NCBI RefSeq assembly: GCF_900185015.1
Contig: NZ_FXYD01000002.1
Location: 372,001-436,000 of the forward strand
Source: Octadecabacter ascidiaceicola
GTDB lineage: Bacteria > Pseudomonadota > Alphaproteobacteria > Rhodobacterales > Rhodobacteraceae
DNA: 64,000 bases
Reading direction: 5' to 3'
This document shows positions 1-64,000 of this stretch, in pieces. Positions within the stretch are counted from its first letter, which is position 1. Each line of letters begins with the position of its first letter. The notes under the pieces are model-generated. The model did not search any database and was not told where the DNA came from. It saw only the letters and a list, made by a program, of their open reading frames with translations. A program made the translations under genes and the position numbers.

Positions 1-1569
1 TTGGCGAGCTCGGGCGTAATCCCCAAAGAAGAAGCGATCATGCGGGTGAAGCCTGCGGCTCTGTCTGAATTGCTGCACCGTCAAGTGGATAGTGATGCAG
101 AACGCGATGTGCTTGTTACGGGTATCGCGGCAAGCCCGGGTGCGGCATCAGGTCGTTTGGTCTTTACTGCGGCTGAAGCGCAAGCAAGCGCCGCGCGCAA
201 CGAGGCCTGCGTGCTGGTACGCCGTGAAACAACGCCAGAAGACATCCGTGGAATGCATGCCGCTGTCGCGGTCGTGACCTTGCGCGGTGGCATTACCAGC
301 CACGCGGCGGTGATCGGGCGGGGTATTGGTTTGCCATGCATCGTTGGCGCTGCTGATCTGGACGTTGACGAACGTAAGCGCACGATTGCTGGTCCAGACG
401 AGCGTGTATTCAAAGCGGGCGACATGGTGACCGTCGACGGCAGTACCGGACAGGTATTGGTTGGCGAACCGAAAATGCTGGAAGCTGCCCTTGACGATGC
501 GTTCCAAACCTTGCTGACATGGGCGGACGACGTGCGTGATATTGGTATTCGCGCAAATGCCGATACTCCAGCAGATGCTCAAACAGCACGGAATTTTGCC
601 GCTCAAGGGATCGGGCTGTGCCGCACGGAGCACATGTTCTTTGACGGTGATCGCGTTGATTTGATGCGGGAAATGATTTTCGCGGACAGCCGCGAGGGGC
701 GTGCTGCCGTGCTTGAACGGTTGTTGCCACTCCAACAGTCTGATTTTGCTGAAATTTTCCAGATTATGGATGGGCAATCGGTCTGCATTCGGCTGTTTGA
801 CCCGCCGCTTCATGAATTTCTTCCGGCGGGTAAGGCGGGCATGCGTGAACTTGCCGACCTTCTGGATGTGCCTTTGGCCGAAGTCACCTCACGCGTTGAA
901 GATCTAACAGAATACAATCCAATGCTTGGAATGCGTGGGGTCCGGTTGGGGATTACCGTTCCTGAAATTTATGAAATGCAGGCCCGCGCGATTTTCCAAG
1001 CCACGGTTGCATGCCAAGAACGGGGCCGCACATTAGTGCCGGAGATCATGATCCCGCTTGTGAGTGCGAAGAGGGAAGTCGAACTCGTGCAGGCGCACAT
1101 CGAAGCAGTGGCGGCTGCGGTTCATTCTGAATCCGGCGTTGATTTCGAATACCGTCTTGGTGTGATGGTTGAAACACCGCGTGCTGCACTGCGGGCGGAA
1201 GATATTGCGGAACATGCGGCGTTCCTGTCGTTCGGTACGAATGACCTTACGCAGATGACTTACGGCCTATCTCGTGATGATGCGGGTAAATTCATGTCCG
1301 AATATGTGAAGCTCCATGTCTATGAGGAAGACCCGTTCCATACGCTTGATCTGGAAGGCGTTGGTGAGCTGCTTCAGCTTGGTGCTGAGCGGGGCCGTAA
1401 GGGGCGTCCGGACGTTACATTGTCCATTTGTGGTGAGCACGGTGGTGATACCGCTGCGATTGCATTCTGCCGTGCGCAGGGCTTTGACTACGTATCGTGT
1501 TCGCCTTTTCGGGTGCCCGTTGCGCGACTTTCCGCTGCGCAGCTCGCATTGGTCGATAAACTCGGCTGA
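1..1569 (+). CDS. ppdK: Pyruvate, phosphate dikinase, C-terminal part (5' truncated by window edge)
   Basis: The enzyme interconverts pyruvate, ATP and phosphate with phosphoenolpyruvate, AMP and pyrophosphate, in cytosolic gluconeogenesis or anaplerosis. The visible 522 residues hold the phosphohistidine domain (GGITSHAAV with the swivelling His near residue 101) and the PEP-binding barrel (LCRTEHMFF, FGTNDLTQMTYG, and SICGEHGGD with the catalytic Cys near residue 477). The N-terminal ATP-grasp nucleotide domain, normally some 350 residues, lies left of the window, so the in-frame TTG at base 1 is not taken as the true start. The gene stands alone; the next gene starts 189 bases later. The family identity is secure from both motifs. 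Confidence 0.96.
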   Translation: MASSGVIPKEEAIMRVKPAALSELLHRQVDSDAERDVLVTGIAASPGAASGRLVFTAAEAQASAARNEACVLVRRETTPEDIRGMHAAVAVVTLRGGITSHAAVIGRGIGLPCIVGAADLDVDERKRTIAGPDERVFKAGDMVTVDGSTGQVLVGEPKMLEAALDDAFQTLLTWADDVRDIGIRANADTPADAQTARNFAAQGIGLCRTEHMFFDGDRVDLMREMIFADSREGRAAVLERLLPLQQSDFAEIFQIMDGQSVCIRLFDPPLHEFLPAGKAGMRELADLLDVPLAEVTSRVEDLTEYNPMLGMRGVRLGITVPEIYEMQARAIFQATVACQERGRTLVPEIMIPLVSAKREVELVQAHIEAVAAAVHSESGVDFEYRLGVMVETPRAALRAEDIAEHAAFLSFGTNDLTQMTYGLSRDDAGKFMSEYVKLHVYEEDPFHTLDLEGVGELLQLGAERGRKGRPDVTLSICGEHGGDTAAIAFCRAQGFDYVSCSPFRVPVARLSAAQLALVDKLG

Positions 1570-1758
1570 GAGCCGCACCTAGGTATAACCTCGGAAAATC
1601 GAATAACCGCAATATGTTGTGGTTTGTTTCTTAAGCTGTGCCTTAACTGCATCGGTGCGACGGTGTAGCACTGGGTGCAAGACTCGACGGGACAGCCGCA
1701 TTCCCTTAAAGGCAGGGCGCTCGCGTGAAGCTGATCACGTTTTGTCTTGGGGACAGAA

Positions 1759-2424
1759 ATGTCAAAACGAATTGGTATGAAACTTTTGGCGATCTGCGCC
1801 ATGAGCTTTGGTGTGGCCTTTGGTGGCGTGTCAGCTGCGCAAGCTGATGAAGTTTTAGCGGCGCGGTTGGCTGCGTTGTTGGGACAGGAACGCGCGGCGA
1901 TCCAGCAGGTTCCAGACGCCCGTGTTGCAGCGTTGACAGCCGTACCGCCCGCATCCGCACGCAACATTCCAACTGCCCCAGACATCATCACATATGACCG
2001 AGCCTTCCTTGCATCCCAACCATCGGCATCCGGTGGTGATCAATGGCGTTGTTTGGCTGAAGCACTCTACTTTGAAGCGCGCGGCGAAAGCGTGCGCGGT
2101 ATGTTTGCCGTTGGTGAAGTCATCATGAACCGCGTCGATTCATCACGTTACCCCAACACCCTTTGTGGCGTGATTAACCAGGGTACCGGTCGCCAGTTTG
2201 CTTGTCAGTTTACCTACACTTGTGACGGTGCGGCCGAAGTGATCCATGAACCGGCTGCTTGGGCCAGGGTTGGTAAGGTCGCGCGTTTATTGATCGATGG
2301 CGCACCGCGCCAGCTGACGGATGGCGCCACGCACTACCACACGCGGGCCGTGAACCCGCGTTGGGCGCGTGTCTTTCCACGCACGGCTACAATCGGATCG
2401 CACCACTTCTACCGCCAAAGCTAA
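1759..2424 (+). CDS. Secreted cell wall hydrolase, SleB-like
   Basis: This is a 221-residue exported protein of the SleB-type hydrolase family, expected to cleave peptidoglycan in the periplasm. The first ~27 residues form a signal peptide (positive MSKRIGMK, hydrophobic core, cleavage near AQA-DE). The catalytic domain occupies the C-terminal half, with the family signature EALYFEARGE near residue 104 and EVIMNRVDS soon after, where the first Glu is the expected catalytic residue. The ATG at 1759 is preceded by GGGGA; an in-frame TTG 12 bases upstream is less likely. Two cysteines (CQFTYTC) could form a disulfide. It is not in an obvious operon; the substrate bond is inferred from the family. 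Confidence 0.85.
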   Translation: MSKRIGMKLLAICAMSFGVAFGGVSAAQADEVLAARLAALLGQERAAIQQVPDARVAALTAVPPASARNIPTAPDIITYDRAFLASQPSASGGDQWRCLAEALYFEARGESVRGMFAVGEVIMNRVDSSRYPNTLCGVINQGTGRQFACQFTYTCDGAAEVIHEPAAWARVGKVARLLIDGAPRQLTDGATHYHTRAVNPRWARVFPRTATIGSHHFYRQS

Positions 2425-2515
2425 GGCGTGTTTGGCGACAAAGGTGCCGTAACTGGCGCTTGTCGCAGGCTCTCCCAGTTAGTATTCCCATCGGAATGAC
2501 TGGAAGGGTAAAACG

Positions 2516-3418
2516 ATGAGCAGCGACACAAGATTGGCTTTTGCCCACCCATCCGAGAGGGCCGAGGCCACAGCACCAAACGGTGAGGGTGGTCTGCGCG
2601 ACCGAATTTCGCTGCGTGACTACATTACCGAAGTCGAAATCGGCGCGTTCCAGCAAGAACGTGGTCACCTGCAACGTATCAAGTTCAATGTTGTTGTTGA
2701 GGTTGAGCCGCTTACCGGCCCGATTGACGACGATGTCGACCGTATCCTGTCCTATGATCGTGTGACCGAGGCAATTGACGCGGAACTTGGCGCAGAACGT
2801 CTGAACCTGCTTGAAACACTGGCCGCACGTGTCGCGGAACGCATTCTACTTGAGCCGCAAGCGCTGCGGGTTTTCGTGCGGATCGAAAAGATCGATCGCG
2901 GCCCATACTCACTCGGCGTTGAGATCATGCGTGAGCAGGGTGGCATAGACAGCGCTGCAGTTGAGGTCGTGGAAGCACCACACCCTCGCATTGTTTTCCT
3001 GTCCAATGAGATGATCAACGGTGACGGGCTGCCCCGTACCATCGACGACTTGGCTGGTGATGAGATGCCTTTGATTTTTTGTGTGGGAGCCGGGGAAACT
3101 CCCGCGCCGACCTCTTGTGTAGCGCAAGCGCAGCGGCGGATTGATTTGCTCGCGATTGAACAGAACGCTTGGGTTTTGGCGGGACGCGACAAGCGTTGTG
3201 TAGTTGTCGAAACCCGCACCGAGCTGGATTGGGCGATGAAGAACGGCCAGATTTGTGTTTGGGCACCTTCAAAGATCGCGCTGGATGCCTCCGACTGTCC
3301 GGACACCAACGATGGCCTTATCTTGGCCGCGTGGTTTGCGGGTGAATTGCAGGCATCGGAACTTGTCGTCGCGGGAACGGATGCACCGCAATGCGATGTT
3401 CCCGTTCGAGTCCTCTGA
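2516..3418 (+). CDS. folB: Dihydroneopterin aldolase with long C-terminal extension
   Basis: FolB converts 7,8-dihydroneopterin to 6-hydroxymethyl-dihydropterin and glycolaldehyde in folate synthesis. Residues ~28-140 carry the FolB fold (RISLRDYITEVEIGAFQQER, LSYDRVTEAI, NLLETLAARVAERIL, VRIEKIDRGPYSLGVEI). The protein is 300 residues, over twice the usual ~120. The remaining ~150 residues form a second domain with TNDGLILAAWFAGEL and ELVVAG near its end, reminiscent of the C-terminal half of amino-acid-kinase-like proteins; its role is unknown. The stop overlaps the folP start (TGATG), so the two are translationally coupled. The aldolase call is firm, the extension is not assigned. Confidence 0.88.
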   Translation: MSSDTRLAFAHPSERAEATAPNGEGGLRDRISLRDYITEVEIGAFQQERGHLQRIKFNVVVEVEPLTGPIDDDVDRILSYDRVTEAIDAELGAERLNLLETLAARVAERILLEPQALRVFVRIEKIDRGPYSLGVEIMREQGGIDSAAVEVVEAPHPRIVFLSNEMINGDGLPRTIDDLAGDEMPLIFCVGAGETPAPTSCVAQAQRRIDLLAIEQNAWVLAGRDKRCVVVETRTELDWAMKNGQICVWAPSKIALDASDCPDTNDGLILAAWFAGELQASELVVAGTDAPQCDVPVRVL

Positions 3419-4413
3419 TGATTTATTACCGCCCAGTTGCAATGACTGACCCGCACCGCCCGCCATCCGCGCTTACGCTTGCGGGGGGGTGGTGTTGGTT
3501 CACCCATGTTGAACGGATGGAGCGCGGCCGCACTGGAGAATTGGTGCCCGTGGCCGAGGTGCCAGGCGATGTTCTTACTCGCCTTATTGCTCCGCGTGCA
3601 GCTATCGCCGGACTGGACCTGAAAACGCCGCGCATCATGAGCATTCTGAATGTCACGCCGGATAGCTTTTCTGATGGTGGTCAGTTCAACGCACCAGAAG
3701 CTGCTCTCGCGCAGGCCCGCGCAATGGCCGCAGAAGGCGCTGACATCATTGATATCGGGGGCGAAAGCACGCGCCCGGGGGCTGAGACCGTCGATGTTGA
3801 CGAAGAAATTGAACGCACGGCACCTGTCATTGCGGCGTTGCGGGCGGGCAGCGATGTTGCGATTTCTATCGACACACGAAAGGCGCCTGTGGCGCAGGCT
3901 GCACTGGACGCAGGGGCATCATTCGTGAACGACGTAGCCGCCTTTACGTTTGATCCTGATATGGCAGCCATTACAGCCAAATCGAACGCGCCGTGTTGCC
4001 TAATGCATGCACAAGGTGACCCTGTGACAATGCAAGATGATCCGACTTATGTTGATGTTACGTTAGACGTATATGACTTTTTAAATGCCCGCATCCAAGC
4101 GGCAGAAGCGGCAGGAATTCGCCGTGATCAAATCGTCATTGATCCCGGTATCGGGTTTGGAAAAACACAAGAGCACAATCTGGCGTTGCTGAGAAATTTA
4201 TCTATTTTTCATGGGCTTGGCTGCGCCGTCCTTCTTGGCGCTTCCCGCAAGCGCTTTATCGGGGCGATAGGTCAAGCACCCAACGCGATTGACCGCCTCG
4301 GCGGATCTGTTGCGGTTGCGCTGCATGGGCTGTCTCAGGGTATGCAATTCCTACGCGTCCATGATACGTTGCCTACCAAACAGGCGACGCGGCTCTTCTT
4401 GGCTGTTAACTAA
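3418..4413 (+). CDS. folP: Dihydropteroate synthase
   Basis: FolP condenses hydroxymethyl-dihydropterin pyrophosphate with p-aminobenzoate to dihydropteroate, the sulfonamide-sensitive step of folate synthesis. The 331-residue protein has a ~70-residue N-terminal lead and then the TIM-barrel signatures in order: MSILNVTPDSFSDGG, DIIDIGGESTRPGAE, SIDTRKAPVAQAAL, FVNDVAAF, LMHAQGDPVTMQ, VIDPGIGFGKTQEHN and LLGASRKRFIG. The ATG at 3418 overlaps the folB stop by one base. An in-frame ATG 27 bases upstream would read into folB and lacks support. It sits between folB and glmM, a common bacterial arrangement linking folate and cell-wall precursor genes. Confidence 0.97.
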   Translation: MIYYRPVAMTDPHRPPSALTLAGGWCWFTHVERMERGRTGELVPVAEVPGDVLTRLIAPRAAIAGLDLKTPRIMSILNVTPDSFSDGGQFNAPEAALAQARAMAAEGADIIDIGGESTRPGAETVDVDEEIERTAPVIAALRAGSDVAISIDTRKAPVAQAALDAGASFVNDVAAFTFDPDMAAITAKSNAPCCLMHAQGDPVTMQDDPTYVDVTLDVYDFLNARIQAAEAAGIRRDQIVIDPGIGFGKTQEHNLALLRNLSIFHGLGCAVLLGASRKRFIGAIGQAPNAIDRLGGSVAVALHGLSQGMQFLRVHDTLPTKQATRLFLAVN

Positions 4414-4440
4414 CACTGTACTTTTTTGAGCGGGACCAAC

Positions 4441-5796
4441 ATGGCACGTAAATTTTTCGGAACCGATGGCGTTCGCGGCACTGCGAACAAGTACCCAATG
4501 ACCGCTGAGATGGCCCTGAAAATCGGTGCTGCAGCTGGGCGGTACTTCCGCAATGACGGGTCCAACGGACACCGTGTTGTGATTGGTAAGGATACACGTC
4601 TTTCGGGGTATATGTTCGAAAACGCGCTTACGGCTGGGCTGACAAGCACTGGAATGAACGTGCTACTTCTTGGTCCGATCCCGACACCGGGTGTTGGCCT
4701 TTTGACCACGTCCATGCGTGCGGACCTGGGGATCATGATTTCCGCCAGCCACAACCCGGCAGTCGATAACGGGATTAAGTTGTTTGGCCCCGACGGTTTC
4801 AAACTGTCTGATGAAGCCGAAATCGAAATCGAACGTTTGCTCGAGAGCGAGATTGAGCCCGCGCAGGCGAGTAACATTGGCCGTGCAAAACGTATCGATG
4901 ACGGGCGCTTCCGCTATGCTGAACGCCTTAAGGGGACATTCCCACAAGGCATGCGATTGGATGGCATCAAGGTCGTGATCGATTGTGCCAACGGCGCGGC
5001 CCATCGCGTGGCACCCGAAGTTCTATGGGAGCTTGGTGCAACGGTTATTCCTGTTGGCACAAGTCCGGATGGCTTTAATATCAACGAAGGTTGCGGTTCG
5101 ACCAGCCCGCGCACGGCGGCGGAAACCATCGTTACGCATGGCGCGGATGTTGGCATCTGTTTGGACGGTGACGCGGACCGCGTGATGATCCTTGATGAGC
5201 ACGGGAATGTGGCAGATGGCGATCAGATCATGGGTTTGTTTGCCAGCCGCTGGGCCGATGCAGGTCGCCTTAACAAAGGCACTTTAGTTGCGACAGTTAT
5301 GTCAAACCTCGGACTTGAGCGTTTCTTGAATGACAAAGGCCTGAACCTTGAGCGCACCAATGTCGGTGACCGCTATGTCGTTGAATCGATGCGCGCAAAT
5401 GGTTTCAACCTTGGCGGCGAGCAATCGGGCCATATCGTGATGACTGACTACGCCACAACCGGTGATGGTCTGCTCGCGGGCCTGCAATTCCTTGCCGCGA
5501 TGATCGAGACAGGTAAGCCGGCCTCAGAGCTGATTAAGGTGTTCGAAACCGTGCCGCAGATGTTGAAAAACGTGCGGTATGGCGATGGTGTTGATCCATT
5601 GAATGCGAGAACAGTTAAAGCTGCGATTGCTGCAGCTCAGGCTGATTTGGTCGGCACGGGCCGTTTGCTGATCCGAAAATCTGGGACCGAACCGTTGATC
5701 CGCGTGATGGCGGAATGCGTTGATGAGGCGCTTCTCGGGCAGGTTGTCGATGGGATTGTCGCTGAAGTTGAGGCTGTGGCAACTGTCAGCGCTTAA
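4441..5796 (+). CDS. glmM: Phosphoglucosamine mutase
   Basis: GlmM converts glucosamine-6-phosphate to glucosamine-1-phosphate on the way to UDP-GlcNAc, for peptidoglycan and lipopolysaccharide. The protein is 451 residues, close to the family norm. It starts [10 protein letters not shown], carries the phosphoserine loop ISASHNP with the active Ser at residue 103, the metal-binding DGDADR loop, the sugar-binding GGEQSGH and the phosphate-binding [12 protein letters not shown]. The ATG at 4441 has GAGCGGGA upstream; an in-frame TTG at 4426 is disfavoured. It lies 27 bases after folP in the same direction. Its last 11 bases overlap the 3' end of the convergent transporter gene. Confidence 0.97.
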
Positions 5797-6682
5797 ACAC
5801 GCGCATAAGGCTTGGGCCTTGGCTGATCGCCAGCCCGAACAGGATGAGTGCTAGGGCTGCGAAAAAACGCAACGGCAGTACCTCTGACAAAACCCATGCG
5901 CCGAAAACCATCGACCAGACAGGCACTTGGTAGTTCACCAGCGTCATAAATACGGGGCCAGCGGTGCGGATTGTTGTGACACGCAGCAATGCGGCGAATG
6001 CGGTTGGCACGAACCCGAGGAAAATGATCGCGTAACCTGCACGACCCTCAACCCATGTTGGAACGCCTTCAAACACCAACATCGCGGGGACTAAGCAAAT
6101 GGCCCCAACAATCAGTGTCAGTGCCGCCATGACGATGCTGTCCACAGGTGGGCAGCGGCGGGTTAGCACGCTGGAAATGGCATAGGATAAAGATGCGGCA
6201 ACGCAAGCCAGTTGCGGCAAGGCAAGACTGCCTTCGGAAAAATCAAATGCCGTCGGCCCAATAAGCACCAAGGCGCCGACGAAGCCTATGACGACGCCAA
6301 TCGACTTACGCGAGCTCATTTTGTCGTCCGAAAAGACATGGGCAAGCGGCAAAACAAACAACGGCAAAGCGGCCATAGAAATCCCCGCAAAGGCGGATGG
6401 CACATACTGCTGACCCCACGACAATAGCGCAAAGGGCAAGGCAGTGTTCAACACTCCGGTCACTGCCAAATACGCCCAGACGATTGGCTCTTTTGGCAGG
6501 GGCCGGCCCATTGCCAGTACAAGCAGTAGCAAAGTGACTGCACCCAAGGTCGTGCGCGCGCAAGCCACCGTCAGTGGGCCGTATCCCTCGAGCGCAATTG
6601 AGACGACCATGAAGGTCCCGCCCCAGATCAGGCCGAGCAAAAGGATTGAGAACCAGTTGGTGAGGGTAGGTTGTGTGGTCAT
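5786..6682 (-). CDS. EamA/DMT family permease
   Basis: This is a 298-residue integral membrane protein with about ten hydrophobic helices and two EamA repeats, as in drug/metabolite exporters such as RhaT- and YdcZ-like proteins. N-terminal [18 protein letters not shown] and the repeat-2 start [18 protein letters not shown] fit the family. The ATG at 6682 gives [11 protein letters not shown]; a longer reading from 6724 adds 14 polar residues that look out of place before helix 1. The 3' end overlaps glmM tail-to-tail by 11 bases. The substrate cannot be told from sequence. Two more EamA proteins occur at 61.0-62.9 kb. Confidence 0.85.
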
Positions 6683-6749
6683 GCATCGTTTGAGCAAATG
6701 CGGTCCGTAAAGTCCACAAGCCACGCGGTATTCTGCGTGTTTCGTTCTG

Positions 6750-7700
6750 TCAGTCGTTTTGTTCCTGAAATTCCCAGCCCAACGACGTAAGTTTTTGCGC
6801 CAAGACGGAGGTTAAATGCTGATCATCGAGATCAACCGCATTCAGTTTCCAGTACCAGTATAGAAATGCGGCAAACTGCGGACGCGCGGTCTGCACCAGC
6901 TCGAATGCGCGCTGGGCGCCGAGGCTAGCGACGTTGATACAGATGTGATGAAAGTCGATACCGGCAAACAGGACTGACAGTTTGCCCCAGAACATCGCGT
7001 GAAACGCAGCACTCGAGTTTTGGGTGACGACATAACTGCATGTTGCGAGCGCCTGTTCCATTGGAAGTTGTTCGATTGCGAAGCGTGCGTGTTGGTCTTG
7101 CAGCGTGTGCAGAGCGGCCATCTCTGCGTCCGAATATGTCTCGTTCGGATGCAGCGTTGCGACAATGGGTTTGGTGGTGTTTTGCAGCGTATGCTGGATC
7201 ATCATGATTGGCGACATTACTTGAAAGGAACGGTGCAGAAGCAAGCGGCCTTGCAGGGGCATGTATATGAAGCCGACATCGGCGGTGTTCTGGACGGCGT
7301 TTGGATAGAGATGATCGCGCCACTGGTCAAAGAATTCTAATGATTTGGTTTTGTCGATTATATTGGGGTCAAATTTGGCCCGCGCAATGGCCCAGTTCCA
7401 TCTGGCGGACATATAGTCAAATTGCCAGAACCGCCCCGCATAAAGTCGCCTAAACACCAACCCGTTGTGCCCCACTGGGTTCGCCATGTGGGTTAGCGTC
7501 CGCGCGGCTGGGGTCACTCTGTCGCGGGCCTGCGATGAAATCCGTGCGGCTTTGACTTCGAAATTTCTGTGTTCACCCAAGGTGCGCACAGCGTTGAACA
7601 TCTCATGTGTGCCAGCTTGCGCTTTCGCGAGGCTTCTGCTGGTCAAATAGAACGTAATCGCCGGAGTGGAGTTTTTCGAAGTTTCGTAAAGCGTTGGCAT
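6750..7700 (-). CDS. Capsule-polysaccharide-type glycan protein (tentative)
   Basis: The 316-residue soluble protein has no signal peptide or membrane helix. Its second half contains HPNETYSDAEMAAL and then YVVTQNSSAAFHAMFWGKLSVLFAG, which resembles the glycan-handling region of KpsS/LipB-like capsule proteins, where a TxNSSxxxEA-like segment precedes a pocket loop. I infer a glycan or glycosyl-donor binding enzyme; the match is by eye. The gene is alone between a DMT exporter and ilvC, with its own upstream gap of ~150 bases that also holds the ilvC terminator. Function should be treated as unassigned. Confidence 0.6.
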   Translation of the reverse strand: MPTLYETSKNSTPAITFYLTSRSLAKAQAGTHEMFNAVRTLGEHRNFEVKAARISSQARDRVTPAARTLTHMANPVGHNGLVFRRLYAGRFWQFDYMSARWNWAIARAKFDPNIIDKTKSLEFFDQWRDHLYPNAVQNTADVGFIYMPLQGRLLLHRSFQVMSPIMMIQHTLQNTTKPIVATLHPNETYSDAEMAALHTLQDQHARFAIEQLPMEQALATCSYVVTQNSSAAFHAMFWGKLSVLFAGIDFHHICINVASLGAQRAFELVQTARPQFAAFLYWYWKLNAVDLDDQHLTSVLAQKLTSLGWEFQEQND

Positions 7701-7809
7701 AACGTTCTTTTAGTCGCGTCGGGTTGATCTGTCACTATGCGTTGGTGCGAATGTGTTTTCTGTCACAATTAGAGAGTTGGCAAAATTGGTTAGGGGAGGT
7801 CAGAATGCA

Positions 7810-7834
7810 AAAGGGGGCCGTTACGGCCCCCTTT
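7810..7834 (-). terminator. Rho-independent terminator of ilvC
   Basis: A perfect 11-base-pair stem (AAAGGGGGCCG paired with CGGCCCCCTTT) with a 3-base loop lies 19 bases past the ilvC stop. On the minus strand it ends in TTTTGC, the expected short U tract. It also separates ilvC from the leftward gene at 6750-7700. Confidence 0.88.
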
Positions 7835-7852
7835 CTGGTCGGTTCGAACGAA

Positions 7853-8911
<1,059 letters not shown>

Positions 8912-9010
8912 TTATGAACTGGAATGAAGCGTGATGCGAGAGTGTCACGAGCCATTGTTTTGCATTTGGTGAAGTTGTTATTCGTATATTTTCAGATTAG
9001 TGGTGTTTTC

Positions 9011-9466
9011 ATGCTTGATGATGTGGATAAACGATTGCTGCGCCAATTGCAGGCCGAGCCGAGCCTTAGTGCCGCCGAACTCGCCCAGCGGGCAGGTGTG
9101 TCCGCGCTCAAGGCCACACGGCGGTTGGGACGCTTACAAGAGACCGGTATTCTTAAAGGGCAGCACGCGGTCATCAATTGGGCTGCGTTGGGATATGCGG
9201 TTGGCGTTTCGTTGCGCATCACGCTCGATAAAACCCAGAGCCGCGCCTTTGATGAATTCATGGACGCGGCACGCACCATTGCAGAAGTTACCGAGATCCA
9301 GACGTTTCTGGGCCGCGTCGATGTGCGCCTCAGCGTGATCGCGCGGGATATGGCGCATTACCAGACGATCTATCGCGAACAGATTTTGGCGTTGCCGCAT
9401 ATGGCTGACATTGAGGCGCTGATGACGGTGGCGACGTTGCACAACGACGAAAGCTTGCCGTTATGA
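9011..9466 (+). CDS. Lrp/AsnC family transcriptional regulator (first of a pair)
   Basis: A 151-residue one-component regulator. The N-terminal winged helix (LDDVDKRLLRQLQAEPSLSA, then SALKATRRLGRLQETGIL) is followed by a RAM/AsnC ligand-binding domain (residues ~65-145) with VTEIQTFLGRVDVRLSVIARD. The start is set at 9011, MLDDVDKR, because an upstream in-frame ATG at 8924 would add 29 hydrophobic residues foreign to the family. The stop overlaps the start of a second Lrp gene (ATGA), so the two are coupled and may form a hetero-oligomer. It is divergent from ilvC. Effector unknown; a branched-chain amino acid is a reasonable guess. Confidence 0.9.
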   Translation: MLDDVDKRLLRQLQAEPSLSAAELAQRAGVSALKATRRLGRLQETGILKGQHAVINWAALGYAVGVSLRITLDKTQSRAFDEFMDAARTIAEVTEIQTFLGRVDVRLSVIARDMAHYQTIYREQILALPHMADIEALMTVATLHNDESLPL

Positions 9467-9918
9467 CGGAATTGGACGAGTTGGACCGCGCAATCCTCGC
9501 GGCACTTTCGCGCGATGCAACGCAGACAGCCGCGGCCCTTGGGGGGCGCATTGGGCTAAGCCAACCGGCAACTTGGCGACGAATTCGCCGGCTGCGCGAT
9601 GAAGGCATACTGGTGGGGCAGCGTGTCGCGCTGGATGCGCAGGCCTTGGGCTTCGGAGTAACTGTTTTCCTCGGCGTGAAGTTGGCAACCAAAGGGCGTG
9701 TGTCCCTTGATGATTTCGAACGTGCCGTTGTCGCGATTCCTGAGGTGCAGTTGGTGGAGCACGTCCTTGGCCTATATGACTATCGCTTGCGTGTCGTCGC
9801 GCGGGACTTAGCTGACTTTGAGCGGGTGTTGCGCCGCCGTGTCATGACACTTCCCGGCGTGGGGGACGTCGAGGCGAATGTGCTGTTGAGTGAAGAACGC
9901 AGGCCGGGGCCGATCTAG
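9463..9918 (+). CDS. Lrp/AsnC family transcriptional regulator (second of a pair)
   Basis: Also 151 residues, with the same two-domain layout: winged helix with LDELDRAILAALSRDATQTA and QPATWRRIRRLRDEGILVG, then an AsnC-type sensor domain with VQLVEHVLGLYDYRLRVVARD. Start and stop codons overlap with the preceding paralog by four bases (ATGA). The two proteins are clearly related but diverged, as in tandem Lrp pairs where both partners are needed to bind DNA. The next gene, an aminotransferase, follows 73 bases later in the same direction and may be a target (inference). Confidence 0.9.
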   Translation: MTELDELDRAILAALSRDATQTAAALGGRIGLSQPATWRRIRRLRDEGILVGQRVALDAQALGFGVTVFLGVKLATKGRVSLDDFERAVVAIPEVQLVEHVLGLYDYRLRVVARDLADFERVLRRRVMTLPGVGDVEANVLLSEERRPGPI

Positions 9919-9991
9919 GTATGCAAAGATAGACTTTGCCCTGCTGCGGATCGCAGATTAAGACAGCGGAAACGATGCAAAGGATGAACAG

Positions 9992-11125
9992 ATGACCACC
10001 AACCCGAACCCGAGTGCTGTCGACCCTGATGGCTTGATGGAATTTTCTGTGGTCTTCACTGATCGTTCGCTGAACAGCATGTCCAAGGCGTTCCAGGGTG
10101 TGATGCGTGACCTGCATGAGATGTTGTGTGACGTCTACAAAGCCGATGGCGCGGCGATTGTTCCCGGTGGTGGGACATACGCGATGGAAGCCGTTGCGCG
10201 CCAGTTTGGTGGAAATGCCCATGCTTTGATCGTGCGCAATGGCTGGTTCTCCTATCGTTGGAGCCAGATTTTCGATGCAGGCGAATTTACAGCCAAAACG
10301 ACCGTGCACAAGGCACGGCAAACGGGCAACGACAGTCGCGCACCCTTCGCGCCTGCGCCCATCGCAGAAGTGACAGCAGCTATTCGGGAAGCAAAGCCTG
10401 ACGTGGTGTTTGCGCCGCATGTTGAAACCAGTGCGGGCCTCATCTTGCCGGATGACTACATCAAAGCCTTGGCTGAGGCCGCCCATGAGGTTGGCGCGCT
10501 GATGGTTCTGGATTGCATCGCGTCGGGATGTGCTTGGGTTGATATGAAAGAAACTGGCGTGGATGTTTTGATTTCCGCGCCGCAAAAAGGGTGGTCGTCT
10601 AGCCCGTCTGCGGGTTTGGTGATGATGTCGAAGCGTGCGCTTGAGCGTTTGGAAGCGACCGCGTCCAATAGTTTTGCGATTGACCTGAAGAAATGGCGCC
10701 AGATCATGGAAGCCTATTTGAATGGCGGCCACGCCTATCACGCGACAATGCCAACAGACGCGCTGCGCGATTTCCGTGACACGATGGTTGAAACCAAAGA
10801 GATGGGTTTTGATGCATTGCGCGACGCACAGTGGAAACTGGGCAATGGCGTTCGGGCCTATATGGCGGGCAAGGGGTTGAAACCTGTTGCTGCCGATGGG
10901 TTTGGTGCACCGGGAGTTGTTGTCACCTACACGGACGATGGCGACATTCAAAACGGATCCAAATTCGCTGCAGCGGGCATGCAGATCGCGGCGGGTGTGC
11001 CGCTGGCGGTAGATGAACCTGCGGATTTCCAGACGTTCCGGATTGGGTTGTTCGGTATCGACAAATTGCGCGATGTGGATGCGACGTTGAAGGCGTTCAC
11101 AGACGTGGCGGACCACGTCCTGTAA
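9992..11125 (+). CDS. Class V aminotransferase (alanine-glyoxylate type)
   Basis: A 377-residue PLP enzyme of fold type I, subgroup IV. The cofactor lysine is Lys199 in LISAPQKGWSSSPS, and the PLP-binding Asp and loop are in MVLDCIASG. PGGGTYAMEAVARQF near residue 58 forms the cofactor phosphate region. Alanine-glyoxylate and serine-glyoxylate aminotransferases share this pattern; which amino donor is used cannot be decided here. The gene follows two Lrp regulators and ends in a strong hairpin at 11151-11173. Length and motifs show no defect. Confidence 0.88.
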   Translation: MTTNPNPSAVDPDGLMEFSVVFTDRSLNSMSKAFQGVMRDLHEMLCDVYKADGAAIVPGGGTYAMEAVARQFGGNAHALIVRNGWFSYRWSQIFDAGEFTAKTTVHKARQTGNDSRAPFAPAPIAEVTAAIREAKPDVVFAPHVETSAGLILPDDYIKALAEAAHEVGALMVLDCIASGCAWVDMKETGVDVLISAPQKGWSSSPSAGLVMMSKRALERLEATASNSFAIDLKKWRQIMEAYLNGGHAYHATMPTDALRDFRDTMVETKEMGFDALRDAQWKLGNGVRAYMAGKGLKPVAADGFGAPGVVVTYTDDGDIQNGSKFAAAGMQIAAGVPLAVDEPADFQTFRIGLFGIDKLRDVDATLKAFTDVADHVL

Positions 11126-11150
11126 CGAACCGCGCTTGCAGCGGGCGGAG

Positions 11151-11173
11151 GCCAAAAATCAAAGATTTTTGGC
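11151..11173 (+). terminator. Hairpin terminator between convergent genes
   Basis: A perfect 10-base-pair stem (GCCAAAAATC / GATTTTTGGC, loop AAA) sits 25 bases after the aminotransferase stop and 8 bases before the stop of the convergent DUF2461 gene, so it can serve both strands. The A/T runs inside the stem supply the U tract. Its design matches the hairpin following the MATE gene at 13269-13290. Confidence 0.75.
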
Positions 11174-11181
11174 TGCCCAGG

Positions 11182-11832
11182 CTAGAGCGTTGGGGTTTCC
11201 GCTACGCCGATGAGCATGTCAGACAGCGGCCATAGGTCTGTGAACGCACTTTCCAATTGCGTGATCAGGTCACCCGTGGACGTTGGGTGCCCGAAGGCGA
11301 CCAGACCCTTATGCCGCAAAAGATCGCCATATGGGTGATCCTTTGGGAAAGGAGGCGGTGCACGCTTGAGTACAGGTTCACGTATTGCATAACCTTTGCT
11401 CTCTAATATTTTGATTCTGGATGATAAATATGAGCCATCCAAGTCGGCCATTTTGCGCCAGTCCATCAGAACGTCTTTGGTGAATTCACGCATGCCTGTT
11501 CCGATCCCAACCGTTTCTAGTTCCGTTCCGAAATAGAAAGCGGGGTTCTGGCGGGTTCCGGTTTCGACCATCCACATCATGTAGAGGTGCGTGTGATACG
11601 GCGTTTTGTCTTTGGAGAACCGCACATCGCGGTTGGCGCGAAACAGTTTGGTCGTGATCGGATATCCTGTCAGCACCGATAGACGCGGGGACATTTCCTC
11701 CAAGATCGCGAGAGCAGGTGTGCGAAGTTTCGTTTCGTATTCCGCCTTATGCGCAAGGAACCAGTCGCGTTTGTTGTTTTGCGCGAGCGTTTTCAGGAAG
11801 GTCTGCGTGTCGCCGATGAATGTCTCAAACAT
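11182..11832 (-). CDS. DUF2461 (TIGR02453) family protein
   Basis: A 216-residue soluble protein. The family hallmarks are present: NNKRDWFLAHKAEYE near the N-terminus, the central KLFRANRDVRFSKDKTPYHTH and later PFPKDHPYGDLLRHKGL. These define the conserved DUF2461 family, found across bacteria and in some fungi, without an agreed biochemical function. The gene converges on the aminotransferase and is divergent from the MATE pump gene, whose start lies 63 bases away. Family assignment is firm, activity unknown. Confidence 0.88.
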   Translation of the reverse strand: MFETFIGDTQTFLKTLAQNNKRDWFLAHKAEYETKLRTPALAILEEMSPRLSVLTGYPITTKLFRANRDVRFSKDKTPYHTHLYMMWMVETGTRQNPAFYFGTELETVGIGTGMREFTKDVLMDWRKMADLDGSYLSSRIKILESKGYAIREPVLKRAPPPFPKDHPYGDLLRHKGLVAFGHPTSTGDLITQLESAFTDLWPLSDMLIGVAETPTL

Positions 11833-11895
11833 TATTGCTTCCTTAGGAATGGTACTAGGCTAGACCGATGCCAAGATTGGGCATATGCCGGAAGG

Positions 11896-13269
11896 ATGTC
11901 CACCCAGATGTCATATCGCACCCACACGGGCCGTTTGCTCAAACTTGGTTTGCCGCTTGTCGGGGCCAATGTGGCGGGCTTTTCGATCCATATGACGGAT
12001 ACGATTATGTTGGGGTGGTATTCTGTAACGTCGCTGGCGGCGGCGACGGTTGCTGCCGGGCTTTGGTTTATCACGTTCATTGTTGGTGCTGGCTTCGGTC
12101 GCGCAGTGACGCCGATCGTCGCCGAAGCGATCGAGATGGGGGATGAGACCCGCGCGCGTCGCGTAACGCGTATGGCGCTGTGGTTGTCTGCGATCTATGC
12201 CGCGCTGCTGATTGTGCCGTTCATGTACGGCGAGGATGTGTTGCTGGCCATGGGGCAGGAACCTGCCGTGGCCGAGCAGGGTGGTTTGTACCTGCGTATC
12301 ACTGTGCTGGGAATGTTTCCGGCGATGGGGGCGCAGGTTATGCGGTCTTACCTTGGGGCGTTGGAGCTGACGGCCGTGCAATTGTGGATCACGCTCGTGG
12401 CGTTGGCGGCGAACGCGCTGGTCAATTATGCGCTGATCTTTGGGAATTTGGGCGCACCAGAATTGGGGATTGAGGGCGCGGCCATTGCGTCTGTGGTTAT
12501 TCAGATCCTGCAAATGGGCGCCTTGATGGCCTACACGCAGTGGAAAAAGCCCGAGGCCGAATTGTTCCGCCGTATTTGGAAAAGCGACCATGAGGCGATG
12601 GTTCAGGTGTTTCGCCTTGGGATGCCTATTGGCCTGACTTCGTTTGCAGAGGGCGCGTTGTTTGTGGGATCATCCGTCATGATGGGCTGGATTGGTGAGA
12701 TTGAGCTAGCCGCCCACGGGATCGCCCTGCAGCTGACGGCGTTTATGTTCATGTTTCATATCGGCATGACCGAAGCCGCAACGATCCGCGCAAGCCGTCA
12801 CTTTGGCGCCCGTGATGAGCCTGAGCTTCGGCGTGGGGCGGTTACCGCCTATGGAGTGTCGTTGAGTTTCGGCGTGATCGTTGTCGTTTTGTTTCTTGCG
12901 ATCCCTGCGTTCTTTGTCGGGTTGTTTATCGACCCGTCGGACCCTGCGCGCGACGCTGTTCTGGCGCTTGGGGTAGTGTTGGTGATGCTCTCGGCACTGT
13001 TCCAGTTTGTGGATGCGGCGCAGATTGTTGCACTGTCGGTTTTGCGCGGCGTGCAAGATACCCGCGTGCCGATGTGGTTGGCGATTGTCAGCTATTGGGT
13101 GATTGGGATCCCGGCGAGCTATGTGATGGCGTTTGTGCTGGACTGGGGCCCTGTCGGGCTTTGGCTTGGGTTGACGGTCGGGTTAGGGGTTGCTGGAGCG
13201 TTGTTGAGCCAGCGGTTTTGGTGGCAGTCCGTTCATATCCGAAAGATTGCGCCTGCGGCGGGCGGGTAG
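11896..13269 (+). CDS. MATE family efflux transporter
   Basis: A 457-residue membrane protein of the multidrug and toxic compound extrusion family, exporting cationic compounds by H+ or Na+ antiport. Twelve hydrophobic segments are visible in two pseudo-repeats; LKLGLPLVGANVAGFSIHMTDTIMLGW opens repeat 1, and FRLGMPIGLTSFAEGALFV opens repeat 2. Two starts are possible: ATG 11896 and ATG 11908; GGAAGG at 11890-11895 fits the second slightly better. An upstream reading from 11749 would run antisense through the DUF2461 gene and is rejected. The gene ends in a hairpin plus the composite repeat at 13301-13355. Confidence 0.9.
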   Translation: MSTQMSYRTHTGRLLKLGLPLVGANVAGFSIHMTDTIMLGWYSVTSLAAATVAAGLWFITFIVGAGFGRAVTPIVAEAIEMGDETRARRVTRMALWLSAIYAALLIVPFMYGEDVLLAMGQEPAVAEQGGLYLRITVLGMFPAMGAQVMRSYLGALELTAVQLWITLVALAANALVNYALIFGNLGAPELGIEGAAIASVVIQILQMGALMAYTQWKKPEAELFRRIWKSDHEAMVQVFRLGMPIGLTSFAEGALFVGSSVMMGWIGEIELAAHGIALQLTAFMFMFHIGMTEAATIRASRHFGARDEPELRRGAVTAYGVSLSFGVIVVVLFLAIPAFFVGLFIDPSDPARDAVLALGVVLVMLSALFQFVDAAQIVALSVLRGVQDTRVPMWLAIVSYWVIGIPASYVMAFVLDWGPVGLWLGLTVGLGVAGALLSQRFWWQSVHIRKIAPAAGG

Positions 13270-13290
13270 CCAATTTTCAAGAAAATTGGC
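13269..13290 (+). terminator. Hairpin directly at the MATE gene stop
   Basis: GCCAATTTTC pairs perfectly with GAAAATTGGC around a two-base loop; the stem begins at the last base of the TAG stop codon. It is followed by a purine stretch and then the composite repeat A. Likely a transcript end or 3' stabiliser. Confidence 0.65.
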
Positions 13291-13300
13291 GAAGAAAGAA

Positions 13301-13355
13301 GGGGGCCAGCCCCCGTCCTACGGACTCCCCCGGGATATTTGTGAAACAAAGGCAG
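13301..13355 (+). repeat. Composite gene-end repeat, copy A
   Basis: Three parts follow each other: a palindrome GGGGGCCAGCCCCC (13301-13314), a small stem GTCC-TAC-GGAC (13315-13325) and a conserved tail CCCCCGGGATATTT then GTGAAACAAAGGCAG (13327-13355), in which TTTGT and ACAAA can pair. It lies sense-wise after the MATE gene, before a convergent gene. Copies B (32404-32460) and C (52483-52551, opposite strand) share all three parts. Confidence 0.85.
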
Positions 13356-13367
13356 GGCGTAGATACG

Positions 13368-13784
13368 CTACTCGGCTGCGTCTTGGGCTTTCATCAAGCG
13401 GTCGGCTTTTTTGCGAACGAGGATTGTGCGCAGGTCATGCATCGCAAGCAGCAGGTCGTCGGTGATGCCTTCAAGCTGTTCGTCGCTCGCTTTGGATTGC
13501 ACCCATTGGGTCGTGATGTTGAGGTAGTCAACGGCGCGGTGGATATCGTCAATGTCGCGCTGGGCGAGGAGGGCCATGCGCTCGGACATCCAGGTTTCAA
13601 TTTGCGCGATGTCGGTTTCTGAAAGCGTGCGGTCACCTTGTGGTTTTACTTCACCGTTTTTGATGTTGATGACGGCGATCTGGTCCATTTCGATGCGGCG
13701 TTGACGGTTTTCGGTGTCGACACGAAAAACGGCTGCGCCGTTCTCGCGGACGCGGAAGTAATAGTCTGGAAGATCTGCACCCAT
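13368..13784 (-). CDS. Conserved hypothetical protein, 138 residues
   Basis: A soluble, acidic, mostly alpha-helical small protein with no signal peptide or membrane segment. The first ~50 residues look like a small beta-domain (DYYFRVRENGAAVFRVDTENRQ, then AVINIKNGEVKPQG); the rest is helical with TLSETDIAQIETWMSERM and an amphipathic ending rich in charged residues. I do not recognise a named family. It stands alone between the MATE gene's 3' repeat and the leftward aspartate aminotransferase, 53 bases downstream of the latter's stop, so it is more likely upstream-promoted from 13785-13837. Confidence 0.65.
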   Translation of the reverse strand: MGADLPDYYFRVRENGAAVFRVDTENRQRRIEMDQIAVINIKNGEVKPQGDRTLSETDIAQIETWMSERMALLAQRDIDDIHRAVDYLNITTQWVQSKASDEQLEGITDDLLLAMHDLRTILVRKKADRLMKAQDAAE

Positions 13785-13837
13785 TACGTCACCTGTAGCT
13801 TTTCTGAGCGCAGTCTAGCAGCGCATTCTGTATCGGG

Positions 13838-15076
<1,239 letters not shown>

Positions 15077-15131
15077 TCATATGGGGCGCGACACGGAACG
15101 GCAACTGATCTTAAACCGAATAGGAACTATG

Positions 15132-15527
15132 ATGGACGAGCATTCCGAAACAACCGACTGGTATAGCGAAGAAACCGCAACGTTCGGGGATCGTCTGGCA
15201 GCAGCGCGTGAAGAGGCGCGACTAAGCCAAAAGGAACTGGCTCAACGGGTCGGCATTAAGACAAGCACGCTGCGCAACTGGGAAGAAGACCTGAGCGAGC
15301 CGCGCGCAAACCGACTTAGCATCTTGTCCGGCATTCTGGGCGTTTCCCTTCGATGGCTGTTAACTGCAGAGGGCGAGGGGCTTTTGGCGCCTGATGAAGA
15401 CGCGCCCATAAATTCGGATGTAGCGGATTTATTGAATGAAGTACGCGCTGTGCGGGCGCAATTGACCGCGTCCAATGATCGGCTTGCCAAGCTAGAAAAA
15501 CGACTTCGCAGGATGGGCCAGTCATGA
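15132..15527 (+). CDS. XRE-family HTH regulator with C-terminal coiled coil
   Basis: A 131-residue protein. Residues ~20-80 form a Cro/CI-type helix-turn-helix (FGDRLAAAREEARLSQKELA, then TLRNWEEDLSEPRANRLSIL). Residues ~100-131 are a short heptad-rich coiled coil (LLNEVRAVRAQLTASNDRLA) likely for dimerisation. AGGAA at 15122-15126 favours the second of two adjacent ATGs (15129 and 15132). Its stop overlaps the sdhE start (ATGA), so regulator and SdhE are co-translated; a link between this regulator and succinate dehydrogenase maturation is inferred from position only. Confidence 0.85.
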   Translation: MDEHSETTDWYSEETATFGDRLAAAREEARLSQKELAQRVGIKTSTLRNWEEDLSEPRANRLSILSGILGVSLRWLLTAEGEGLLAPDEDAPINSDVADLLNEVRAVRAQLTASNDRLAKLEKRLRRMGQS

Positions 15528-15802
15528 GCGAACCTCTCGATGTAATGCGCAAACGGCTGCATATGCGATCTATCCGGCGCGGGATCAAAGAAATGGATTT
15601 GATCTTGATGGGGTTTTCCAAGGCGCATTTGGCGGAGTTGAACGCTGATGATCTTGGTCTATACGATCAGCTTTTGTCTGAGAATGATCACGATCTATAT
15701 CAATGGGTTAGTGGGCAGTCGGTTGAACCTGAACCCTACCGAGGCCTGATGGATTTGATCCGAAAGGGTGCGGTCGGGGTTACCAAACCAGCTACAAATT
15801 AG
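15524..15802 (+). CDS. sdhE: FAD assembly factor SdhE (succinate dehydrogenase assembly factor 2)
   Basis: A 92-residue protein of the SdhE/Sdh5 family, which helps insert covalent FAD into the succinate dehydrogenase flavoprotein. The family signature is present near residue 19: RRGIKEMD, containing the RGxxE motif, followed by LILMGFSKAHLAEL and, later, HDLYQWVSGQ, which corresponds to the conserved D-x-x-x-W segment. Size is typical. It overlaps the upstream XRE gene by four bases. The sdh operon itself is not in this window. Confidence 0.92.
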   Translation: MSEPLDVMRKRLHMRSIRRGIKEMDLILMGFSKAHLAELNADDLGLYDQLLSENDHDLYQWVSGQSVEPEPYRGLMDLIRKGAVGVTKPATN

Positions 15803-15904
15803 GACTTCATTTCGCATTATTTTTCGCAGTTTAACGGAATGTTTGCTACTGGCATGGCAATCCGGTTCCAGAAAATTCGAGAAACGATCGAGACGGAGAC
15901 TGAA

Positions 15905-16420
15905 ATGAGCCTGCATTCGCTGCCAACCCACGATGGTGCCCCAACGTCGGGAACCGACACTGAATTCATGTCCATCTATCTGGACGCGTTGACCTTGGTC
16001 GAACGGCTTCACCGGCTTTTGCTTGATGTGATCAAAGACGAATTTGAGCGCGTTGGTGTGCTTGAGATTAACGCAGTTCAAGCGCTGTTGTTGTTTAACG
16101 TCGGCGACAATGAGGTGACCGCTGGTGAGCTAAAATCGCGCGGATATTATCAAGGCAGCAACGTTAGCTACAATCTTAAGAAGCTCGTTGAGATGGAGTA
16201 TATGCATCATCAACGTTGTGAGATTGATCGGCGCTCTGTGCGGGTGCGCCTCACAGAGAAGGGGCGCTCAGTTCGTGATGTTGTTGCTCGCCTGTTCGTT
16301 GGTCATGCGTCAGGGTTGCAGGAAAAGGGCGTGTTGGACATGAACAGTCTGGATGAAATTGCTAGCTCATTACGGCGCGTTGAACGGTATTGGACAGACC
16401 AAATCCGCTACATTTACTAG
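15905..16420 (+). CDS. ldtR: MarR-family winged helix regulator, LdtR type
   Basis: A 171-residue MarR-like regulator. The wing-helix segment YYQGSNVSYNLKKLVEMEYM followed by RCEIDRRSVRVRLTEKG is characteristic of the alphaproteobacterial LdtR group, which in Liberibacter and Sinorhizobium controls an L,D-transpeptidase and osmotic tolerance. ATG 15905 has GGAG at 15896-15899; an in-frame ATG 66 bases upstream would add a tail unlike the family. It is a single gene, ~100 bases after sdhE. Targets in this organism are not visible in the window. Confidence 0.82.
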   Translation: MSLHSLPTHDGAPTSGTDTEFMSIYLDALTLVERLHRLLLDVIKDEFERVGVLEINAVQALLLFNVGDNEVTAGELKSRGYYQGSNVSYNLKKLVEMEYMHHQRCEIDRRSVRVRLTEKGRSVRDVVARLFVGHASGLQEKGVLDMNSLDEIASSLRRVERYWTDQIRYIY

Positions 16421-16614
16421 CGAGAACGGCGAGAATGACCTCAATATCATAGGCACCATTTCATGCGCGCGCCCAATGGCGAACAACAATCGTATTTGCT
16501 GTGCGCCGACAGAGGCCAAATACATCACCCCCAAGAACAGGGCGTGACGTAAGGAGCGTTACAAAGAATAAATGCGGTTCGGTTGGTAGATCCCGGCAAA
16601 GGCCGGAAACAGGG
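16421..16614. other. Intergenic gap between ldtR and the DUF1194 gene
   Basis: No convincing gene. A stem CCGGC-AAAG-GCCGG (16593-16606) follows the stop of the leftward DUF1194 gene and may be a weak terminator without a U tract. On the minus strand a ~50-codon open frame (start near 16530) encodes a hydrophobic stretch and runs antisense into the ldtR 3' end; I consider it possibly a gene remnant but cannot support it. Confidence 0.4.
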
Positions 16615-17340
16615 TTACCCGCCTGATCCCCTTTCCAAGGGGACGACATTCTCTCCAAGGATCAGTGCTCCCAACTCGCGGATCAACTTAACCTCCATTG
16701 CTCGCGCAAAGTCCTCAAATCCGTTGGCGACTACTACGAAAGCGGATGGGCCACGGATCACTTCAGTTTCGTAATACTTGAGCAGTTCTTCGGGCTCTTC
16801 GCGGGCGGCCGACGTTTCCGGAACGTTTATCACGAGGCCGTTGACTGTAATGTCTTCAAACGGGAAGGCGTTATAAGCCTTGCGAGGTTCGAACCCTTCA
16901 TTGTTCAAGCCGTCTCCTGAAACATCAATGGTGTGAAGAGAACAGTCAGGCGCACGCCGCAAAAGAGTTCCTGCGAAAACAAGTGAATATCCGAGTGCAG
17001 TTGGATAGTCGTCATGGCTGCGAGGTGTGATTGTGATGCTTTCTGAGACTGAAGCCAAGCTAGCGGGAGTTTCAATCAGAACCCAATCTTGCAGGATTGA
17101 CTGGTTATAGCGCCCAGACCATTCAAAGATTGCCAAGGCAACCGGATCAGGGGACGCGAAGAATGCAGCCTGAACCTGTGGCGCGAGCAATGCACGCGCG
17201 AGCCCGTCGCGCTGCAATGCATCCTCTCGGGCATCGACTGATGACGAAACATCCAGTGCCAATACCAATGCCAACCTGCAGGCCTCCGCGCTCTGTCCCC
17301 AAAGCGCGGTTAAGCCTAGCGTGGCACTGGTTTTGATCAC
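16615..17340 (-). CDS. DUF1194 von Willebrand A domain protein, secreted
   Basis: A 241-residue exported protein. A GTG start at 17340 sits five bases after the stop of the upstream glyoxalase gene with GGTAAG just before it; it gives a signal peptide (VIKTSATLGLTALWGQSAEA). A longer reading through 17493 would be antisense-free but translates the glyoxalase gene in another frame and is rejected. The vWA fold follows, with the MIDAS motif DVSSS (LALVLALDVSSSVD) and TIDVSGDGLNNEG. DUF1194 proteins are common in Rhodobacterales; their ligand is unknown. Likely co-transcribed with glyoxalase. Confidence 0.85.
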   Translation of the reverse strand: MIKTSATLGLTALWGQSAEACRLALVLALDVSSSVDAREDALQRDGLARALLAPQVQAAFFASPDPVALAIFEWSGRYNQSILQDWVLIETPASLASVSESITITPRSHDDYPTALGYSLVFAGTLLRRAPDCSLHTIDVSGDGLNNEGFEPRKAYNAFPFEDITVNGLVINVPETSAAREEPEELLKYYETEVIRGPSAFVVVANGFEDFARAMEVKLIRELGALILGENVVPLERGSGG

Positions 17341-17344
17341 GTTC

Positions 17345-17779
17345 TTACCAATGGCCAGTGTTCCCCATACTGGTCCAAGGTTCTGCTGGTGCCTTTGCGT
17401 CGCCAGCCTGCAACAACTCAACCGAGATATTGTCAGGGCTACGGACAAACGCCATGCGACCGTCGTGCGGTGGGCGGTTAATCGTGATACCATTGTCCAT
17501 TAGTTGCTGGCACAACGCATAAATGTCGTCGCACTCATAGGCGAGGTGGCCAAAGTGACGGCTGTCAGATGGCAATTCATCGTCACCATCCCAGTTGTAG
17601 GTCAGCTCAAGATCGGCATGTCCGTCCGTCTGTTCGGGCGGGGACAAGTAGACAAGCGTGAACCGACCACCTTCGCTGTCATGACGTTTACGTTCTTTCA
17701 AGCCGAGAAGGTTGTAAAATGCGATTGACGCGTCGAGGTCTTTTACGCGGACCATTGTGTGTAGGTATGAAAGGGGCAT
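17345..17779 (-). CDS. gloA: Glyoxalase I (lactoylglutathione lyase)
   Basis: GloA isomerises the methylglyoxal-glutathione hemithioacetal to S-lactoylglutathione. The 144-residue protein has two beta-alpha-beta-beta-beta modules: YLHTMVRVKDLDASIAFYN with the first metal His, DLELTYNWD, RHFGHLAYECDDI with the second His and VRSPDNISVELLQ with the terminal Glu ligand. In the usual FVKDPDGY region this protein reads FVRSPDN, a modest deviation. The DUF1194 gene follows five bases downstream, so the two share a transcript. Confidence 0.92.
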   Translation of the reverse strand: MPLSYLHTMVRVKDLDASIAFYNLLGLKERKRHDSEGGRFTLVYLSPPEQTDGHADLELTYNWDGDDELPSDSRHFGHLAYECDDIYALCQQLMDNGITINRPPHDGRMAFVRSPDNISVELLQAGDAKAPAEPWTSMGNTGHW

Positions 17780-17836
17780 GTTTTCTCCGGTGTTGGTTGA
17801 AGCGACCCTAGCACGTGGATGACAAACGACCAGTGC

Positions 17837-19189
17837 TCAGAAGCTGGAGCGGAAGCTGATATCAAATGACACCGCCTCAGTTTGATACCGCGCAATATTT
17901 GATTCTGTGGTTTGTGCTTCAAACTGAACGACAGGTGTAAAACCAAAATACTCGACGTCAGGAAACCCAAGGTTGATATTCAAGGACGTTTTCCGGTCTT
18001 CACGACCAAACGGTGCCAGAGTTGATGGTCCGAAGTCGCGCCACTGATAGCCTAACCCAACATTGAGACTAAGTGTTTCTGCGATCGAACCTAAGTCATA
18101 GGTCGCGTGGATGCTTTTCGTCGTACTCGCGATACTGGAATTCTCAGAATATGTTCTTCCAAAGTAAGTGCTTAGCCGAACACTATCATCATTAGTTAGA
18201 GCTTTCTGCCAACTTAGATTTCCAGACCAAACCTGCGCCGTGTCGCCACTCTGGATGTAGTTAAGACTACCTATGGAAAGCGCTCCATCCAAGCGGGTCG
18301 ATTCGGAGGGTAGCCAAATACGTTTTATTCCAATCAATGTTTCTGTCGAGTAGGGATCGCCGCCAAGTGTGCTTGCGCTAAATTCAATCTCAGCACTTAT
18401 CAGCCCCAAATTTGCGGCCCAATCGCGGCGGGCGAAGAGCTCTAACCGGTTGAAGGCGCGATCTGAAGGATCAAAATTAGGAGCCAATTCTCGACTTTGA
18501 TCGGTCATAACATATCTCAAAATCAGCGCACTCGCGCCTACGCTCGTACGGCGTCGCTCGTCCTCATGAATGCGATAAACGAGTTCTCCTGAGGCGCTGA
18601 TTTCATAACCGGATAGATTTCGTGCGGAAGGGCTAAGCAGAAAAGTGAGGCCACCAAATTCGATTGAATCAACCGAGCTGCCATTATTTATGTTGCTTGA
18701 CGGAGCCACCCCAAACTGAAGGTTGAATTGCAGAGGGTTCACTCGCCGAAGTGTGGAATAATCGCGTGCGAGTGTCTCAACCATCGCGTCATTTGGTGCG
18801 AAGTTACTGGCGCGGCGCAACCAGAATTGCGCCCGCGTATATTTCTCTTCGCTAGAGAAAGCCTGTGCTGTTACTGTCGCGGCAACGAAGCGGTCATTAT
18901 CTGTGGTCGCATATGCCCACGCTGCTTGTCCCGCCTGACGAGCAGTTTGAAAATTACCTAGATTTCGTTCGGCTTGTGACAACAAGATAAGCGCGATGAC
19001 ATCTTGCGGATCGGCGGACAACAGACCCTCTGCTATTGCTTTAGCGGCGGCGGCTTGACCACTCTGCAACAATTGCACCGCAAAATTGCGGCCTTCGTCG
19101 CGGGTGAGTCTCCCGTCTTGGGCGCTGACTGGAACAGTGACGAAAAATAGAGCCGCGATGATTATGGCCCGAACAATACCTACTAGCAT
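17837..19189 (-). CDS. Slam-like surface lipoprotein assembly modifier (DUF560, type 11 secretion)
   Basis: A 450-residue outer-membrane protein. It has a signal peptide (residues 1-24, cleavage after SAQ), a periplasmic TPR-rich region (~30-145, e.g. AKAIAEGLLSADPQDVIALI) and a C-terminal beta-barrel (~155-450) ending in aromatic SFRSSF. The barrel opens with FNLQFGVAPSSNINNGSS and closes with YFGFTPVVQFEAQ, matching the DUF560 pattern of Slam proteins, which move specific lipoproteins to the cell surface. The preceding gene, six bases upstream in the same direction, encodes a lipoprotein that is the natural client candidate. Assignment rests on layout and these motifs. Confidence 0.8.
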   Translation of the reverse strand: MLVGIVRAIIIAALFFVTVPVSAQDGRLTRDEGRNFAVQLLQSGQAAAAKAIAEGLLSADPQDVIALILLSQAERNLGNFQTARQAGQAAWAYATTDNDRFVAATVTAQAFSSEEKYTRAQFWLRRASNFAPNDAMVETLARDYSTLRRVNPLQFNLQFGVAPSSNINNGSSVDSIEFGGLTFLLSPSARNLSGYEISASGELVYRIHEDERRRTSVGASALILRYVMTDQSRELAPNFDPSDRAFNRLELFARRDWAANLGLISAEIEFSASTLGGDPYSTETLIGIKRIWLPSESTRLDGALSIGSLNYIQSGDTAQVWSGNLSWQKALTNDDSVRLSTYFGRTYSENSSIASTTKSIHATYDLGSIAETLSLNVGLGYQWRDFGPSTLAPFGREDRKTSLNINLGFPDVEYFGFTPVVQFEAQTTESNIARYQTEAVSFDISFRSSF

Positions 19190-19195
19190 ATCGAT

Positions 19196-20320
19196 CTATG
19201 GAACAACTTGCGTCCCGACATAGACGCCGACTTCGCGCGCGTTGTATTCAGTTCTGAATTCGCGATTGTTAAATTCATTACTGATGATCGTCACGCCACC
19301 TGGAACACTCGCATTCAATGTTGCTGGCAGGGTTGCGCCGGAATTTACCAATGCTTGTAGCGCTTCAATGCTCGTCGTTTGGAGGCCGTCTACGGTAATC
19401 GGGGCATCTGTTCCGACTTGGTAAGTAACCGTTTGAACGGATACGGTCTGAATGTCCGCTACACCTTCCATCACGAGGTAACCGCCCATTTCCTCACCGT
19501 TGTTACCCGCAATAAGTCCAGAATATGTGCCGTTGTCTCGGGTTTGGCCATCGCTGTCAAAAGTGCGAGCCACACCTTCATCCCAAACCCCGGTTGCAGG
19601 ATCAAAGCTGACTTCAAACAACGAAACTCTAGGGAGTGGGCCACCACCTGTTAGTCCCGGGGCAACACGCACTCTGTTGTCCACCCATCCGGCGATATCG
19701 CCCTGTAGGTTTCCGTTTGGATCAAAGTCTGCCGTATCAAGGAGCAACGTGACATCGCCCGTCACGAGCTCAATACCGCTTCGCCGATCGTATGTTCGTG
19801 TTCCGGCGTAAACGCCGACATAGCGATATTCCGTTTCGGCCGTCAGTGGCAGGTTGAAACTGCTGCGATTTATGTTGGCTCCAGCGTTTCCAAAGTTGCC
19901 CCAATCACGGCCCGCTGCAGCGGTGGCTTCAAGAAACGCGCTGTCAATAAACACTGCATAATGCTTGATTAGACCCGTCGTTGTGGTTTGACGGCTTTCA
20001 TAAAACTCACGGCGTACGCCGTTGGCGTCGGTGGTCTCGCTGCCAGCGACTGAATCGTAGCGCCCGTCGGTTCCGTCGAAAGGCAAGTTGTTGATGACCA
20101 ACTCGTCATTGACGGCGTCATAGTTGACACTGTTCATCGTCAAACCACGACTTCTATCAAAGAGGAACTTGTTTGAAACCTCGGTGTTAGGATTCCCTGG
20201 TTCCAATGTTTCGGTAGCACCTGTGTTTGGATTGACCACCACATCAGGCATAAATGGGTTTTTTCCATCACACCCGGAAAGAACTGCAATTACGGCTAGG
20301 GCGGTGAAAGATCTCAACAT
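19196..20320 (-). CDS. Lipoprotein, putative Slam client with TbpB-like barrel
   Basis: A 374-residue predicted lipoprotein. ATG 20320 gives MLRSFTALAVIAVLSGC, a classical lipobox with Cys at residue 17; an upstream in-frame ATG at 20392 would bury the signal. The body is beta-rich with few helices, and GTYSGLIAGNNGEEMGGYLV near residue 275 resembles the small C-terminal barrel of TbpB-like and factor-H-binding-like lipoproteins. It is followed six bases later by the Slam-like gene. Expected location is the cell surface. What it binds (iron carrier, heme or other) cannot be told. Confidence 0.75.
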   Translation of the reverse strand: MLRSFTALAVIAVLSGCDGKNPFMPDVVVNPNTGATETLEPGNPNTEVSNKFLFDRSRGLTMNSVNYDAVNDELVINNLPFDGTDGRYDSVAGSETTDANGVRREFYESRQTTTTGLIKHYAVFIDSAFLEATAAAGRDWGNFGNAGANINRSSFNLPLTAETEYRYVGVYAGTRTYDRRSGIELVTGDVTLLLDTADFDPNGNLQGDIAGWVDNRVRVAPGLTGGGPLPRVSLFEVSFDPATGVWDEGVARTFDSDGQTRDNGTYSGLIAGNNGEEMGGYLVMEGVADIQTVSVQTVTYQVGTDAPITVDGLQTTSIEALQALVNSGATLPATLNASVPGGVTIISNEFNNREFRTEYNAREVGVYVGTQVVP

Positions 20321-20408
20321 AACGGCTCGTCCTCGGGTATGTTCTGCGCTGTTCGCAGTGTTTGACGTATAGTCGGAAATTGCAAAGGCCAAGTCAACGA
20401 ATGCTTAA

Positions 20409-20441
20409 GCCGAAAAACCACCTTATATGGCGGTTTTCGGC
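20409..20441. promoter_or_regulatory. 33-base imperfect palindrome in the lipoprotein/thyX divergent spacer
   Basis: GCCGAAAAACCACC and GGCGGTTTTCGGC are complementary over 13 positions with one bulge and one mismatch, around TTATAT. It lies 88 bases from the lipoprotein start and 74 bases from the thyX start, with no U tract, so an operator or leader hairpin is more likely than a terminator. Confidence 0.5.
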
Positions 20442-20515
20442 ACAGTTCCACGTATATATAGTGTAGGTAACTCATTCCAGCAGAATCACTGCCTCCGTAC
20501 ACAAAGGACAGACAC

Positions 20516-21424
20516 ATGCCCGTGACCCCCGAACAGCAGGCCGAAATCGACGAACTCCGCGGTCAGACGAAACCAACCTTGCGTGCGGTCTCTGAGGGGA
20601 TGGAAAAACATCTCTACAAAGCACACGACGTTTTGGACCACGGCTTTGTGCGCGTCATTGATTATATGGGCGACGATCAGGCGATCTGTCAGGCCGCCCG
20701 CGTGTCATACGGCAAGGGCACCAAGTCTGTTCAAAACGACGAAGGCCTGATCCGCTATTTGATGCGCCACTGGCATTCCACCCCGTTTGAGATGTGCGAG
20801 ATCAAGCTGCACGTCAAACTGCCCGTCTTCGTGGCCCGCCAGTGGATCCGCCACCGCACGGCCAACGTCAACGAATACTCCGCCCGCTATTCCATCCTTG
20901 ATCGCGAATTCTACATCCCACGGGCCGAAGACCTCGCGGCGCAATCTGTGATCAACAACCAAGGCCGCGGCGAAACCCTGACCGGTGAAGAGGCCGAGCG
21001 CGTGCTGCGCTACCTCAAAGACGACGCAGGCCGCGCCTATGACCACTACGAGGAAATGATTTCCGACGAAGGGCAACAGGGCCTCGCCCGCGAATTGGCC
21101 CGCATGAACCTGCCAGCCAACATCTACACCCAGTGGTACTGGAAAGTGGACCTGCACAACCTGTTCCACTTCCTGCGTCTGCGTGCGGACAGCCACGCGC
21201 AATACGAAATCCGAGTCTACGCCGACGCGATCTGCGAAATGGTCAAAGACTGGGTGCCAGCCGCCTACGGCGCGTTCGAAGACTACCGTTTGGGCGGCGC
21301 GACACTGTCCGGCAAAGCCGTGGAATGCATCCGCCGCATGGTGGCAGGCGAGAAGGTGACGCAGGAAACGTCCGGCATGAGCAAAGGCGAGTGGCGTGAG
21401 TTTATGGGGGTTGTTGAGGGGTGA
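20516..21424 (+). CDS. thyX: Flavin-dependent thymidylate synthase
   Basis: ThyX makes dTMP from dUMP with methylene-tetrahydrofolate and FAD/NADPH, replacing ThyA. The 302-residue protein carries the RHRX7S motif as [15 protein letters not shown] (about residue 116), preceded by [25 protein letters not shown] is the flavin-contacting region, and the C-terminal half has [20 protein letters not shown] with the substrate-binding His and [14 protein letters not shown]. Length is somewhat larger than bacterial ThyX minimum because of a ~40-residue N-terminal lead typical of alphaproteobacteria. The stop overlaps the next gene (GTGA). Confidence 0.95.
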
Positions 21425-22398
21425 GTGATGGAAATGAAGCGACAGAGATTGTTCTAAGCGGCACAGGTTCGGAAATTAGTTTCCAAGTTTATCAAGACGT
21501 TTACAATAGCATAACAGGCCATCGTGAAAACCTTTCGCGGAATATGTTTGATTTTCATAAGGTCGGCTTCGATGACCTAAAGAGTCTGCATGCTCAGATG
21601 GAACAAATGCTGGAGCAATATGCTTGTGAAGCTTCGGGTTGCTCCGTGGTAGTAAGATATAGTGATGGGAGAACTGACAGTTTTAGCAGTTTTGAACGCT
21701 TCGAGACCTTAAGTGGTGCAAAGGTCGGATGTGTTGAAAATTTGGAATTGTCCTATGAATTTTTAATCGTTCTTCCAAAAACAAAAGAAGCTAAGACCTA
21801 CAAGGTCGGAGTGTTCTTGATGAGCCACGTCGGTCTTTTAGACCGGCTGAATCGATCAAATGCCTCAGATTTAGAGCGAAACATGATGAACGATTTAATG
21901 AAAATTACCGCTCGTTTCCATATTGAGTACGTTGACGTTTCAGTAGCACGATCAATCGAAGCTCAATTGGATGAATGGTATCGCGGCTTAAAAAAGGAAC
22001 CGTTGATCTTTCGGCATAAGATTGCCCGTTTCTTTGCCACACACTCTGGTCAGGTAACCAAATTTGCCGGGTTTGTGGCACTAATCTCAATAACTTGGTA
22101 CCTCTTTTTACCAAGTATCTCGTCTGACACTTCAAGTTTGTTTAAGATACTAACTGTTTTTGTCGCGTCGGTTTCGATGATGACCGGAATTGGTTACGGC
22201 TTAGGTTCGTGGGCAGGACGATCATTTAAATCATTGTCACCAATGGCATTTATTAAGTTGTCAAACGCTGACGTAGAAACCAAATCAAGTGTTCGACAAT
22301 CGTATCTTAAGTCGATTGGAGCGCTGGTGCTTGCGGCGGTCGGAACAATTTCAGTTAGCTTGCTGGCAACATACGTTGCTTCACTGTTGGGCATTTAG
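21421..22398 (+). CDS. Unknown membrane protein overlapping thyX
   Basis: A 325-residue protein with no family I recognise. The N-terminal ~200 residues are soluble and charged ([20 protein letters not shown], then a region with [20 protein letters not shown]). Three membrane helices follow in the C-terminal third: [39 protein letters not shown] and [20 protein letters not shown]. The start is GTG at 21421, overlapping the thyX stop by four bases. Base composition is visibly AT-richer than both neighbours (many AAA, ATT, TTA codons), a sign of recent acquisition. Function unknown. Confidence 0.7.
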
Positions 22399-22412
22399 GG
22401 GCTGAATTAATC

Positions 22413-22491
22413 AGCGCGCATCTCCGATGCGCACGCGCCTGACCCGCCCCACGGGCGGGCGCGTTCCGCACCCACCCCGGGTCAGGCGCGT
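22413..22491. repeat. Cluster of nested inverted repeats
   Basis: Three stems are visible: GCGCATC-TCC-GATGCGC around 22417-22433; an inner stem CCCGCCC-CAC-GGGCGGG (22443-22459); and an outer perfect 14-base inverted repeat ACGCGCCTGACCCG (22433-22446) with its complement at 22478-22491. The inner and outer stems share bases 22443-22446, so they are mutually exclusive. This resembles REP-like intergenic units. Confidence 0.65.
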
Positions 22492-22583
22492 CGATAACCG
22501 ATAGGGTGGTGCCTTTTGAATGCGGGGAAGGTTCCGCGACATCTCCCCTGATATCAGCTTTCCCTAGCGTCCATGTTACTGTC

Positions 22584-22682
22584 ATGGAAAACACAGCAAA
22601 AAGCACACACAATCCGTTGTATCCACTAACGCCACAGCAAGTACGCGCCTTGTTTGGAAAGCTTGCCCAGCGACAGGATTAA
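22584..22682 (+). CDS. Possible 32-residue small protein
   Basis: A short open frame beginning MENTAKSTHNPLYPLT and continuing with PQQVRALFGKLAQRQD before a TAA stop. The second half is a plausible amphipathic helix. There is no clear ribosome-binding site and no family I recognise; it could be chance. Confidence 0.25.
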   Translation: MENTAKSTHNPLYPLTPQQVRALFGKLAQRQD

Positions 22683-22755
22683 CGGGCCATCTGGCGCAGG
22701 TAGCACCACTCGGCTAGTTTGTTGGGATCAACGTGACCACACAGAAAGCCCCGAT

Positions 22756-23079
22756 ATGATCCTCTACGGCCTCCCCACCTGTTCAGACTGCAAAAAAGCG
22801 CTCAAGGCGCTGGAAGACGAGGGACATAAACCCACCTTCCGCGATGTGCGTGGCGAGCCGATGTCCGAGGCGGAATGGGCCGTGTTGTTGGCCGAGTTCG
22901 GCGACAATCTGGTGGACCGCAAATCCCAAGCCTACCGCAACCTCAACGCGTGGATGCGCGAGAGCGAGGCGGACGCGCAATTGGCCGACACGCCCGCCGT
23001 CATGGCGCGGCCTGTCATCACGGACGGCACGAAATACACGCTCGGCTGGGATGACACCGTGAAGGCGGAGTGGCTGTGA
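22756..23079 (+). CDS. ArsC/Spx-like thioredoxin-fold protein (first of tandem pair)
   Basis: A 107-residue thioredoxin-fold protein of the arsenate reductase ArsC/Spx/YffB group. It starts MILYGLPTCSDCKKALKAL with Cys9 and Cys12 in a CxxC motif and has the conserved Arg in ARPVITDG. YffB-like members are not always arsenate reductases; CxxC rather than a single Cys is seen in Spx-type proteins. The ATG at 22756 is chosen since upstream extension lacks family features. Its stop shares a base with the next gene, a paralog. Biochemical role uncertain. Confidence 0.82.
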   Translation: MILYGLPTCSDCKKALKALEDEGHKPTFRDVRGEPMSEAEWAVLLAEFGDNLVDRKSQAYRNLNAWMRESEADAQLADTPAVMARPVITDGTKYTLGWDDTVKAEWL

Positions 23080-23402
23080 TGCGCGTCTTTTCCCTCAAAT
23101 CCTGCGACACCTGCCGTAAGGCGTTGAAAGCATTGGCGGACCGAAACCCAGAGGTGATCGATGTGCGCAGCGATGGGGTCAGCGCGGCGGATCAAGCGGC
23201 GATGATCGCAGCGTTCGGGGCAGGGGTTTTGAACACCCGCTCAACCACGTGGCGCAACCTGTCTGAGGAGGAGCGCGCCAAAGACCCGGCAGTGTTGCTC
23301 GCCCAGCATCCAACGCTTATGAAGCGCCCAGTCATTGAAATAGACGGCGCGTGGTATCAGGGGTGGACCCCCGCCACCAAAGCCGCCGTAGGAGTAGAGT
23401 AA
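23079..23402 (+). CDS. ArsC/Spx-like thioredoxin-fold protein (second of tandem pair)
   Basis: Also 107 residues: MRVFSLKSCDTCRKALKAL with Cys9 and Cys12 in exactly the same positions as the preceding gene, and KRPVIEIDG matching its conserved Arg segment. The two are clearly paralogs by tandem duplication but share under half of their residues by eye. TGATG coupling to the upstream gene and TAATG coupling to the downstream membrane-protein gene indicate a three-gene operon. Substrate unknown. Confidence 0.82.
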   Translation: MRVFSLKSCDTCRKALKALADRNPEVIDVRSDGVSAADQAAMIAAFGAGVLNTRSTTWRNLSEEERAKDPAVLLAQHPTLMKRPVIEIDGAWYQGWTPATKAAVGVE

Positions 23403-23767
23403 TGCGTAACGCAGCCGCCATTTTGGGCATCATCGCAGGGATCATGGGTATTTTCGTCGGGTTATTCGGCTGGGGCATGGTTGCATTGTCAAACGAGGTG
23501 CCAGAGGCCAGTGAATGGCTGAGTTTCGATAACCCGCAGTTCATCCAATTCGCCAGCTTCGTCGCGCCGATGGTCTGCATCGCAGGGGGCGCAATGGCCA
23601 AGTCGCGCGCATTATGGGGTGGAATTGCCTTGTTGATTGGCTCGGGGCTGTTTTTGGCGGCTTTCGGGTTCAACGGTTTTACAATGTTCCCGATTGGCTT
23701 CGCTGGTCTGGGCGGCCTTTTGGCAATCGCCGCAGGCCGACCAGACGAAGAAAAGTCACACTTCTAA
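23402..23767 (+). CDS. Small membrane protein of the ArsC operon
   Basis: A 121-residue protein with four predicted membrane helices: AAILGIIAGIMGIFVGLFGW, FASFVAPMVCIAGGAMA, WGGIALLIGSGLFLAAFG and FAGLGGLLAIAAGR, and short polar loops. The layout resembles small DUF4064-like four-helix proteins, but I do not assign it. It overlaps the second ArsC-like gene (TAATG) and converges on the DoxX gene, with which it overlaps by four bases at the 3' ends. Confidence 0.7.
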   Translation: MRNAAAILGIIAGIMGIFVGLFGWGMVALSNEVPEASEWLSFDNPQFIQFASFVAPMVCIAGGAMAKSRALWGGIALLIGSGLFLAAFGFNGFTMFPIGFAGLGGLLAIAAGRPDEEKSHF

Positions 23768-24297
23768 CGGTTTTTGGAAAGGACGCGGTCCAGCGATAGT
23801 GGACCGGCGCCTTTGAGGGCTAGTGTCACGAACACCACCATCCAGAACGCGCGTTGATCAAGGATCGCGCCTGTTGGCAGCCCGTCAAACCATTTGCCCA
23901 AGGTTTCTGTGTGTTCGATCCCACCGTGACCATAAAGATCGGTCAGGGATTGAACGGTGACGAAACCAATCATGCCAAGTGCGGCGAAACGGGTGAACAG
24001 CCCGATGACAATCAGTAGGGGTAGGATGTATTCCGCTAGGGTGCCCGCAACAACAACGGCCCAATGGAAAATCGACATTTGCGAAATGTCATAGCCCACG
24101 GCCTCCATCGCTTTCGGAAAGATTTGTGCGTAGCCGCCGACACCGGGGGAGAAAGGTGTGCCGTCCCATTTGGTGCCAGCCGAGTTCCAGAAATAGAACA
24201 ACAGGGTCGCAGCAAAGACGAAGCGTGCCAGCGTGGGTAGGATGCCGTTGGCGGAGGCGTTCAGGGCGTTTGCGATGCGGTCATACAATGCGATCAT
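23764..24297 (-). CDS. DoxX family membrane protein of the bufferin operon
   Basis: A 177-residue four-helix DoxX protein (ILPTLARFVFAATLLFYFWN, HWAVVVAGTLAEYILPLLIV and LGMIGFVTVQSLTDLYGHGG are recognisable). DoxX subunits are regularly the last gene in bufferin operons, where they are thought to support redox or membrane steps linked to the metallophore; exact role unknown. It follows the DUF2063 gene with an 11-base gap and ends over the convergent membrane protein gene. Same direction as bufA, bufB and bufC, so it is read as the distal operon member. Confidence 0.85.
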   Translation of the reverse strand: MIALYDRIANALNASANGILPTLARFVFAATLLFYFWNSAGTKWDGTPFSPGVGGYAQIFPKAMEAVGYDISQMSIFHWAVVVAGTLAEYILPLLIVIGLFTRFAALGMIGFVTVQSLTDLYGHGGIEHTETLGKWFDGLPTGAILDQRAFWMVVFVTLALKGAGPLSLDRVLSKNR

Positions 24298-24308
24298 GAT
24301 TTAGGCTT

Positions 24309-25043
24309 TCAGGTGTTTATTGAAATCAATGCGTTACGGGAAAGGAGCAAGCCCAGTAGCGGGCCAAGGTCGAAACCTGCGCCACCAATTTGCAGGGCCG
24401 CGCCGAGCGGGGTTCCATCGATCAATGCTGCGAGAACCGCAGTTTGTTCGGGCGTTAGCGGGTCAACGGATGGATCAAATTCGGGCCGTGTGATCAGCGT
24501 TGGCTGCGCGGCTTTTGCGATGTCGCCTCCATGGGTATTCGCCCACCAGATCGAATGCAGCGGGTAGTTTGAGGGGATCAGATGCACGGTCGGGGCGAAG
24601 GTGAACGTCACATTCGGCAGCGTATCCGGGGCAATTTTCGCCAATGCGTCAGGTTCGATCGGGGATGCATCCTCGGCGTGGTAGCTGTGGCGCATGGCCA
24701 GCTCAAGGCGGGCAACATCGGGGAGGTAGGGGACCGATTGCGCGGGGCCAAAGCCAGCCAGAAAGTCGGGCATTTCATCGCCATAAAACATCATCACGGG
24801 CGACGTTGGCGGGTGCGCCCGCAGGTAAACGCCTGCCATAGCGCGGAAAAAATCGGTTCCGACCAGTTTGTTGACCACCGGAAAGGCGGTTTCCAAGGCG
24901 TCCGTCAAGCTGACGGCGACGTTGTTGCGGTACACATCAAACCGCTTGGTCGCGGGCACACCATCAGGGTTTTGCACGCCGTTCGGCGCTGGGCTGGACG
25001 GGTCCAACAAGGCCGTGCGGAAATCTGTTTGGGTGGTGATCAT
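24309..25043 (-). CDS. bufC: MNIO partner protein (DUF2063/HvfC/BufC family)
   Basis: A 244-residue soluble protein. Its N-terminal half is the DUF2063 domain ([20 protein letters not shown], then [20 protein letters not shown] and [20 protein letters not shown]). Such proteins pair with MNIO enzymes and are thought to present the precursor peptide to them. The start overlaps the MNIO gene stop by four bases, a coupled pair. The C-terminal half is less conserved, as usual for the family, and ends with [13 protein letters not shown], a winged-helix-like remnant. Confidence 0.88.
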
Positions 25044-25888
25044 ACGAGTACCGAAAGCGCTGCGTCGGCGCGTTTGGTTTCCTCAACCAGCACGGCCCAT
25101 TCAGGAACATCGGTGTCCCATTCGATCAGCAATGGTTTGGGGCCGGACTTGGAGAGTGTGTAGTCGAGCAAAGCCCACACAGGGTCCACTACCTCGGCAC
25201 CGTGGCTATCAATCAGCAATGGTGCGCCGGTTTCGTCTTCGTCTTCATCATGGCCTCCAAGATGAATTTCACGAACAACATCAAGCGGGTAGGCGTCGAT
25301 GTAGCCTTGCGGCGAGTAACCGAGGTTGGTGGCGCTTACGAAGACGTTGTTCACGTCGAGCAGAAGGCCGCAGCCGGTGCGGGCGACGATCTCAGCCAAA
25401 AAGTCAGTTTCAGACATATCGGATTCAGCGAAAGCCAGATAACTGGACGGGTTTTCCAGCAGCATCTGGCGGCCAAGGGTCGATTGGACTTCGTCGATAT
25501 GGTCGGCCACACGTTTTACGGTGGCTGCGGTATAGGGCAGCGGAAGCAGGTCGTTCAGGAACGCGCTTTCGTGGGTGGACCATGCAAGATGTTCGGAGAA
25601 ACTGGCCGGGTTGAGCCAGTCACAAAGGGTTTTCAAACGGGCAAGGTGGTCTGCATCAAGGCGGCCTTCGCCACCGATGCTGAGGCCGACACCGTGCACG
25701 GAAAACGGAAATTTTTCAGAGAGATGGCGTAGCTGCGCGAGGGGGCGACCGCCCATTCCCATGTAGTTCTCAGCATGAATTTCCAACCAGCCAACGGGGC
25801 CAGCGTCCTTCATGATGTCGTTAAAATGTTGGGCTTTGTAGCCTACGCCGGGCGTGAAAGGCAGGGATGGTTTCGTCGCGTCTAACAT
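25040..25888 (-). CDS. bufB: Multinuclear non-heme iron oxidase (MNIO, DUF692), bufferin maturase
   Basis: A 282-residue TIM-barrel enzyme of the DUF692 family. In characterised bufferin systems it uses a di- or tri-iron site to turn cysteines of the precursor into 5-thiooxazoles that bind copper. Seen are [70 protein letters not shown] and LIDSHGAEV, which carry the expected His, Glu and Asp ligands. ATG 25888 is chosen; an upstream in-frame ATG at 25945 would add a non-family segment crossing a hairpin. The bufferin gene lies 70 bases upstream and bufC overlaps downstream. Confidence 0.92.
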
Positions 25889-25909
25889 GGGGCCTCCGGC
25901 AGTAAGATA

Positions 25910-25942
25910 CGCCCAGCCTACACTAAGTTGGCAGGCTGGGCG
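25910..25942 (-). promoter_or_regulatory. Intercistronic hairpin between bufferin and MNIO genes
   Basis: A perfect 10-base-pair stem (CGCCCAGCCT / AGGCTGGGCG, 13-base loop) between the bufferin stop and the bufB start. It lacks a U tract, so it is read as a 3'-end stabiliser or partial attenuator that would leave more bufferin than enzyme message, a pattern known from precursor-peptide operons. Confidence 0.6.
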
Positions 25943-25958
25943 CAAGTATTAGGGTAGC

Positions 25959-26261
25959 TTATGCTGGGAGGTCACGATCCAACTCAGTCAAGGAACCCAT
26001 GCGCTCTGGGGAGTCGCCCATAGCTTCGATCATTGTGTCTTCGCATGTGCCAGCTGGAACGAATGTCCATGCGTTGCCTTGATAATCAACAGTGGATGTA
26101 CCGGCGCATGTTGTGCCTGGGCCAGCTGCACAGTCGTTTTCGCCAGCGAGGGATACGCCGTAGCACTTTTCGTTTTCTTGAGCGTGCGCTGCTGTGGACA
26201 GGCCAGCAACTGCTGTTGCGATGGAAGCTGCGAGTGCGAGGGATGTTGTTGTCTTGGACAT
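25959..26261 (-). CDS. bufA: Bufferin precursor peptide (DUF2282), secreted copper-binding type
   Basis: A 100-residue precursor with an N-terminal signal peptide (residues 1-27, cleavage after AHA). Four cysteines of the DUF2282 pattern are at 33, 44, 52 and 73 ([27 protein letters not shown]). In family members studied, the middle cysteines become thiooxazoles and bind copper in the periplasm. This copy is unusual: positions commonly Lys are acidic or neutral (AGENDC, VPAGTC), and after the last Cys there is a ~27-residue acidic extension. bufB, bufC and doxX follow in order. Confidence 0.88.
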
Positions 26262-26328
26262 GGTGTGAATTCCTGTTGGTTGGTTTCAAGTAGTCATGCG
26301 CCCTGATTGGCGACTTCCTAACCCTAGT

Positions 26329-26370
26329 GCGATGCGCTCCTTTCGATCCACTCACAGGAGCGTGCATCGC
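26329..26370 (-). promoter_or_regulatory. Inverted repeat in the bufferin upstream region
   Basis: GCGATGCGCTCCT (26329-26341) is complementary to the segment at 26356-26370 over 13 bases with a two-base bulge and a 14-base loop. It sits about 70-110 bases upstream of the bufferin start, within the promoter or leader. Function is unproven. Confidence 0.4.
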
Positions 26371-26423
26371 GTGTGCGTTATCGCGCGTTAGACCGCACTC
26401 GGGGTTAAGTGGTTGAAAACAAA

Positions 26424-26451
26424 AGGCCCGACCGTTTTCACGATCGGGCCT
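26424..26451 (-). terminator. Rho-independent terminator of thrS
   Basis: AGGCCCGA pairs with TCGGGCCT, with an additional CGT/ACG inner stem after one mismatch and a TTTC loop. On the minus strand it is followed by TTTTGTTTT. It lies 25 bases past the thrS stop. Confidence 0.85.
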
Positions 26452-26475
26452 GTAACACTGCAGATGTGCTAAATG

Positions 26476-28422
26476 TTACAAAAGGTCGGGTGGAGTCGCT
26501 GATTCAGACAGCTCTTGGATGATCGAATCCAGAGATGTTACAGAAGTTTGCTTTTCACCAAGGCGACGCACGGACACCGTGCGTTCTTCAACCTCGCGCG
26601 CACCGCATGCGAGGATGATCGGCACTTTACCCAGTGAGTGCTCGCGGACCTTATAGTTGATCTTCTCGTTGCGAATGTCAGCTTCGGCACGCACACCTAC
26701 GGCCTTCAGGGCTGCAACAACTTCGTGGACGTAGTCGTCCGCATCGCTGATGATAGAGGCCACAACGACCTGACGCGGTGCGATCCAGAACGGCAGTTTA
26801 CCTGCGTGTTCCTCGATCAGGATGCCGATGAAACGTTCAAACGATCCCAAAGTCGCACGGTGCAACATGTAGGGCAGGTGCTTTTCACCATCCGACCCAA
26901 TATAGGACGCACCAAGACGTTCTGGCATGTTGCTGTCGACCTGTAGGGTGCCGCACTGCCAATCACGGCCAATTGCGTCGGTCAGAACAAATTCCAGTTT
27001 CGGGCCGTAGAACGCACCTTCACCTTCTTGGATTTCATATTCATGCCCTGCAGCCGCGCAGGCCTCGCCCAAGGCGGCTTCGAGCAGGTCCCAGGTTTCC
27101 TCAGACCCGATGCGTTTCTCGGGGCGGGTGGACAGTTTGATCTTCCAGTTGCTGAAGCCCAGCTCGGTGTAGATCTGGGACAGGAAGTCGATGAACTTTT
27201 CGGTCTCGGATGCGATCTGGTCTTCGGTACAGAAGATGTGACCGTCATCTTGGGTGAACCCGCGCACACGCATGATGCCGTGCAACGCGCCGGACGGTTC
27301 ATAACGGTTACACGATCCGAACTCCGCCATGCGCAGGGGCAGTTCGCGGTAAGATTTCATACCTTGGTTGAACACCTGAATGTGGCACGGGCAGTTCATC
27401 GGCTTTAGCGCGTTGATCGTCTTTTCGCGGGCATGTTCTTCGTCAACTTCGACGATGAACATGTTTTCCTGATAGGCTTCCCAGTGGCCGGAGGCCTCCC
27501 AGAGTTTGCGGTTCACGACCTGCGGTGTGTTCACCTCAACGTAGCCGCCCGCGCGTTGCTTACGGCGCATGTAGTCTTGCAGCTGGGTGTAGATCAGCCA
27601 GCCGTTCGGGTGCCAGAACACCTGACCAGGGGCTTCTTCTTGCATGTGGAACAGGTTCATCTCACGGCCCAGTTTGCGGTGGTCGCGTTTGGCGGCCTCC
27701 TCAAGCATGTTCATATGCGCCTTAAGCTGTTCTTTGTTCTGGAACGCGACGCCGTAGATCCGCTGCAACATCGCGCGATCGCTATCGCCACGCCAATAGG
27801 CGCCTGCGATGGACATCAGTTTCCATGAATCGCCCGGCACTTGACCAGTGTTCTGCAAATGCGGCCCACGGCACAGGTCCTGCCATTCGCCGTGCCAGTA
27901 CATGCGCAGGTCTTCGTTGCCTGGAATGCTTTCAATCAGCTCGACCTTATAGGGCTCGCCTTTGTCCTTATAGTACTGGATCGCAACATCACGTTCCCAG
28001 ACTTCGGTGCGGACTTCATCGCGCTTGTTGATGATCTCTTTCATCTTCTTTTCGATGGTCGCTAGATCGTCAGGTGTGAATGGGTCCTTGCGATCAAAGT
28101 CATAGTACCAGCCGTCTTTGATAACGGGTCCGATTGTGACCTGTGTTTCGGGCCACAGTTCCTGCACCGCACGCGCCATGATGTGCGCGAGGTCATGGCG
28201 GATTAATTCCAGCGCAGGTTCTGCGTCTTTCATGGTGTTGATGGCGATGCTTGCATCCGCATCGATCGGCCACTGCATGTCCCAGTGTTCGCCGTTCACG
28301 GTCGCGGAAATGGCTTTTTTCGCCAGTGACGACGCAATAGATGCGGCGACTTCGGCAGGCGTAACACCTGCATCGTACTCGCGGGAATTGCCGTCAGGAA
28401 ATGTAAGGGAGATCTGGGCCAT
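26476..28422 (-). CDS. thrS: Threonine--tRNA ligase
   Basis: Full-length 648-residue class II synthetase. An N-terminal TGS domain (residues 1-60) is followed by the editing domain with [16 protein letters not shown] (zinc/editing His), and [12 protein letters not shown]; the catalytic core has motif 2 and 3 regions ([39 protein letters not shown] with [13 protein letters not shown]) and the anticodon-binding domain ends near residue 640. Zinc ligands Cys and His in [10 protein letters not shown] are present. No leader attenuator is visible in the 90-base upstream gap. It ends in a strong terminator. Confidence 0.98.
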
Positions 28423-28512
28423 GTGTTCGGCTCCTCGTCAGTTTGGCGCCTACAAAGCGCCCGGTTGCGGGTTATGTCTTCCTGTTCCAAATGGCGTTTC
28501 CAAATGGAGGTG

Positions 28513-29013
28513 TCAAGCCGTACGCGTGGCAGGAAGGGCCAAAAGGCCGATCCCCGTAAACACGACCGCAATTCCGGAAAAGACAGTGCGCGTTAGGTTC
28601 CACACCTGCCATTTAGGGGAGTAGTTGGACCAGATTTCAGCAGCGGCCGTTGGGTCTTGCGGGACATCGATAAGGCCAAGGGCGTTGTTCATTGGGATGT
28701 TCACCGAAGCTGTCAGAACAATCCCGCCTAACAGATAGATGAGTGCCGCAGCGCCAAAGGCCATTTTGGATACATTTGCACCGTCGCGATGCGCCGCGAA
28801 CGCAGTTAGACCAAGCAGAACTGGCGTCAAAAAGAAGGCCGGAAAGAATGCAACATTGCGCACCGTGTTGTTGATACCTTGCATCGCTTCAATAGCGACA
28901 GAAGGGGGGGACGCGTCCAGTCCCCACATTGCCGAAACGGTATAGGCGTAAAAGAAGCCAAAGATGGCTGCGACAAGCAAGAGGGACGTCAAAGCGAGGG
29001 AGCGAACGAGCAT
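28513..29013 (-). CDS. DUF1772 (anthrone oxygenase-like) membrane protein
   Basis: A 166-residue protein with four membrane helices. GINNTVRNVAFF, LTASVNIPMNNALG and WSNYSPKWQVWNLTRTVFSG are the family hallmarks of DUF1772; related proteins include fungal anthrone oxygenases, but bacterial members are uncharacterised. It is divergent from a TetR gene with an 80-base spacer containing repeated CCGTAA half-sites, so the TetR protein probably represses it. Confidence 0.85.
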   Translation of the reverse strand: MLVRSLALTSLLLVAAIFGFFYAYTVSAMWGLDASPPSVAIEAMQGINNTVRNVAFFPAFFLTPVLLGLTAFAAHRDGANVSKMAFGAAALIYLLGGIVLTASVNIPMNNALGLIDVPQDPTAAAEIWSNYSPKWQVWNLTRTVFSGIAVVFTGIGLLALPATRTA

Positions 29014-29025
29014 TGGTTTTCCTAA

Positions 29026-29073
29026 CCGTAATTGAAAATACGCTATTTACCAAGTCCGTAACTATGATTACGG
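29026..29073. promoter_or_regulatory. Probable TetR operator between the DUF1772 and TetR genes
   Basis: A perfect inverted repeat CCGTAA-N6-TTACGG (29056-29073) and another CCGTAA half-site at 29026-29031, exactly 30 bases upstream of the first, about three helical turns. They lie in the only spacer between the divergent starts. Confidence 0.6.
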
Positions 29074-29093
29074 ATGCTGTCAAGGAGAACATG

Positions 29094-29684
29094 ATGAAAC
29101 CCGAAATCCGTGAAAAACGTGAAGCCCAGATAGTAGGGGTCGCTTACGAAATCCTAGAACGGAAGGGCTTTGATGGGATCTCAATGTTGGCGGTGGCCAA
29201 GGCCGCCAAAGCATCAAACGAAACGCTTTATCGTTGGTATGGCGACAAACACGGGTTGTTCATCGCGCTTGTCGCGCGCAATGTCGCTGAGGTCGAACAA
29301 CACCTCGCAAACGTCAAAGCAAAGGGCGGCTTAGAAGCCCTTCTGGCCGAATTCGGGCCAGTTTTACTTGGAATGTTGCTTGGGCCGCGCGCGATTGCGT
29401 TAAATCGTGCAGCGGCTGCTGACGGGACAGGAGAATTGGGCAAGGCCTTGGCAACTGGCGGGCGTGACGTTGTTCGACCACGTCTGGTTGAAATTTTGGG
29501 TACCTATCACGCTGAAAAAACTATGCCTGAGCTTTTCGCGATGGCAGAATTGTATTTCACGCTGCTCATCGGTGATCTTCAAATTAGGCGGGTGACAGGC
29601 GTACTTCCTCTCTTGAATAAAGAGGAAATTCAGTCGCAATCCAACACGGCGCTTGAGAATTTCTTGCGCATTATTCGTAGCTAA
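29094..29684 (+). CDS. TetR/AcrR family transcriptional regulator
   Basis: A 196-residue regulator. The N-terminal HTH (residues ~8-54) has IVGVAYEILERKGFDGISML, AVAKAAKASNETLYRWYGDK; the C-terminal ~140 residues form the helical ligand-binding domain. AAGGAG at 29081-29086 supports one of two adjacent ATGs, 29091 or 29094; the second has better spacing. It is divergent from the DUF1772 gene with an intervening palindromic operator and is followed 25 bases later by a Tag-like glycosylase, possibly in the same transcript. Inducer unknown. Confidence 0.87.
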   Translation: MKPEIREKREAQIVGVAYEILERKGFDGISMLAVAKAAKASNETLYRWYGDKHGLFIALVARNVAEVEQHLANVKAKGGLEALLAEFGPVLLGMLLGPRAIALNRAAAADGTGELGKALATGGRDVVRPRLVEILGTYHAEKTMPELFAMAELYFTLLIGDLQIRRVTGVLPLLNKEEIQSQSNTALENFLRIIRS

Positions 29685-29709
29685 AGATAGGTCATATAGG
29701 GGTGCAGGT

Positions 29710-30369
29710 GTGAGACATTTCGATGAGATTTTAGATATCGCAGCTGACCGTAAAGGCGGGCGCGGTGCGGTTCTGGATGGTATCGAACCGCCCAAGTCAC
29801 GCGATGAGATTGCGGCTATTTCAGGGGATCGCTTCCTTGCGTCCTTTGCGGAAGGCATTTTTCAAACGGGGCTGGCGTGGGCCGTCGTGAAAAACAAGTG
29901 GCCCGATATCCTTGAGGCCTTTCACGGCTTTGATGTGGGGCGTGTTGCGATGATGTCAGATGATTGGTTTTACGATCTGGTCGAAGACAAACGCGTCATT
30001 CGCAGCGCCCCCAAAATCCGTGCGATTCAGGAGAATGCAGTGATGATCCAAGAGGCTGGTGACTTTAGCGCGTTCATCGCGGATTGGCCGTCAGATGATT
30101 TTGCAGGGCTAATGCTTTGGATGAAGAAAAATGGCTCGCGCCTTGGCGGGTCCACTGGGGCCTATGCGTTGCGGCGACTTGGCGTGGATAGTTTTTTGCT
30201 GTCGCGTGACGTGATCGCACGACTGATTGCCGAAGGCGTAATCGACAAACCGCCGACATCGCAAAAGGCAATGTCGGCGGTTCAGGGTGCGTTCAACACA
30301 TGGGCGGATCAATCAGGGCGTAGCTTGACGGAAATCAGCCGTGTTTTGGGGCAAAGCATTGATGCCTAA
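29710..30369 (+). CDS. DNA-3-methyladenine glycosylase I-like protein
   Basis: A 219-residue protein of the Tag superfamily, which excises 3-methyladenine from DNA. FLASFAEGIFQTGLAWAVV, WPDILEAFHGFD, VRSAPKIRAIQENA-like helix and WMKKNGSRLGGSTGAYALRR fit the HhH-related Tag fold. Unlike the classical enzyme, no N-terminal Cys for the structural zinc is seen, and no downstream Cys/His pair, so this belongs to a zinc-less subgroup. GTG 29710 is the chosen start; other candidates overlap the TetR stop. It follows TetR and converges on the MAPEG gene. Confidence 0.75.
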   Translation: MRHFDEILDIAADRKGGRGAVLDGIEPPKSRDEIAAISGDRFLASFAEGIFQTGLAWAVVKNKWPDILEAFHGFDVGRVAMMSDDWFYDLVEDKRVIRSAPKIRAIQENAVMIQEAGDFSAFIADWPSDDFAGLMLWMKKNGSRLGGSTGAYALRRLGVDSFLLSRDVIARLIAEGVIDKPPTSQKAMSAVQGAFNTWADQSGRSLTEISRVLGQSIDA

Positions 30370-30372
30370 GCG

Positions 30373-30795
30373 TTAGGCAACGAAAACCGAGTAGGCCATG
30401 ATCAATACGCAGACATAGCCCGCAGTGAAAATGATCGGGCGAAGTGGCATCAGGGCTAAACCTGAAATCATCCCGATAGCATGGGCGATACGCAGCCAGA
30501 AGAACGCGATGGCCGTCCAATAGGTCAGCGCGGTGAAGCCGTCCATTCGGTCAATGATCAAGACCAGAACCGCAAAGGGGAAGGCCTGTTCCAATAGGTT
30601 CAAGTGCGCACGATGGGCGCGCCCGATCCATGCAGGCATCAAATGTGGGTTGGTGATGCGTGAAAATCCGTCGGGAGCGCCTTCCGGCCAGTCTTCAGGT
30701 TTGATGTTGGCTTGGCCAACGATTTGCGGAATCCAAAGCGACGCTGCAAGGATCATGAGGCATGTCAGAATGCCGAGTTCTGTAGGAAATTCCAT
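30373..30795 (-). CDS. MAPEG family membrane protein
   Basis: A 140-residue protein with four membrane helices, in the membrane-associated eicosanoid/glutathione metabolism superfamily. WIGRAHRAHLNLLEQAFPFAV carries the conserved R-x-x-x-A-x-x-N-x-x-E motif for glutathione binding; FWLRIAHAIGMI is in helix 4. Bacterial MAPEG proteins usually have no known substrate. It lies nine bases downstream of the ArsR-SRPBCC gene on the same strand and is probably co-transcribed. Confidence 0.87.
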   Translation of the reverse strand: MEFPTELGILTCLMILAASLWIPQIVGQANIKPEDWPEGAPDGFSRITNPHLMPAWIGRAHRAHLNLLEQAFPFAVLVLIIDRMDGFTALTYWTAIAFFWLRIAHAIGMISGLALMPLRPIIFTAGYVCVLIMAYSVFVA

Positions 30796-30804
30796 TGCGT
30801 GTCC

Positions 30805-31548
30805 TTACATTGCCATTTTGAGGGCTTCGCCCGTTTCGAGGTAGGATTTGAGGGATGCTGTTAGACGCGCCCAACCTTCGGCAAAGCCTTCTTGGCCTGG
30901 TGCCATGTCGTAATGTTCAATTGTTAGCTGGCAGACATCTCCTTGCGGTTCGATTAAATAAACCATGTGGCTCGTGGGGGCTTCAGGGCCCATGAACTTC
31001 GGTTCAAATGTCATCGCGATTTTGGATTTCGGATCAAGCGCGGTTGTGACCTGTTTCAACATTGCGCTGCCGTCAGGGCGTATAAACGTTGTGGTGTCGC
31101 CAACGACTGCGTTGCCTTGCACCGTGTTACAGGCGAAGTGATAACGCGCCATGTCGTCCGCTTGGGTTAGGGCGTCCCAAAGGGCGTCTTGGGTGCAGCG
31201 GATGAAGGTCTGCATCATGAAATCGGGCTTACTCATACGGGTGTCCTTTTCGAGTTTGGTTTTAAGGTCGCTCAGGGCTTTGGCTTGGGGTTGAAGAAAG
31301 GGCGCGACCCAGCGGTCCATGACTTCCTGCAAGGGGAGGGCGTTCAGATAGTGGTATTTGAAGCGACCCCGTTTGCGGGTGATGATTAGCCCCGCGTCCT
31401 CCAGCAAATTAAGATGCTTCATGACGCCAAAGCGGGTCATCTCGAGGCTCGCTTCAAGGTCTGTAAGGGTTTGACCATCGCGCAGTCGCAAAGCATCAAG
31501 GAGCTTTTGACGTGTCGGGTCTGCGAGGGCTTTGAAGATGTGTTCCAT
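30805..31548 (-). CDS. ArsR-type winged helix fused to SRPBCC/AHSA1 domain
   Basis: A 247-residue fusion. Residues 1-90 are an ArsR-like winged helix (MEHIFKALADPTRQKLLDAL, RFGVMKHLNLLEDAGLI); residues ~105-245 are an SRPBCC/AHSA1 ligand-binding domain (CTQDALWDALTQADDMARYH, FAEGWARLTASLKSYLETG). The fusion makes a one-component sensor: a hydrophobic ligand in the SRPBCC cavity would set DNA binding (inference). ATG 31548 is favoured; an upstream ATG at 31584 adds 12 residues. A 10-base palindrome GTCACGTGAC (31573-31582) lies just upstream. Followed by MAPEG. Confidence 0.85.
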   Translation of the reverse strand: MEHIFKALADPTRQKLLDALRLRDGQTLTDLEASLEMTRFGVMKHLNLLEDAGLIITRKRGRFKYHYLNALPLQEVMDRWVAPFLQPQAKALSDLKTKLEKDTRMSKPDFMMQTFIRCTQDALWDALTQADDMARYHFACNTVQGNAVVGDTTTFIRPDGSAMLKQVTTALDPKSKIAMTFEPKFMGPEAPTSHMVYLIEPQGDVCQLTIEHYDMAPGQEGFAEGWARLTASLKSYLETGEALKMAM

Positions 31549-31572
31549 GAGATTACTATAGGTGATAAAATA

Positions 31573-31582
31573 GTCACGTGAC
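31573..31582. promoter_or_regulatory. GTCACGTGAC palindrome upstream of the ArsR-SRPBCC gene
   Basis: A perfect 10-base palindrome 25 bases upstream of the predicted start, with a related AACGTGAT at 31591-31598. It could be an autoregulatory site. Short palindromes occur by chance, so support is weak. Confidence 0.4.
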
Positions 31583-31654
31583 AAGTTGGTAACGTGATTT
31601 ACCTGCAGGCGCAGCTGGGATAGGATGCGAAAGAATAGACGTTAAGGAATTGAA

Positions 31655-32413
31655 ATGGTTGATACATTGGTAACCCCACAGGGTCGCAAAATTGCCTATC
31701 ATTTGACGGCCGGTCAGGGTCCAACCGTTGTGTTTTTAGGTGGATTCAAGTCGGACATGGCAGGAACGAAGGCAGTTTTCCTTGAAGATTGGGCCAAGAA
31801 AACGGGCCGAGCGTTTATGCGATTCGACTACTCGGGACACGGGGAAAGTGGGGAGGCGTTCGAGGACGGCTGTATCGGGGATTGGTATGAGGACGCCTGC
31901 GCTGCGCTAGGTTTGATCGACGGTCCTGTCGTCTTGGTCGGCTCCAGCATGGGGGGATGGATTTCACTGCTTGTCGCGCGCGCCATGCCAGAGCGGATCG
32001 CAGGGTTGGTGGGTATCGCGGCTGCACCTGATTTCACTGAGGACGGGTTCTGGGCTGGATTTGATGAAGTACAACGGGCCGAATTGGAACGGCAGGGGCA
32101 GGTGGCGCTGCCGTCAGAATACGGCGACCCCTACATCATCACCAAGCGGCTGATTGAAGAAGGGCGGGACCGTTTGGTGTTGCGCTCGCCGCTTGATTTG
32201 CCATTTTCTGTGCGCTTCTTGCTCGGGACGGCGGATACTTCGGTGAGTACGGAAACTGCGTTGCGCCTGCTTGATCATGCGGACAGTCCGGATATGCGGC
32301 TGACGCTGGTGGATGGCGCGGATCATTCGTTTTCCAGCGAGGTTTGTTTGCCGATGATTGTTGGTGCGATCAACGAGGTGACTGCGCCTGCGGCGGGCGT
32401 GGCGGGGGGCTAG
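31655..32413 (+). CDS. Alpha/beta hydrolase (ABHD10-like)
   Basis: A 252-residue soluble alpha/beta-hydrolase. VVFLGGFKSDMAGTKA forms the oxyanion-side loop, FDYSGHGESGE follows, the nucleophile elbow is GSSMGG with Ser98, and GADHSF supplies the catalytic His; LLGTADTSVS carries the acid position. The order and spacing match esterases and thioesterases of the ABHD10 type, so a serine esterase or thioesterase is likely; the substrate is unknown. The stop codon lies inside the palindrome of repeat copy B. Confidence 0.85.
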   Translation: MVDTLVTPQGRKIAYHLTAGQGPTVVFLGGFKSDMAGTKAVFLEDWAKKTGRAFMRFDYSGHGESGEAFEDGCIGDWYEDACAALGLIDGPVVLVGSSMGGWISLLVARAMPERIAGLVGIAAAPDFTEDGFWAGFDEVQRAELERQGQVALPSEYGDPYIITKRLIEEGRDRLVLRSPLDLPFSVRFLLGTADTSVSTETALRLLDHADSPDMRLTLVDGADHSFSSEVCLPMIVGAINEVTAPAAGVAGG

Positions 32414-32460
32414 CCCCCATCGCTGCGCGATCCCCCCAGGATATTTGTGAAACAAAAGCA
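32404..32460 (+). repeat. Composite gene-end repeat, copy B
   Basis: Palindrome GGGGGCTAGCCCCC (32405-32418), whose TAG is the stop codon of the upstream hydrolase; stem ATCGC-TGC-GCGAT (32419-32431); tail with CCCCCCAGGATATTT then GTGAAACAAAAGCA (32432-32460). The middle stem differs in sequence from copies A and C but keeps the base pairs. Confidence 0.8.
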
Positions 32461-32530
32461 AACGAATGCGTGGCTTTGGGGGCGGGGTTTTGTAGTTTTT
32501 ATCCACGAGGGTTCGCATGAAAGGTGTCCG

Positions 32531-33388
32531 ATGTTGCCAGAACTGAATGAGATTGACGCATGGTTGGCGGATCATGAAACCGCTGTTGGTGACGTGCGGG
32601 ATGGTTGTGAAAAGCAAATTGTCTGGGCGGACCAACCTGCAAAGAAGCCTTTGTGTATTCTCTATGTTCACGGATTTTCTGCCACCGCTGCAGAAGTACG
32701 CCCATTGCCGGATATCGTGGCCAAAGCGCTGGGCGCGAACCTGTATTTCGCGCGGTTAACAGGGCACGGGCAGGACGGAGAGGCGATGGGGCGTGCGCGC
32801 CTTTCGGATTGGGAGGACGATGTAGATGAGGCATTGCAGATTGGTGCGGCAATCGGCGATGAGGTGGTCGTCATTGGGTGTTCCACGGGGTGCACGTTGC
32901 TGACGACCGCACTGGCGAGGGGTGCTCGTGCAAAGGGGATTATTCATCTTTCGCCCAATTACGGCCTGCGCCACCGGCTCGCGCAGTTGCTGTTGGACCT
33001 GCCGGGCGTCCGTAGATGGGGACCGCTGATCGCGGGGAAAGAGACGTCATTCGAAGCGATTTCAGACGAGCACGCAGCGCTTTGGACCATCAAATATGAC
33101 ACCCAAGCAGTGTTCACGATGGGGGACGCGGTGCGGTCGTGCCTTGCCAGTGAAATCGAGGCCATTCAGACGCCCGCCTATTTTGCCTTTAACGAAGATG
33201 ATCGGGTCGTTAGTCCAAAACGCACCCGCGCTGTCATGGCGCGCTGGGCTGGGCCCGTGACGCAGGACATTCTGGTGCAGGGGCCAAGTGATGACAAAGA
33301 CGGGCATGTAATGGCCGGTGACGTGTTTAGCCCCAACCAAACCGCGCCATTGGCGGAAAGGATCATCGCTTGGGCCAAAGCGTTGTAA
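32531..33388 (+). CDS. Alpha/beta hydrolase (lysophospholipase-like)
   Basis: A 285-residue alpha/beta-hydrolase. LCILYVHGFSATAAEVRPLP gives the oxyanion HGFS, RLTGHGQDGEAMG follows, the nucleophile is Ser118 in GCSTG and the acid and His are in FNEDDRVVS and DGHVMAGD. The unusual GCSTG elbow rather than GHSMG and the extended central region are typical of carboxylesterase and lysophospholipase-like enzymes. ATG 32531 is the start; a longer in-frame reading from 32447 crosses repeat B. Substrate unknown. Second of three hydrolases in a row. Confidence 0.85.
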   Translation: MLPELNEIDAWLADHETAVGDVRDGCEKQIVWADQPAKKPLCILYVHGFSATAAEVRPLPDIVAKALGANLYFARLTGHGQDGEAMGRARLSDWEDDVDEALQIGAAIGDEVVVIGCSTGCTLLTTALARGARAKGIIHLSPNYGLRHRLAQLLLDLPGVRRWGPLIAGKETSFEAISDEHAALWTIKYDTQAVFTMGDAVRSCLASEIEAIQTPAYFAFNEDDRVVSPKRTRAVMARWAGPVTQDILVQGPSDDKDGHVMAGDVFSPNQTAPLAERIIAWAKAL

Positions 33389-33458
33389 TAGGGGTTGCGT
33401 CTGCGGGCTGTGCATGGGCAATTTAGGCCAACAGTCAGAATATTAAACAGAGGCAGAC

Positions 33459-34169
33459 ATGGCAGAACCACTCGTCCTATTGCCGGGCATGATGTGCGAT
33501 GCGCGCGTCTGGGCCACGCAGTTGACGGTTCTAAGCTATGAACGTCCTGTGACGGTTGCACCGATCTGCGTTGGCGATCGTATAGAAGAAATCGCATCTG
33601 AATTGTTGTCATGTTTGCCACCTAAATTTGCGTTATGTGGACATGGGATGGGTGGCGCGGTTGCACTTGAGGTCACGCGCCGTGCGCCAGAGCGGGTGAT
33701 CCGGTTGGCTTTGATAGGGACCAACCCGTTGTCTGATACACCGCAAGAGGCCGCTGATCGTGAGCCACGGATGATTGGGGCGAAGTCTGGCCGGTTTGAA
33801 CGCTTGCTTGAAAGCGATGTGTTGCCACGTCACGTCGGAGGCGGACCGCTTCGTTCTAATGCGACTGCACAACTCTATGAGATGGCGATATCGGTAGGTG
33901 CGGATGTGTTCGCACGCCAAGAACGCGCGATGCAGCGCCGCCGTGACCAGCAGAGCACCCTGCGACGCATCACGCAGCCAACATTGGTTTTGGCAGGGGA
34001 AGAGGACCAGATCGTGCCTCTGAAACGACAGGAGTTTCTGGCGGAACTGATTCCCTACGCAAAGTTGGGTGTGCTCCCGGGGGTTGGACATACGGTGATG
34101 CTTGAAGACCCCGAAGGCACGACTGAGGCGATCTATGCATGGATGCGCCAGCCGCTCGTGTTGCGCTAA
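33459..34169 (+). CDS. Alpha/beta hydrolase fold protein with altered nucleophile elbow
   Basis: A 236-residue protein with the compact alpha/beta-hydrolase fold (LVLLPGMMCDARVW, LALIGTNPLSDTP, VLAGEEDQIVP and LPGVGHTVMLEDP). The acid (Asp of EEDQIVP) and His (GVGHT) are in place, but the elbow reads CGHGMGGA, so Gly63 occupies the nucleophile position normally held by Ser, Asp or Cys. The DNA codon is GGG. It is either a pseudoenzyme or uses another residue. Third of three hydrolases; the gene does not overlap its neighbours. Confidence 0.8.
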   Translation: MAEPLVLLPGMMCDARVWATQLTVLSYERPVTVAPICVGDRIEEIASELLSCLPPKFALCGHGMGGAVALEVTRRAPERVIRLALIGTNPLSDTPQEAADREPRMIGAKSGRFERLLESDVLPRHVGGGPLRSNATAQLYEMAISVGADVFARQERAMQRRRDQQSTLRRITQPTLVLAGEEDQIVPLKRQEFLAELIPYAKLGVLPGVGHTVMLEDPEGTTEAIYAWMRQPLVLR

Positions 34170-34203
34170 GGCGCCTGTTGGAAACTTGCGGACAAGGTCG
34201 GGT

Positions 34204-34770
34204 TTAAAGGCGAGCTTTGGCGCGGTCTTCGTGGCTCAGTGTTTGAACCGAAGCAGCGGGCATTCCGTCCGCGTTGAAGAAAGGGGTCTCTCGCCATTTT
34301 CCTGTTACGCGTGCGTGCGTCGTGCGTTTCAACATACCCCAGATAAAGTCACCGAGTCCGGTATGCCCGGTTTTCCCATTGGGTTTTGAGATGAACGCGT
34401 GGCCCTTTATCGGCCCGAAGGGTGACGTGTCCTGCGTGCGGGATACAAGCAGGCTGGCGAATGCGATCTTTGGTGTGCTCATCGTGTTGAACAAAGGCGT
34501 GTTGCAGCACGACGCATACCAGCGCAGCAGCTTTTCCGATTTCCACGTAAAGACGGCGAGGCTGTCTTCTCCCTTGGCAAACGTCACGCGATTAGGAGCG
34601 GTTTGGAAATAACAGACACCGTCGGGGCCAGGGTCGTCGTGGCCAAGCCAAACGATAGCGCGGCGACAATCGTCACAATGGCATTGGGCGTGGCTTCCGG
34701 CCTTAGGTGAAATATCTGACAGAGTTCCTGTCACGCCACCGCAGTCGCATGAGAAGGGAACGTCTGCCAT
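34204..34770 (-). CDS. DUF6151 / GFA-like zinc protein
   Basis: A 188-residue protein with the cysteine pattern of GFA-like zinc-binding folds: CDCGGVTGTL near the start, CHCDDCRRA near residue 31 and YASCCNTPLFN near residue 86. The C-terminal region with FIWGMLKRTTHARVTGKWRE fits DUF6151 proteins. GFA relatives act on glutathione adducts of formaldehyde; this member's reaction is unknown. It sits one base downstream of phaZ on the same strand, so co-transcription with PHB degradation is possible. Confidence 0.8.
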   Translation of the reverse strand: MADVPFSCDCGGVTGTLSDISPKAGSHAQCHCDDCRRAIVWLGHDDPGPDGVCYFQTAPNRVTFAKGEDSLAVFTWKSEKLLRWYASCCNTPLFNTMSTPKIAFASLLVSRTQDTSPFGPIKGHAFISKPNGKTGHTGLGDFIWGMLKRTTHARVTGKWRETPFFNADGMPAASVQTLSHEDRAKARL

Positions 34771-36051
34771 CTACTTAACCGCTGCGATCTTCTTGGTGCG
34801 TTTGGCAGCCGGCTTTACCGGTTCGGAGTTCGCGTCGATGAAGTCGATCACGAGAGGGCGGATGTTGTTACGCCAGCTTTTGCCCGCGAAAATACCGTAG
34901 TGACCCGCACCCGGTTCAAGGTGGGACGCTTTTTTGCTTTCGGGCAAGCCGGTCAGCAAAGGCAGCGCAGCAAGACACTGGCCCGGTGCGGAAATGTCAT
35001 CGTTTTCGCCTTCGACGATTTTTACGGCCACTGTCGTGATCTTGCCGAAATCGACAGGATGACCCTCGACTGTGAAGCTGTTTGTCGCGATTTCGCGTTT
35101 CTTGAAAATGCGGTCGACGGTTGAAAGGTAAAATTCGGCAGTCATGTCCATCACGGCAAGGTATTCATCATAAAACACATTGTGTTTGTCGTGTTCTGAC
35201 GCTTCGCCTTTGGTAACGGCCATGATCTGTTTTTGGAACGCATTGCTGTGCATTTCGCTGTTCATCGAGATGAACGATGCCAATTGAAGAAGACCCGGGT
35301 AAACCATGCGGCCAACGCCTGGGTATTTGAACCCAACCTGCTGGATCATTGTTTCTTCGAGCTGACCCATCGTGACCGAGCGGCCAAAGTCGGTGACTTC
35401 TGTGTGGTTCGCTTCTGGATCAACAGGACCGCCGATCAACGTCAGTGAGCGTGGCTGCGCGTCTGGGTCTTGCTCTGCCAAGTAGGCTGTAGCCGCAAGT
35501 GTAAGCGGCACGGGCTGGCATACGGCGATAACGTGTGTGTCCGGCCCCATCTCTTTCATAAATTCGGAAAGGTAGAGCGTGTAGTCTTCCACGTCGAACT
35601 TGCCTTCAGACACCGGAATATCGCGCGCGTTGTGCCAATCGGTTGTGTAAACTTCGCAATCTGGCAGCAGGGACATCACCGTTTTACGCAGCAACGTTGC
35701 GTAGTGGCCAGACATCGGCGCGACCAGAAGAACCTTGCGTTTGCGTTCCGCACGGCCGACCGCACAGAAGTGGACGAGATCGCCAAACGGCTTTTCGACA
35801 ACTTTCCGCACCATGATTACGTGGTCTTTGCCGTCTTCGGCAGGAACACTATCAATGCCCCAGTCAGGTTTTGTAACCATACGGGCAAAGCTGCGTTCAG
35901 TCACTTCGCCCCAAGCGCGCAACATTTCCATTCCGGGACCGGGCCACATTGCAACGGCAGGGTAAGACGCGATCGCCCGCGCCGAGGCCCCCATCCATTC
36001 GTTCGTATTTCGAATGGTTTCCATCAGGTCATATGTTGCCATATACTTCAT
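34771..36051 (-). CDS. phaZ: Intracellular polyhydroxyalkanoate depolymerase
   Basis: PhaZ breaks down intracellular PHB. The 426-residue protein has the family layout with TDWHNARDIP near residue 137, the nucleophile region VIAVCQPVPL with Cys178, and a C-terminal segment with EGENDDISAPGQCLAAL and EPGAGHYGIFAGKSW carrying the acid and His. The start MKYMATYDL has GAGGG at suitable spacing. A C-terminal Lys-rich tail (KPAAKRTKKIAAVK) could contact granules. It is divergent from phaC over a 153-base spacer. Confidence 0.93.
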   Translation of the reverse strand: MKYMATYDLMETIRNTNEWMGASARAIASYPAVAMWPGPGMEMLRAWGEVTERSFARMVTKPDWGIDSVPAEDGKDHVIMVRKVVEKPFGDLVHFCAVGRAERKRKVLLVAPMSGHYATLLRKTVMSLLPDCEVYTTDWHNARDIPVSEGKFDVEDYTLYLSEFMKEMGPDTHVIAVCQPVPLTLAATAYLAEQDPDAQPRSLTLIGGPVDPEANHTEVTDFGRSVTMGQLEETMIQQVGFKYPGVGRMVYPGLLQLASFISMNSEMHSNAFQKQIMAVTKGEASEHDKHNVFYDEYLAVMDMTAEFYLSTVDRIFKKREIATNSFTVEGHPVDFGKITTVAVKIVEGENDDISAPGQCLAALPLLTGLPESKKASHLEPGAGHYGIFAGKSWRNNIRPLVIDFIDANSEPVKPAAKRTKKIAAVK

Positions 36052-36140
36052 TTACGCGCCCTCGGTTTTGTCGCGGTCAAACTATTGTGGCCTTTCGACC
36101 TAGCCTTAAGACGCGATGACTATGTCGCATTGACCAAGAA

Positions 36141-36158
36141 GCTATCGTAGCCGATAGC
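36141..36158. promoter_or_regulatory. Hairpin in the phaZ/phaC divergent spacer
   Basis: GCTATCG-TAGC-CGATAGC, a perfect 7-base-pair stem with a 4-base loop, between the divergent phaZ and phaC starts. It could be an operator or part of the phaC leader; there is no U tract in either direction. Confidence 0.4.
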
Positions 36159-36169
36159 AAAAAGAGAAA

Positions 36170-36186
36170 ATGCTGCACCTGCACAG
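36170..36186 (+). promoter_or_regulatory. PhaR-type TGC box upstream of phaC
   Basis: CTGC-ACCT-GCAC at 36173-36184, a CTGC-N4-GCA match to the TGC-rich recognition sequence of PhaR, 20 bases before the phaC ATG. It is weaker than the two perfect boxes in front of phaP. The position would overlap RNA polymerase or ribosome loading. Confidence 0.45.
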
Positions 36187-36204
36187 TAAGAGGGCGACGC
36201 CGAT

Positions 36205-38007
36205 ATGACAACAGATGATTCACAAAGCAATGAATCCATCGATCTGGACGCTGCGTTGCCTAAGCTTGAACAGAATATGGAGCGTATCCAAGATCTTACA
36301 ACGCGCCTAATGGGGGCTGTGGCGAATAAACGCAAAGTTCCGCAAGACCTTCAGGGGCCAGAACCCGATCTTTATGCGCGGGCAGGTGGCGCACTTTTTC
36401 AGGAGATGATGCAAAATCCGTCCAAGATTATCGAGCAGCAAGTCGGCTACTGGGGCAAAACGCTGCAGCATTTTGTCGACGCACAGCAAGCCTTGTCGAA
36501 AGGACACCTTGAGGCGCCAAAAGACGACACACCAACAGATCGCCGTTTTAAAAACCCCCTCTGGCAGTCGCACCCTTATTTTAACTTTCTCAAACAACAG
36601 TACATGTTGAATGCGCAGGCCGTCGATGCGGTGGTCTCCGACATGGAAGGTCTGGATGATGAAGACAAGCGGCGGATGGAATACTTCAGCCAACAGATTG
36701 TAGACATGCTGTCTCCGACAAACTTTCTGGCGACCAACCCCGACGCATTGACCAAAGCCGTTGAAACTGAGGGCGACAGTCTGGTGCGCGGTCTCGAAAA
36801 CATGATCGCTGATCTAGAAGCCAACGATGGTGAGCTTATCGTATCATTGGCGGACAAGGACGCGTTTACGGTCGGCGAGAACCTTGCCATGACGACAGGC
36901 GAGGTTGTTTTCCGCAACCATATGTTCGAACTGATCCAATACGCGCCAACGACTGAGAAGGTCCATGAAACGCCGTTGGTCATTTTCCCGCCTTGGATCA
37001 ACAAGTTCTATATTCTCGATCTGAACGAGAAGAATTCACTGATTAAATGGGCGGTGGATCAAGGCTTCACTGTCTTTGTCGTGTCTTGGGTCAATCCTGA
37101 CGAGACTTACCGTGATGTCGGCATGGCGGATTACGTCGAGGACGGATATCTCACCGCATTTGAAACTGCCCGTGAGATCTGTGGTGTAAAGAAAGTGAAT
37201 GCTGTCGGGTATTGCATTGCTGGCACAACGTTGTCGCTTTCGCTGACTGTTTTGAAAGCGCGCGGCCTTGATTACGTGAACTCTGCCACGCTGTTTACGA
37301 CCCTCACCGATTTCTCTGATCGCGGGGAAGTCGGCGTGTTCCTGAACGACGATTTTGTAGATGGCATCGAATCTGAGGTTCTGGGCGCTGGATTCCTCGA
37401 CAGTTTCTACATGAGCCGGACGTTCAGCTATCTGCGCGCAAACGACCTTATCTACCAGCCAGCCATCCGCAGCTATATGTTAGGGGAATCCCCGCCAGCG
37501 TTTGATTTATTGTATTGGAATGGCGACGGCACGAACCTTCCTGGGAAAATGTCGATCGAATACCTGCGTGGACTTTGTCAGGACGATACATTCGCAACGA
37601 CGGGCTTTGAGGTCGCAGGCGTTACAGCAAAGTTGAGCGATGTTGAGGTTCCAATTTGTGCGATTGCCTGTGAAAGCGACCACATTGCTGCTTGGAAGTC
37701 ATCTTTCCGCGGCGTGCAAAAGATGGGGTCTAAGGACAAGACGTTCATTCTATCCGGATCGGGCCACATCGCGGGCATCGTGAATCCACCTGCCAAGAAG
37801 AAATACGGTCACTGGACCAATACCGACCTCAGTCTTGGTCCAGAAGACTGGCAAGAGGGGGCGAAGGCCCATGAAGGATCTTGGTGGCCGATGTGGGGCA
37901 ACTGGTTGACGAAGAAATCTGGCAAAAAGGTCGATGCAAGAACGCCCGGGACAGCGACTCACCCTGCAATTGCACCAGCCCCTGGAACTTACGTTTTAGG
38001 CGAATGA
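36205..38007 (+). CDS. phaC: Class I polyhydroxyalkanoate synthase
   Basis: PhaC polymerises (R)-3-hydroxyacyl-CoA, mainly 3-hydroxybutyryl-CoA, into PHB at the granule surface. At 600 residues it has the class I size. The N-terminal ~220 residues are the synthase-specific domain (DRRFKNPLWQSHPYFNFLKQ), and the catalytic domain carries the lipase-like box GYCIAGTT with nucleophile Cys337, the Asp in CESDHIAAWKS region and His in GSGHIAGIVNPP. Key WINKFYILDL and FVVSWVNPD loops are intact. It is divergent from phaZ and ~210 bases upstream of phaP. Confidence 0.96.
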   Translation: MTTDDSQSNESIDLDAALPKLEQNMERIQDLTTRLMGAVANKRKVPQDLQGPEPDLYARAGGALFQEMMQNPSKIIEQQVGYWGKTLQHFVDAQQALSKGHLEAPKDDTPTDRRFKNPLWQSHPYFNFLKQQYMLNAQAVDAVVSDMEGLDDEDKRRMEYFSQQIVDMLSPTNFLATNPDALTKAVETEGDSLVRGLENMIADLEANDGELIVSLADKDAFTVGENLAMTTGEVVFRNHMFELIQYAPTTEKVHETPLVIFPPWINKFYILDLNEKNSLIKWAVDQGFTVFVVSWVNPDETYRDVGMADYVEDGYLTAFETAREICGVKKVNAVGYCIAGTTLSLSLTVLKARGLDYVNSATLFTTLTDFSDRGEVGVFLNDDFVDGIESEVLGAGFLDSFYMSRTFSYLRANDLIYQPAIRSYMLGESPPAFDLLYWNGDGTNLPGKMSIEYLRGLCQDDTFATTGFEVAGVTAKLSDVEVPICAIACESDHIAAWKSSFRGVQKMGSKDKTFILSGSGHIAGIVNPPAKKKYGHWTNTDLSLGPEDWQEGAKAHEGSWWPMWGNWLTKKSGKKVDARTPGTATHPAIAPAPGTYVLGE

Positions 38008-38013
38008 ACTGTT

Positions 38014-38036
38014 TGGATGGTGCGCAACGCCATCCA
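38014..38036 (+). terminator. Weak hairpin after phaC
   Basis: TGGATGG pairs with CCATCCA around a 9-base loop, starting seven bases after the phaC stop and followed by TTTC. It may partially end the phaC transcript before the phaP promoter. Confidence 0.4.
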
Positions 38037-38078
38037 TTTCCAGCCTTTAAACACTGGCGTTAATGGTTTTTAGCAACA

Positions 38079-38096
38079 AATTCAAATACTTGAATT
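38079..38096. promoter_or_regulatory. Inverted repeat AATTCAA-ATAC-TTGAATT upstream of phaP
   Basis: A perfect seven-base inverted repeat. Within it, AAATACTTGAA (38084-38094) is repeated exactly at 38127-38137, 43 bases downstream, between the two PhaR-type boxes. Likely promoter or operator elements, unassigned. Confidence 0.4.
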
Positions 38097-38114
38097 CCGT
38101 CCAAGTTTTATATG

Positions 38115-38151
38115 CTGCACTGCAGAAAATACTTGAAATGCTGCACTGCAG
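38115..38151 (+). promoter_or_regulatory. Two perfect PhaR-type operators upstream of phaP
   Basis: CTGCACTGCAG occurs at 38115-38125 and again at 38141-38151, 26 bases apart, both matching CTGC-N3-GCAG, the sequence bound by PhaR in related bacteria. They lie 66 and 92 bases upstream of the phasin start. PhaR repression relieved by PHB granules is the expected control. Confidence 0.8.
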
Positions 38152-38179
38152 CACGTAGATTGTTTGCAGACGCAGAAAC

Positions 38180-38195
38180 GCCGGAATAGTCCGGC
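38180..38195 (+). promoter_or_regulatory. Leader hairpin upstream of the phaP ribosome-binding site
   Basis: GCCGGA-ATAG-TCCGGC, a perfect six-base-pair stem, ends nine bases before the AAGGAG Shine-Dalgarno (38204-38209). It could stabilise the 5' end of an abundant message. Confidence 0.45.
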
Positions 38196-38216
38196 AAACA
38201 TTTAAGGAGCACCGAC

Positions 38217-38666
38217 ATGGCTGCTAAGACACCTGACTTCACCGCCGTTCTCAAAGACATGATGGGCGCATTCCCGGTAGACACAAAAGCAATGGACGAC
38301 GCGATCAAAACGCAATCTTCCTTGAACGAAAAGCTTTCCGCTGTTTCCATCTCCGCAGCACAGGCTTCCACTGACCTGTCCGCTAAGTGGGCACAGGACA
38401 CACTTGCTAAGGTAACAGAACTGTCCAAAGCAAAGGCAGAGCCTGCTGACTACGCAACTTCCGTAACTGACTTCGCATCTGCTTCTGCTGAAGCTGCTGC
38501 TGAGCACATGGCGGCTTTCGCTGAAATCGCGAAAAAAGTTCAGACAGAAACTCTGGAACTGATGATGGCTGCTGGCAAAGACGTGTCCGAAGACATGACT
38601 GCCGCTGCCAAAAAGGCGACTGCAGACGTAACTGCTGCAGCTAAGAAAGTCGCGACTGCAAAGTAA
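38217..38666 (+). CDS. phaP: Phasin
   Basis: A 149-residue granule coat protein that covers PHB inclusions. It is helical and Ala/Lys-rich, with the phasin pattern FTAVLKDMMGAFPVDTKAMD near the start, a central coiled stretch (STDLSAKWAQDTLAKVTELS) and a repetitive C-terminal tail of AAAKKATADVTAAAKKVATA that suits granule and protein contacts. A strong AAGGAG Shine-Dalgarno, two upstream PhaR boxes and a strong terminator indicate a highly expressed single-gene transcript. Codon choice is uniform, fitting high expression. Confidence 0.92.
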   Translation: MAAKTPDFTAVLKDMMGAFPVDTKAMDDAIKTQSSLNEKLSAVSISAAQASTDLSAKWAQDTLAKVTELSKAKAEPADYATSVTDFASASAEAAAEHMAAFAEIAKKVQTETLELMMAAGKDVSEDMTAAAKKATADVTAAAKKVATAK

Positions 38667-38719
38667 GCGATGTTAGATAGATAGGCGCTTCCTCCTCCCT
38701 GAGCGCCAACGTCTTTCTG

Positions 38720-38758
38720 GGGCGTGCTGTTCTCTCCCGACAGCACGCCCTTTTCTTT
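38720..38758 (+). terminator. Rho-independent terminator of phaP
   Basis: GGGCGTGCTGT pairs perfectly with ACAGCACGCCC (11 base pairs, 9-base loop), followed by TTTTCTTTT. It lies 54 bases past the phaP stop and before the phaR leader. Confidence 0.9.
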
Positions 38759-38765
38759 TGCTGAC

Positions 38766-38794
38766 ATGCAGCATAGGCTTCTTCTGCACTGCAA
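38766..38794 (+). promoter_or_regulatory. PhaR-type boxes upstream of phaR
   Basis: ATGCAGCAT (38766-38774) and CTGCACTGCAA (38784-38794, one mismatch to CTGC-N3-GCAG) lie within 50 bases upstream of the phaR start. They fit autoregulation of phaR by its own product, as known for PhaR. Confidence 0.6.
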
Positions 38795-38814
38795 CATTTC
38801 TGGGAGGAAATCCG

Positions 38815-39360
38815 TTGGCCATCAAATCACAACCGTTGCTGATCAAGCGGTACGCAAGCCGTCGTTTGTACAACACCGAGACCAGCGATTACGTCACGCT
38901 TGAAGATATCGCAGCATTTATTCGCGATGGGCGCGAAGTGCAGATCGTAGACCTGAAATCTGGTGACGATCTTACCCGCCAATACTTGCTGCAAATCATC
39001 GCGGAACACGAAAGTCGCGGCGAGAGCGTGCTTCCGGTTGATGTTTTGACGGACTTGGTGCGGTCCTACACCAGCCAGTCGATGTCCGTGGTCCCACAAT
39101 TCCTAGCGCAATCGTTTGATATGCTGCGCGATGGGCAAACCAAGATCATGGAAAACATCGGATCAACCAACCCGCTCGCCTCGATGCCTGGGTTTGAAGC
39201 CATGCAGGCACAGCAACAGGCATTTATGAAGGCAATGACAGGGGGCATGATGCCATCAGCACCCAAGTCTGCAGAGCCTGAAACGTCGGATGAAGGCCTT
39301 GATGACATCAAGGCGGAACTGGCAGCGCTGCAAGAAAAGCTGTCTAAGCTCGGGAAATAA
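38815..39360 (+). CDS. phaR: PHB synthesis repressor PhaR
   Basis: A 181-residue regulator that binds both PHB and DNA and represses phasin synthesis until granules form. The N-terminal PHB/PHA accumulation domain has LIKRYASRRLYNTETSDYVT and LEDIAAFIRDGREVQIVDLK; the middle has LTDLVRSYTSQSM. The C-terminal third is flexible and ends with a coiled-coil AELAALQEKLSKLGK. The start is a TTG at 38815, with GGGAGGAAA before it; an upstream in-frame ATG at 38758 gives a poor extension. It converges on the DegT gene eight bases away. Confidence 0.9.
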   Translation: MAIKSQPLLIKRYASRRLYNTETSDYVTLEDIAAFIRDGREVQIVDLKSGDDLTRQYLLQIIAEHESRGESVLPVDVLTDLVRSYTSQSMSVVPQFLAQSFDMLRDGQTKIMENIGSTNPLASMPGFEAMQAQQQAFMKAMTGGMMPSAPKSAEPETSDEGLDDIKAELAALQEKLSKLGK

Positions 39361-39368
39361 GCCTTCGA

Positions 39369-40550
39369 CTACGCGGCTGACTGGCTCGCGACGCTTTGTG
39401 CGGCGCCCAGAATGATATCCGCGATTACGTCGCATTCTTCGACCGTTAGGCGCGCGGGAAGACGTACATCGCACGCGCGCATCAACATCGTGCGTGTGGT
39501 CGGCAATTCGGGCGTGTCGCCCAAGAACTGCCAGTTCCAAAACGCGCGGGCGTTATCGACGGATTTTCCGAAGATCTGTACCTTCATCCCACGTTCCGCC
39601 GTAAGTTTTGCGAATGCATCAACCTGTTCGTCGTTCATGTCGACAAGGTTAAACTGGATGGAATCTGGCGCACGTTTTTCTGCGGACAGGGGTGCTGGCA
39701 CATCGAGGTTTGGCGAGGTGTTCAGTCGCGCGGCAACGTGATCATGGTTGCGCAATCCGTCACGCACACGGCGTGCCAGTTCTGGCAACTGCGGGCGGAT
39801 GATAGCAGCAGACAGGTTTGACAAGCGCAGGTTATAAAGCGGCAACAGGTTCTGCCAACGCTCCATCGCTTCTGTCGGGATCGCGTGTTTCGTCCACATA
39901 TGTTCGTAAGCGCCTGACATAATGATCGCACGCGCAACGAGGTCGGCGTCATCGGTAATCAGAATGCCACCTTCACCGGCGTTAATCATCTTGTAGCTTT
40001 GGAAGCTGAAACAGCCGATTTTGCCGATGGTCCCGATCTTGCGACCGTTCCATGTTGTACCAAGGCTATGGGCCGCGTCTTCAACAACAGGAATGCCCGC
40101 CGCGTCACACAGAGCCATGATCGCATCCATATCTGATGTGTGACCGCGCATATGCGAAATCAGCACGGCGTCGGCATCTGGCAGCTTGGCGGCAAAGTCA
40201 TCCATATTGATGCGGTAGTTGTCGTTGCATTCGACCAAAACAGGAATGCACTCGGCGTGAACAACAGCGGATGGCACGGCGGCAAATGTGAATGCGGGGA
40301 TCAGAACACGCGCTTCACGTGGCAAGTCCAACGCTTTGAGGGACAAGAACAAAGCCGCTGAACAACTGGACACCGCAAGGGCGAACTTGGTTCCCATCAT
40401 CTCAGCGAACTCTTGCTCGAGCAGCGACACCGGAGCGTTTTCAGGGGCTGTATAGCGGAACAGATCCGCACTTGAGAGCAGCTGAGTGACCGCTTCGAGG
40501 GCGGCCTCAGGAATGGGTTCCGCGTTGTAAACGTTAGGAATTTTAGTCAT
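39369..40550 (-). CDS. DegT/DnrJ/EryC1/StrS family aminotransferase
   Basis: A 393-residue PLP enzyme that transfers an amino group to a keto-sugar or related carbonyl. Lys187 in GCFSFQSYKMINAGEGG binds PLP; VEDAAHSLGTTW contains the Asp that contacts the ring, and VSSCSAALFLSLKAL the phosphate cup. The signature is complete. Without a neighbouring glycan cluster the substrate is open; cell-surface or secondary-metabolite sugars are typical. It is a single leftward gene between phaR and the amine oxidase gene, with ~87 bases upstream. Confidence 0.88.
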   Translation of the reverse strand: MTKIPNVYNAEPIPEAALEAVTQLLSSADLFRYTAPENAPVSLLEQEFAEMMGTKFALAVSSCSAALFLSLKALDLPREARVLIPAFTFAAVPSAVVHAECIPVLVECNDNYRINMDDFAAKLPDADAVLISHMRGHTSDMDAIMALCDAAGIPVVEDAAHSLGTTWNGRKIGTIGKIGCFSFQSYKMINAGEGGILITDDADLVARAIIMSGAYEHMWTKHAIPTEAMERWQNLLPLYNLRLSNLSAAIIRPQLPELARRVRDGLRNHDHVAARLNTSPNLDVPAPLSAEKRAPDSIQFNLVDMNDEQVDAFAKLTAERGMKVQIFGKSVDNARAFWNWQFLGDTPELPTTRTMLMRACDVRLPARLTVEECDVIADIILGAAQSVASQSAA

Positions 40551-40637
40551 TGTCCGCTCTTTCGCCTGTTATTTTTATTGCTTAATAGCAGACGAATTGT
40601 GACAGTGGAATGACTTAGATCAATTCCTATTGTCGCA

Positions 40638-41945
40638 CTAAAACCCTAGGCGATCACGCATTGAATACCATGTCATTGCCGCCATCAGCAGGGGCGCGCG
40701 TAACATTGTACCACCAGGAAAACGTGGGGTTGGAAGGCTGGCGAAAACGTCGAACCGTTCTGCTTGCCCCCGCACCGCTTCGGCCATGAGCTTACCTGCA
40801 AAGCCGGAATGAACCACACCGTGGCCGGAGTAGCCGCCAGCGCTCAGGATATTGGGGGAAGCGCGTAGCAGTGCGGGCAGGCGGGTCGGTGTAATTCCTA
40901 ACGTGCCACCCCAGGTGTAATCAATCTTCACGCCCTTAAGCTGCGGGAACATGTTTTCCATGCGCTTGCGCAAGGCGGGTTCGATGTTTTGTGGGAACCC
41001 TGTGGTGTAGTTTTCGCGCCCGCCAAACAGCAGGCGGTTGTCCTCAGACAGGCGGAAATAGTTCACGACGAATTTGCTGTCGGCGACGGCGATGTCTTGG
41101 GTCAGGATATCTTTCGCGCGCTCTCCCAAAGGCTCAGTCGCGGCGATGAAAGAGTTGAGCGGCATCGTTCCCGCGGTGACCTTTTTGTTGATGTTGGGTA
41201 GGTATCCGTTGCCAGCAAGCAGTACGAACGGGGCTGTGACGCGGCCCTGTCCGGTGGCAACAACGGCAGGATCGCCTTCTACAATGTCATGCACCTCAGA
41301 GCGTTCAAAGATGCGTGCCCCTGCGCGTTCGGCTGCCTTGGCAAGGCCAAGTGCGTAGCGCAACGGGTGGATGTGGCCCGCGCCACGGTCAATCAGCCCA
41401 CCTTGATAATTTGGTGACTTTACAATGTCTTGAAATGCTTCACGGGTTAGGCCTTCGACGTCTTTGTAACCGTAAGTCCGGCGCAGGAACTCGGCCTCGT
41501 CGCGTAGCTCACGCGCTTCGACGGCGTTATATGCGCCATGCGCCACGCCTGGGCGAAACCGTGCTTCGGGTGCGTGCTTTTCAATGCGCGACTTTAGAAG
41601 CTCTTTTGCTTCCTCCGTCATATCCCAGAGAGCTTTGGCCGGTCCTTTGCCCAGTTTAGCAGCGATCCAACGTTGGTCTTGGTTGAACCCTGATCCGGCT
41701 TGCCCGCCGTTGCGCCCCGATGCACCCCAGCCTGCACGGTGGGCATCCAGCACAACAACATCCATCCCGGCCTCAGCCAGTTCAAGCGCAGCCATAAGCC
41801 CTGTGAAACCCGCGCCGACAATGCAGACATCCGCTTTGATCTGGCCGTGCAGCGGCGCGCGTTCGGCTGGGATGTCGGCGGTTGCGGCGTACCAGCTATT
41901 GGGGAACGTGGCAGGGCGGTCGTTGCGATAAAGGGCGTTTGTCAT
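40638..41945 (-). CDS. FAD-dependent amine oxidase, gamma-glutamylputrescine oxidase-like
   Basis: A 435-residue DAO-type flavoprotein. The Rossmann motif is DVCIVGAGFTGLMAALELAE (residues ~39-58), followed by GASGRNGGQAGSGFNQ (covalent-FAD-type loop region), and the C-terminal half has TWGGTLGITPTRLPALLR and GYSGHGVVHSGFAGKLMAE. The pattern matches PuuB-like oxidases that act on gamma-glutamylated amines, releasing aldehyde and ammonia or amine. It is the last gene of a long leftward operon with two glutamine-synthetase-like ligases and an amidotransferase, which fits that role. Confidence 0.88.
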   Translation of the reverse strand: MTNALYRNDRPATFPNSWYAATADIPAERAPLHGQIKADVCIVGAGFTGLMAALELAEAGMDVVVLDAHRAGWGASGRNGGQAGSGFNQDQRWIAAKLGKGPAKALWDMTEEAKELLKSRIEKHAPEARFRPGVAHGAYNAVEARELRDEAEFLRRTYGYKDVEGLTREAFQDIVKSPNYQGGLIDRGAGHIHPLRYALGLAKAAERAGARIFERSEVHDIVEGDPAVVATGQGRVTAPFVLLAGNGYLPNINKKVTAGTMPLNSFIAATEPLGERAKDILTQDIAVADSKFVVNYFRLSEDNRLLFGGRENYTTGFPQNIEPALRKRMENMFPQLKGVKIDYTWGGTLGITPTRLPALLRASPNILSAGGYSGHGVVHSGFAGKLMAEAVRGQAERFDVFASLPTPRFPGGTMLRAPLLMAAMTWYSMRDRLGF

Positions 41946-41951
41946 AACGGG

Positions 41952-43082
41952 TTATGGGGCCTCGCGTAGATCATAGTAGCTCAGGTCGTAGACCTCGTTG
42001 CGCCATGTGATGGCGCGGGCTTGAGTCACAAAAGTTCCGTCGACCTTAAGGAAATAGCAATCCACGCAGGTGGTTTGCAGGCGGGCCGTTACAAATTCTG
42101 CAAACGGCGCGTCGAGGTCGAAGCTGCGCGTCGTCGCTGCCGTGATCTGGTCGAGGGTGGCCTCAGTCAAGGCGGCAGTGCCGTTGATCTGCGCCTGAAC
42201 TCCGAAATATTGCGCATCGGGGAAAGGGATCGGCGCGCCGCCTGCTGTTACGGGCTGATTGTTGTCCTTGTCTGCAAGAACGGCGTGGCCAAGATCTGTG
42301 ATCGTGATATTTTCGACTTCCGCCCCATCGGGTAACAGCGGGTCGATGGCAGCGCGAAGCAGCGCTTCGTGTGTGGCCGCGTCGAACGCTGTGACGGTCG
42401 GGTGAACGACCGTCGGCAACGCGAGCTTAAGGTTGGGAACACGTCGTTCCGCCGGAAAATCAGACTGCGGACGTTGGTCCAGAAGCATGAAATCGGGCGA
42501 CTCGGACACGGCGTGGATGGTTTCCAGATAGGTAGCGTGGTCATCGAATTGATCGTTGATCACTTGATAGGGGGTCGCGTGGTCGGTCAGTCCGGCATGG
42601 TTGATGTCAGGGTTTTGGGCGCGACGTCCGCAGGCGGTGTTGACGCAGGTAACAGCGGCAATCAAGCTGTCGCGGCGATAGATTTGCACAATCGTTTCGT
42701 CGGGCGGCGCGCCCATCATATCCATCACAAAACTGTCTACCGCTTCTCCACCCGTGGCGGACGTGTTCACATAGGCCTCGGTGCGGGCGGCTTTCAGGGG
42801 GTCCTGATCGCGGATCACCAGCGTGCTACCCTCTGGTCCAGCCCCGAAATACAACACGGTGATTTCGCCCTGATCAAAGTCGATTTCGCGCAGGTAGTAT
42901 AGGCGCTCAACCACGGGGGGGGCGGGCGGCGTGGGCGCGGTCTGTGTCGCTTCTTCGGCGGGGGACGCGGGAAAGGTCGTGATTTGGGGAACGTCTGCTT
43001 GGTTGCCACGCACCAGATGAAACGCACCAAAGGCGATCAGCCCACCCAAAAGGGTGACAAGAATAAACGCCAGCCGGATCAT
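41952..43082 (-). CDS. Unknown membrane-anchored protein of the amine operon
   Basis: A 376-residue protein with an N-terminal hydrophobic anchor (LAFILVTLLGGLIAFGAFHL), a Pro/Thr-rich linker (~residues 35-58) and a ~300-residue extracytoplasmic part with no recognised domain. Two Cys pairs are visible: TCVNTACGRR and TTCVDCYF, likely structural disulfides. Overlapping ATGA with the upstream glutamine-synthetase-like gene and only six bases before the oxidase gene makes it a genuine operon member. Whether it binds substrate or aids an envelope step is unknown. Confidence 0.7.
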   Translation of the reverse strand: MIRLAFILVTLLGGLIAFGAFHLVRGNQADVPQITTFPASPAEEATQTAPTPPAPPVVERLYYLREIDFDQGEITVLYFGAGPEGSTLVIRDQDPLKAARTEAYVNTSATGGEAVDSFVMDMMGAPPDETIVQIYRRDSLIAAVTCVNTACGRRAQNPDINHAGLTDHATPYQVINDQFDDHATYLETIHAVSESPDFMLLDQRPQSDFPAERRVPNLKLALPTVVHPTVTAFDAATHEALLRAAIDPLLPDGAEVENITITDLGHAVLADKDNNQPVTAGGAPIPFPDAQYFGVQAQINGTAALTEATLDQITAATTRSFDLDAPFAEFVTARLQTTCVDCYFLKVDGTFVTQARAITWRNEVYDLSYYDLREAP

Positions 43083-44431
43083 ACGTTTAGCAGGAGGTGT
43101 TCACGCTCCCATGGGCTGATGACATGCAGGAATTCTTCGTATTCCGCACGTTTCACGATGGAATAGACGCGGGCGAAATCAGGGCCGAGAACCTCGTGCA
43201 TTTCGGTGTTGGCGTCAAACAGGTCAAGCGCGGCATAGAGCCCCTGGGGCAGTTCTCCATCCCCTTCATAGGCATCGCCCTGAAAACGTTTGTCTGGGCG
43301 GATCTCGTTTTTCATACCTAGATAGCCACAGGCCAGCGACGCCGCGATACACAGGTAGGGGTTACAATCCATCCCAGCGAGACGGTTTTCAACGCGCCGT
43401 GCTTCGGGGGAGGACAGCGGCACGCGCAGGCCGGTCGTGCGGTTGTCGCGCGCCCATTCAAGGTTGATCGGCGCGGCGTGATCTTTGACGTATCGCCGGT
43501 AGCTGTTCACATAAGGCGCCATCACAGCGATCACGCTTGGCAGGTATTCCTGCAAGCCACCAATGAAGTGGAAAAACGCATCTGTTTCGCCACCTTGCGG
43601 GCCGGTGAAGATGTTGTTTCCATCCTTATCAAGGATCGAATGGTGAACATGCATGGCACTGCCTGGCTCGCCCTCAATCGGCTTAGCCATGAAGGTCGCG
43701 TAGCAATCGTGCTTTAACGCGGCTTCTTTCAGCAGACGTTTAAAAAAGAACACCTGATCGGCCAGTTCAACCGGGTCACCGTGGTTGAGGTTGATTTCTA
43801 ACTGACCTGCGCCGCCTTCTTGAGTGATGCCGTCGATCTCAAACCCTTGGATTTCGGCGAATTCATAGATGTCGTCGATCACGGGGCCGTAGTCGTCCAC
43901 GGCCGTCATGGAATAGGCTTGGCGGGCGGCAGCTGGGCGGCCAGATCGCCCGATCATTGGTTCAATCGGTTTGGTCGGGTCCGTGTTGCGCGCCACGAGG
44001 AAGAATTCCATTTCCGGCGCGACAACAGGCGTCCAACCTTCCTTTTCATAAAGCGCGACAACACGTTTAAGCACGTTGCGCGGGCTGAACTGGATCGGCT
44101 CGCCCTTTGTGTCAAAGGCGTCATGGATGACTTGCAGTGTGCCGTCAGCGGCCCATGGTGCGGCAGTAGTCGTGGAGTAGTCAGGCTTTAAAACCATGTC
44201 GGGTTCAGTGAACCCTGCGTCTCCCGCCGCTTCACCCCATCCACCCGTAAGTGTTTGAAAGAAAATAGATTCCGGCAGGTGGAACTGCGAAAGTTTTTCC
44301 CATTTGGCGGCAGGAACTGCCTTGCCACGTGCGATGCCAGGCAAATCGGAGATCATGCACTCGACCTCATCCAGACGGTTCGCGTCGAGGTAGTCGCGCG
44401 CGGCTTGTGGGATTTTGTCAGACCAACTCAT
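43079..44431 (-). CDS. Glutamine synthetase family ligase (gamma-glutamylputrescine synthetase-like)
   Basis: A 450-residue glutamine-synthetase-fold ligase of the PuuA group, which joins glutamate to an amine with ATP. Seen are the N-terminal DEVECMISDLPGIARGKAVP, APEMEFFLV, GAGQLEINLNHGDPVE with the ammonia-site Glu/His area, GSAMHVHHSILD, NLEWARDNRTTGLRVP and the C-terminal SPWEREHLLLNV that is typical of PuuA-like rather than GlnA proteins. The operon (ABC importer, second ligase, amidotransferase, oxidase) supports amine catabolism. Which amine is not settled. Confidence 0.88.
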   Translation of the reverse strand: MSWSDKIPQAARDYLDANRLDEVECMISDLPGIARGKAVPAAKWEKLSQFHLPESIFFQTLTGGWGEAAGDAGFTEPDMVLKPDYSTTTAAPWAADGTLQVIHDAFDTKGEPIQFSPRNVLKRVVALYEKEGWTPVVAPEMEFFLVARNTDPTKPIEPMIGRSGRPAAARQAYSMTAVDDYGPVIDDIYEFAEIQGFEIDGITQEGGAGQLEINLNHGDPVELADQVFFFKRLLKEAALKHDCYATFMAKPIEGEPGSAMHVHHSILDKDGNNIFTGPQGGETDAFFHFIGGLQEYLPSVIAVMAPYVNSYRRYVKDHAAPINLEWARDNRTTGLRVPLSSPEARRVENRLAGMDCNPYLCIAASLACGYLGMKNEIRPDKRFQGDAYEGDGELPQGLYAALDLFDANTEMHEVLGPDFARVYSIVKRAEYEEFLHVISPWEREHLLLNV

Positions 44432-45105
44432 GCGGCGACTCCTTTGAAGAAGGCGCTGATCTGCGCGGCAAGGCGGTCGTTGTTCACGTCACCTTCAAGG
44501 TCTGCACGTGCTGCGCCGATCAGGTCAGCCGGAACAGCACCGCCACGTGTGCGGATCAGCCCATCGATAAACTCAGCTTCAAATTCCGGATGGGCCTGAA
44601 CCGTGAAGGCGCGTTTGCCATACACCAGCGCTGCGTTTTCGCAAAAGTCATTGCAGGCAATCGGGGTGGCGTCGGCGGGGCGTTGCACGACTTGGTCTTG
44701 ATGCCACGCGTTGAGTGATATGGTTTCGCCATTCCAATCATATGTCTGGCGACCAACAGCCCAACCGTCTTTGAATTTTTCGACTTTACCGCCGAGGGCT
44801 TGCGCGATGATCTGGTGGCCAAAGCAGACGCCAACCAGCGGAACCTCTTTCGCGTAGATATCACGGATCAGGGCTTCGAGCGGCGCAATCCACGGATGGT
44901 CTTCGTAAGCGCCATGTTTGGACCCGGTGATCAGCCAGCCTTCGCATCGATCCGGCGTATCCGGAAACACGCCGTCCACGACGTTGAATGTTTCGAATGT
45001 GAAGCCTTGGTTCGCCAAAAGTTGTTCGAACAGGTTGGAATAGTCGCCCATCACGGGCCGCAGCTCATCCGGAGAATGGCCAGTCTGCAAAATGCCGATT
45101 TTCAT
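44428..45105 (-). CDS. Class I glutamine amidotransferase-like hydrolase (PuuD-like position)
   Basis: A 225-residue class I amidotransferase domain with the full triad: Cys94 in LVGVCFGHQI, His172 and Glu174 in VQAHPEFE. No synthase domain is attached. In amine pathways such proteins hydrolyse the gamma-glutamyl bond of gamma-glutamyl-amino acids (PuuD role), or transfer ammonia. The start overlaps by four bases with the next ligase gene. It lies between two glutamine-synthetase-like genes on the same strand, a classic puu-like order. Confidence 0.85.
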   Translation of the reverse strand: MKIGILQTGHSPDELRPVMGDYSNLFEQLLANQGFTFETFNVVDGVFPDTPDRCEGWLITGSKHGAYEDHPWIAPLEALIRDIYAKEVPLVGVCFGHQIIAQALGGKVEKFKDGWAVGRQTYDWNGETISLNAWHQDQVVQRPADATPIACNDFCENAALVYGKRAFTVQAHPEFEAEFIDGLIRTRGGAVPADLIGAARADLEGDVNNDRLAAQISAFFKGVAA

Positions 45106-45173
45106 GAAACACCAGTGATTGATTTGCGGTTAGGCTAATCTGCCTTAAGCCATCGCACAAGCCGGACAATTTA

Positions 45174-46502
45174 TCAGACTGTATCTAAGTAAAGGTTGAT
45201 CCGTTCTTCGGGGCTAAGGTCCGCAAAGGCCTGCAATTCTTGACGTTTTGTCGCGACAAGGTTGCGGATCAGCTCTGTCGGGAAAATACGTTTGATCCGC
45301 TCATCCGTTTCAAAGCTGTTGATCGCTTCGTCCCAACTGCCCGGCAATTGCGGTAGGCCCTGATCATAGGCGTTGCCTGTGATTGGTGGCGGGGGCATTT
45401 CGCCGTCCTCGATCCCTGTCAAAGCGGCGCCAAGAACAGCTGCAAGCATGAGGTACGGGTTCACATCCCCCCCCGCAACGCGGTGTTCAATACGGCGGGC
45501 TTTGTGGCTACCACCGGGCACGCGGATCGCAGCGGTGCGGTTTTCATAGGCCCAGCAGATGGACGTAGGCGCATGGGCATTCGGAACCAAACGATCATAA
45601 GAATTACCGTGAGGTGCGAGGATCAATGCGCTTGCACTGAGGCCGTTCATGCAGCCGGCAATAGCATGATGCAGCACATCCGTGCCTTCATTCCCGCCGT
45701 TGTCAAAGATGTTGTTGCCGTCCGCATCCAGCACAGAGAAATGCACGTGCATGCCATTGCCGGAATACTCGGGGTAAGGTTTCGCCATAAAGCTGGCCGC
45801 GAACCCATGCTTGCGGGCCATGCCGCGCACCAGCAGTTTAAACAACCATGTGTCGTCGGCGGCTTTCATTGCATTGCTGTGGCTAAGGTTGATCTCAAAT
45901 TGGCCGAGGCCTGCTTCTGATATTGCGGTTTCGGCGGGGATATCCATCGCCTCGGCGCCGTCATAAAGTGCTGAAAAGAAGTTGTCGAAACCGTCCAGCG
46001 CACGCAGCGAAAGAATTTCTGCACCGGGGCGGCGCTTGCCGGACCGTTCAGACGGAACAACCTGCAAATCTTTGCCGCTGTCGTCTACTACGTAGAATTC
46101 CAGTTCCGTACCGCAAATAGGCGTTAGCCCTCGGTCGGCATAGCGTTTCAAAACGGCGGCGAGGGCATGGCGTGGATCGCCGTCAAAAGGGGTGCCATCT
46201 TCGCGGTGCATCCACATCGGTAGAAACGCGGATGGGCTTTCTAGCCAGGGCATCGGCATGAACCCACGTTCAGTTGGTAAGGCGACGCCGTCTGGATCAC
46301 CTGCTTCGAACACAAGCGGTGAATTTTCGATGTCTTCGCCCCAAATATCGAGGTTAAGAACCGAAAGCGGAAAGCGTGAGCCATCGTCTTCGATTTTCTG
46401 CGCGAATTTGGTTGGTATACGTTTGCCACGGGCCACACCGTTGAGATCTGAAGCCGCGACGCGGATCGACTTGATATCAGGGTTTTCATGGAGCCATGTC
46501 AT
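45174..46502 (-). CDS. Glutamine synthetase family ligase, second copy in the operon
   Basis: A 442-residue paralog of the ligase at 43.1-44.4 kb. It has the same landmarks: SIRVAASDLNGVARGKRIPT, GTELEFYVV, AGLGQFEINLSHSNAM, GNGMHVHFSVLD, SICWAYENRTAAIRVPGG and SHKARRIEHRVAGGDVNPY. The C-terminus lacks the SPWEREH ending and instead closes with LSPEERINLYLDTV. The two copies therefore probably act on different amines or form a mixed complex. It follows the permease gene by six bases. Confidence 0.85.
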   Translation of the reverse strand: MTWLHENPDIKSIRVAASDLNGVARGKRIPTKFAQKIEDDGSRFPLSVLNLDIWGEDIENSPLVFEAGDPDGVALPTERGFMPMPWLESPSAFLPMWMHREDGTPFDGDPRHALAAVLKRYADRGLTPICGTELEFYVVDDSGKDLQVVPSERSGKRRPGAEILSLRALDGFDNFFSALYDGAEAMDIPAETAISEAGLGQFEINLSHSNAMKAADDTWLFKLLVRGMARKHGFAASFMAKPYPEYSGNGMHVHFSVLDADGNNIFDNGGNEGTDVLHHAIAGCMNGLSASALILAPHGNSYDRLVPNAHAPTSICWAYENRTAAIRVPGGSHKARRIEHRVAGGDVNPYLMLAAVLGAALTGIEDGEMPPPPITGNAYDQGLPQLPGSWDEAINSFETDERIKRIFPTELIRNLVATKRQELQAFADLSPEERINLYLDTV

Positions 46503-46508
46503 AACGGA

Positions 46509-47318
46509 TCACCGAATAATTTGAGGACGGAAACGGAATTTAGGTTTGGCGTCTTGCGGTAGGTGGCTGTTCAGTCGTGTGCCGATCTTTCCCATGATCC
46601 CGATGATGACCAAAGTAAGCAGGATGAAATAGAAGGCCAAAATGGGGTAGGGAATAAAGGGGTTAAACGTTTTGTCCGCAAAAAAGGCGGCGTAATAGAG
46701 CGCGTCCCCTTTTTGGCCCCAAACTGGGAAACCACTGAAAAAGACTAACGTTGTTGAGTGGAACAGGAAGATCGCTTCGTTGGTGTAGGCAGGCCACGCA
46801 AGGCGCAACATTGTTGGCCAGATCACGCGACGAAAACGTGGCCAGCCGGACAGCCCGTAGGCGTCGGCCGCTTCGGAGTCGCCCTTGGGGATGGACTGCA
46901 ATGCGCCGTAAAAAATCTCACCTGTGTAGGCGGACGTATTGAGGAACAACACGATCAACGCCCCAAGCCACGCTGAGGTGAACGCATCAAAGAAGGCGAA
47001 CTGGCTTTTGAGCGAAAGGAAGAAAAAATACGCAAAGAAGAACTGAATAAACAGCGGCGAGCCACGGAACACGAAGATAAACCATTCAGAGGCTTTGCGG
47101 ATTACAATGTTTTGCGATGCCTTACCCACGGCCACGGCAGTTGCCAGAAAGAAGCCGGACAAAAGCGCGAGAAGGCCGAAATAGATGTTCCAGATCATAC
47201 CGGAACCAATCAGCGTGAATTGCTGGCACAGCGTGAAGTCAGAGCGCGGTAACAGACGTTCCCCAACGCCGACAGAACGCAGGGCATAGTCCGAGATGGT
47301 ATTAAGGCATTCTTCCAT
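46509..47318 (-). CDS. Polar amino acid ABC transporter permease (HisM-type)
   Basis: A 269-residue inner-membrane permease with ~5-6 helices. The cytoplasmic EAA loop is recognisable as DSEAADAYGLSGWPRFRRVIWP, and the N-terminal hydrophobic helix IYFGLLALLSGFFLATAVAV is followed by WFIFVFRGSPLFIQFFFAYF, the typical HisMQ signature. It forms the second permease with the next gene upstream. Substrate: a basic or polar amino acid or an amine, given the operon. Start ATG 47318 is well placed before a hydrophilic lead. Confidence 0.88.
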   Translation of the reverse strand: MEECLNTISDYALRSVGVGERLLPRSDFTLCQQFTLIGSGMIWNIYFGLLALLSGFFLATAVAVGKASQNIVIRKASEWFIFVFRGSPLFIQFFFAYFFFLSLKSQFAFFDAFTSAWLGALIVLFLNTSAYTGEIFYGALQSIPKGDSEAADAYGLSGWPRFRRVIWPTMLRLAWPAYTNEAIFLFHSTTLVFFSGFPVWGQKGDALYYAAFFADKTFNPFIPYPILAFYFILLTLVIIGIMGKIGTRLNSHLPQDAKPKFRFRPQIIR

Positions 47319-47379
47319 CAGCAGCCTCGCACCAGAGTTTCTAGGAAACTCTGTTCACAAATTTTCTGGGAAAATTTGG

Positions 47380-48264
47380 TCATGCGGCGACTTTCCGTTG
47401 CGCTTCGCCACCGGCCGTCGCTTGCCCTCGGGTTAAACGGCGCATTATGCGTTCGAGTGCGATTTCTGAAACACGGGTGAAGGCAAGGTAGAACACCAGC
47501 AGAGCAAGGAAATACCACATCCGCCAATCGGCGTGGGGGTAGTCGGTAAAACGCGGCGTCTTGGTGGCGCCAAGCTCACGCGCCCAATAAACGATGTCTT
47601 CAATGCCAAGCAGGAACAACAAGGGCGTGGCCTTAATCAGCACCATCCACAGATTGCCAAGGCCGGGCAGGGCGTAGACCCACATCTGCGGCACGACGAT
47701 GCGCCAGAATGTCTGGCGGCGGGTCATGCCATAGGATTCAGCGGTTTCGATCTGCGGTTTTGGCACGGCTTTCATCGCGCCAAACAATACGTTGCCTGCA
47801 AAGGCACCGAAGACGATGGCGAAGGTGAACACAGCGATGAAAAAGCCGTAGCGATCATGGGCTTCGGGTGGCGCGTTGTTCAGGGGCATCTTTGCTGTTT
47901 GGCACACAATAAAGTCGTTGCCTTGGCGGATCGCGTCTGGCCAATCAGGGCAAAGCGCTTGGTGACGCAGGTATTCGATGCCTTGATCTAGCGCGATGAC
48001 GAAGAATAGAAAGAATGCGATGTCTGGCACGCCGCGCACAATGGCAATGTAGCCTTTGCCCAGCCAAGACACAGGTGCGATGCGCGAGCGCGCGGCCATT
48101 GCGCCTCCCATGCCAAATGTCAGGGCAAGAGGGGCGGTGATCGCCAGCAATGTCAGGACGGTCAGGAATGACCAATAGAACCCCATGTGCTTGCCTGTAG
48201 TCAGGTAGCAGGAGAGCCATTTGACGGTCTCTAGGGTGCTGGGGGCTGTGCAAAATTCAAAAAT
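47380..48264 (-). CDS. Polar amino acid ABC transporter permease (HisQ-type), probable ATT start
   Basis: A permease of the HisQ type: WLGKGYIAIVRGVPDIAFFL, the EAA loop ETAESYGMTRRQTFWRIVVP and the C-terminal FYLAFTRVSEIALERIMRRL are clear. Reading from ATG 48186 gives 269 residues but starts inside the expected first helix region; the frame stays open upstream to 48355 with no ATG, GTG or TTG. An ATT at 48264 has GAGG at seven-base spacing and gives an N-terminus FEFCTAPSTLETVKWLSCYL, where SCYLTTGKHMxFYWSF resembles the family's usual N-terminus. I therefore place the start at the rare ATT; a frame error or mutation is possible. Confidence 0.65.
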   Translation of the reverse strand: MFEFCTAPSTLETVKWLSCYLTTGKHMGFYWSFLTVLTLLAITAPLALTFGMGGAMAARSRIAPVSWLGKGYIAIVRGVPDIAFFLFFVIALDQGIEYLRHQALCPDWPDAIRQGNDFIVCQTAKMPLNNAPPEAHDRYGFFIAVFTFAIVFGAFAGNVLFGAMKAVPKPQIETAESYGMTRRQTFWRIVVPQMWVYALPGLGNLWMVLIKATPLLFLLGIEDIVYWARELGATKTPRFTDYPHADWRMWYFLALLVFYLAFTRVSEIALERIMRRLTRGQATAGGEAQRKVAA

Positions 48265-48293
48265 GTTGGTGCCTCGGTCAGGCGAAGGAGATT

Positions 48294-48321
48294 GAGTATT
48301 TAGGAGCCAAAGAAAGCGAAG
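48294..48321 (-). repeat. Dispersed gene-end motif GAGTATTTA-GAGCCAAAG, copy 1
   Basis: On the plus strand the motif reads GAGTATTTAGGAGCCAAAGA and continues AAGCGAAG. Read in the direction of the leftward gene it follows the hairpin at 48324-48349. Copy 2 is at 57497-57955, split by an insertion; the two agree except for one base within the first ~22. Confidence 0.65.
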
Positions 48322-48323
48322 AT

Positions 48324-48349
48324 GCGCCCCACCAGTAAAGGTAGGGCGC
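48324..48349 (-). promoter_or_regulatory. Hairpin between binding-protein and permease genes
   Basis: GCGCCCCACC and GGTAGGGCGC pair over ten positions with one G-T pair around a six-base loop. It begins nine bases after the stop of the substrate-binding protein. Such hairpins keep binding-protein mRNA more abundant than permease mRNA. No U tract. Confidence 0.6.
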
Positions 48350-48357
48350 TGTATTGG

Positions 48358-49080
48358 TTATTCGAAAGTGGAAGCGACTTCCCACTTTGTAATCAGCTCG
48401 TTGAGGGAGCCGTCGTCTTTCATGGACTGGATCGCCGCGTTGAATGTGTCACGCAGCTCACCGTCGCTTTCACGGATACCCATGCCAACACCAGCACCCA
48501 AGGACACTTCTTGCTCAAGCATGACGAGTTCTTCCTGGCCTTCCAGAGCGGCTGCGAGGAAGGATTTGTCTGCGAAAACAGCGTCAGCTTCACCGCCGCG
48601 TACGGCTGCGAGCGTTTCTTCCGGTGTTGCGAATTCCACAAGCGTCCAGCCTTGGTCAGCGATGTAGGCCGCCTGAATTGTACCAGTTTGTGCAGCAACA
48701 ACGCCGCCCGCTGGGTCAACATCCATGGACAATGCTACGAAAGATGTAGGGTCAGCAGGTGTGTAAGCCATTGTGAAGTCGATCACTTCGTCGCGCTCGT
48801 CTGTGATGGACATGCCCGCGATGATTGTGTCGTAGTTGCCGGATACGAGGTTTGGGATAATGCTGTCCCACTCGTTTGTGACCCATTCGCAAGTCAGCTC
48901 AGCGCGGGCGCAAAGCTCATCACCGAGCTCGCGCTCAAAGCCGTCAACTTCGCCAGCGTCGTTGATAAAGTTCCAAGGTGCGTAAGCGCCCTCAGTACCC
49001 ATGCGAACAACGGAATCGTCAGCCATAGCTATGCCAGCTGTAAGCGCGACCGCAGCGGTCGTAAGGATAAGGTTTTTCAT
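48358..49080 (-). CDS. Polar amino acid ABC transporter substrate-binding protein
   Basis: A 240-residue periplasmic binding protein. The signal peptide is MKNLILTTAAVALTAGIAMA, cleaved before DDSVV. RMGTEGAYAPWNFINDAGEV is the family start, VDGFERELGDELCARAEL follows, TIIAGMSITDERDEVIDF and GEADAVFADKS are present. ATG 49080 is chosen; a longer reading from 49167 places an extra polar segment in front of the signal. The clade normally takes arginine, lysine, histidine or opines; here an amine is possible because of the operon. ABC ATPase gene lies 91 bases upstream. Confidence 0.9.
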   Translation of the reverse strand: MKNLILTTAAVALTAGIAMADDSVVRMGTEGAYAPWNFINDAGEVDGFERELGDELCARAELTCEWVTNEWDSIIPNLVSGNYDTIIAGMSITDERDEVIDFTMAYTPADPTSFVALSMDVDPAGGVVAAQTGTIQAAYIADQGWTLVEFATPEETLAAVRGGEADAVFADKSFLAAALEGQEELVMLEQEVSLGAGVGMGIRESDGELRDTFNAAIQSMKDDGSLNELITKWEVASTFE

Positions 49081-49171
49081 CGTGTATCTCCCTGAGATGA
49101 AAGAGCGACTCATATTGTTGGTCGCCAAACTGCCGCGCAGGATTGTCCGCGTGGGCGAAAAAGGCAATGGC

Positions 49172-49942
49172 TTAAGCGGTTTGCGTGACGGAAAGGAACC
49201 CTTGCAGGCGTTCTGACTTTGGATTTGTGAACAACTCCTCCGGCGGGCCTTGCTCTTCGATCAGCCCTTGATGCAGGAACACGACATGATCCGAAATGTC
49301 GCGGGCCATCCGCATGTCGTGTGTAACGACAAGCATGGTGCGCCCCTCCGTTGCTAGGTCTTTGATAACTTTAACAACTTCCTGCTCGAGTTCAGGGTCG
49401 AGCGCCGACGTAGGTTCATCAAACAACAGCGCCTTTGGCTCCATGCAAAGCGCGCGTGCAATCGCAGCACGTTGCTGTTGGCCGCCAGATAGCATTGCCG
49501 GATAGACATCGCACTTGTCGCCGATACCAACTTTCTCAAGATACATGCGCCCTGCGGCTTCAACTTCAGCGCGATCCCGCTTGAGAACGGTTACGGGCGC
49601 TTCCATCACATTTTGTAGAATCGTCATATGCGACCAAAGGTTGAACTGCTGGAACACCATGCTGAGGTTCGTGCGAATTCGGATCATTTGCGCACGATCC
49701 GCGGGGTGTCGGGTACGGCCCTTGCCTTTCCACTTCACGGGTTCACCGCAAAACAACACATCCCCTTGCTGGCTGTCTTCCAACAGGTTGGCGCAGCGCA
49801 GCAGTGTGGACTTACCGGACCCAGAAGATCCAATCAGGCTGACAACATGACCCGCAGGTGCGCTGATATCGACGCCTTTCAGAACTTCCAGGTCGCCATA
49901 GGCTTTGTGCAGGTTGCGGATTTCGATGACAGGAGCGGTCAT
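49172..49942 (-). CDS. ABC transporter ATP-binding protein (polar amino acid type)
   Basis: A 256-residue ATPase. Walker A (SLIGSSGSGKSTLLRC, residues ~36-51), Q-loop (LSMVFQQFNLW), signature (LSGGQQQRAAIARAL), Walker B (ALLFDEPTSALDPE) and H-loop (MLVVTHDMRMA) are complete. The start is ATG 49942 with an AGG-rich lead; the reading from 49981 adds a short unconvincing tail. Order in the operon is ATPase, binding protein, permease Q, permease M, then ligases, typical of HisP-type systems. It is 63 bases downstream of the PhnD-like gene. Confidence 0.93.
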   Translation of the reverse strand: MTAPVIEIRNLHKAYGDLEVLKGVDISAPAGHVVSLIGSSGSGKSTLLRCANLLEDSQQGDVLFCGEPVKWKGKGRTRHPADRAQMIRIRTNLSMVFQQFNLWSHMTILQNVMEAPVTVLKRDRAEVEAAGRMYLEKVGIGDKCDVYPAMLSGGQQQRAAIARALCMEPKALLFDEPTSALDPELEQEVVKVIKDLATEGRTMLVVTHDMRMARDISDHVVFLHQGLIEEQGPPEELFTNPKSERLQGFLSVTQTA

Positions 49943-50005
49943 GTGGCCTCGTTTAAAGTGATCTGGCCGAGTAGGGCGCAAATCGTGGCTAAATGCAATG
50001 TGCGT

Positions 50006-50737
50006 TTAAGGGGCACTTGGCAACGGTATGTCATAGGCGCGATCTGGTAGCGTGACGATCCCGCGCATGCCGAGCGTTTCGACATGTTCAGCCGGAAGGT
50101 CAGCGACCGCTTCGGTTAAGGCAGATTTGATCGGAGCTGGGTTGTTTGCTTTGGCGGTTATGAACGTCATTCCTGGGGACAAGGCTGTACGGCCAACAAC
50201 GCGCAATCCAACTGCCTTCGGTTCCCACGCCTGAAACATGCGCCATGTCACCGCGTCGATTGCTGCCAAATCCGCGCGACCATCGGCGACGGCGTTAACG
50301 CTGTTAATATGGGCCCCAGTGCACAGAGTCGTATGAAACTGCAAACCCTGTTCGGTGATGCGCGCCAACGGCGACCCCCACCCGGAATGGGAAAGCGCGT
50401 CATTATACGCAAAACGGCCCAATGCAGCCGGCGCAAGGCCACGCGCGGCATCTTCTTCACGTACAACAAAGACCGAATGGTAATATCCAGCGGGCGTGTC
50501 GGCCAAGCCGTAATCTGCACAGGCTATTCTAGTGACGCTGTCATGAAACTCGGCACGGTACGGGAGGTTACATATCTGTCCCATAAGCAAATCGTCACGC
50601 CGCCAGCCATCAATATGGTCGGTTTGGCGATCGAGCTTTTCGGGCCCGTACCCCAAGTGATCGCGAACCCGTTCCCATAACGCGTCGTGTGCGGCACGGT
50701 TTTCCGGCCGATCATACATTGGCAGACTGGCGAACAT
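50006..50737 (-). CDS. PhnD-like substrate-binding domain protein without signal peptide
   Basis: A 243-residue protein of the phosphate/phosphonate-binding (PF12974-type) fold. LMGQICNLPYRAEFHDSVTR, GYYHSVFVVREEDAARGLAP, LCTGAHINSVNAVADGRADL and AIDAVTWRMFQAWE are typical. The start MFASLPMYDRPENRAAHD has no signal peptide, so it is predicted cytosolic, unlike ordinary ABC binding proteins. It overlaps the upstream TerB gene by one base (TGATG). Role unknown; the lack of permease genes nearby suggests a sensor or enzyme-like use. Confidence 0.75.
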   Translation of the reverse strand: MFASLPMYDRPENRAAHDALWERVRDHLGYGPEKLDRQTDHIDGWRRDDLLMGQICNLPYRAEFHDSVTRIACADYGLADTPAGYYHSVFVVREEDAARGLAPAALGRFAYNDALSHSGWGSPLARITEQGLQFHTTLCTGAHINSVNAVADGRADLAAIDAVTWRMFQAWEPKAVGLRVVGRTALSPGMTFITAKANNPAPIKSALTEAVADLPAEHVETLGMRGIVTLPDRAYDIPLPSAP

Positions 50738-51174
50738 CAGCCTTGCGAAACGCGAAGGCGCGCTTGGTGGCTTTCCATGTCGGTAACACCCAGCAAAGGC
50801 GCAACCATGCGCAACATCGCGTCTTCATGTTCGTCGCGCACACCATCTGCCAGAACCACGGACCAAAGGGCCTCGATCACGCCAACACGGTCTTCAAACG
50901 GAACGGCGTCCTTGATAGCGCGGGTAAAGCGCACGGTGTCCGGTGCCTCGGTTTCAGCCGTTTCACATTGCGCACGTAACACGGCGGCGTCAGTGTTTGA
51001 CAGATTGTAGCGCTGCATCAAAACAGCATCTATCTGTTCGATTTCTTCGCCGTCATATGCACCGTCTGATCGCGCAAGCCGCACCAGCAACGCGCCTAGG
51101 GCGACGCGCGCATCAGCATCCGGAAGGGGGGCGGGGTCGGGCGCTGTCAAGCGCTTGAAAAGATCACCAAACAT
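50737..51174 (-). CDS. TerB-like protein (first in tandem)
   Basis: A 145-residue helical protein of the TerB/DjlA superfamily with the metal-binding acidic motif RLARSDGAYDGEEIEQID, where Asp and Glu residues (DGxYxxxE) sit at TerB positions, and a second half with ALWSVVLADGVRDEHEDAML, an analogous DG-D motif. TerB-like proteins bind Ca or other divalent ions and occur in tellurite/stress systems. ATG 51174 is used; an earlier in-frame start adds an unlikely tail. It forms a pair with the next gene upstream and overlaps the PhnD-like gene. Confidence 0.8.
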   Translation of the reverse strand: MFGDLFKRLTAPDPAPLPDADARVALGALLVRLARSDGAYDGEEIEQIDAVLMQRYNLSNTDAAVLRAQCETAETEAPDTVRFTRAIKDAVPFEDRVGVIEALWSVVLADGVRDEHEDAMLRMVAPLLGVTDMESHQARLRVSQG

Positions 51175-51225
51175 ATCAGAGATATAGGCAGACCGCCCCA
51201 AAAGGCCAAGGCCCAATAAACCGGG

Positions 51226-51654
51226 TTAGTTGCGCAACGCGGCGGCGTCTTCTGGTGACATTCCAAAGGTTTTCGTTGCGATTGCAACGACTTGAGTCTC
51301 GGAATCGTGGCGCTGACCATCCGCATCCGCAACCTTCCAAAGCGCACGCACAAGGTTGTTACATTCGCCACTCGTCACATCGCATGAAAGAATATGGGCA
51401 AGCTCACTTGTGTCCGGCATCGAGTCTTCCAGCTTTTCACATTCCGCACGCATGCGGGCAGCCTCAATCGCGTTCAACCCGTACAGGTCTGCAAGCAGAT
51501 GATCGATTTCCTCGATCTCCTGAAACAGATAGGCCCCATCCGCCTTAGCTACACGGACCAATAGCGCCCCAAGTGCGTGACGCGCGTCCGCCGCTGGCAT
51601 TGCAGTAAATTCAGCCGCAGGTGATCGAAGAAGGGAAAGGACACGTTCAAACAT
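51226..51654 (-). CDS. TerB-like protein (second in tandem)
   Basis: A 142-residue paralog of the gene 51 bases downstream. VRVAKADGAYLFQEIEEIDH and LWKVADADGQRHDSETQVV are the two TerB-type acidic segments, spaced as in the neighbour. Sequence beyond these motifs differs considerably, so duplication is old. No membrane segments. It lies between rlmJ and the first TerB gene, all leftward. Confidence 0.78.
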   Translation of the reverse strand: MFERVLSLLRSPAAEFTAMPAADARHALGALLVRVAKADGAYLFQEIEEIDHLLADLYGLNAIEAARMRAECEKLEDSMPDTSELAHILSCDVTSGECNNLVRALWKVADADGQRHDSETQVVAIATKTFGMSPEDAAALRN

Positions 51655-51691
51655 AAGATCACTTTAAGCGTGTTAACGTTTCCTGCAAGTC

Positions 51692-52465
51692 TCAAAGCGC
51701 TGCAAATTGTGCCCCAAGGGTCTTCAACTCTTCGTCCAGCCCCCAAGGGGCATTGAGCACAACTAAACCGGACCCGACCATGCGATGTCCCTCGCGCGCG
51801 GGCTTGAAATGTACCTCGTGGTTTAACGCATCAGGCAGCGCACCCATGATGGATGACCGCATCGTGCGATGGCGCGCATCCGTCAGGATCGGATACCAAA
51901 GGATCAAAACACCAACGGGCCAGATTTTCGCAATCTTGGTAAAATGGCGCACGATTGCCACGTAGTCGTCCTTAATTTCATAGGACGGATCGATCAGCAT
52001 GCAGCCGCGCCGTGGGGTCGGCGGGCACATGGAATAGACCAGATCAAACCCGTCAATCGCATGGACATGTGCACCGGGAACCGCATCATACAGCCCTTCA
52101 AACTCTTGTGGGTGCAGCTCTGCGATGTGCAAAACATCATCGCCGCGCAGCAAATCCGACGCGATCCAAGGCGAGCCAGGATAGGATGTTTCGCCATTCT
52201 CAGCACGACACGCCGCCAAAGTGCGCGCATAAGGGTGATCCGGTTTAAACCACGGCGCCGCCACAGCAATGCCTGCCTCGGCCTCTCCGGTTTTGACCGC
52301 CTCATCCGCGCTTAGGTCATACAGCCCACGCCCGCCATGCGTCTCAATATAGCTGATCGGCTTATCCTTGCGGGTCATGTACTCCAAGATCCACGACAAG
52401 GCCGCGTGCTTATGAACATCCGCCAAATTGCCTGCGTGATAGAGATGTTGGTACGACAGCATCAA
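51692..52465 (-). CDS. rlmJ: 23S rRNA (adenine-2030-N6)-methyltransferase
   Basis: RlmJ methylates A2030 of 23S rRNA with S-adenosylmethionine. The protein begins MMLSYQHLYHAGNLADVHKH, typical for the family, with the SAM site near YIETHGGRGLYDLS and the catalytic D/N-P-P-Y-like motif as LIDPSYEIKDDY. Length 257 (256 from the second ATG) is usual. ATG 52465 and 52462 are adjacent. It is downstream of pyrG with repeat C between them, so it may be read from its own promoter. Confidence 0.9.
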   Translation of the reverse strand: MMLSYQHLYHAGNLADVHKHAALSWILEYMTRKDKPISYIETHGGRGLYDLSADEAVKTGEAEAGIAVAAPWFKPDHPYARTLAACRAENGETSYPGSPWIASDLLRGDDVLHIAELHPQEFEGLYDAVPGAHVHAIDGFDLVYSMCPPTPRRGCMLIDPSYEIKDDYVAIVRHFTKIAKIWPVGVLILWYPILTDARHRTMRSSIMGALPDALNHEVHFKPAREGHRMVGSGLVVLNAPWGLDEELKTLGAQFAAL

Positions 52466-52482
52466 ACGCTCCTATCACATTT

Positions 52483-52551
52483 GCCTTTGTTTCAAAAATA
52501 TCCCGGGGGGAGTCCGCAGGACCGGGGGGGGGGGGGGGGGGCTGGCCCCCC
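52483..52551 (-). repeat. Composite gene-end repeat, copy C, with an 18-base G run
   Basis: Minus-strand order: palindrome with CCAGCCCCC (plus strand 52542-52551 and the flanking G run), stem GTCC-TGC-GGAC (52512-52522), tail CCCCCCGGGATATTT then TTGAAACAAAGGCA (ending at 52483). It follows the pyrG stop in sense orientation. The G run at 52524-52541 is 18 bases on the plus strand, three to four times longer than in the other copies. Confidence 0.82.
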
Positions 52552-52560
52552 TTTGGTCGG

Positions 52561-52576
52561 ATTGGCGTAGCCAATT
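52561..52576 (-). terminator. Hairpin after the pyrG stop
   Basis: ATTGGC-GTA-GCCAAT lies 6 bases past the pyrG stop. It occupies the same place relative to the composite repeat as the hairpin after the MATE gene. Confidence 0.5.
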
Positions 52577-52581
52577 CGAAA

Positions 52582-54225
52582 TCAAACTAGTCGAGACGCC
52601 TCAACTGCGGCCCGAACGAAATCCGCAAACAGTGGGTGCGGCGCAAATGGCTTGGACTTCAGCTCTGGGTGGAACTGCACGCCGATGAACCAAGGGTGAT
52701 CTGTCCATTCCACAATTTCCGGCAACTTCCCGTCCGGTGACATGCCCGAAAAGCGCAACCCTGCGTCTTCCAGTTTCGCACGGTATTTCGTGTCCACCTC
52801 ATAGCGGTGGCGGTGGCGCTCTTCGATGGCCAAGCTGCCATAGATTTCCGCGACTTTCGAACCAGACGTTAGCGTCGCATCGTAAGACCCAAGGCGCATG
52901 GTGCCGCCTTTGTCGTCATCAGATTTGCGCTTTACCTTGGCGTTGCCCTGCACCCATTCTTTCAAATGGTAAACGACCGGCTCAAACCGTTTCTTGCCGG
53001 CCTCGTGGTCGAATTCCTCCGACCCTGCCTCAGAAATACCCGCTACATTGCGTGCGGCCTCAATCACCGCCATCTGCATTCCTAAGCAAATCCCGAAATA
53101 GGGGATATTATTCTCGCGGGCGTATTGCGCGGCTTTGATCTTGCCCTCAGTGCCGCGTTCGCCAAATCCGCCGGGAACAAGGATCGCGTGGTACCCTTCA
53201 AGGTGCGGTGCTGCGTCTTCGGAATCAAACACTTCGGCGTCGACCCAAGACACATTGACCTTCACGCGGTTGGCCATGCCACCATGTGTCAGCGCCTCTT
53301 TGAACGACTTATAGGCGTCTTCCAATTGCGTGTATTTCCCGACAATCGCGACATTCACTTCGCCGTCTGTTGTGTGGATGCGGTCATAGACATCGTTCCA
53401 CACCGACAGATCTGGTTTCGGGGCGGGGGTAATGTTGAACGCATCCAACACCGCTTGGTCGAGGCCCTGTTTGTGATAGGCCAGCGGCGCCTCATAGATG
53501 GATTTCAAATCATAGGCCGCGACAACGGAGTCTTTGCGCACGTTACAAAACAGCGCGATCTTCTCGCGTTCCTTTTCGGGGATCGGGTGCTCGGACCGGC
53601 AAACCAGAATGTCCGGCGCGATGCCGATGGATTGCAATTCCTTGACCGAGTGCTGTGTTGGCTTTGTCTTCAACTCACCCGAGGCCGCCAAGTATGGCAA
53701 CAACGTCAGATGCATGAAGATACATTCACCGCGCGGTTTGTCGTGGGAAAACTGGCGGATCGCTTCAAAGAACGGCAGGCCTTCGATGTCGCCAACGGTA
53801 CCGCCGATCTCGCACAGCATGAAATCGACCTCATCGTCGCCCACATGCAAGAAATCTTTGATCTCGTTTGTGACGTGGGGAACCACCTGAATGGTCTTTC
53901 CCAAGTAATCGCCACGGCGTTCTTTTTCCAACACGGTGGAATATACGCGCCCTGAGGACACAGAATCCGTCATTCGTGCGGGCACGCCAGTGAAGCGTTC
54001 ATAGTGGCCAAGGTCCAGATCGGTTTCCGCGCCATCATCCGTGACAAACACTTCGCCGTGCTCAAACGGGGACATCGTGCCCGGATCAACGTTCAGATAC
54101 GGATCCAACTTGCGCAAACGAACCGAAAACCCACGGGCCTGTAACAAGGAGCCAAGTGCGGCAGACGCCAAACCTTTGCCAAGCGAGGACACAACCCCAC
54201 CAGTGATGAATACGTAACGCGCCAT
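52582..54225 (-). CDS. pyrG: CTP synthase
   Basis: PyrG makes CTP from UTP, ATP and glutamine. The 547-residue protein has the N-terminal synthase domain ([57 protein letters not shown]) and the C-terminal glutamine amidotransferase with the nucleophile in [14 protein letters not shown] and His/Glu near HPELKSKP. All motifs are intact. The 195-base gap before it includes secG's 3' side and a moderate structured segment; the stop is followed by a hairpin and repeat copy C. secG is the next gene upstream on the same strand. Confidence 0.98.
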
Positions 54226-54420
54226 GAAGCAGGAAACCCCCGTGAAATAGGTCTAAAATAAGTGGATTACAGCCCAGCAGCAGAACGCCGGAACGCATAT
54301 ATCACGGGATTTAAGTCTATGCGGATTCGGTGCCCTCTGGCAACCGGAGTCTCTCTGCACAGGTCGAATAAACCGCAATATCGAGTAGATAAAGTCGCTT
54401 AGCCCGCAATGGGTAGTGGT
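54226..54420. other. Gap between secG and pyrG
   Basis: No gene seen. A moderately complementary segment near 54325-54365 (CCGGTTGCC and GGCACCG on the minus strand) could fold, possibly as a pyrG leader; it lacks tRNA features and a U tract. Confidence 0.35.
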
Positions 54421-54786
54421 CTATTCGGTGTCAGGAACCAGTGGCTGATCGCTTGGTGTGTCCGCAGAGGGTGGCAACAGGCTCTCACCGGCATCAGGTG
54501 CGGTTTCAGTTGCGTCAACCGCTGGGGCAGTACCATCACCAACCACAGATGCGTCGCTTGCCTGCTGTGCAGACAGCACGGTCAGAGCGATAGAGGTACA
54601 AATAAATGCAATCGCCAAGAGCCATGTGAGCTTGCCAAGGGCTGTCGCCGCAGAACGGCTGGACATTGCGCCACCGCCGCTACCGCCACCAATACCAAGA
54701 CCGCCACCTTCAGAACGCTGCAACAAAACAACGCCAATCAGCGAAAGCGCGAGCAACAAGTGGACGACAAGTACGACATTTTCCAT
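54421..54786 (-). CDS. secG: Preprotein translocase subunit SecG
   Basis: A 121-residue small subunit of the SecYEG channel. Two membrane helices are visible: VVLVVHLLLALSLIGVVLLQ and LGKLTWLLAIAFICTSIALT, joined by the glycine-rich loop RSEGGGLGIGGGSGGGAMSS typical for SecG. The C-terminal 45 residues are acidic and Pro-rich, a common alphaproteobacterial extension. It is the gene upstream of pyrG on the same strand. Confidence 0.95.
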   Translation of the reverse strand: MENVVLVVHLLLALSLIGVVLLQRSEGGGLGIGGGSGGGAMSSRSAATALGKLTWLLAIAFICTSIALTVLSAQQASDASVVGDGTAPAVDATETAPDAGESLLPPSADTPSDQPLVPDTE

Positions 54787-54943
54787 GGATGGACCCTTTG
54801 GCGGAAGAACGAGTGGTACTTAGAAGCGAAAAGAGAAGGTCGCAACCCCTCTCAACGAAACTTGCTCGATCTTGGGCGGGGTGAGGTGTGAAAAATCGCG
54901 GGCCAACTGTGTCGCGTGATTGATCAGCGCGAGTTTTTAAGCA

Positions 54944-55258
54944 TCATCGTTCCCAAGGGGGCGTATCCTTTAGCCGATCCCGCACCTCTTCTACTTGGGC
55001 GCGTGTCCAAGATGAATGATACCGTTTTGTGCCAGCAGGCCGGTTTTTCAATCCAAGGTTTTTCTGCTGGCCTTCAGCACGCGTGGGCCGAATAGGGCGC
55101 ATTGCAAAGCCACCTCCGCAGGTGGGGCATACGTTTTCTAGAATGTTATCAACACAGCTTGCACAATAGGTGCATTCATAACTACAGATCTGAGCCTCTT
55201 GTGAATCTGGTGGTAGATCACAGTCACACCATTCACAGTTTGGTTTCAGTTCAAGCAT
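54944..55258 (-). CDS. DUF1272 zinc-finger-like protein
   Basis: A 104-residue protein. The first ~55 residues are a DUF1272 unit with paired CxxC-type motifs: NCEWCDCDLP, ICSYECTYCASCVDNIL and NVCPTCGGG, consistent with binding two zinc ions in a rubredoxin-like or treble-clef fold. The rest is basic (RPIRPTRAEGQQKN) and may contact nucleic acid. Function unknown. It is a single leftward gene with ~157 empty bases before secG. Confidence 0.85.
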   Translation of the reverse strand: MLELKPNCEWCDCDLPPDSQEAQICSYECTYCASCVDNILENVCPTCGGGFAMRPIRPTRAEGQQKNLGLKNRPAGTKRYHSSWTRAQVEEVRDRLKDTPPWER

Positions 55259-55305
55259 TGCTTTTCCCTCGTCGTTTCAGTGACGTCTCGCATGTTTACA
55301 AGTTT

Positions 55306-55704
55306 TTAGTCGTCCACATCATCCATGTCTGCTTGACCAGACAGTTTACGACGTACGTGGCTCCAGCTGAGGCCGATGCCCAGCACAAAGGACATCATGA
55401 ACAGGGCGACCCACGTGTTTGCCGTTGGGTTTTCAAAATTCATCCACCCCAGATCATAGGCAACCCAAACCAAAGCGCCGGTAATCGCGGCGACAAGGAA
55501 CATGCCAACAAACCCGATGGAGCGCAGCGTTGCGCGCACGTAGATGATGTAGCCCACGATCAACAACAGTCCGCAAAGCACCGCAACGGACAGATTCTCT
55601 GCACCAGATGTCTGCACCCAGCGCGCATAGCACCATTGTGTCGGGTTGAATGTGGCCGCCAGAAGCAAAAACGCAAATAGCCAACGCAAAAGAAAACCGT
55701 TCAT
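55306..55704 (-). CDS. DUF6524 membrane protein
   Basis: A 132-residue protein with four hydrophobic helices (LLRWLFAFLLLAATFNPTQW, LSVAVLCGLLLIVGYIIYV, FVGMFLVAAITGALVWVAYD and TWVALFMMSFVLGIGLSW) and a short acidic C-terminus (QADMDDVDD). ATG 55704 fits the first helix; a reading from 55815 adds a polar segment that does not suit the family. It is known only as an uncharacterised family in Rhodobacterales. It is divergent from purA. Confidence 0.8.
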   Translation of the reverse strand: MNGFLLRWLFAFLLLAATFNPTQWCYARWVQTSGAENLSVAVLCGLLLIVGYIIYVRATLRSIGFVGMFLVAAITGALVWVAYDLGWMNFENPTANTWVALFMMSFVLGIGLSWSHVRRKLSGQADMDDVDD

Positions 55705-55857
55705 GAAAGACCCTTTAGGTATCGCTTTGGGGCAAGATGGCCGCGCCGATGCGCCCTGTCTAGGGGGCAGTGATCGGGGGTGTGTCAAATGTCCACTTTC
55801 GCCCCTTTGCATCATGCCCTATGAGGGGCACGGGTTTTACCTTAGGGGATCAAGAAT

Positions 55858-57153
55858 ATGGCGAATGTAGTAGTTGTCGGCGCACAGTGGGGCGATGAAG
55901 GCAAAGGCAAAATTGTCGATTGGCTTTCAGAACGCGCCGATGTGATTGCGCGATTCCAAGGGGGGCACAATGCGGGCCACACCTTGGTGATTGATGGCAA
56001 AGTCTACAAATTGCACGCGCTGCCCTCTGGTGTTGTGCGCGGTGGCAAGCTTTCGGTTATCGGCAACGGCGTTGTGTTGGATCCGTGGCATCTGATGAAA
56101 GAGATCGCCACGATTGAGGCGCAAGGCGTTGAGATCAGCCCCGAAAACCTGATGATCGCGGAAAACACGCCGTTGATCCTGCCAATCCACGGCGAACTTG
56201 ACCGCGTGCGCGAAGAAGCCGCCAGCAAGGGCACGAAAATTGGCACGACAGGGCGCGGCATTGGGCCAGCCTATGAAGACAAGGTCGGTCGCCGTTCCAT
56301 CCGCGTGGCCGATTTGGCGGATGCCGCGACACTGGAAGCCCGCGTTGATCGCGCCTTGCAACACCATAACCCGCTGCGCAAGGGTCTTGGTTTTGACGAG
56401 ATTGACCGCGATGCGTTGATTGCGCAATTGCAAGAAATCGCACCGAAAATTCTGCCTTATGCAGCGCCAGTTTGGAAAGTTCTGGCCGAAAAGCGCAAAT
56501 CCGGTAAACGGATTTTGTTTGAAGGCGCGCAGGGTGCGTTGCTGGATATCGATTTTGGTACTTATCCATTCGTGACAAGCTCTAACGTGATTGCAGGGCA
56601 GGCGGCGACAGGTGTGGGCCTTGGGCCAACGGCGATTGATTACGTTTTGGGCATCGTCAAAGCCTACACAACCCGTGTCGGCGAGGGGCCGTTCCCGACT
56701 GAATTGGATGATGCGGACGGGCAACGACTGGGTGAACGCGGCCATGAGTTTGGCACCACGACAGGGCGTAAACGCCGCTGTGGCTGGTTTGACGCGGCCC
56801 TGCTTCGCCAGACATGCGCGACATCCGGCATCACTGGCATCTGCCTGACGAAATTGGACGTTCTGGACGGGTTTGAAACACTGAAAATCTGCGTTGGCTA
56901 TGATCTGGACGGTGAGAGGTTGGACTATCTGCCAACAGCCGCCGATGCGCAGGCCCGTTGCACGCCGATCTATGAAGAGATGGAAGGCTGGAGCGAGTCG
57001 ACTGAAGGTGCGCGGTCTTGGGCGCAGCTTCCAGCGCAGGCGATCAAATATGTGCGCCGCGTGGAAGAGTTGATCGAATGCCCTGTGGCATTGGTTTCAA
57101 CCAGCCCCGAGCGTGAAGATACGATCCTCGTCACGGATCCGTTCGCGGACTAA
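55858..57153 (+). CDS. purA: Adenylosuccinate synthase
   Basis: PurA makes adenylosuccinate from IMP, aspartate and GTP, the first step to AMP. The 431-residue enzyme begins [20 protein letters not shown] with the P-loop GDEGKGK, and shows [47 protein letters not shown] and [13 protein letters not shown], with the C-terminal TSPERED nucleotide-binding motif. The ATG is preceded by AGGGGA. A DUF2842 gene follows nine bases later and is probably co-transcribed. Confidence 0.97.
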
Positions 57154-57162
57154 GGGGGCGAC

Positions 57163-57393
57163 ATGGCGCTGTCATACAAAGCACGAAAGCGCTGGTCACT
57201 GGTGATATTGCTGGTGGGGCTGCCGATCTATGTGGTCGTCGCGGTGAGTGTGATTAATTGGCTTTACCCCAATCCGATGGAATTACCGCCACCTTTGGTG
57301 CAAATCGGAATATTCGTCGGGATCGGCTTACTTTGGGCGTTTCCCTTGAAGTTTATCTTCAAAGGGATCGGCCAAGAAGACCCGGACGCCTGA
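57163..57393 (+). CDS. DUF2842 small membrane protein
   Basis: A 76-residue protein with two helices: WSLVILLVGLPIYVVVAVSV and LVQIGIFVGIGLLWAFPLKF, ending KGIGQEDPDA. This matches DUF2842, a small membrane family regularly found in alphaproteobacteria; it is nine bases after purA. No function is known. A hairpin terminator follows at 57408-57430. Confidence 0.85.
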   Translation: MALSYKARKRWSLVILLVGLPIYVVVAVSVINWLYPNPMELPPPLVQIGIFVGIGLLWAFPLKFIFKGIGQEDPDA

Positions 57394-57407
57394 GGTCATC
57401 AAACGGA

Positions 57408-57430
57408 GCCGCCGTGCGGCGTTGTTTTTA
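57408..57430 (+). terminator. Rho-independent terminator after DUF2842
   Basis: GCCGC-CGT-GCGGC stem followed by GTTGTTTTTA, about 15 bases past the stop. It would close the purA-DUF2842 transcript. Confidence 0.7.
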
Positions 57431-57589
57431 TTGGCGTATTTGGTGGTGTGAGCCAATCGCGGAGACGTGGTGACTGGTTTTGCGGCCCTGCGGGGCGAGT
57501 ATTTACGGCCTTATGTAACAAACGCACCAAGCGGGTGTGAACGATGATTAGGACTCCGCAACTCCGCAAGATCATTAGATGTTTGCGGA

Positions 57590-57733
57590 ATGAAATATCT
57601 AATGCGCTCACTTTCCGACACTTTCGCTGGTCAGATTCAAATGCTGTTCGTGGTTATCGTGGGCAGCCTGATTGGTCTGATCTACTTGTACTTCGATCTG
57701 GGAGCCGGTGACGCCATGGCGGAAATACCCTAG
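57590..57733 (+). CDS. Possible small membrane peptide inside the insertion
   Basis: A 47-codon frame starting MKYLMRSLSDTFAG with one hydrophobic segment LFVVIVGSLIGLIYLYFDLG and ending DAMAEIP. It lies fully within the inverted-repeat element and overlaps the opposite ORF, so at most one of them is real. No ribosome-binding site stands out. Confidence 0.25.
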   Translation: MKYLMRSLSDTFAGQIQMLFVVIVGSLIGLIYLYFDLGAGDAMAEIP

Positions 57734-57877
57734 GGGCCTATCGTGAACACACTTGGGCTTAGGGATGCCACGCCGCGCCATTAACGCTTCCACGTGTTCA
57801 AGCGCCTCGTCTTGTCGGTACAGTGCAAGCAGCGCGTTGTTGATTGTTTTGTCCTGCCCGGCCGTATGATGATTCAC
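57608..57877 (-). CDS. Possible ORF inside the insertion
   Basis: An 89-codon frame from a GTG at 57877, beginning MNHHTAGQDKTINNALLALY and continuing QDEALEHVEALMARRGI. The first half looks helical and could be a fragment of a mobile-element protein; the second half is likely out-of-frame. No transposase motif is recognised. Confidence 0.25.
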   Translation of the reverse strand: MNHHTAGQDKTINNALLALYRQDEALEHVEALMARRGIPKPKCVHDRPLGYFRHGVTGSQIEVQVDQTNQAAHDNHEQHLNLTSESVGK

Positions 57878-57961
57878 GACGGCTCAGAAATCAGCCAGAT
57901 TGTTGGTGCGTTTGATACATAAGGCCGAGTATTTAAGAGCCAAAGAAAATGAAAGAAAGAA

Positions 57962-57990
57962 AAGCGGCGCGAAGGGGGAACCCTCGCACC
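57962..57990 (-). terminator. GC-rich stem after the large acidic protein gene
   Basis: GCGGcGCGAaGGG is largely complementary to CCCTCGCaCCGC around a short loop; downstream on the minus strand comes a T-rich run (CTTTTCTTTCTTTC). It lies 27 bases past the stop of the large leftward gene. Confidence 0.6.
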
Positions 57991-58016
57991 GCATGGTTTT
58001 TGCTTTGTTGTCGGCT

Positions 58017-60263
58017 TTAGCTCGCGCGGCGTTCCGGGTTAAAGCGGCTGTCGTCTGCAACCTGGAAGCGGCCATTACGTACTTTGGTAAAGCGACCAGC
58101 ACGCAAGAGGTCTGCAAAGCTGCGCAATCCGTCTTCGCGGTTGAAGTCATCTGTCGCCACCGTGCGCACGCGGCGCAGGATTTGCGGGCGAGAAAACTCA
58201 TCCGCGCCTTCCACGAAGGAAGTGTATGCGGCTGCTGCTTCGAGCAGGTCCGGAAGCTCGGATGCGCCCATGTTTTCTGCGAACTCAGCGAATGAACCCG
58301 CAGATTGCTGTGCTGCTTCGGCATCCGGACGTGTTGCGACGCGGCGTGGTACGACTGGCGTATCGCGCTTTTCGCTTTCCACCATGTCGACGCGCTGGGC
58401 TGCCACAAGTTTGAGCGGAGCAGGACGTGGACGTTCGGTGCGGTTACTTGAACGCACGACCGGACGTGGACGAACAACACCACCGCTTTCAGGCGGAACC
58501 GCTTGTGACAAGTCTTCACGGAATGCGTTTTCCGCTTCTTGCCCGTCGTCCTGCGTATCACCCATTTGGCGCGCTGCTTCTTTTGCAGCGACGGCTGCCT
58601 TGAGTTGCGCGATTGCGTCGCGGCGGCGGCTGCCTTCCGGTTCTTGCATTTGAGCGTCGGATTCAGACATCAAGCGGTCAAGCGCTGCGTCATCCACTTG
58701 CGGCTCTTTGGTAAGGAACGCGGACTTCTCGGTTTCCTCTGCAGGCGCTTCATCAGCTTCTACCGAAACTTCGGCTTCTACTTCAGTAACGTCTTCGATT
58801 GCAGGTGCTGGTGTGGCCGTTTCATCAGCGTTTACTGCATCAGAAATGGCGTCCAGTGTTTGCGCATCATCGGCGACGGACGCTACTTCTTCAGGTTCCA
58901 ATACAGCATCTTCTTGAGCGAAGTCAGCTTCGATCGCTGCAAGGTCTTCATCAAGGTCTAGTGTTTCGCTTTCTGAAAGTGCTGCTTGCGCGAAGTCGCT
59001 GTCTTCGAGATATTCATCAAGCTCATCGGCTCCATCCAAGAGGCCAAAGTCTGGCCCCGATTTAGATGATGGCATTGCTACCGGCGCATCAATATCGCCG
59101 TTTTCGACAGCATCTTCGAAATCCGCGCGTTTCATGCGGATGACACGCGACTGGCTGGTGTCCGCTTCGGCAGTCATTGCATCGTCGCTTTCAGACGGTT
59201 GAACATCAGGTTCAGCCGGTTCAACTGCCGCATCGACGGTGTGACGACCCATTACACGAGAAATCATGTCAGAACCGTTGTCGTCAGAGGCGGGTGTCGC
59301 GCTTTTGTTTTCTACTTCACCGACGACTTGAGCGTCTTGATCGATTTCAGTTTCGTGAGCGTCGAGTTCTGCGACAAGGTCACCGAATTCGCCGTCTTCC
59401 GCCTGAACATCCGCTACGTCTGGCGCGTCACTCTTAGGCAAGAATTGCGCCGTCAGGTCGTCAGTTGCTGCGTTTTCATCGTCATCAGAATTCCTGACAA
59501 CGGCGCGGATACGCTGAAGCTTTGCAGCGACGCTATCTGCATCCGGATGGGCCGGGATATCAGAATGGGCGGGGGCCGGATCGTTCGTCGCGAGCACAGA
59601 AGACGGCGCGTCGCCGCGCGTTTCTTCGACGTCGGATCCGGTCGTCCCCTCCGCTTGCGCTGCCGTCGCAGTGCTTACGGAACTTAGAATTGATAAATCA
59701 GATGTGTCGTCCGCTGCGTTGTTAGCATCTGCCTTTGCCTCGGCTTCGGACTTTTCATCTTCTGCCGCTTTTGCTTCAGCTTCGGCCTTCGCTTTTGCTG
59801 CGACTTTAGCTTCAACTTTCGCGTCTTCCTCTGCCTTAGCAGCGGCTTCGGCTTCACGCTTTGCTTTGCGTGCGGCCTTGCGGCGCGCTTTGCGTTCGGC
59901 TTTGGCGGCTTTGCGTTCCGCTTCGACCTTGGCACGCGAATCTTTGTCGTGCTCAGGTTCGGCAGTGGCTTCATCTGCGTCGCTTGGCGCGTCTGACTGG
60001 TCTGTCAGGGCCGCAGCGCGCAGCACAATGCCGCTGTCATCCATGCTGGCGTCAACGCGGCGCGAAATTTCACGCTCGGCGATCTTTGCTAGCATTTCTG
60101 CATCTGGGGTCGGGGGTTCTGCCCCGAAGTACCGATCATCAGAGGCCAAACCGCGGAAATACTCCGCAATTGCCTTCATCGTGTTGAAGGAATCGTCGAA
60201 ACCTTCAAGTGTGCACGAAAAAGTGCCGTAAGAGACGGTAAGAATTTTACTCGTTCCAACCAT
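58017..60263 (-). CDS. Large acidic Ala/Glu-rich protein of unknown function
   Basis: A 748-residue soluble protein. A conserved-looking N-terminal unit (residues ~1-75, SKILTVSYGTFSCTLEGFDD, FGAEPPTPDAEMLAKI) is followed by a long charged coiled-coil region (~105-190, AKAERKARRKAARKAKREAE and AKVEAKVAAKAKAEAEAKAA), an extensive Asp/Glu-rich part (~200-590) and a C-terminal domain (~660-748, FAEFAENMGASELPDLLEAA, ILRRVRTVATDDF, LRSFADLLRAGRFTKVRNGR). Several low-complexity stretches make a scaffold or cytoskeletal organiser likely (inference). No signal peptide. Single gene; divergent from thiN. Confidence 0.7.
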   Translation of the reverse strand: MVGTSKILTVSYGTFSCTLEGFDDSFNTMKAIAEYFRGLASDDRYFGAEPPTPDAEMLAKIAEREISRRVDASMDDSGIVLRAAALTDQSDAPSDADEATAEPEHDKDSRAKVEAERKAAKAERKARRKAARKAKREAEAAAKAEEDAKVEAKVAAKAKAEAEAKAAEDEKSEAEAKADANNAADDTSDLSILSSVSTATAAQAEGTTGSDVEETRGDAPSSVLATNDPAPAHSDIPAHPDADSVAAKLQRIRAVVRNSDDDENAATDDLTAQFLPKSDAPDVADVQAEDGEFGDLVAELDAHETEIDQDAQVVGEVENKSATPASDDNGSDMISRVMGRHTVDAAVEPAEPDVQPSESDDAMTAEADTSQSRVIRMKRADFEDAVENGDIDAPVAMPSSKSGPDFGLLDGADELDEYLEDSDFAQAALSESETLDLDEDLAAIEADFAQEDAVLEPEEVASVADDAQTLDAISDAVNADETATPAPAIEDVTEVEAEVSVEADEAPAEETEKSAFLTKEPQVDDAALDRLMSESDAQMQEPEGSRRRDAIAQLKAAVAAKEAARQMGDTQDDGQEAENAFREDLSQAVPPESGGVVRPRPVVRSSNRTERPRPAPLKLVAAQRVDMVESEKRDTPVVPRRVATRPDAEAAQQSAGSFAEFAENMGASELPDLLEAAAAYTSFVEGADEFSRPQILRRVRTVATDDFNREDGLRSFADLLRAGRFTKVRNGRFQVADDSRFNPERRAS

Positions 60264-60373
60264 TATTTGCTCGCTTTCTTCCCAACCAGTGACAGTCTGT
60301 TTACCATCAATTGGTTCGCAATCCGGAACAGAACCGCGTTAAAGTGGGTATTATTTCGTGACCGTTTTAAGGC

Positions 60374-61087
60374 ATGTTTCCAAAACTGGGGTTAATCAAC
60401 GTGAATCCACCGATTGTTTCAAGTTCGTGTCCAATCACCCTGATTGGAGGCGTGAACCCTGCGTCAGGAACTCTTTCAGAGGCGTTAAGCATTGCACCTT
60501 TAGTTGTCGCTGCTGACGGTGGTGCGGATCATGCGTTCGCGGCAGGGCAGAAGCTAGAAGCCGTGATAGGCGACATGGATTCGATTTCCGAGACTGCAAA
60601 GGGTGCATTTAAAGACGTGTTGCATCCGATTGCAGAACAGAACAGCACAGATTTTGACAAGGCACTACGCCATATAGATGCGCCATTGGTTTTGGGCGTA
60701 GGTTTTAGCGGCGCGCGATTGGATCATGAGCTCGGCTCTATGACGGTGCTGGTGCGCCATCCCGAAAGGCGCTGCGTACTAATCGGAGAAGAGACGATTG
60801 TGCTGCTTTGCCCGCCGCAGATCACGCTGAAATTGCCGATGGAAAGCGCGGTGTCGTTGTTTCCAATGGCCGAGGTCGGATGCGAAAGCGAGGGGCTGCG
60901 CTGGCCGACGGGAGGCCTTCGATTTGCACCGGACAGGCAGATCGGCACCTTGAATAAGGTCGAGGGGGAGGTATCCTTGCGCCCTGACGCGCCAAAGATG
61001 TTGCTGATCCTGCCGCGCGGTGCGCTTGGCGTTACTGTGCAGGCGCTGCTTCAGGACGGCGAGAGATGGCCCGCTCGCGTAGGATAA
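60374..61087 (+). CDS. thiN: Thiamine diphosphokinase
   Basis: Transfers pyrophosphate from ATP to thiamine, giving thiamine pyrophosphate. The 237-residue protein has VVAADGGADHAFAAGQKLEA, AVIGDMDSISE with the metal-binding DxDS, STDFDKAL and a C-terminal binding domain with ARLDHELGSMTVL. These match the thiamine pyrophosphokinase fold. The start MFPKLG could alternatively be the GTG at 60401. It converges on the first of two DMT genes, overlapping by 56 bases. Confidence 0.88.
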   Translation: MFPKLGLINVNPPIVSSSCPITLIGGVNPASGTLSEALSIAPLVVAADGGADHAFAAGQKLEAVIGDMDSISETAKGAFKDVLHPIAEQNSTDFDKALRHIDAPLVLGVGFSGARLDHELGSMTVLVRHPERRCVLIGEETIVLLCPPQITLKLPMESAVSLFPMAEVGCESEGLRWPTGGLRFAPDRQIGTLNKVEGEVSLRPDAPKMLLILPRGALGVTVQALLQDGERWPARVG

Positions 61088-61937
61088 TATAAAGACCCGC
61101 GGCCATCGTGATACAGATACCGAGTGCGGCCAGGCCGTTGGGGAGATCTTTAAACAGCAGATAACCGATAACGGTGCCTATCGGGATTTCCAAATACTGC
61201 ATCGGTGCGAGGGTGGCAGAGGGTGCAAAGCGCAGGGACCACGTCATAAGTAAGTGGGCGAGGGTTCCAAGCCCGCCGAGGACTAAAAGCAACCACCAAA
61301 CGTTGCCCACAATCGGTTGGGTCGCAAGTAGTGTGGTGTTCGGAAAAATCAATAACGCCGCACCGACGACGGGAACTGCCATCACACCGGACAAGGCCTG
61401 CAGGCCAATTGGGTCCACATCTTTGGCGATCTTGCGGGTGACCAGCATGAACAGCGCGAAGACTACGGCGACCCCAAGGGGGAGCAGCGCGGGCAGGCCG
61501 ACCTCGACAAAGTTGGGTTGTACCACCAGCAGTGTGCCAATGAATCCAATAGAACAGGCAACCAAACGGTGCGGGCCGACAAATTCGTTCAGGAAGATTT
61601 TTCCCAAGAGCAACATGATGAAGGGCATCACAAAGGCAATCGCGATTGCGTCTGCCAACTCAAGGTATTGCAGGGACGAAAACATCAGCGTGATTCCCGC
61701 GATGTGTAACGCCGTGCGCAACGCGGTAAGCCGCAGCAAACGTGTGCCTGAGGGCAGCGGGTATTTCAGCAGCCAAACCAATGGCAACAGCAGCGCAGCT
61801 TGCACCAAAAACCGCACGAACACGAGGAACCCGACCGACATATCGTTTCCTAGCACTTTCGCCATGGCGTCGCCCAAGGGGGCCAGCACGCAAAAGCCGA
61901 GCATTAAAAGGATACCTAAGAAGGGACGGTCAATCAT
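61032..61937 (-). CDS. EamA/DMT family permease (first of tandem pair)
   Basis: A 301-residue ten-helix transporter with two EamA repeats: GILLMLGFCVLAPLGDAMAK (helix 1), FVRFLVQAALLLPLVWLLKY and the second repeat beginning VVFALFMLVTRKIAKDVDPIG. It is closely similar in pattern to the next gene at 61970-62905 (both have LGVLLMLGFC-like starts and a MQYLEIP/MQYFEIP segment), so a tandem duplication. Substrate unknown. The 3' end overlaps thiN by 56 bases. Confidence 0.87.
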   Translation of the reverse strand: MIDRPFLGILLMLGFCVLAPLGDAMAKVLGNDMSVGFLVFVRFLVQAALLLPLVWLLKYPLPSGTRLLRLTALRTALHIAGITLMFSSLQYLELADAIAIAFVMPFIMLLLGKIFLNEFVGPHRLVACSIGFIGTLLVVQPNFVEVGLPALLPLGVAVVFALFMLVTRKIAKDVDPIGLQALSGVMAVPVVGAALLIFPNTTLLATQPIVGNVWWLLLVLGGLGTLAHLLMTWSLRFAPSATLAPMQYLEIPIGTVIGYLLFKDLPNGLAALGICITMAAGLYIILRERAISRRPEAAPAQ

Positions 61938-61969
61938 GGGTGCACGCTATGCGGGGCGCGCAGCCGCGT

Positions 61970-62905
61970 CTAGATGGGAGCATGCGGGCGTGTCGCGACC
62001 CCACGCGATGTCACGCGCTCTCGGTGGATCATATAGACCCCAGCACCAATGATCAGGGCGATACCACCAAGCGCAATTGAGTTGGGGAAATCCTGAAACA
62101 CCATGTACCCCAGCACAGCGGCCACCGGAATTTCGAAATACTGCATCGGCGCGAGCGTGGAAGAGGGGGCGAACGTCAGCCCATAGGTCATCATCATGTG
62201 GCTGACCGTGGCAAAGAACCCGACACCAAGCAGCCATGTCCAATAGATTCCCGTCGGCCAAACAGGGTCCAGCATTTCAATTCCCGATCCGTTGGCAAGC
62301 CAGATGACGGGAACGCTCATAACGGTTGCGATTGCGCCTGTGTGGAATTGCATCATCACAGGGTGCAGACGCCCGCGCATTCCGCGCGTAACCAAGACAT
62401 AGCCCGCAAAGGATACAGCCGTGCCCAACGGAAACAGAGCAACGGCGCCAAAGGTTGCAAAGGACGGTTGGATCACCAGCACCACGCCGAAAAAGCCAAC
62501 AACCGCCGCCCCGATCCGGCGCGGCCCGACGTCTTCTCCAAAGGCGTATTTTCCAACAAGCATGACGATGAAGGGTTCGATAAACACAATCGCCAGAGCA
62601 TCCGCCAAGGGCATCACGCGGATCGCGGCGATAAAGAAGAACGTTGAGAACAGTAAAAGCAGGGCGCGAAGCGACAGCAAGCCAAGCAACCCATTCATGC
62701 GAAAAGACAATCCCATCATCAGACACACTGGTAACATCAAACCAAGCTGCACCAAGAACCGTGCGGCGGTGATCTGCCCCACAGGTATCTCGATAGACGC
62801 AAGTTTCGCGGCGACATCAAGCAGTGGGGCGGTTAGGCAAAATCCCAGCATCAGCAAAACGCCAAGCATGATCCGGTCGGGTGTGTCTGTGTTGTTTGTC
62901 ATCAT
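61970..62905 (-). CDS. EamA/DMT family permease (second of tandem pair)
   Basis: A 311-residue paralog of the downstream gene: MLGVLLMLGFCLTAPLLDVA, AARFLVQLGLMLPVCLMMGL, TLAPMQYFEIPVAAVLGYMV and RVMPLADALAIVFIEPFIVM. The shared segments lie at the same positions as in the neighbour (THSLRFAPSATLAPMQYLEIP-like versus TYGLTFAPSSTLAPMQYFEI). Ten helices. The two genes are 32 bases apart on the same strand, likely one transcript. Substrate unknown. Confidence 0.87.
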   Translation of the reverse strand: MMTNNTDTPDRIMLGVLLMLGFCLTAPLLDVAAKLASIEIPVGQITAARFLVQLGLMLPVCLMMGLSFRMNGLLGLLSLRALLLLFSTFFFIAAIRVMPLADALAIVFIEPFIVMLVGKYAFGEDVGPRRIGAAVVGFFGVVLVIQPSFATFGAVALFPLGTAVSFAGYVLVTRGMRGRLHPVMMQFHTGAIATVMSVPVIWLANGSGIEMLDPVWPTGIYWTWLLGVGFFATVSHMMMTYGLTFAPSSTLAPMQYFEIPVAAVLGYMVFQDFPNSIALGGIALIIGAGVYMIHRERVTSRGVATRPHAPI

Positions 62906-63014
62906 AAGGCCGACCTAGCTTTGCACACCACGGCTGTCACGCCCAAAACCGACACGCCGCGCGTAATTTGAACATTCCAAAACGCCGCATGCTGTTGTCC
63001 TTAACGCGGCTGCG

Positions 63015-63557
63015 ATGCAATCTAAGCAAATGGTTGATCTTGTTGTTGCGCATGACCCTAACTGGAAAGCTGATTTTGACGCAGAGAAACGCGCGATCAA
63101 GGCATGTTTGCGAGGCGTGGACATTATGCTTCACCACATCGGAAGCACGGCAATTGAAAGGATATTGGCTAAACCAATCATCGACCTGCTTGGCGTTGTT
63201 TCCGATCTCAGCCAAGTCGATGCCAATGCGAGGGCGATGGAGGGGCTAGGCTATGAGGTCATGGGCGCGTTTGGAATTGAAGGTCGGCGCTATTTCCGAA
63301 AGATAACGGCGGACGGGCGTCGCACGCATCAACTTCATATCTATGAGAAAAACTCACCTCATATTGAGCGTCACTTGGCGTTTCGCGAGTACTTGCGAGA
63401 ACATGCAAACGTTGCTTCGGCTTACTCGGACCTTAAAGAAACATTGGTGTCTGTCGAGGGGCAGACTTGGGGTGGGTACTTGGACGGGAAAGACGCATTT
63501 ATCATAGAGACCGAAAAAGACGCGCTAGAATGGTATCAGGGTAGCCAATCTATCTAA
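63015..63557 (+). CDS. GrpB family protein (UPF0157)
   Basis: A 180-residue nucleotidyltransferase-fold protein of the GrpB/UPF0157 family. LVVAHDPNWKADFDAEKRAI, DIMLHHIGSTAIERILAKPI (the conserved HxGSTA and KPxID motif) and IIDLLGVV identify it; HQLHIYEKNSPHIERHLAFR and EYLREH follow in the C-terminal half. Several family members are of unknown substrate, some are fused to dephospho-CoA kinase. Start ATG 63015 is preferred over upstream in-frame options. It converges on sdaA. Confidence 0.9.
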   Translation: MQSKQMVDLVVAHDPNWKADFDAEKRAIKACLRGVDIMLHHIGSTAIERILAKPIIDLLGVVSDLSQVDANARAMEGLGYEVMGAFGIEGRRYFRKITADGRRTHQLHIYEKNSPHIERHLAFREYLREHANVASAYSDLKETLVSVEGQTWGGYLDGKDAFIIETEKDALEWYQGSQSI

Positions 63558-63580
63558 TGGTACTTTTGTCGCCATCCATT

Positions 63581-64000
63581 TTAGCAGTTCGGTATATTCA
63601 CAGCCAATCCGCCGAGCGCGGTTTCTTTATACTTTTCAGACATATCCGCGCCAGTCTGGCGCATAGTTTCAATGGCAGCGTCCAGTGGAACCAAATGTGT
63701 TCCGTCCCCGCGAATAGCAAGGGACGCGGCTGAGACAGCCTTAATCGCACCCAGCCCGTTGCGTTCGATGCAGGGGACCTGAACCAGCCCGCGCACGGGG
63801 TCGCACGTCATGCCTAGGTGGTGTTCGAGTGCGATTTCCGCGGCGTTTTCGATTTGCTCAGGCGTGCCGCCAAGGACAGCACATAGACCCGCTGCTGCCA
63901 TTGCCGCGGCTGATCCGACCTCGGCCTGACATCCGGCTTCAGCACCACTTATTGAAGCGTTGAATTTCACTAAACCACCAATCGCCGCGGCAGTAAGAAG
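63581..64000 (-). CDS. sdaA: L-serine ammonia-lyase, C-terminal part (window edge)
   Basis: The C-terminal ~139 residues of an iron-sulfur L-serine dehydratase, which deaminates serine to pyruvate. Visible are [20 protein letters not shown] with a cluster-ligand Cys, [19 protein letters not shown] (further Cys ligands) and [19 protein letters not shown]. Reading continues open to the last base of the window, so the N-terminal region, including the beta domain, lies beyond 64000. It converges on the GrpB gene, 23 bases away. Confidence 0.95.

What the first reader, a model, noticed from the sequence alone, without database searches (positions are those of the whole stretch)
57498..57935. MITE-like insertion with 25-bp inverted ends and a perfect 8-bp duplication
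Seen: 24 of 25 bases match between the inverted ends (57506-57530 and 57903-57927), and AGTATTTA stands directly outside both. Removing 422 bases plus one duplicate copy restores a dispersed gene-end motif nearly identical to 48294-48321. No transposase is recognised inside. Inference: a non-autonomous element moved by a transposase elsewhere, and its target is a repeat found at gene ends. The two short ORFs inside may be relics or a passenger.
Basis: seen in the sequence. Interest (0 to 1): 0.75.

Follow-up and report, generated by a model that had tools for sequence, protein, structure and literature searches.

The report
Gutted IS1595 transposon, motif-targeted family
The 422-base insertion is the gutted remnant of a known type of jumping gene (IS1595 family) that landed in a repeated motif between two genes, and its intact relatives appear to choose their landing sites with a separate small DNA-binding protein rather than with the transposase.

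Summary
In detail: 24/25-bp inverted ends, a perfect 8-bp duplication, no transposase. Three same-genus genomes have a precise empty site, one identical to the predicted join. The ends occur nowhere else in this genome, so it is a single relic, not a proliferated MITE.

Relatives carry the same ends on ~3-kb elements encoding an IS1595-family transposase, a DUF6471 protein and a ~120-aa passenger. The window copy keeps the left 55 bp, an unmatched ~175 bp, and the right 192 bp with the first 43 codons of that passenger: an internal-deletion derivative.

21 of 39 intact insertions duplicate RRTATTTN within it; strict matches are ~5900-fold enriched. Beyond that, target type follows the passenger, not the transposase (partial rank correlation 0.45, P 0.0005; transposase -0.15, DUF6471 0.01). 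One passenger clade uses CCTCCGGCGGG-RRTATTT, another CCCCCGG-RRTATTT, a third one codon of an HNH gene; transposases 97% identical hit different targets when their passengers differ. The passenger is confidently predicted as a winged helix. I infer a dedicated target selector (about 0.55), which would be new for IS1595. The window insertion itself is an ordinary derivative.

The parts
57485..57505 (+). left half of the target motif, CCCTGCGGGGCGAGTATTTA (same-genus genome G007 carries the uninterrupted motif)
57498..57505 (+). 8-bp target-site duplication AGTATTTA, left copy
57506..57530 (+). left terminal inverted repeat (24/25)
   Evidence: same ends in relatives
57506..57560 (+). left terminal 55 bp, 94% identical to one end of the 6.7-kb element in G003 (L032) and 93% to an end of L098
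57561..57734 (.). central ~175 bp with no match in any related element; holds the orphan 47-aa ORF 57590-57733 (+)
57728..57856 (-). relic of the passenger gene: first ~43 codons, 79% identical to the G003 passenger; the frame leaves the family sequence after ...KCVHDRPLG, before the winged helix
57735..57927 (+). right terminal ~192 bp, 73% identical to a copy in G002 (L023)
57903..57927 (-). right terminal inverted repeat (24/25)
57928..57935 (+). 8-bp target-site duplication AGTATTTA, right copy
57936..57956 (+). right half of the target motif, AGAGCCAAAGAAAATGAAAGA

Best explanation
The 422-bp insertion is an internally deleted, non-autonomous copy of an IS1595-family transposon. A transposase supplied by a full-length relative recognised its ends and inserted it by a cut giving an 8-bp duplication into an intergenic AGTATTTA core of a dispersed motif. 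[Shown: ends, duplication, empty site, family, deletion structure, target motif. Inferred: mobilisation in trans.] Full-length relatives carry a transposase, a DUF6471 protein and a ~120-aa passenger predicted as a winged helix. [Shown.] The passenger most likely binds target DNA next to the 8-bp core and brings the transposase there, so passenger exchange changes the target. [Inferred from correlation; about 0.55 on its own. The confidence given here is for the element's identity and origin.]
For: Precise empty sites in G007 (join identical), G018 and G009. Same ends in other genera, often paired ~3 kb apart: 33 of 394 family genomes and 52 of 390 order genomes. Transposase PF12762 4.7e-34, PF12760 4e-14, NF033547 1.7e-42. 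Left 55 bp 94% identical, right 192 bp 73% identical, passenger start 79%. 39 insertions with an 8-bp duplication of at most 1 mismatch, 21 of them in the motif at one exact register; strict pattern 8/22 against 0.0014 expected, P 7e-29. Selector part: target type follows passenger, not transposase or DUF6471; 7 label changes on the passenger tree against 13 on the transposase tree, shuffled mean 15.8; the passenger clades go with different motif halves; not explained by which variants each host offers (joint P 0.0013); winged helix with pLDDT 93-97 in its core.
Against: The central 175 bp matches nothing known, so a plain deletion is not the whole history. The left and right parts match different relatives, and no direct parent copy was found. 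The selector role is correlational: a few passengers break the rule (L095, L146 and L099 off-motif, L090 in the other variant), one passenger clade has no obvious motif, and within A-type passengers alone the effect is weaker (0.275, P 0.012). Passenger trees are poorly resolved at depth.
Confidence: 0.88

Rival explanations
1. The transposase itself sets target preference (GATATTTC-like cores in a GC-rich setting); the passenger is ordinary cargo or a regulator and its link with target type is an accident of shared history.
For: Off-motif duplications also favour AT-rich cores bounded by G or C; a single transposase gene is the norm for the family (PMC8101967).
Against: Target similarity is unrelated to transposase similarity (-0.15) or DUF6471 similarity (0.008) once the passenger is accounted for, while passenger similarity predicts it (0.45, P 0.0005). 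L102 and L139 transposases are 97% identical yet carry 24%-identical passengers and hit different targets.
Confidence: 0.25
2. The motif enrichment reflects selection: insertions in intergenic repeats are tolerated and survive, others are lost.
For: The window insertion and many others are intergenic.
Against: The duplication sits at one exact register of the motif, which tolerance alone would not give; enrichment ~5900-fold; cluster-3 elements insert inside a gene, at the same codon, in three hosts.
Confidence: 0.07
3. Target type tracks host lineage: each host offers mainly one motif variant and has its own passengers.
For: Variant counts differ strongly between hosts, e.g. G222 has 3 of one and 104 of the other.
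Against: G083 (4 vs 34) and G297 (13 vs 56) received the insertion in the rarer variant, the one predicted by the passenger; joint probability under random choice among host motifs 0.0013; motif-rich hosts G268 and G203 hold off-motif insertions.
Confidence: 0.1
4. An older repeat that merely resembles a transposon; the 8-bp repeat belongs to that repeat.
For: The duplicated 8-mer is indeed the core of a dispersed motif.
Against: Exact empty sites in three relatives with a single 8-mer; the same ends bracket transposase-encoding elements with many different 8-bp duplications.
Confidence: 0.01

Closest known systems
IS1595 family of insertion sequences (DDE_Tnp_IS1595, zinc ribbon; groups ISPna2, ISH4, IS1016, IS1595, ISSod11, ISNwi1, ISNha5; PMC8101967)
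   Same: Transposase domains, zinc ribbon, 8-bp duplication, terminal inverted repeats.
   Different: Members are described as having a single transposase gene; here the full-length form carries two further conserved genes and shows strong target specificity. Ends start CGGCC. The subgroup could not be assigned (no ISfinder).
Bacterial MITEs and internal-deletion derivatives of insertion sequences
   Same: Short, no transposase, ends of an autonomous family.
   Different: One copy only in its genome, and it retains a passenger-gene fragment plus an unmatched centre.
Tn7 and relatives with dedicated target-selector proteins (TnsD/TniQ; general knowledge)
   Same: Works like it, if the inference holds: a separate DNA-binding protein decides where the transposase inserts; different selectors give different sites, including one fixed site in a gene.
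   Different: Unrelated transposase; selector is a ~120-aa winged helix with no TniQ match; no AAA+ regulator was seen among the conserved genes. Not a member.
IS110/IS1111 seekRNA-guided insertion sequences (PMC11187229)
   Same: Target choice separable from the transposase.
   Different: There an RNA from a non-coding region guides a DEDD transposase; here a protein-coding passenger and a DDE transposase.

Membership tests
IS1595 family (full-length relatives) | DDE_Tnp_IS1595 catalytic domain | tested here: met
   PF12762 4.7e-34; NF033547 1.7e-42, above curated cut-offs
IS1595 family (full-length relatives) | N-terminal zinc ribbon (all groups but IS1016) | tested here: met
   PF12760 4e-14
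IS1595 family (full-length relatives) | 8-bp target-site duplication | tested here: met
   39 complete elements with 8-bp duplication, at most 1 mismatch; 56 after extension
IS1595 family (full-length relatives) | single transposase gene | tested here: not met
   passenger in 44 of 56 elements and DUF6471 in all 39 tested; PMC8101967 words this feature as usual, so it is not taken as excluding
IS1595 family (full-length relatives) | assignment to an ISfinder subgroup | not testable with these tools
   ISfinder is not held
MITE / non-autonomous derivative (window element) | shares terminal inverted repeats with an autonomous family | tested here: met
MITE / non-autonomous derivative (window element) | no transposase gene of its own | tested here: met
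MITE / non-autonomous derivative (window element) | multiple copies in the genome (MITE in the narrow sense) | tested here: not met
   single copy; so filed as an internal-deletion derivative, not as a MITE family
Tn7-type target-selector systems | TniQ/TnsD homology of the selector | tested here: not met
   no Pfam TniQ match among 31 passengers, only weak winged-helix hits
Tn7-type target-selector systems | target choice set by a protein other than the transposase | tested here: inconclusive
   supported by correlation, no experiment

The most novel reading that the evidence does not exclude
Full-length relatives of the window element form a modular IS1595-family transposon in which a small winged-helix passenger protein, exchanged between near-identical transposases, is the target selector. 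Different passenger clades read different half-sites (CCTCCGGCGGG or CCCCCGG next to an RRTATTTN core, or one codon of an HNH gene).
Probability: 0.55. Interest if true: 0.8.

Novelty: new variant of a known kind. Interest (0 to 1): 0.6.

Why it matters
The window insertion alone is ordinary. What it leads to is not: simple DDE insertion sequences are normally thought to choose targets with the transposase itself. If a 120-residue winged-helix protein directs an IS1595 transposase, this is a compact protein-guided insertion system with natural exchangeable selectors, and swapping selectors between two near-identical elements would test it directly. It also gives a reason to look at the dispersed GC-rich/RRTATTT motif, for which the held library gave no description.

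Tried and rejected
Hairpin or palindrome targeting: folding energy around the insertion points does not differ from flanks (mean z 0.16 off-motif, 0.28 on-motif). Orientation control: the passenger end lies on either side of the motif, so no fixed orientation. Mobilisation by the resident IS1595 transposase (G000:C3:38837-39577): only 30% identical, and none of the inverted repeats found around it resembles these ends. Plasmids: no match to the element; transposase relatives there at most about 61% identical. Printed descriptions of the motif or of IS1595 target selectors: none found, but the founding IS1595 paper (Siguier 2009) is not held, so an earlier mention of passenger genes cannot be excluded.

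Full report
Observation. The inverted ends, the 422-bp length and the perfect AGTATTTA duplication are as stated. The end sequence has no match in 100 shuffles of the window, even at 3 mismatches.

Is it an insertion? Joining the flanks with one copy of the 8-mer gives an expected empty site. G007 carries exactly that sequence over CCCTGCGGGGCGAGTATTTAAGAGCCAAAGAA, and G018 and G009 carry close versions; all three are same-genus genomes with the same neighbouring sequence and nothing between. The insertion lies between the DUF2842 gene (57163-57393, +) and the 748-aa ORF 58017-60263 (-), which converge.

Copies. The element is alone in its genome. The only IS1595-type transposase found in that genome is 30% identical to the relatives' one. 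In the genus, G002 has about twenty matches, mostly partial copies, and G003 a 6.7-kb copy. The end sequence is in 33 of 394 sampled family genomes, commonly as a pair about 3 kb apart, in 52 of 390 sampled order genomes at a different setting, and in named genera such as Roseovarius, Sulfitobacter, Shimia and Maritimibacter and, further afield, Devosia and Pelagibacterium.

What it derives from. The 325-aa transposase in G003 is IS1595 family by Pfam and NCBIfam. Full-length elements share a layout: DUF6471 gene divergent from the transposase gene, and a ~120-aa passenger gene starting about 60 bp inside one end and reading inwards. The window copy has 55 bp of one end at 94% identity, then about 175 bp matching nothing, then 192 bp of the passenger end in which the first 43 codons of the passenger survive at 79% identity. 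The break falls before the predicted winged helix. Other copies lacking a detectable transposase exist, with lengths 384, 735, 1219, 1308, 1331 and 1548 bp.

Target of the family. Of 39 complete insertions with at most one mismatch in the 8-bp duplication, 21 duplicate an RRTATTTN-like core. A strict pattern, SSSNRRTATTT at the exact register, is met by 8 of 22 insertions in genomes whose motif counts are known, against 0.0014 expected. Hairpin targeting was tested and rejected.

Target follows the passenger. In the first table, elements with A-type passengers were on-motif 30 times and off-motif 14 times, B-type 1 and 17 (Fisher P 9e-6; some single-end rows may be the two ends of one element, so this P is only indicative). 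Transposases of the two types are interleaved on their tree. With 39 elements carrying both genes and a complete target, target similarity correlates with passenger identity given transposase identity (0.454, permutation P 0.0002), and not with transposase identity given passenger identity (-0.149). Adding DUF6471 as a control leaves passenger 0.452 (P 0.0005), DUF6471 0.008, transposase -0.15; within A-type passengers alone 0.275 (P 0.012). The three-state target label needs 7 changes on the passenger tree and 13 on the transposase tree; shuffled labels need 15.8.

The detail is finer than on or off. Six of seven cluster-6 passengers sit in CCTCCGGCGG-type sites. Ten of thirteen cluster-5 passengers sit in CCCCCGG-type sites, one in the other variant and two off. 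Counting only motif insertions this is 6:0 against 1:10, P about 6e-4 by hand calculation (1.2e-4 without the exception). Three cluster-3 elements lie at the same codon of a gene whose product reads LHHLVPKL..GPTVLLHQICHNEIHA, a marginal Pfam HNH match (E 0.0006, just under the curated cut-off). Host motif supply does not explain the pattern: if five cluster-6 insertions and six CCCCCGG-type insertions (clusters 5 and 9) chose at random among the two variants of their own hosts, all eleven matching the rule has probability 0.0013 (L090 in G360, the exception, is not among the eleven).

What the passenger is. AlphaFold2 on 31 aligned passengers gives mean pLDDT 88.9 with a helix-helix-helix-strand-strand core at 93-97, a winged helix. 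Foldseek's best hits are Fur/Zur/PerR and SlyA-like regulators, with modest E-values (0.03 and above). Pfam gives only weak winged-helix hits, and no TniQ.

Mechanism proposed. Shown: IS1595-type ends and transposase, 8-bp duplications at a fixed register in a motif, and dependence of target type on passenger type in the statistical sense. Inferred: the passenger binds the half-site beside the 8-bp core and recruits the transposase. The window copy, which has lost the transposase gene and most of the passenger gene, would have been inserted with both proteins supplied in trans. Its passenger relic is of the cluster-6 kind, and its target CCCTGCGGGGCG-AGTATTTA resembles the cluster-6 site more than CCCCCGG, which is consistent but is a single case.

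Limits. The paper that was read describes IS1595 members as having one transposase gene and usually 8-bp duplications (PMC8101967).

Verdict. The family behind it is the interesting part.

Noticed in passing
window 57485-57505 with 57936-57956, and 48280-48321; other genomes: A dispersed motif, GC-rich half (CCTCCGGCGG or CCCCCGG) then RRTATTT then an A/G-rich half, occurs from none or a few up to over 100 times per genome with almost none for the reversed control pattern. Its function is unknown to me and the held library gave no description.
   Followed up: partly
L103, L281, L284 (coordinates p,q): Three elements with cluster-3 passengers interrupt the same codon of an HNH-like gene in three hosts; a fourth (L148) has one end in what looks like the same site.
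   Followed up: partly
L099 and L164: Two insertions share CACTTTATGSCAGCMAAATCCG beside the end, possibly another fixed site.
   Followed up: no
window 57590-57733: Orphan 47-aa ORF with a hydrophobic stretch by eye; no relative in 120 other genomes. May be chance.
   Followed up: partly
G000:C3:38837-39577 (L036): A distant IS1595-family transposase (30% identity) with an open 288-aa frame elsewhere in the same genome.
   Followed up: partly
L132, L197, L297 targets: Several B-passenger insertions duplicate TTTGTC followed by CGC or CCGC, a possible second target motif.
   Followed up: no
G002 (loci L021-L031): One same-genus genome carries about twenty mostly decayed copies of the family.
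   Followed up: no
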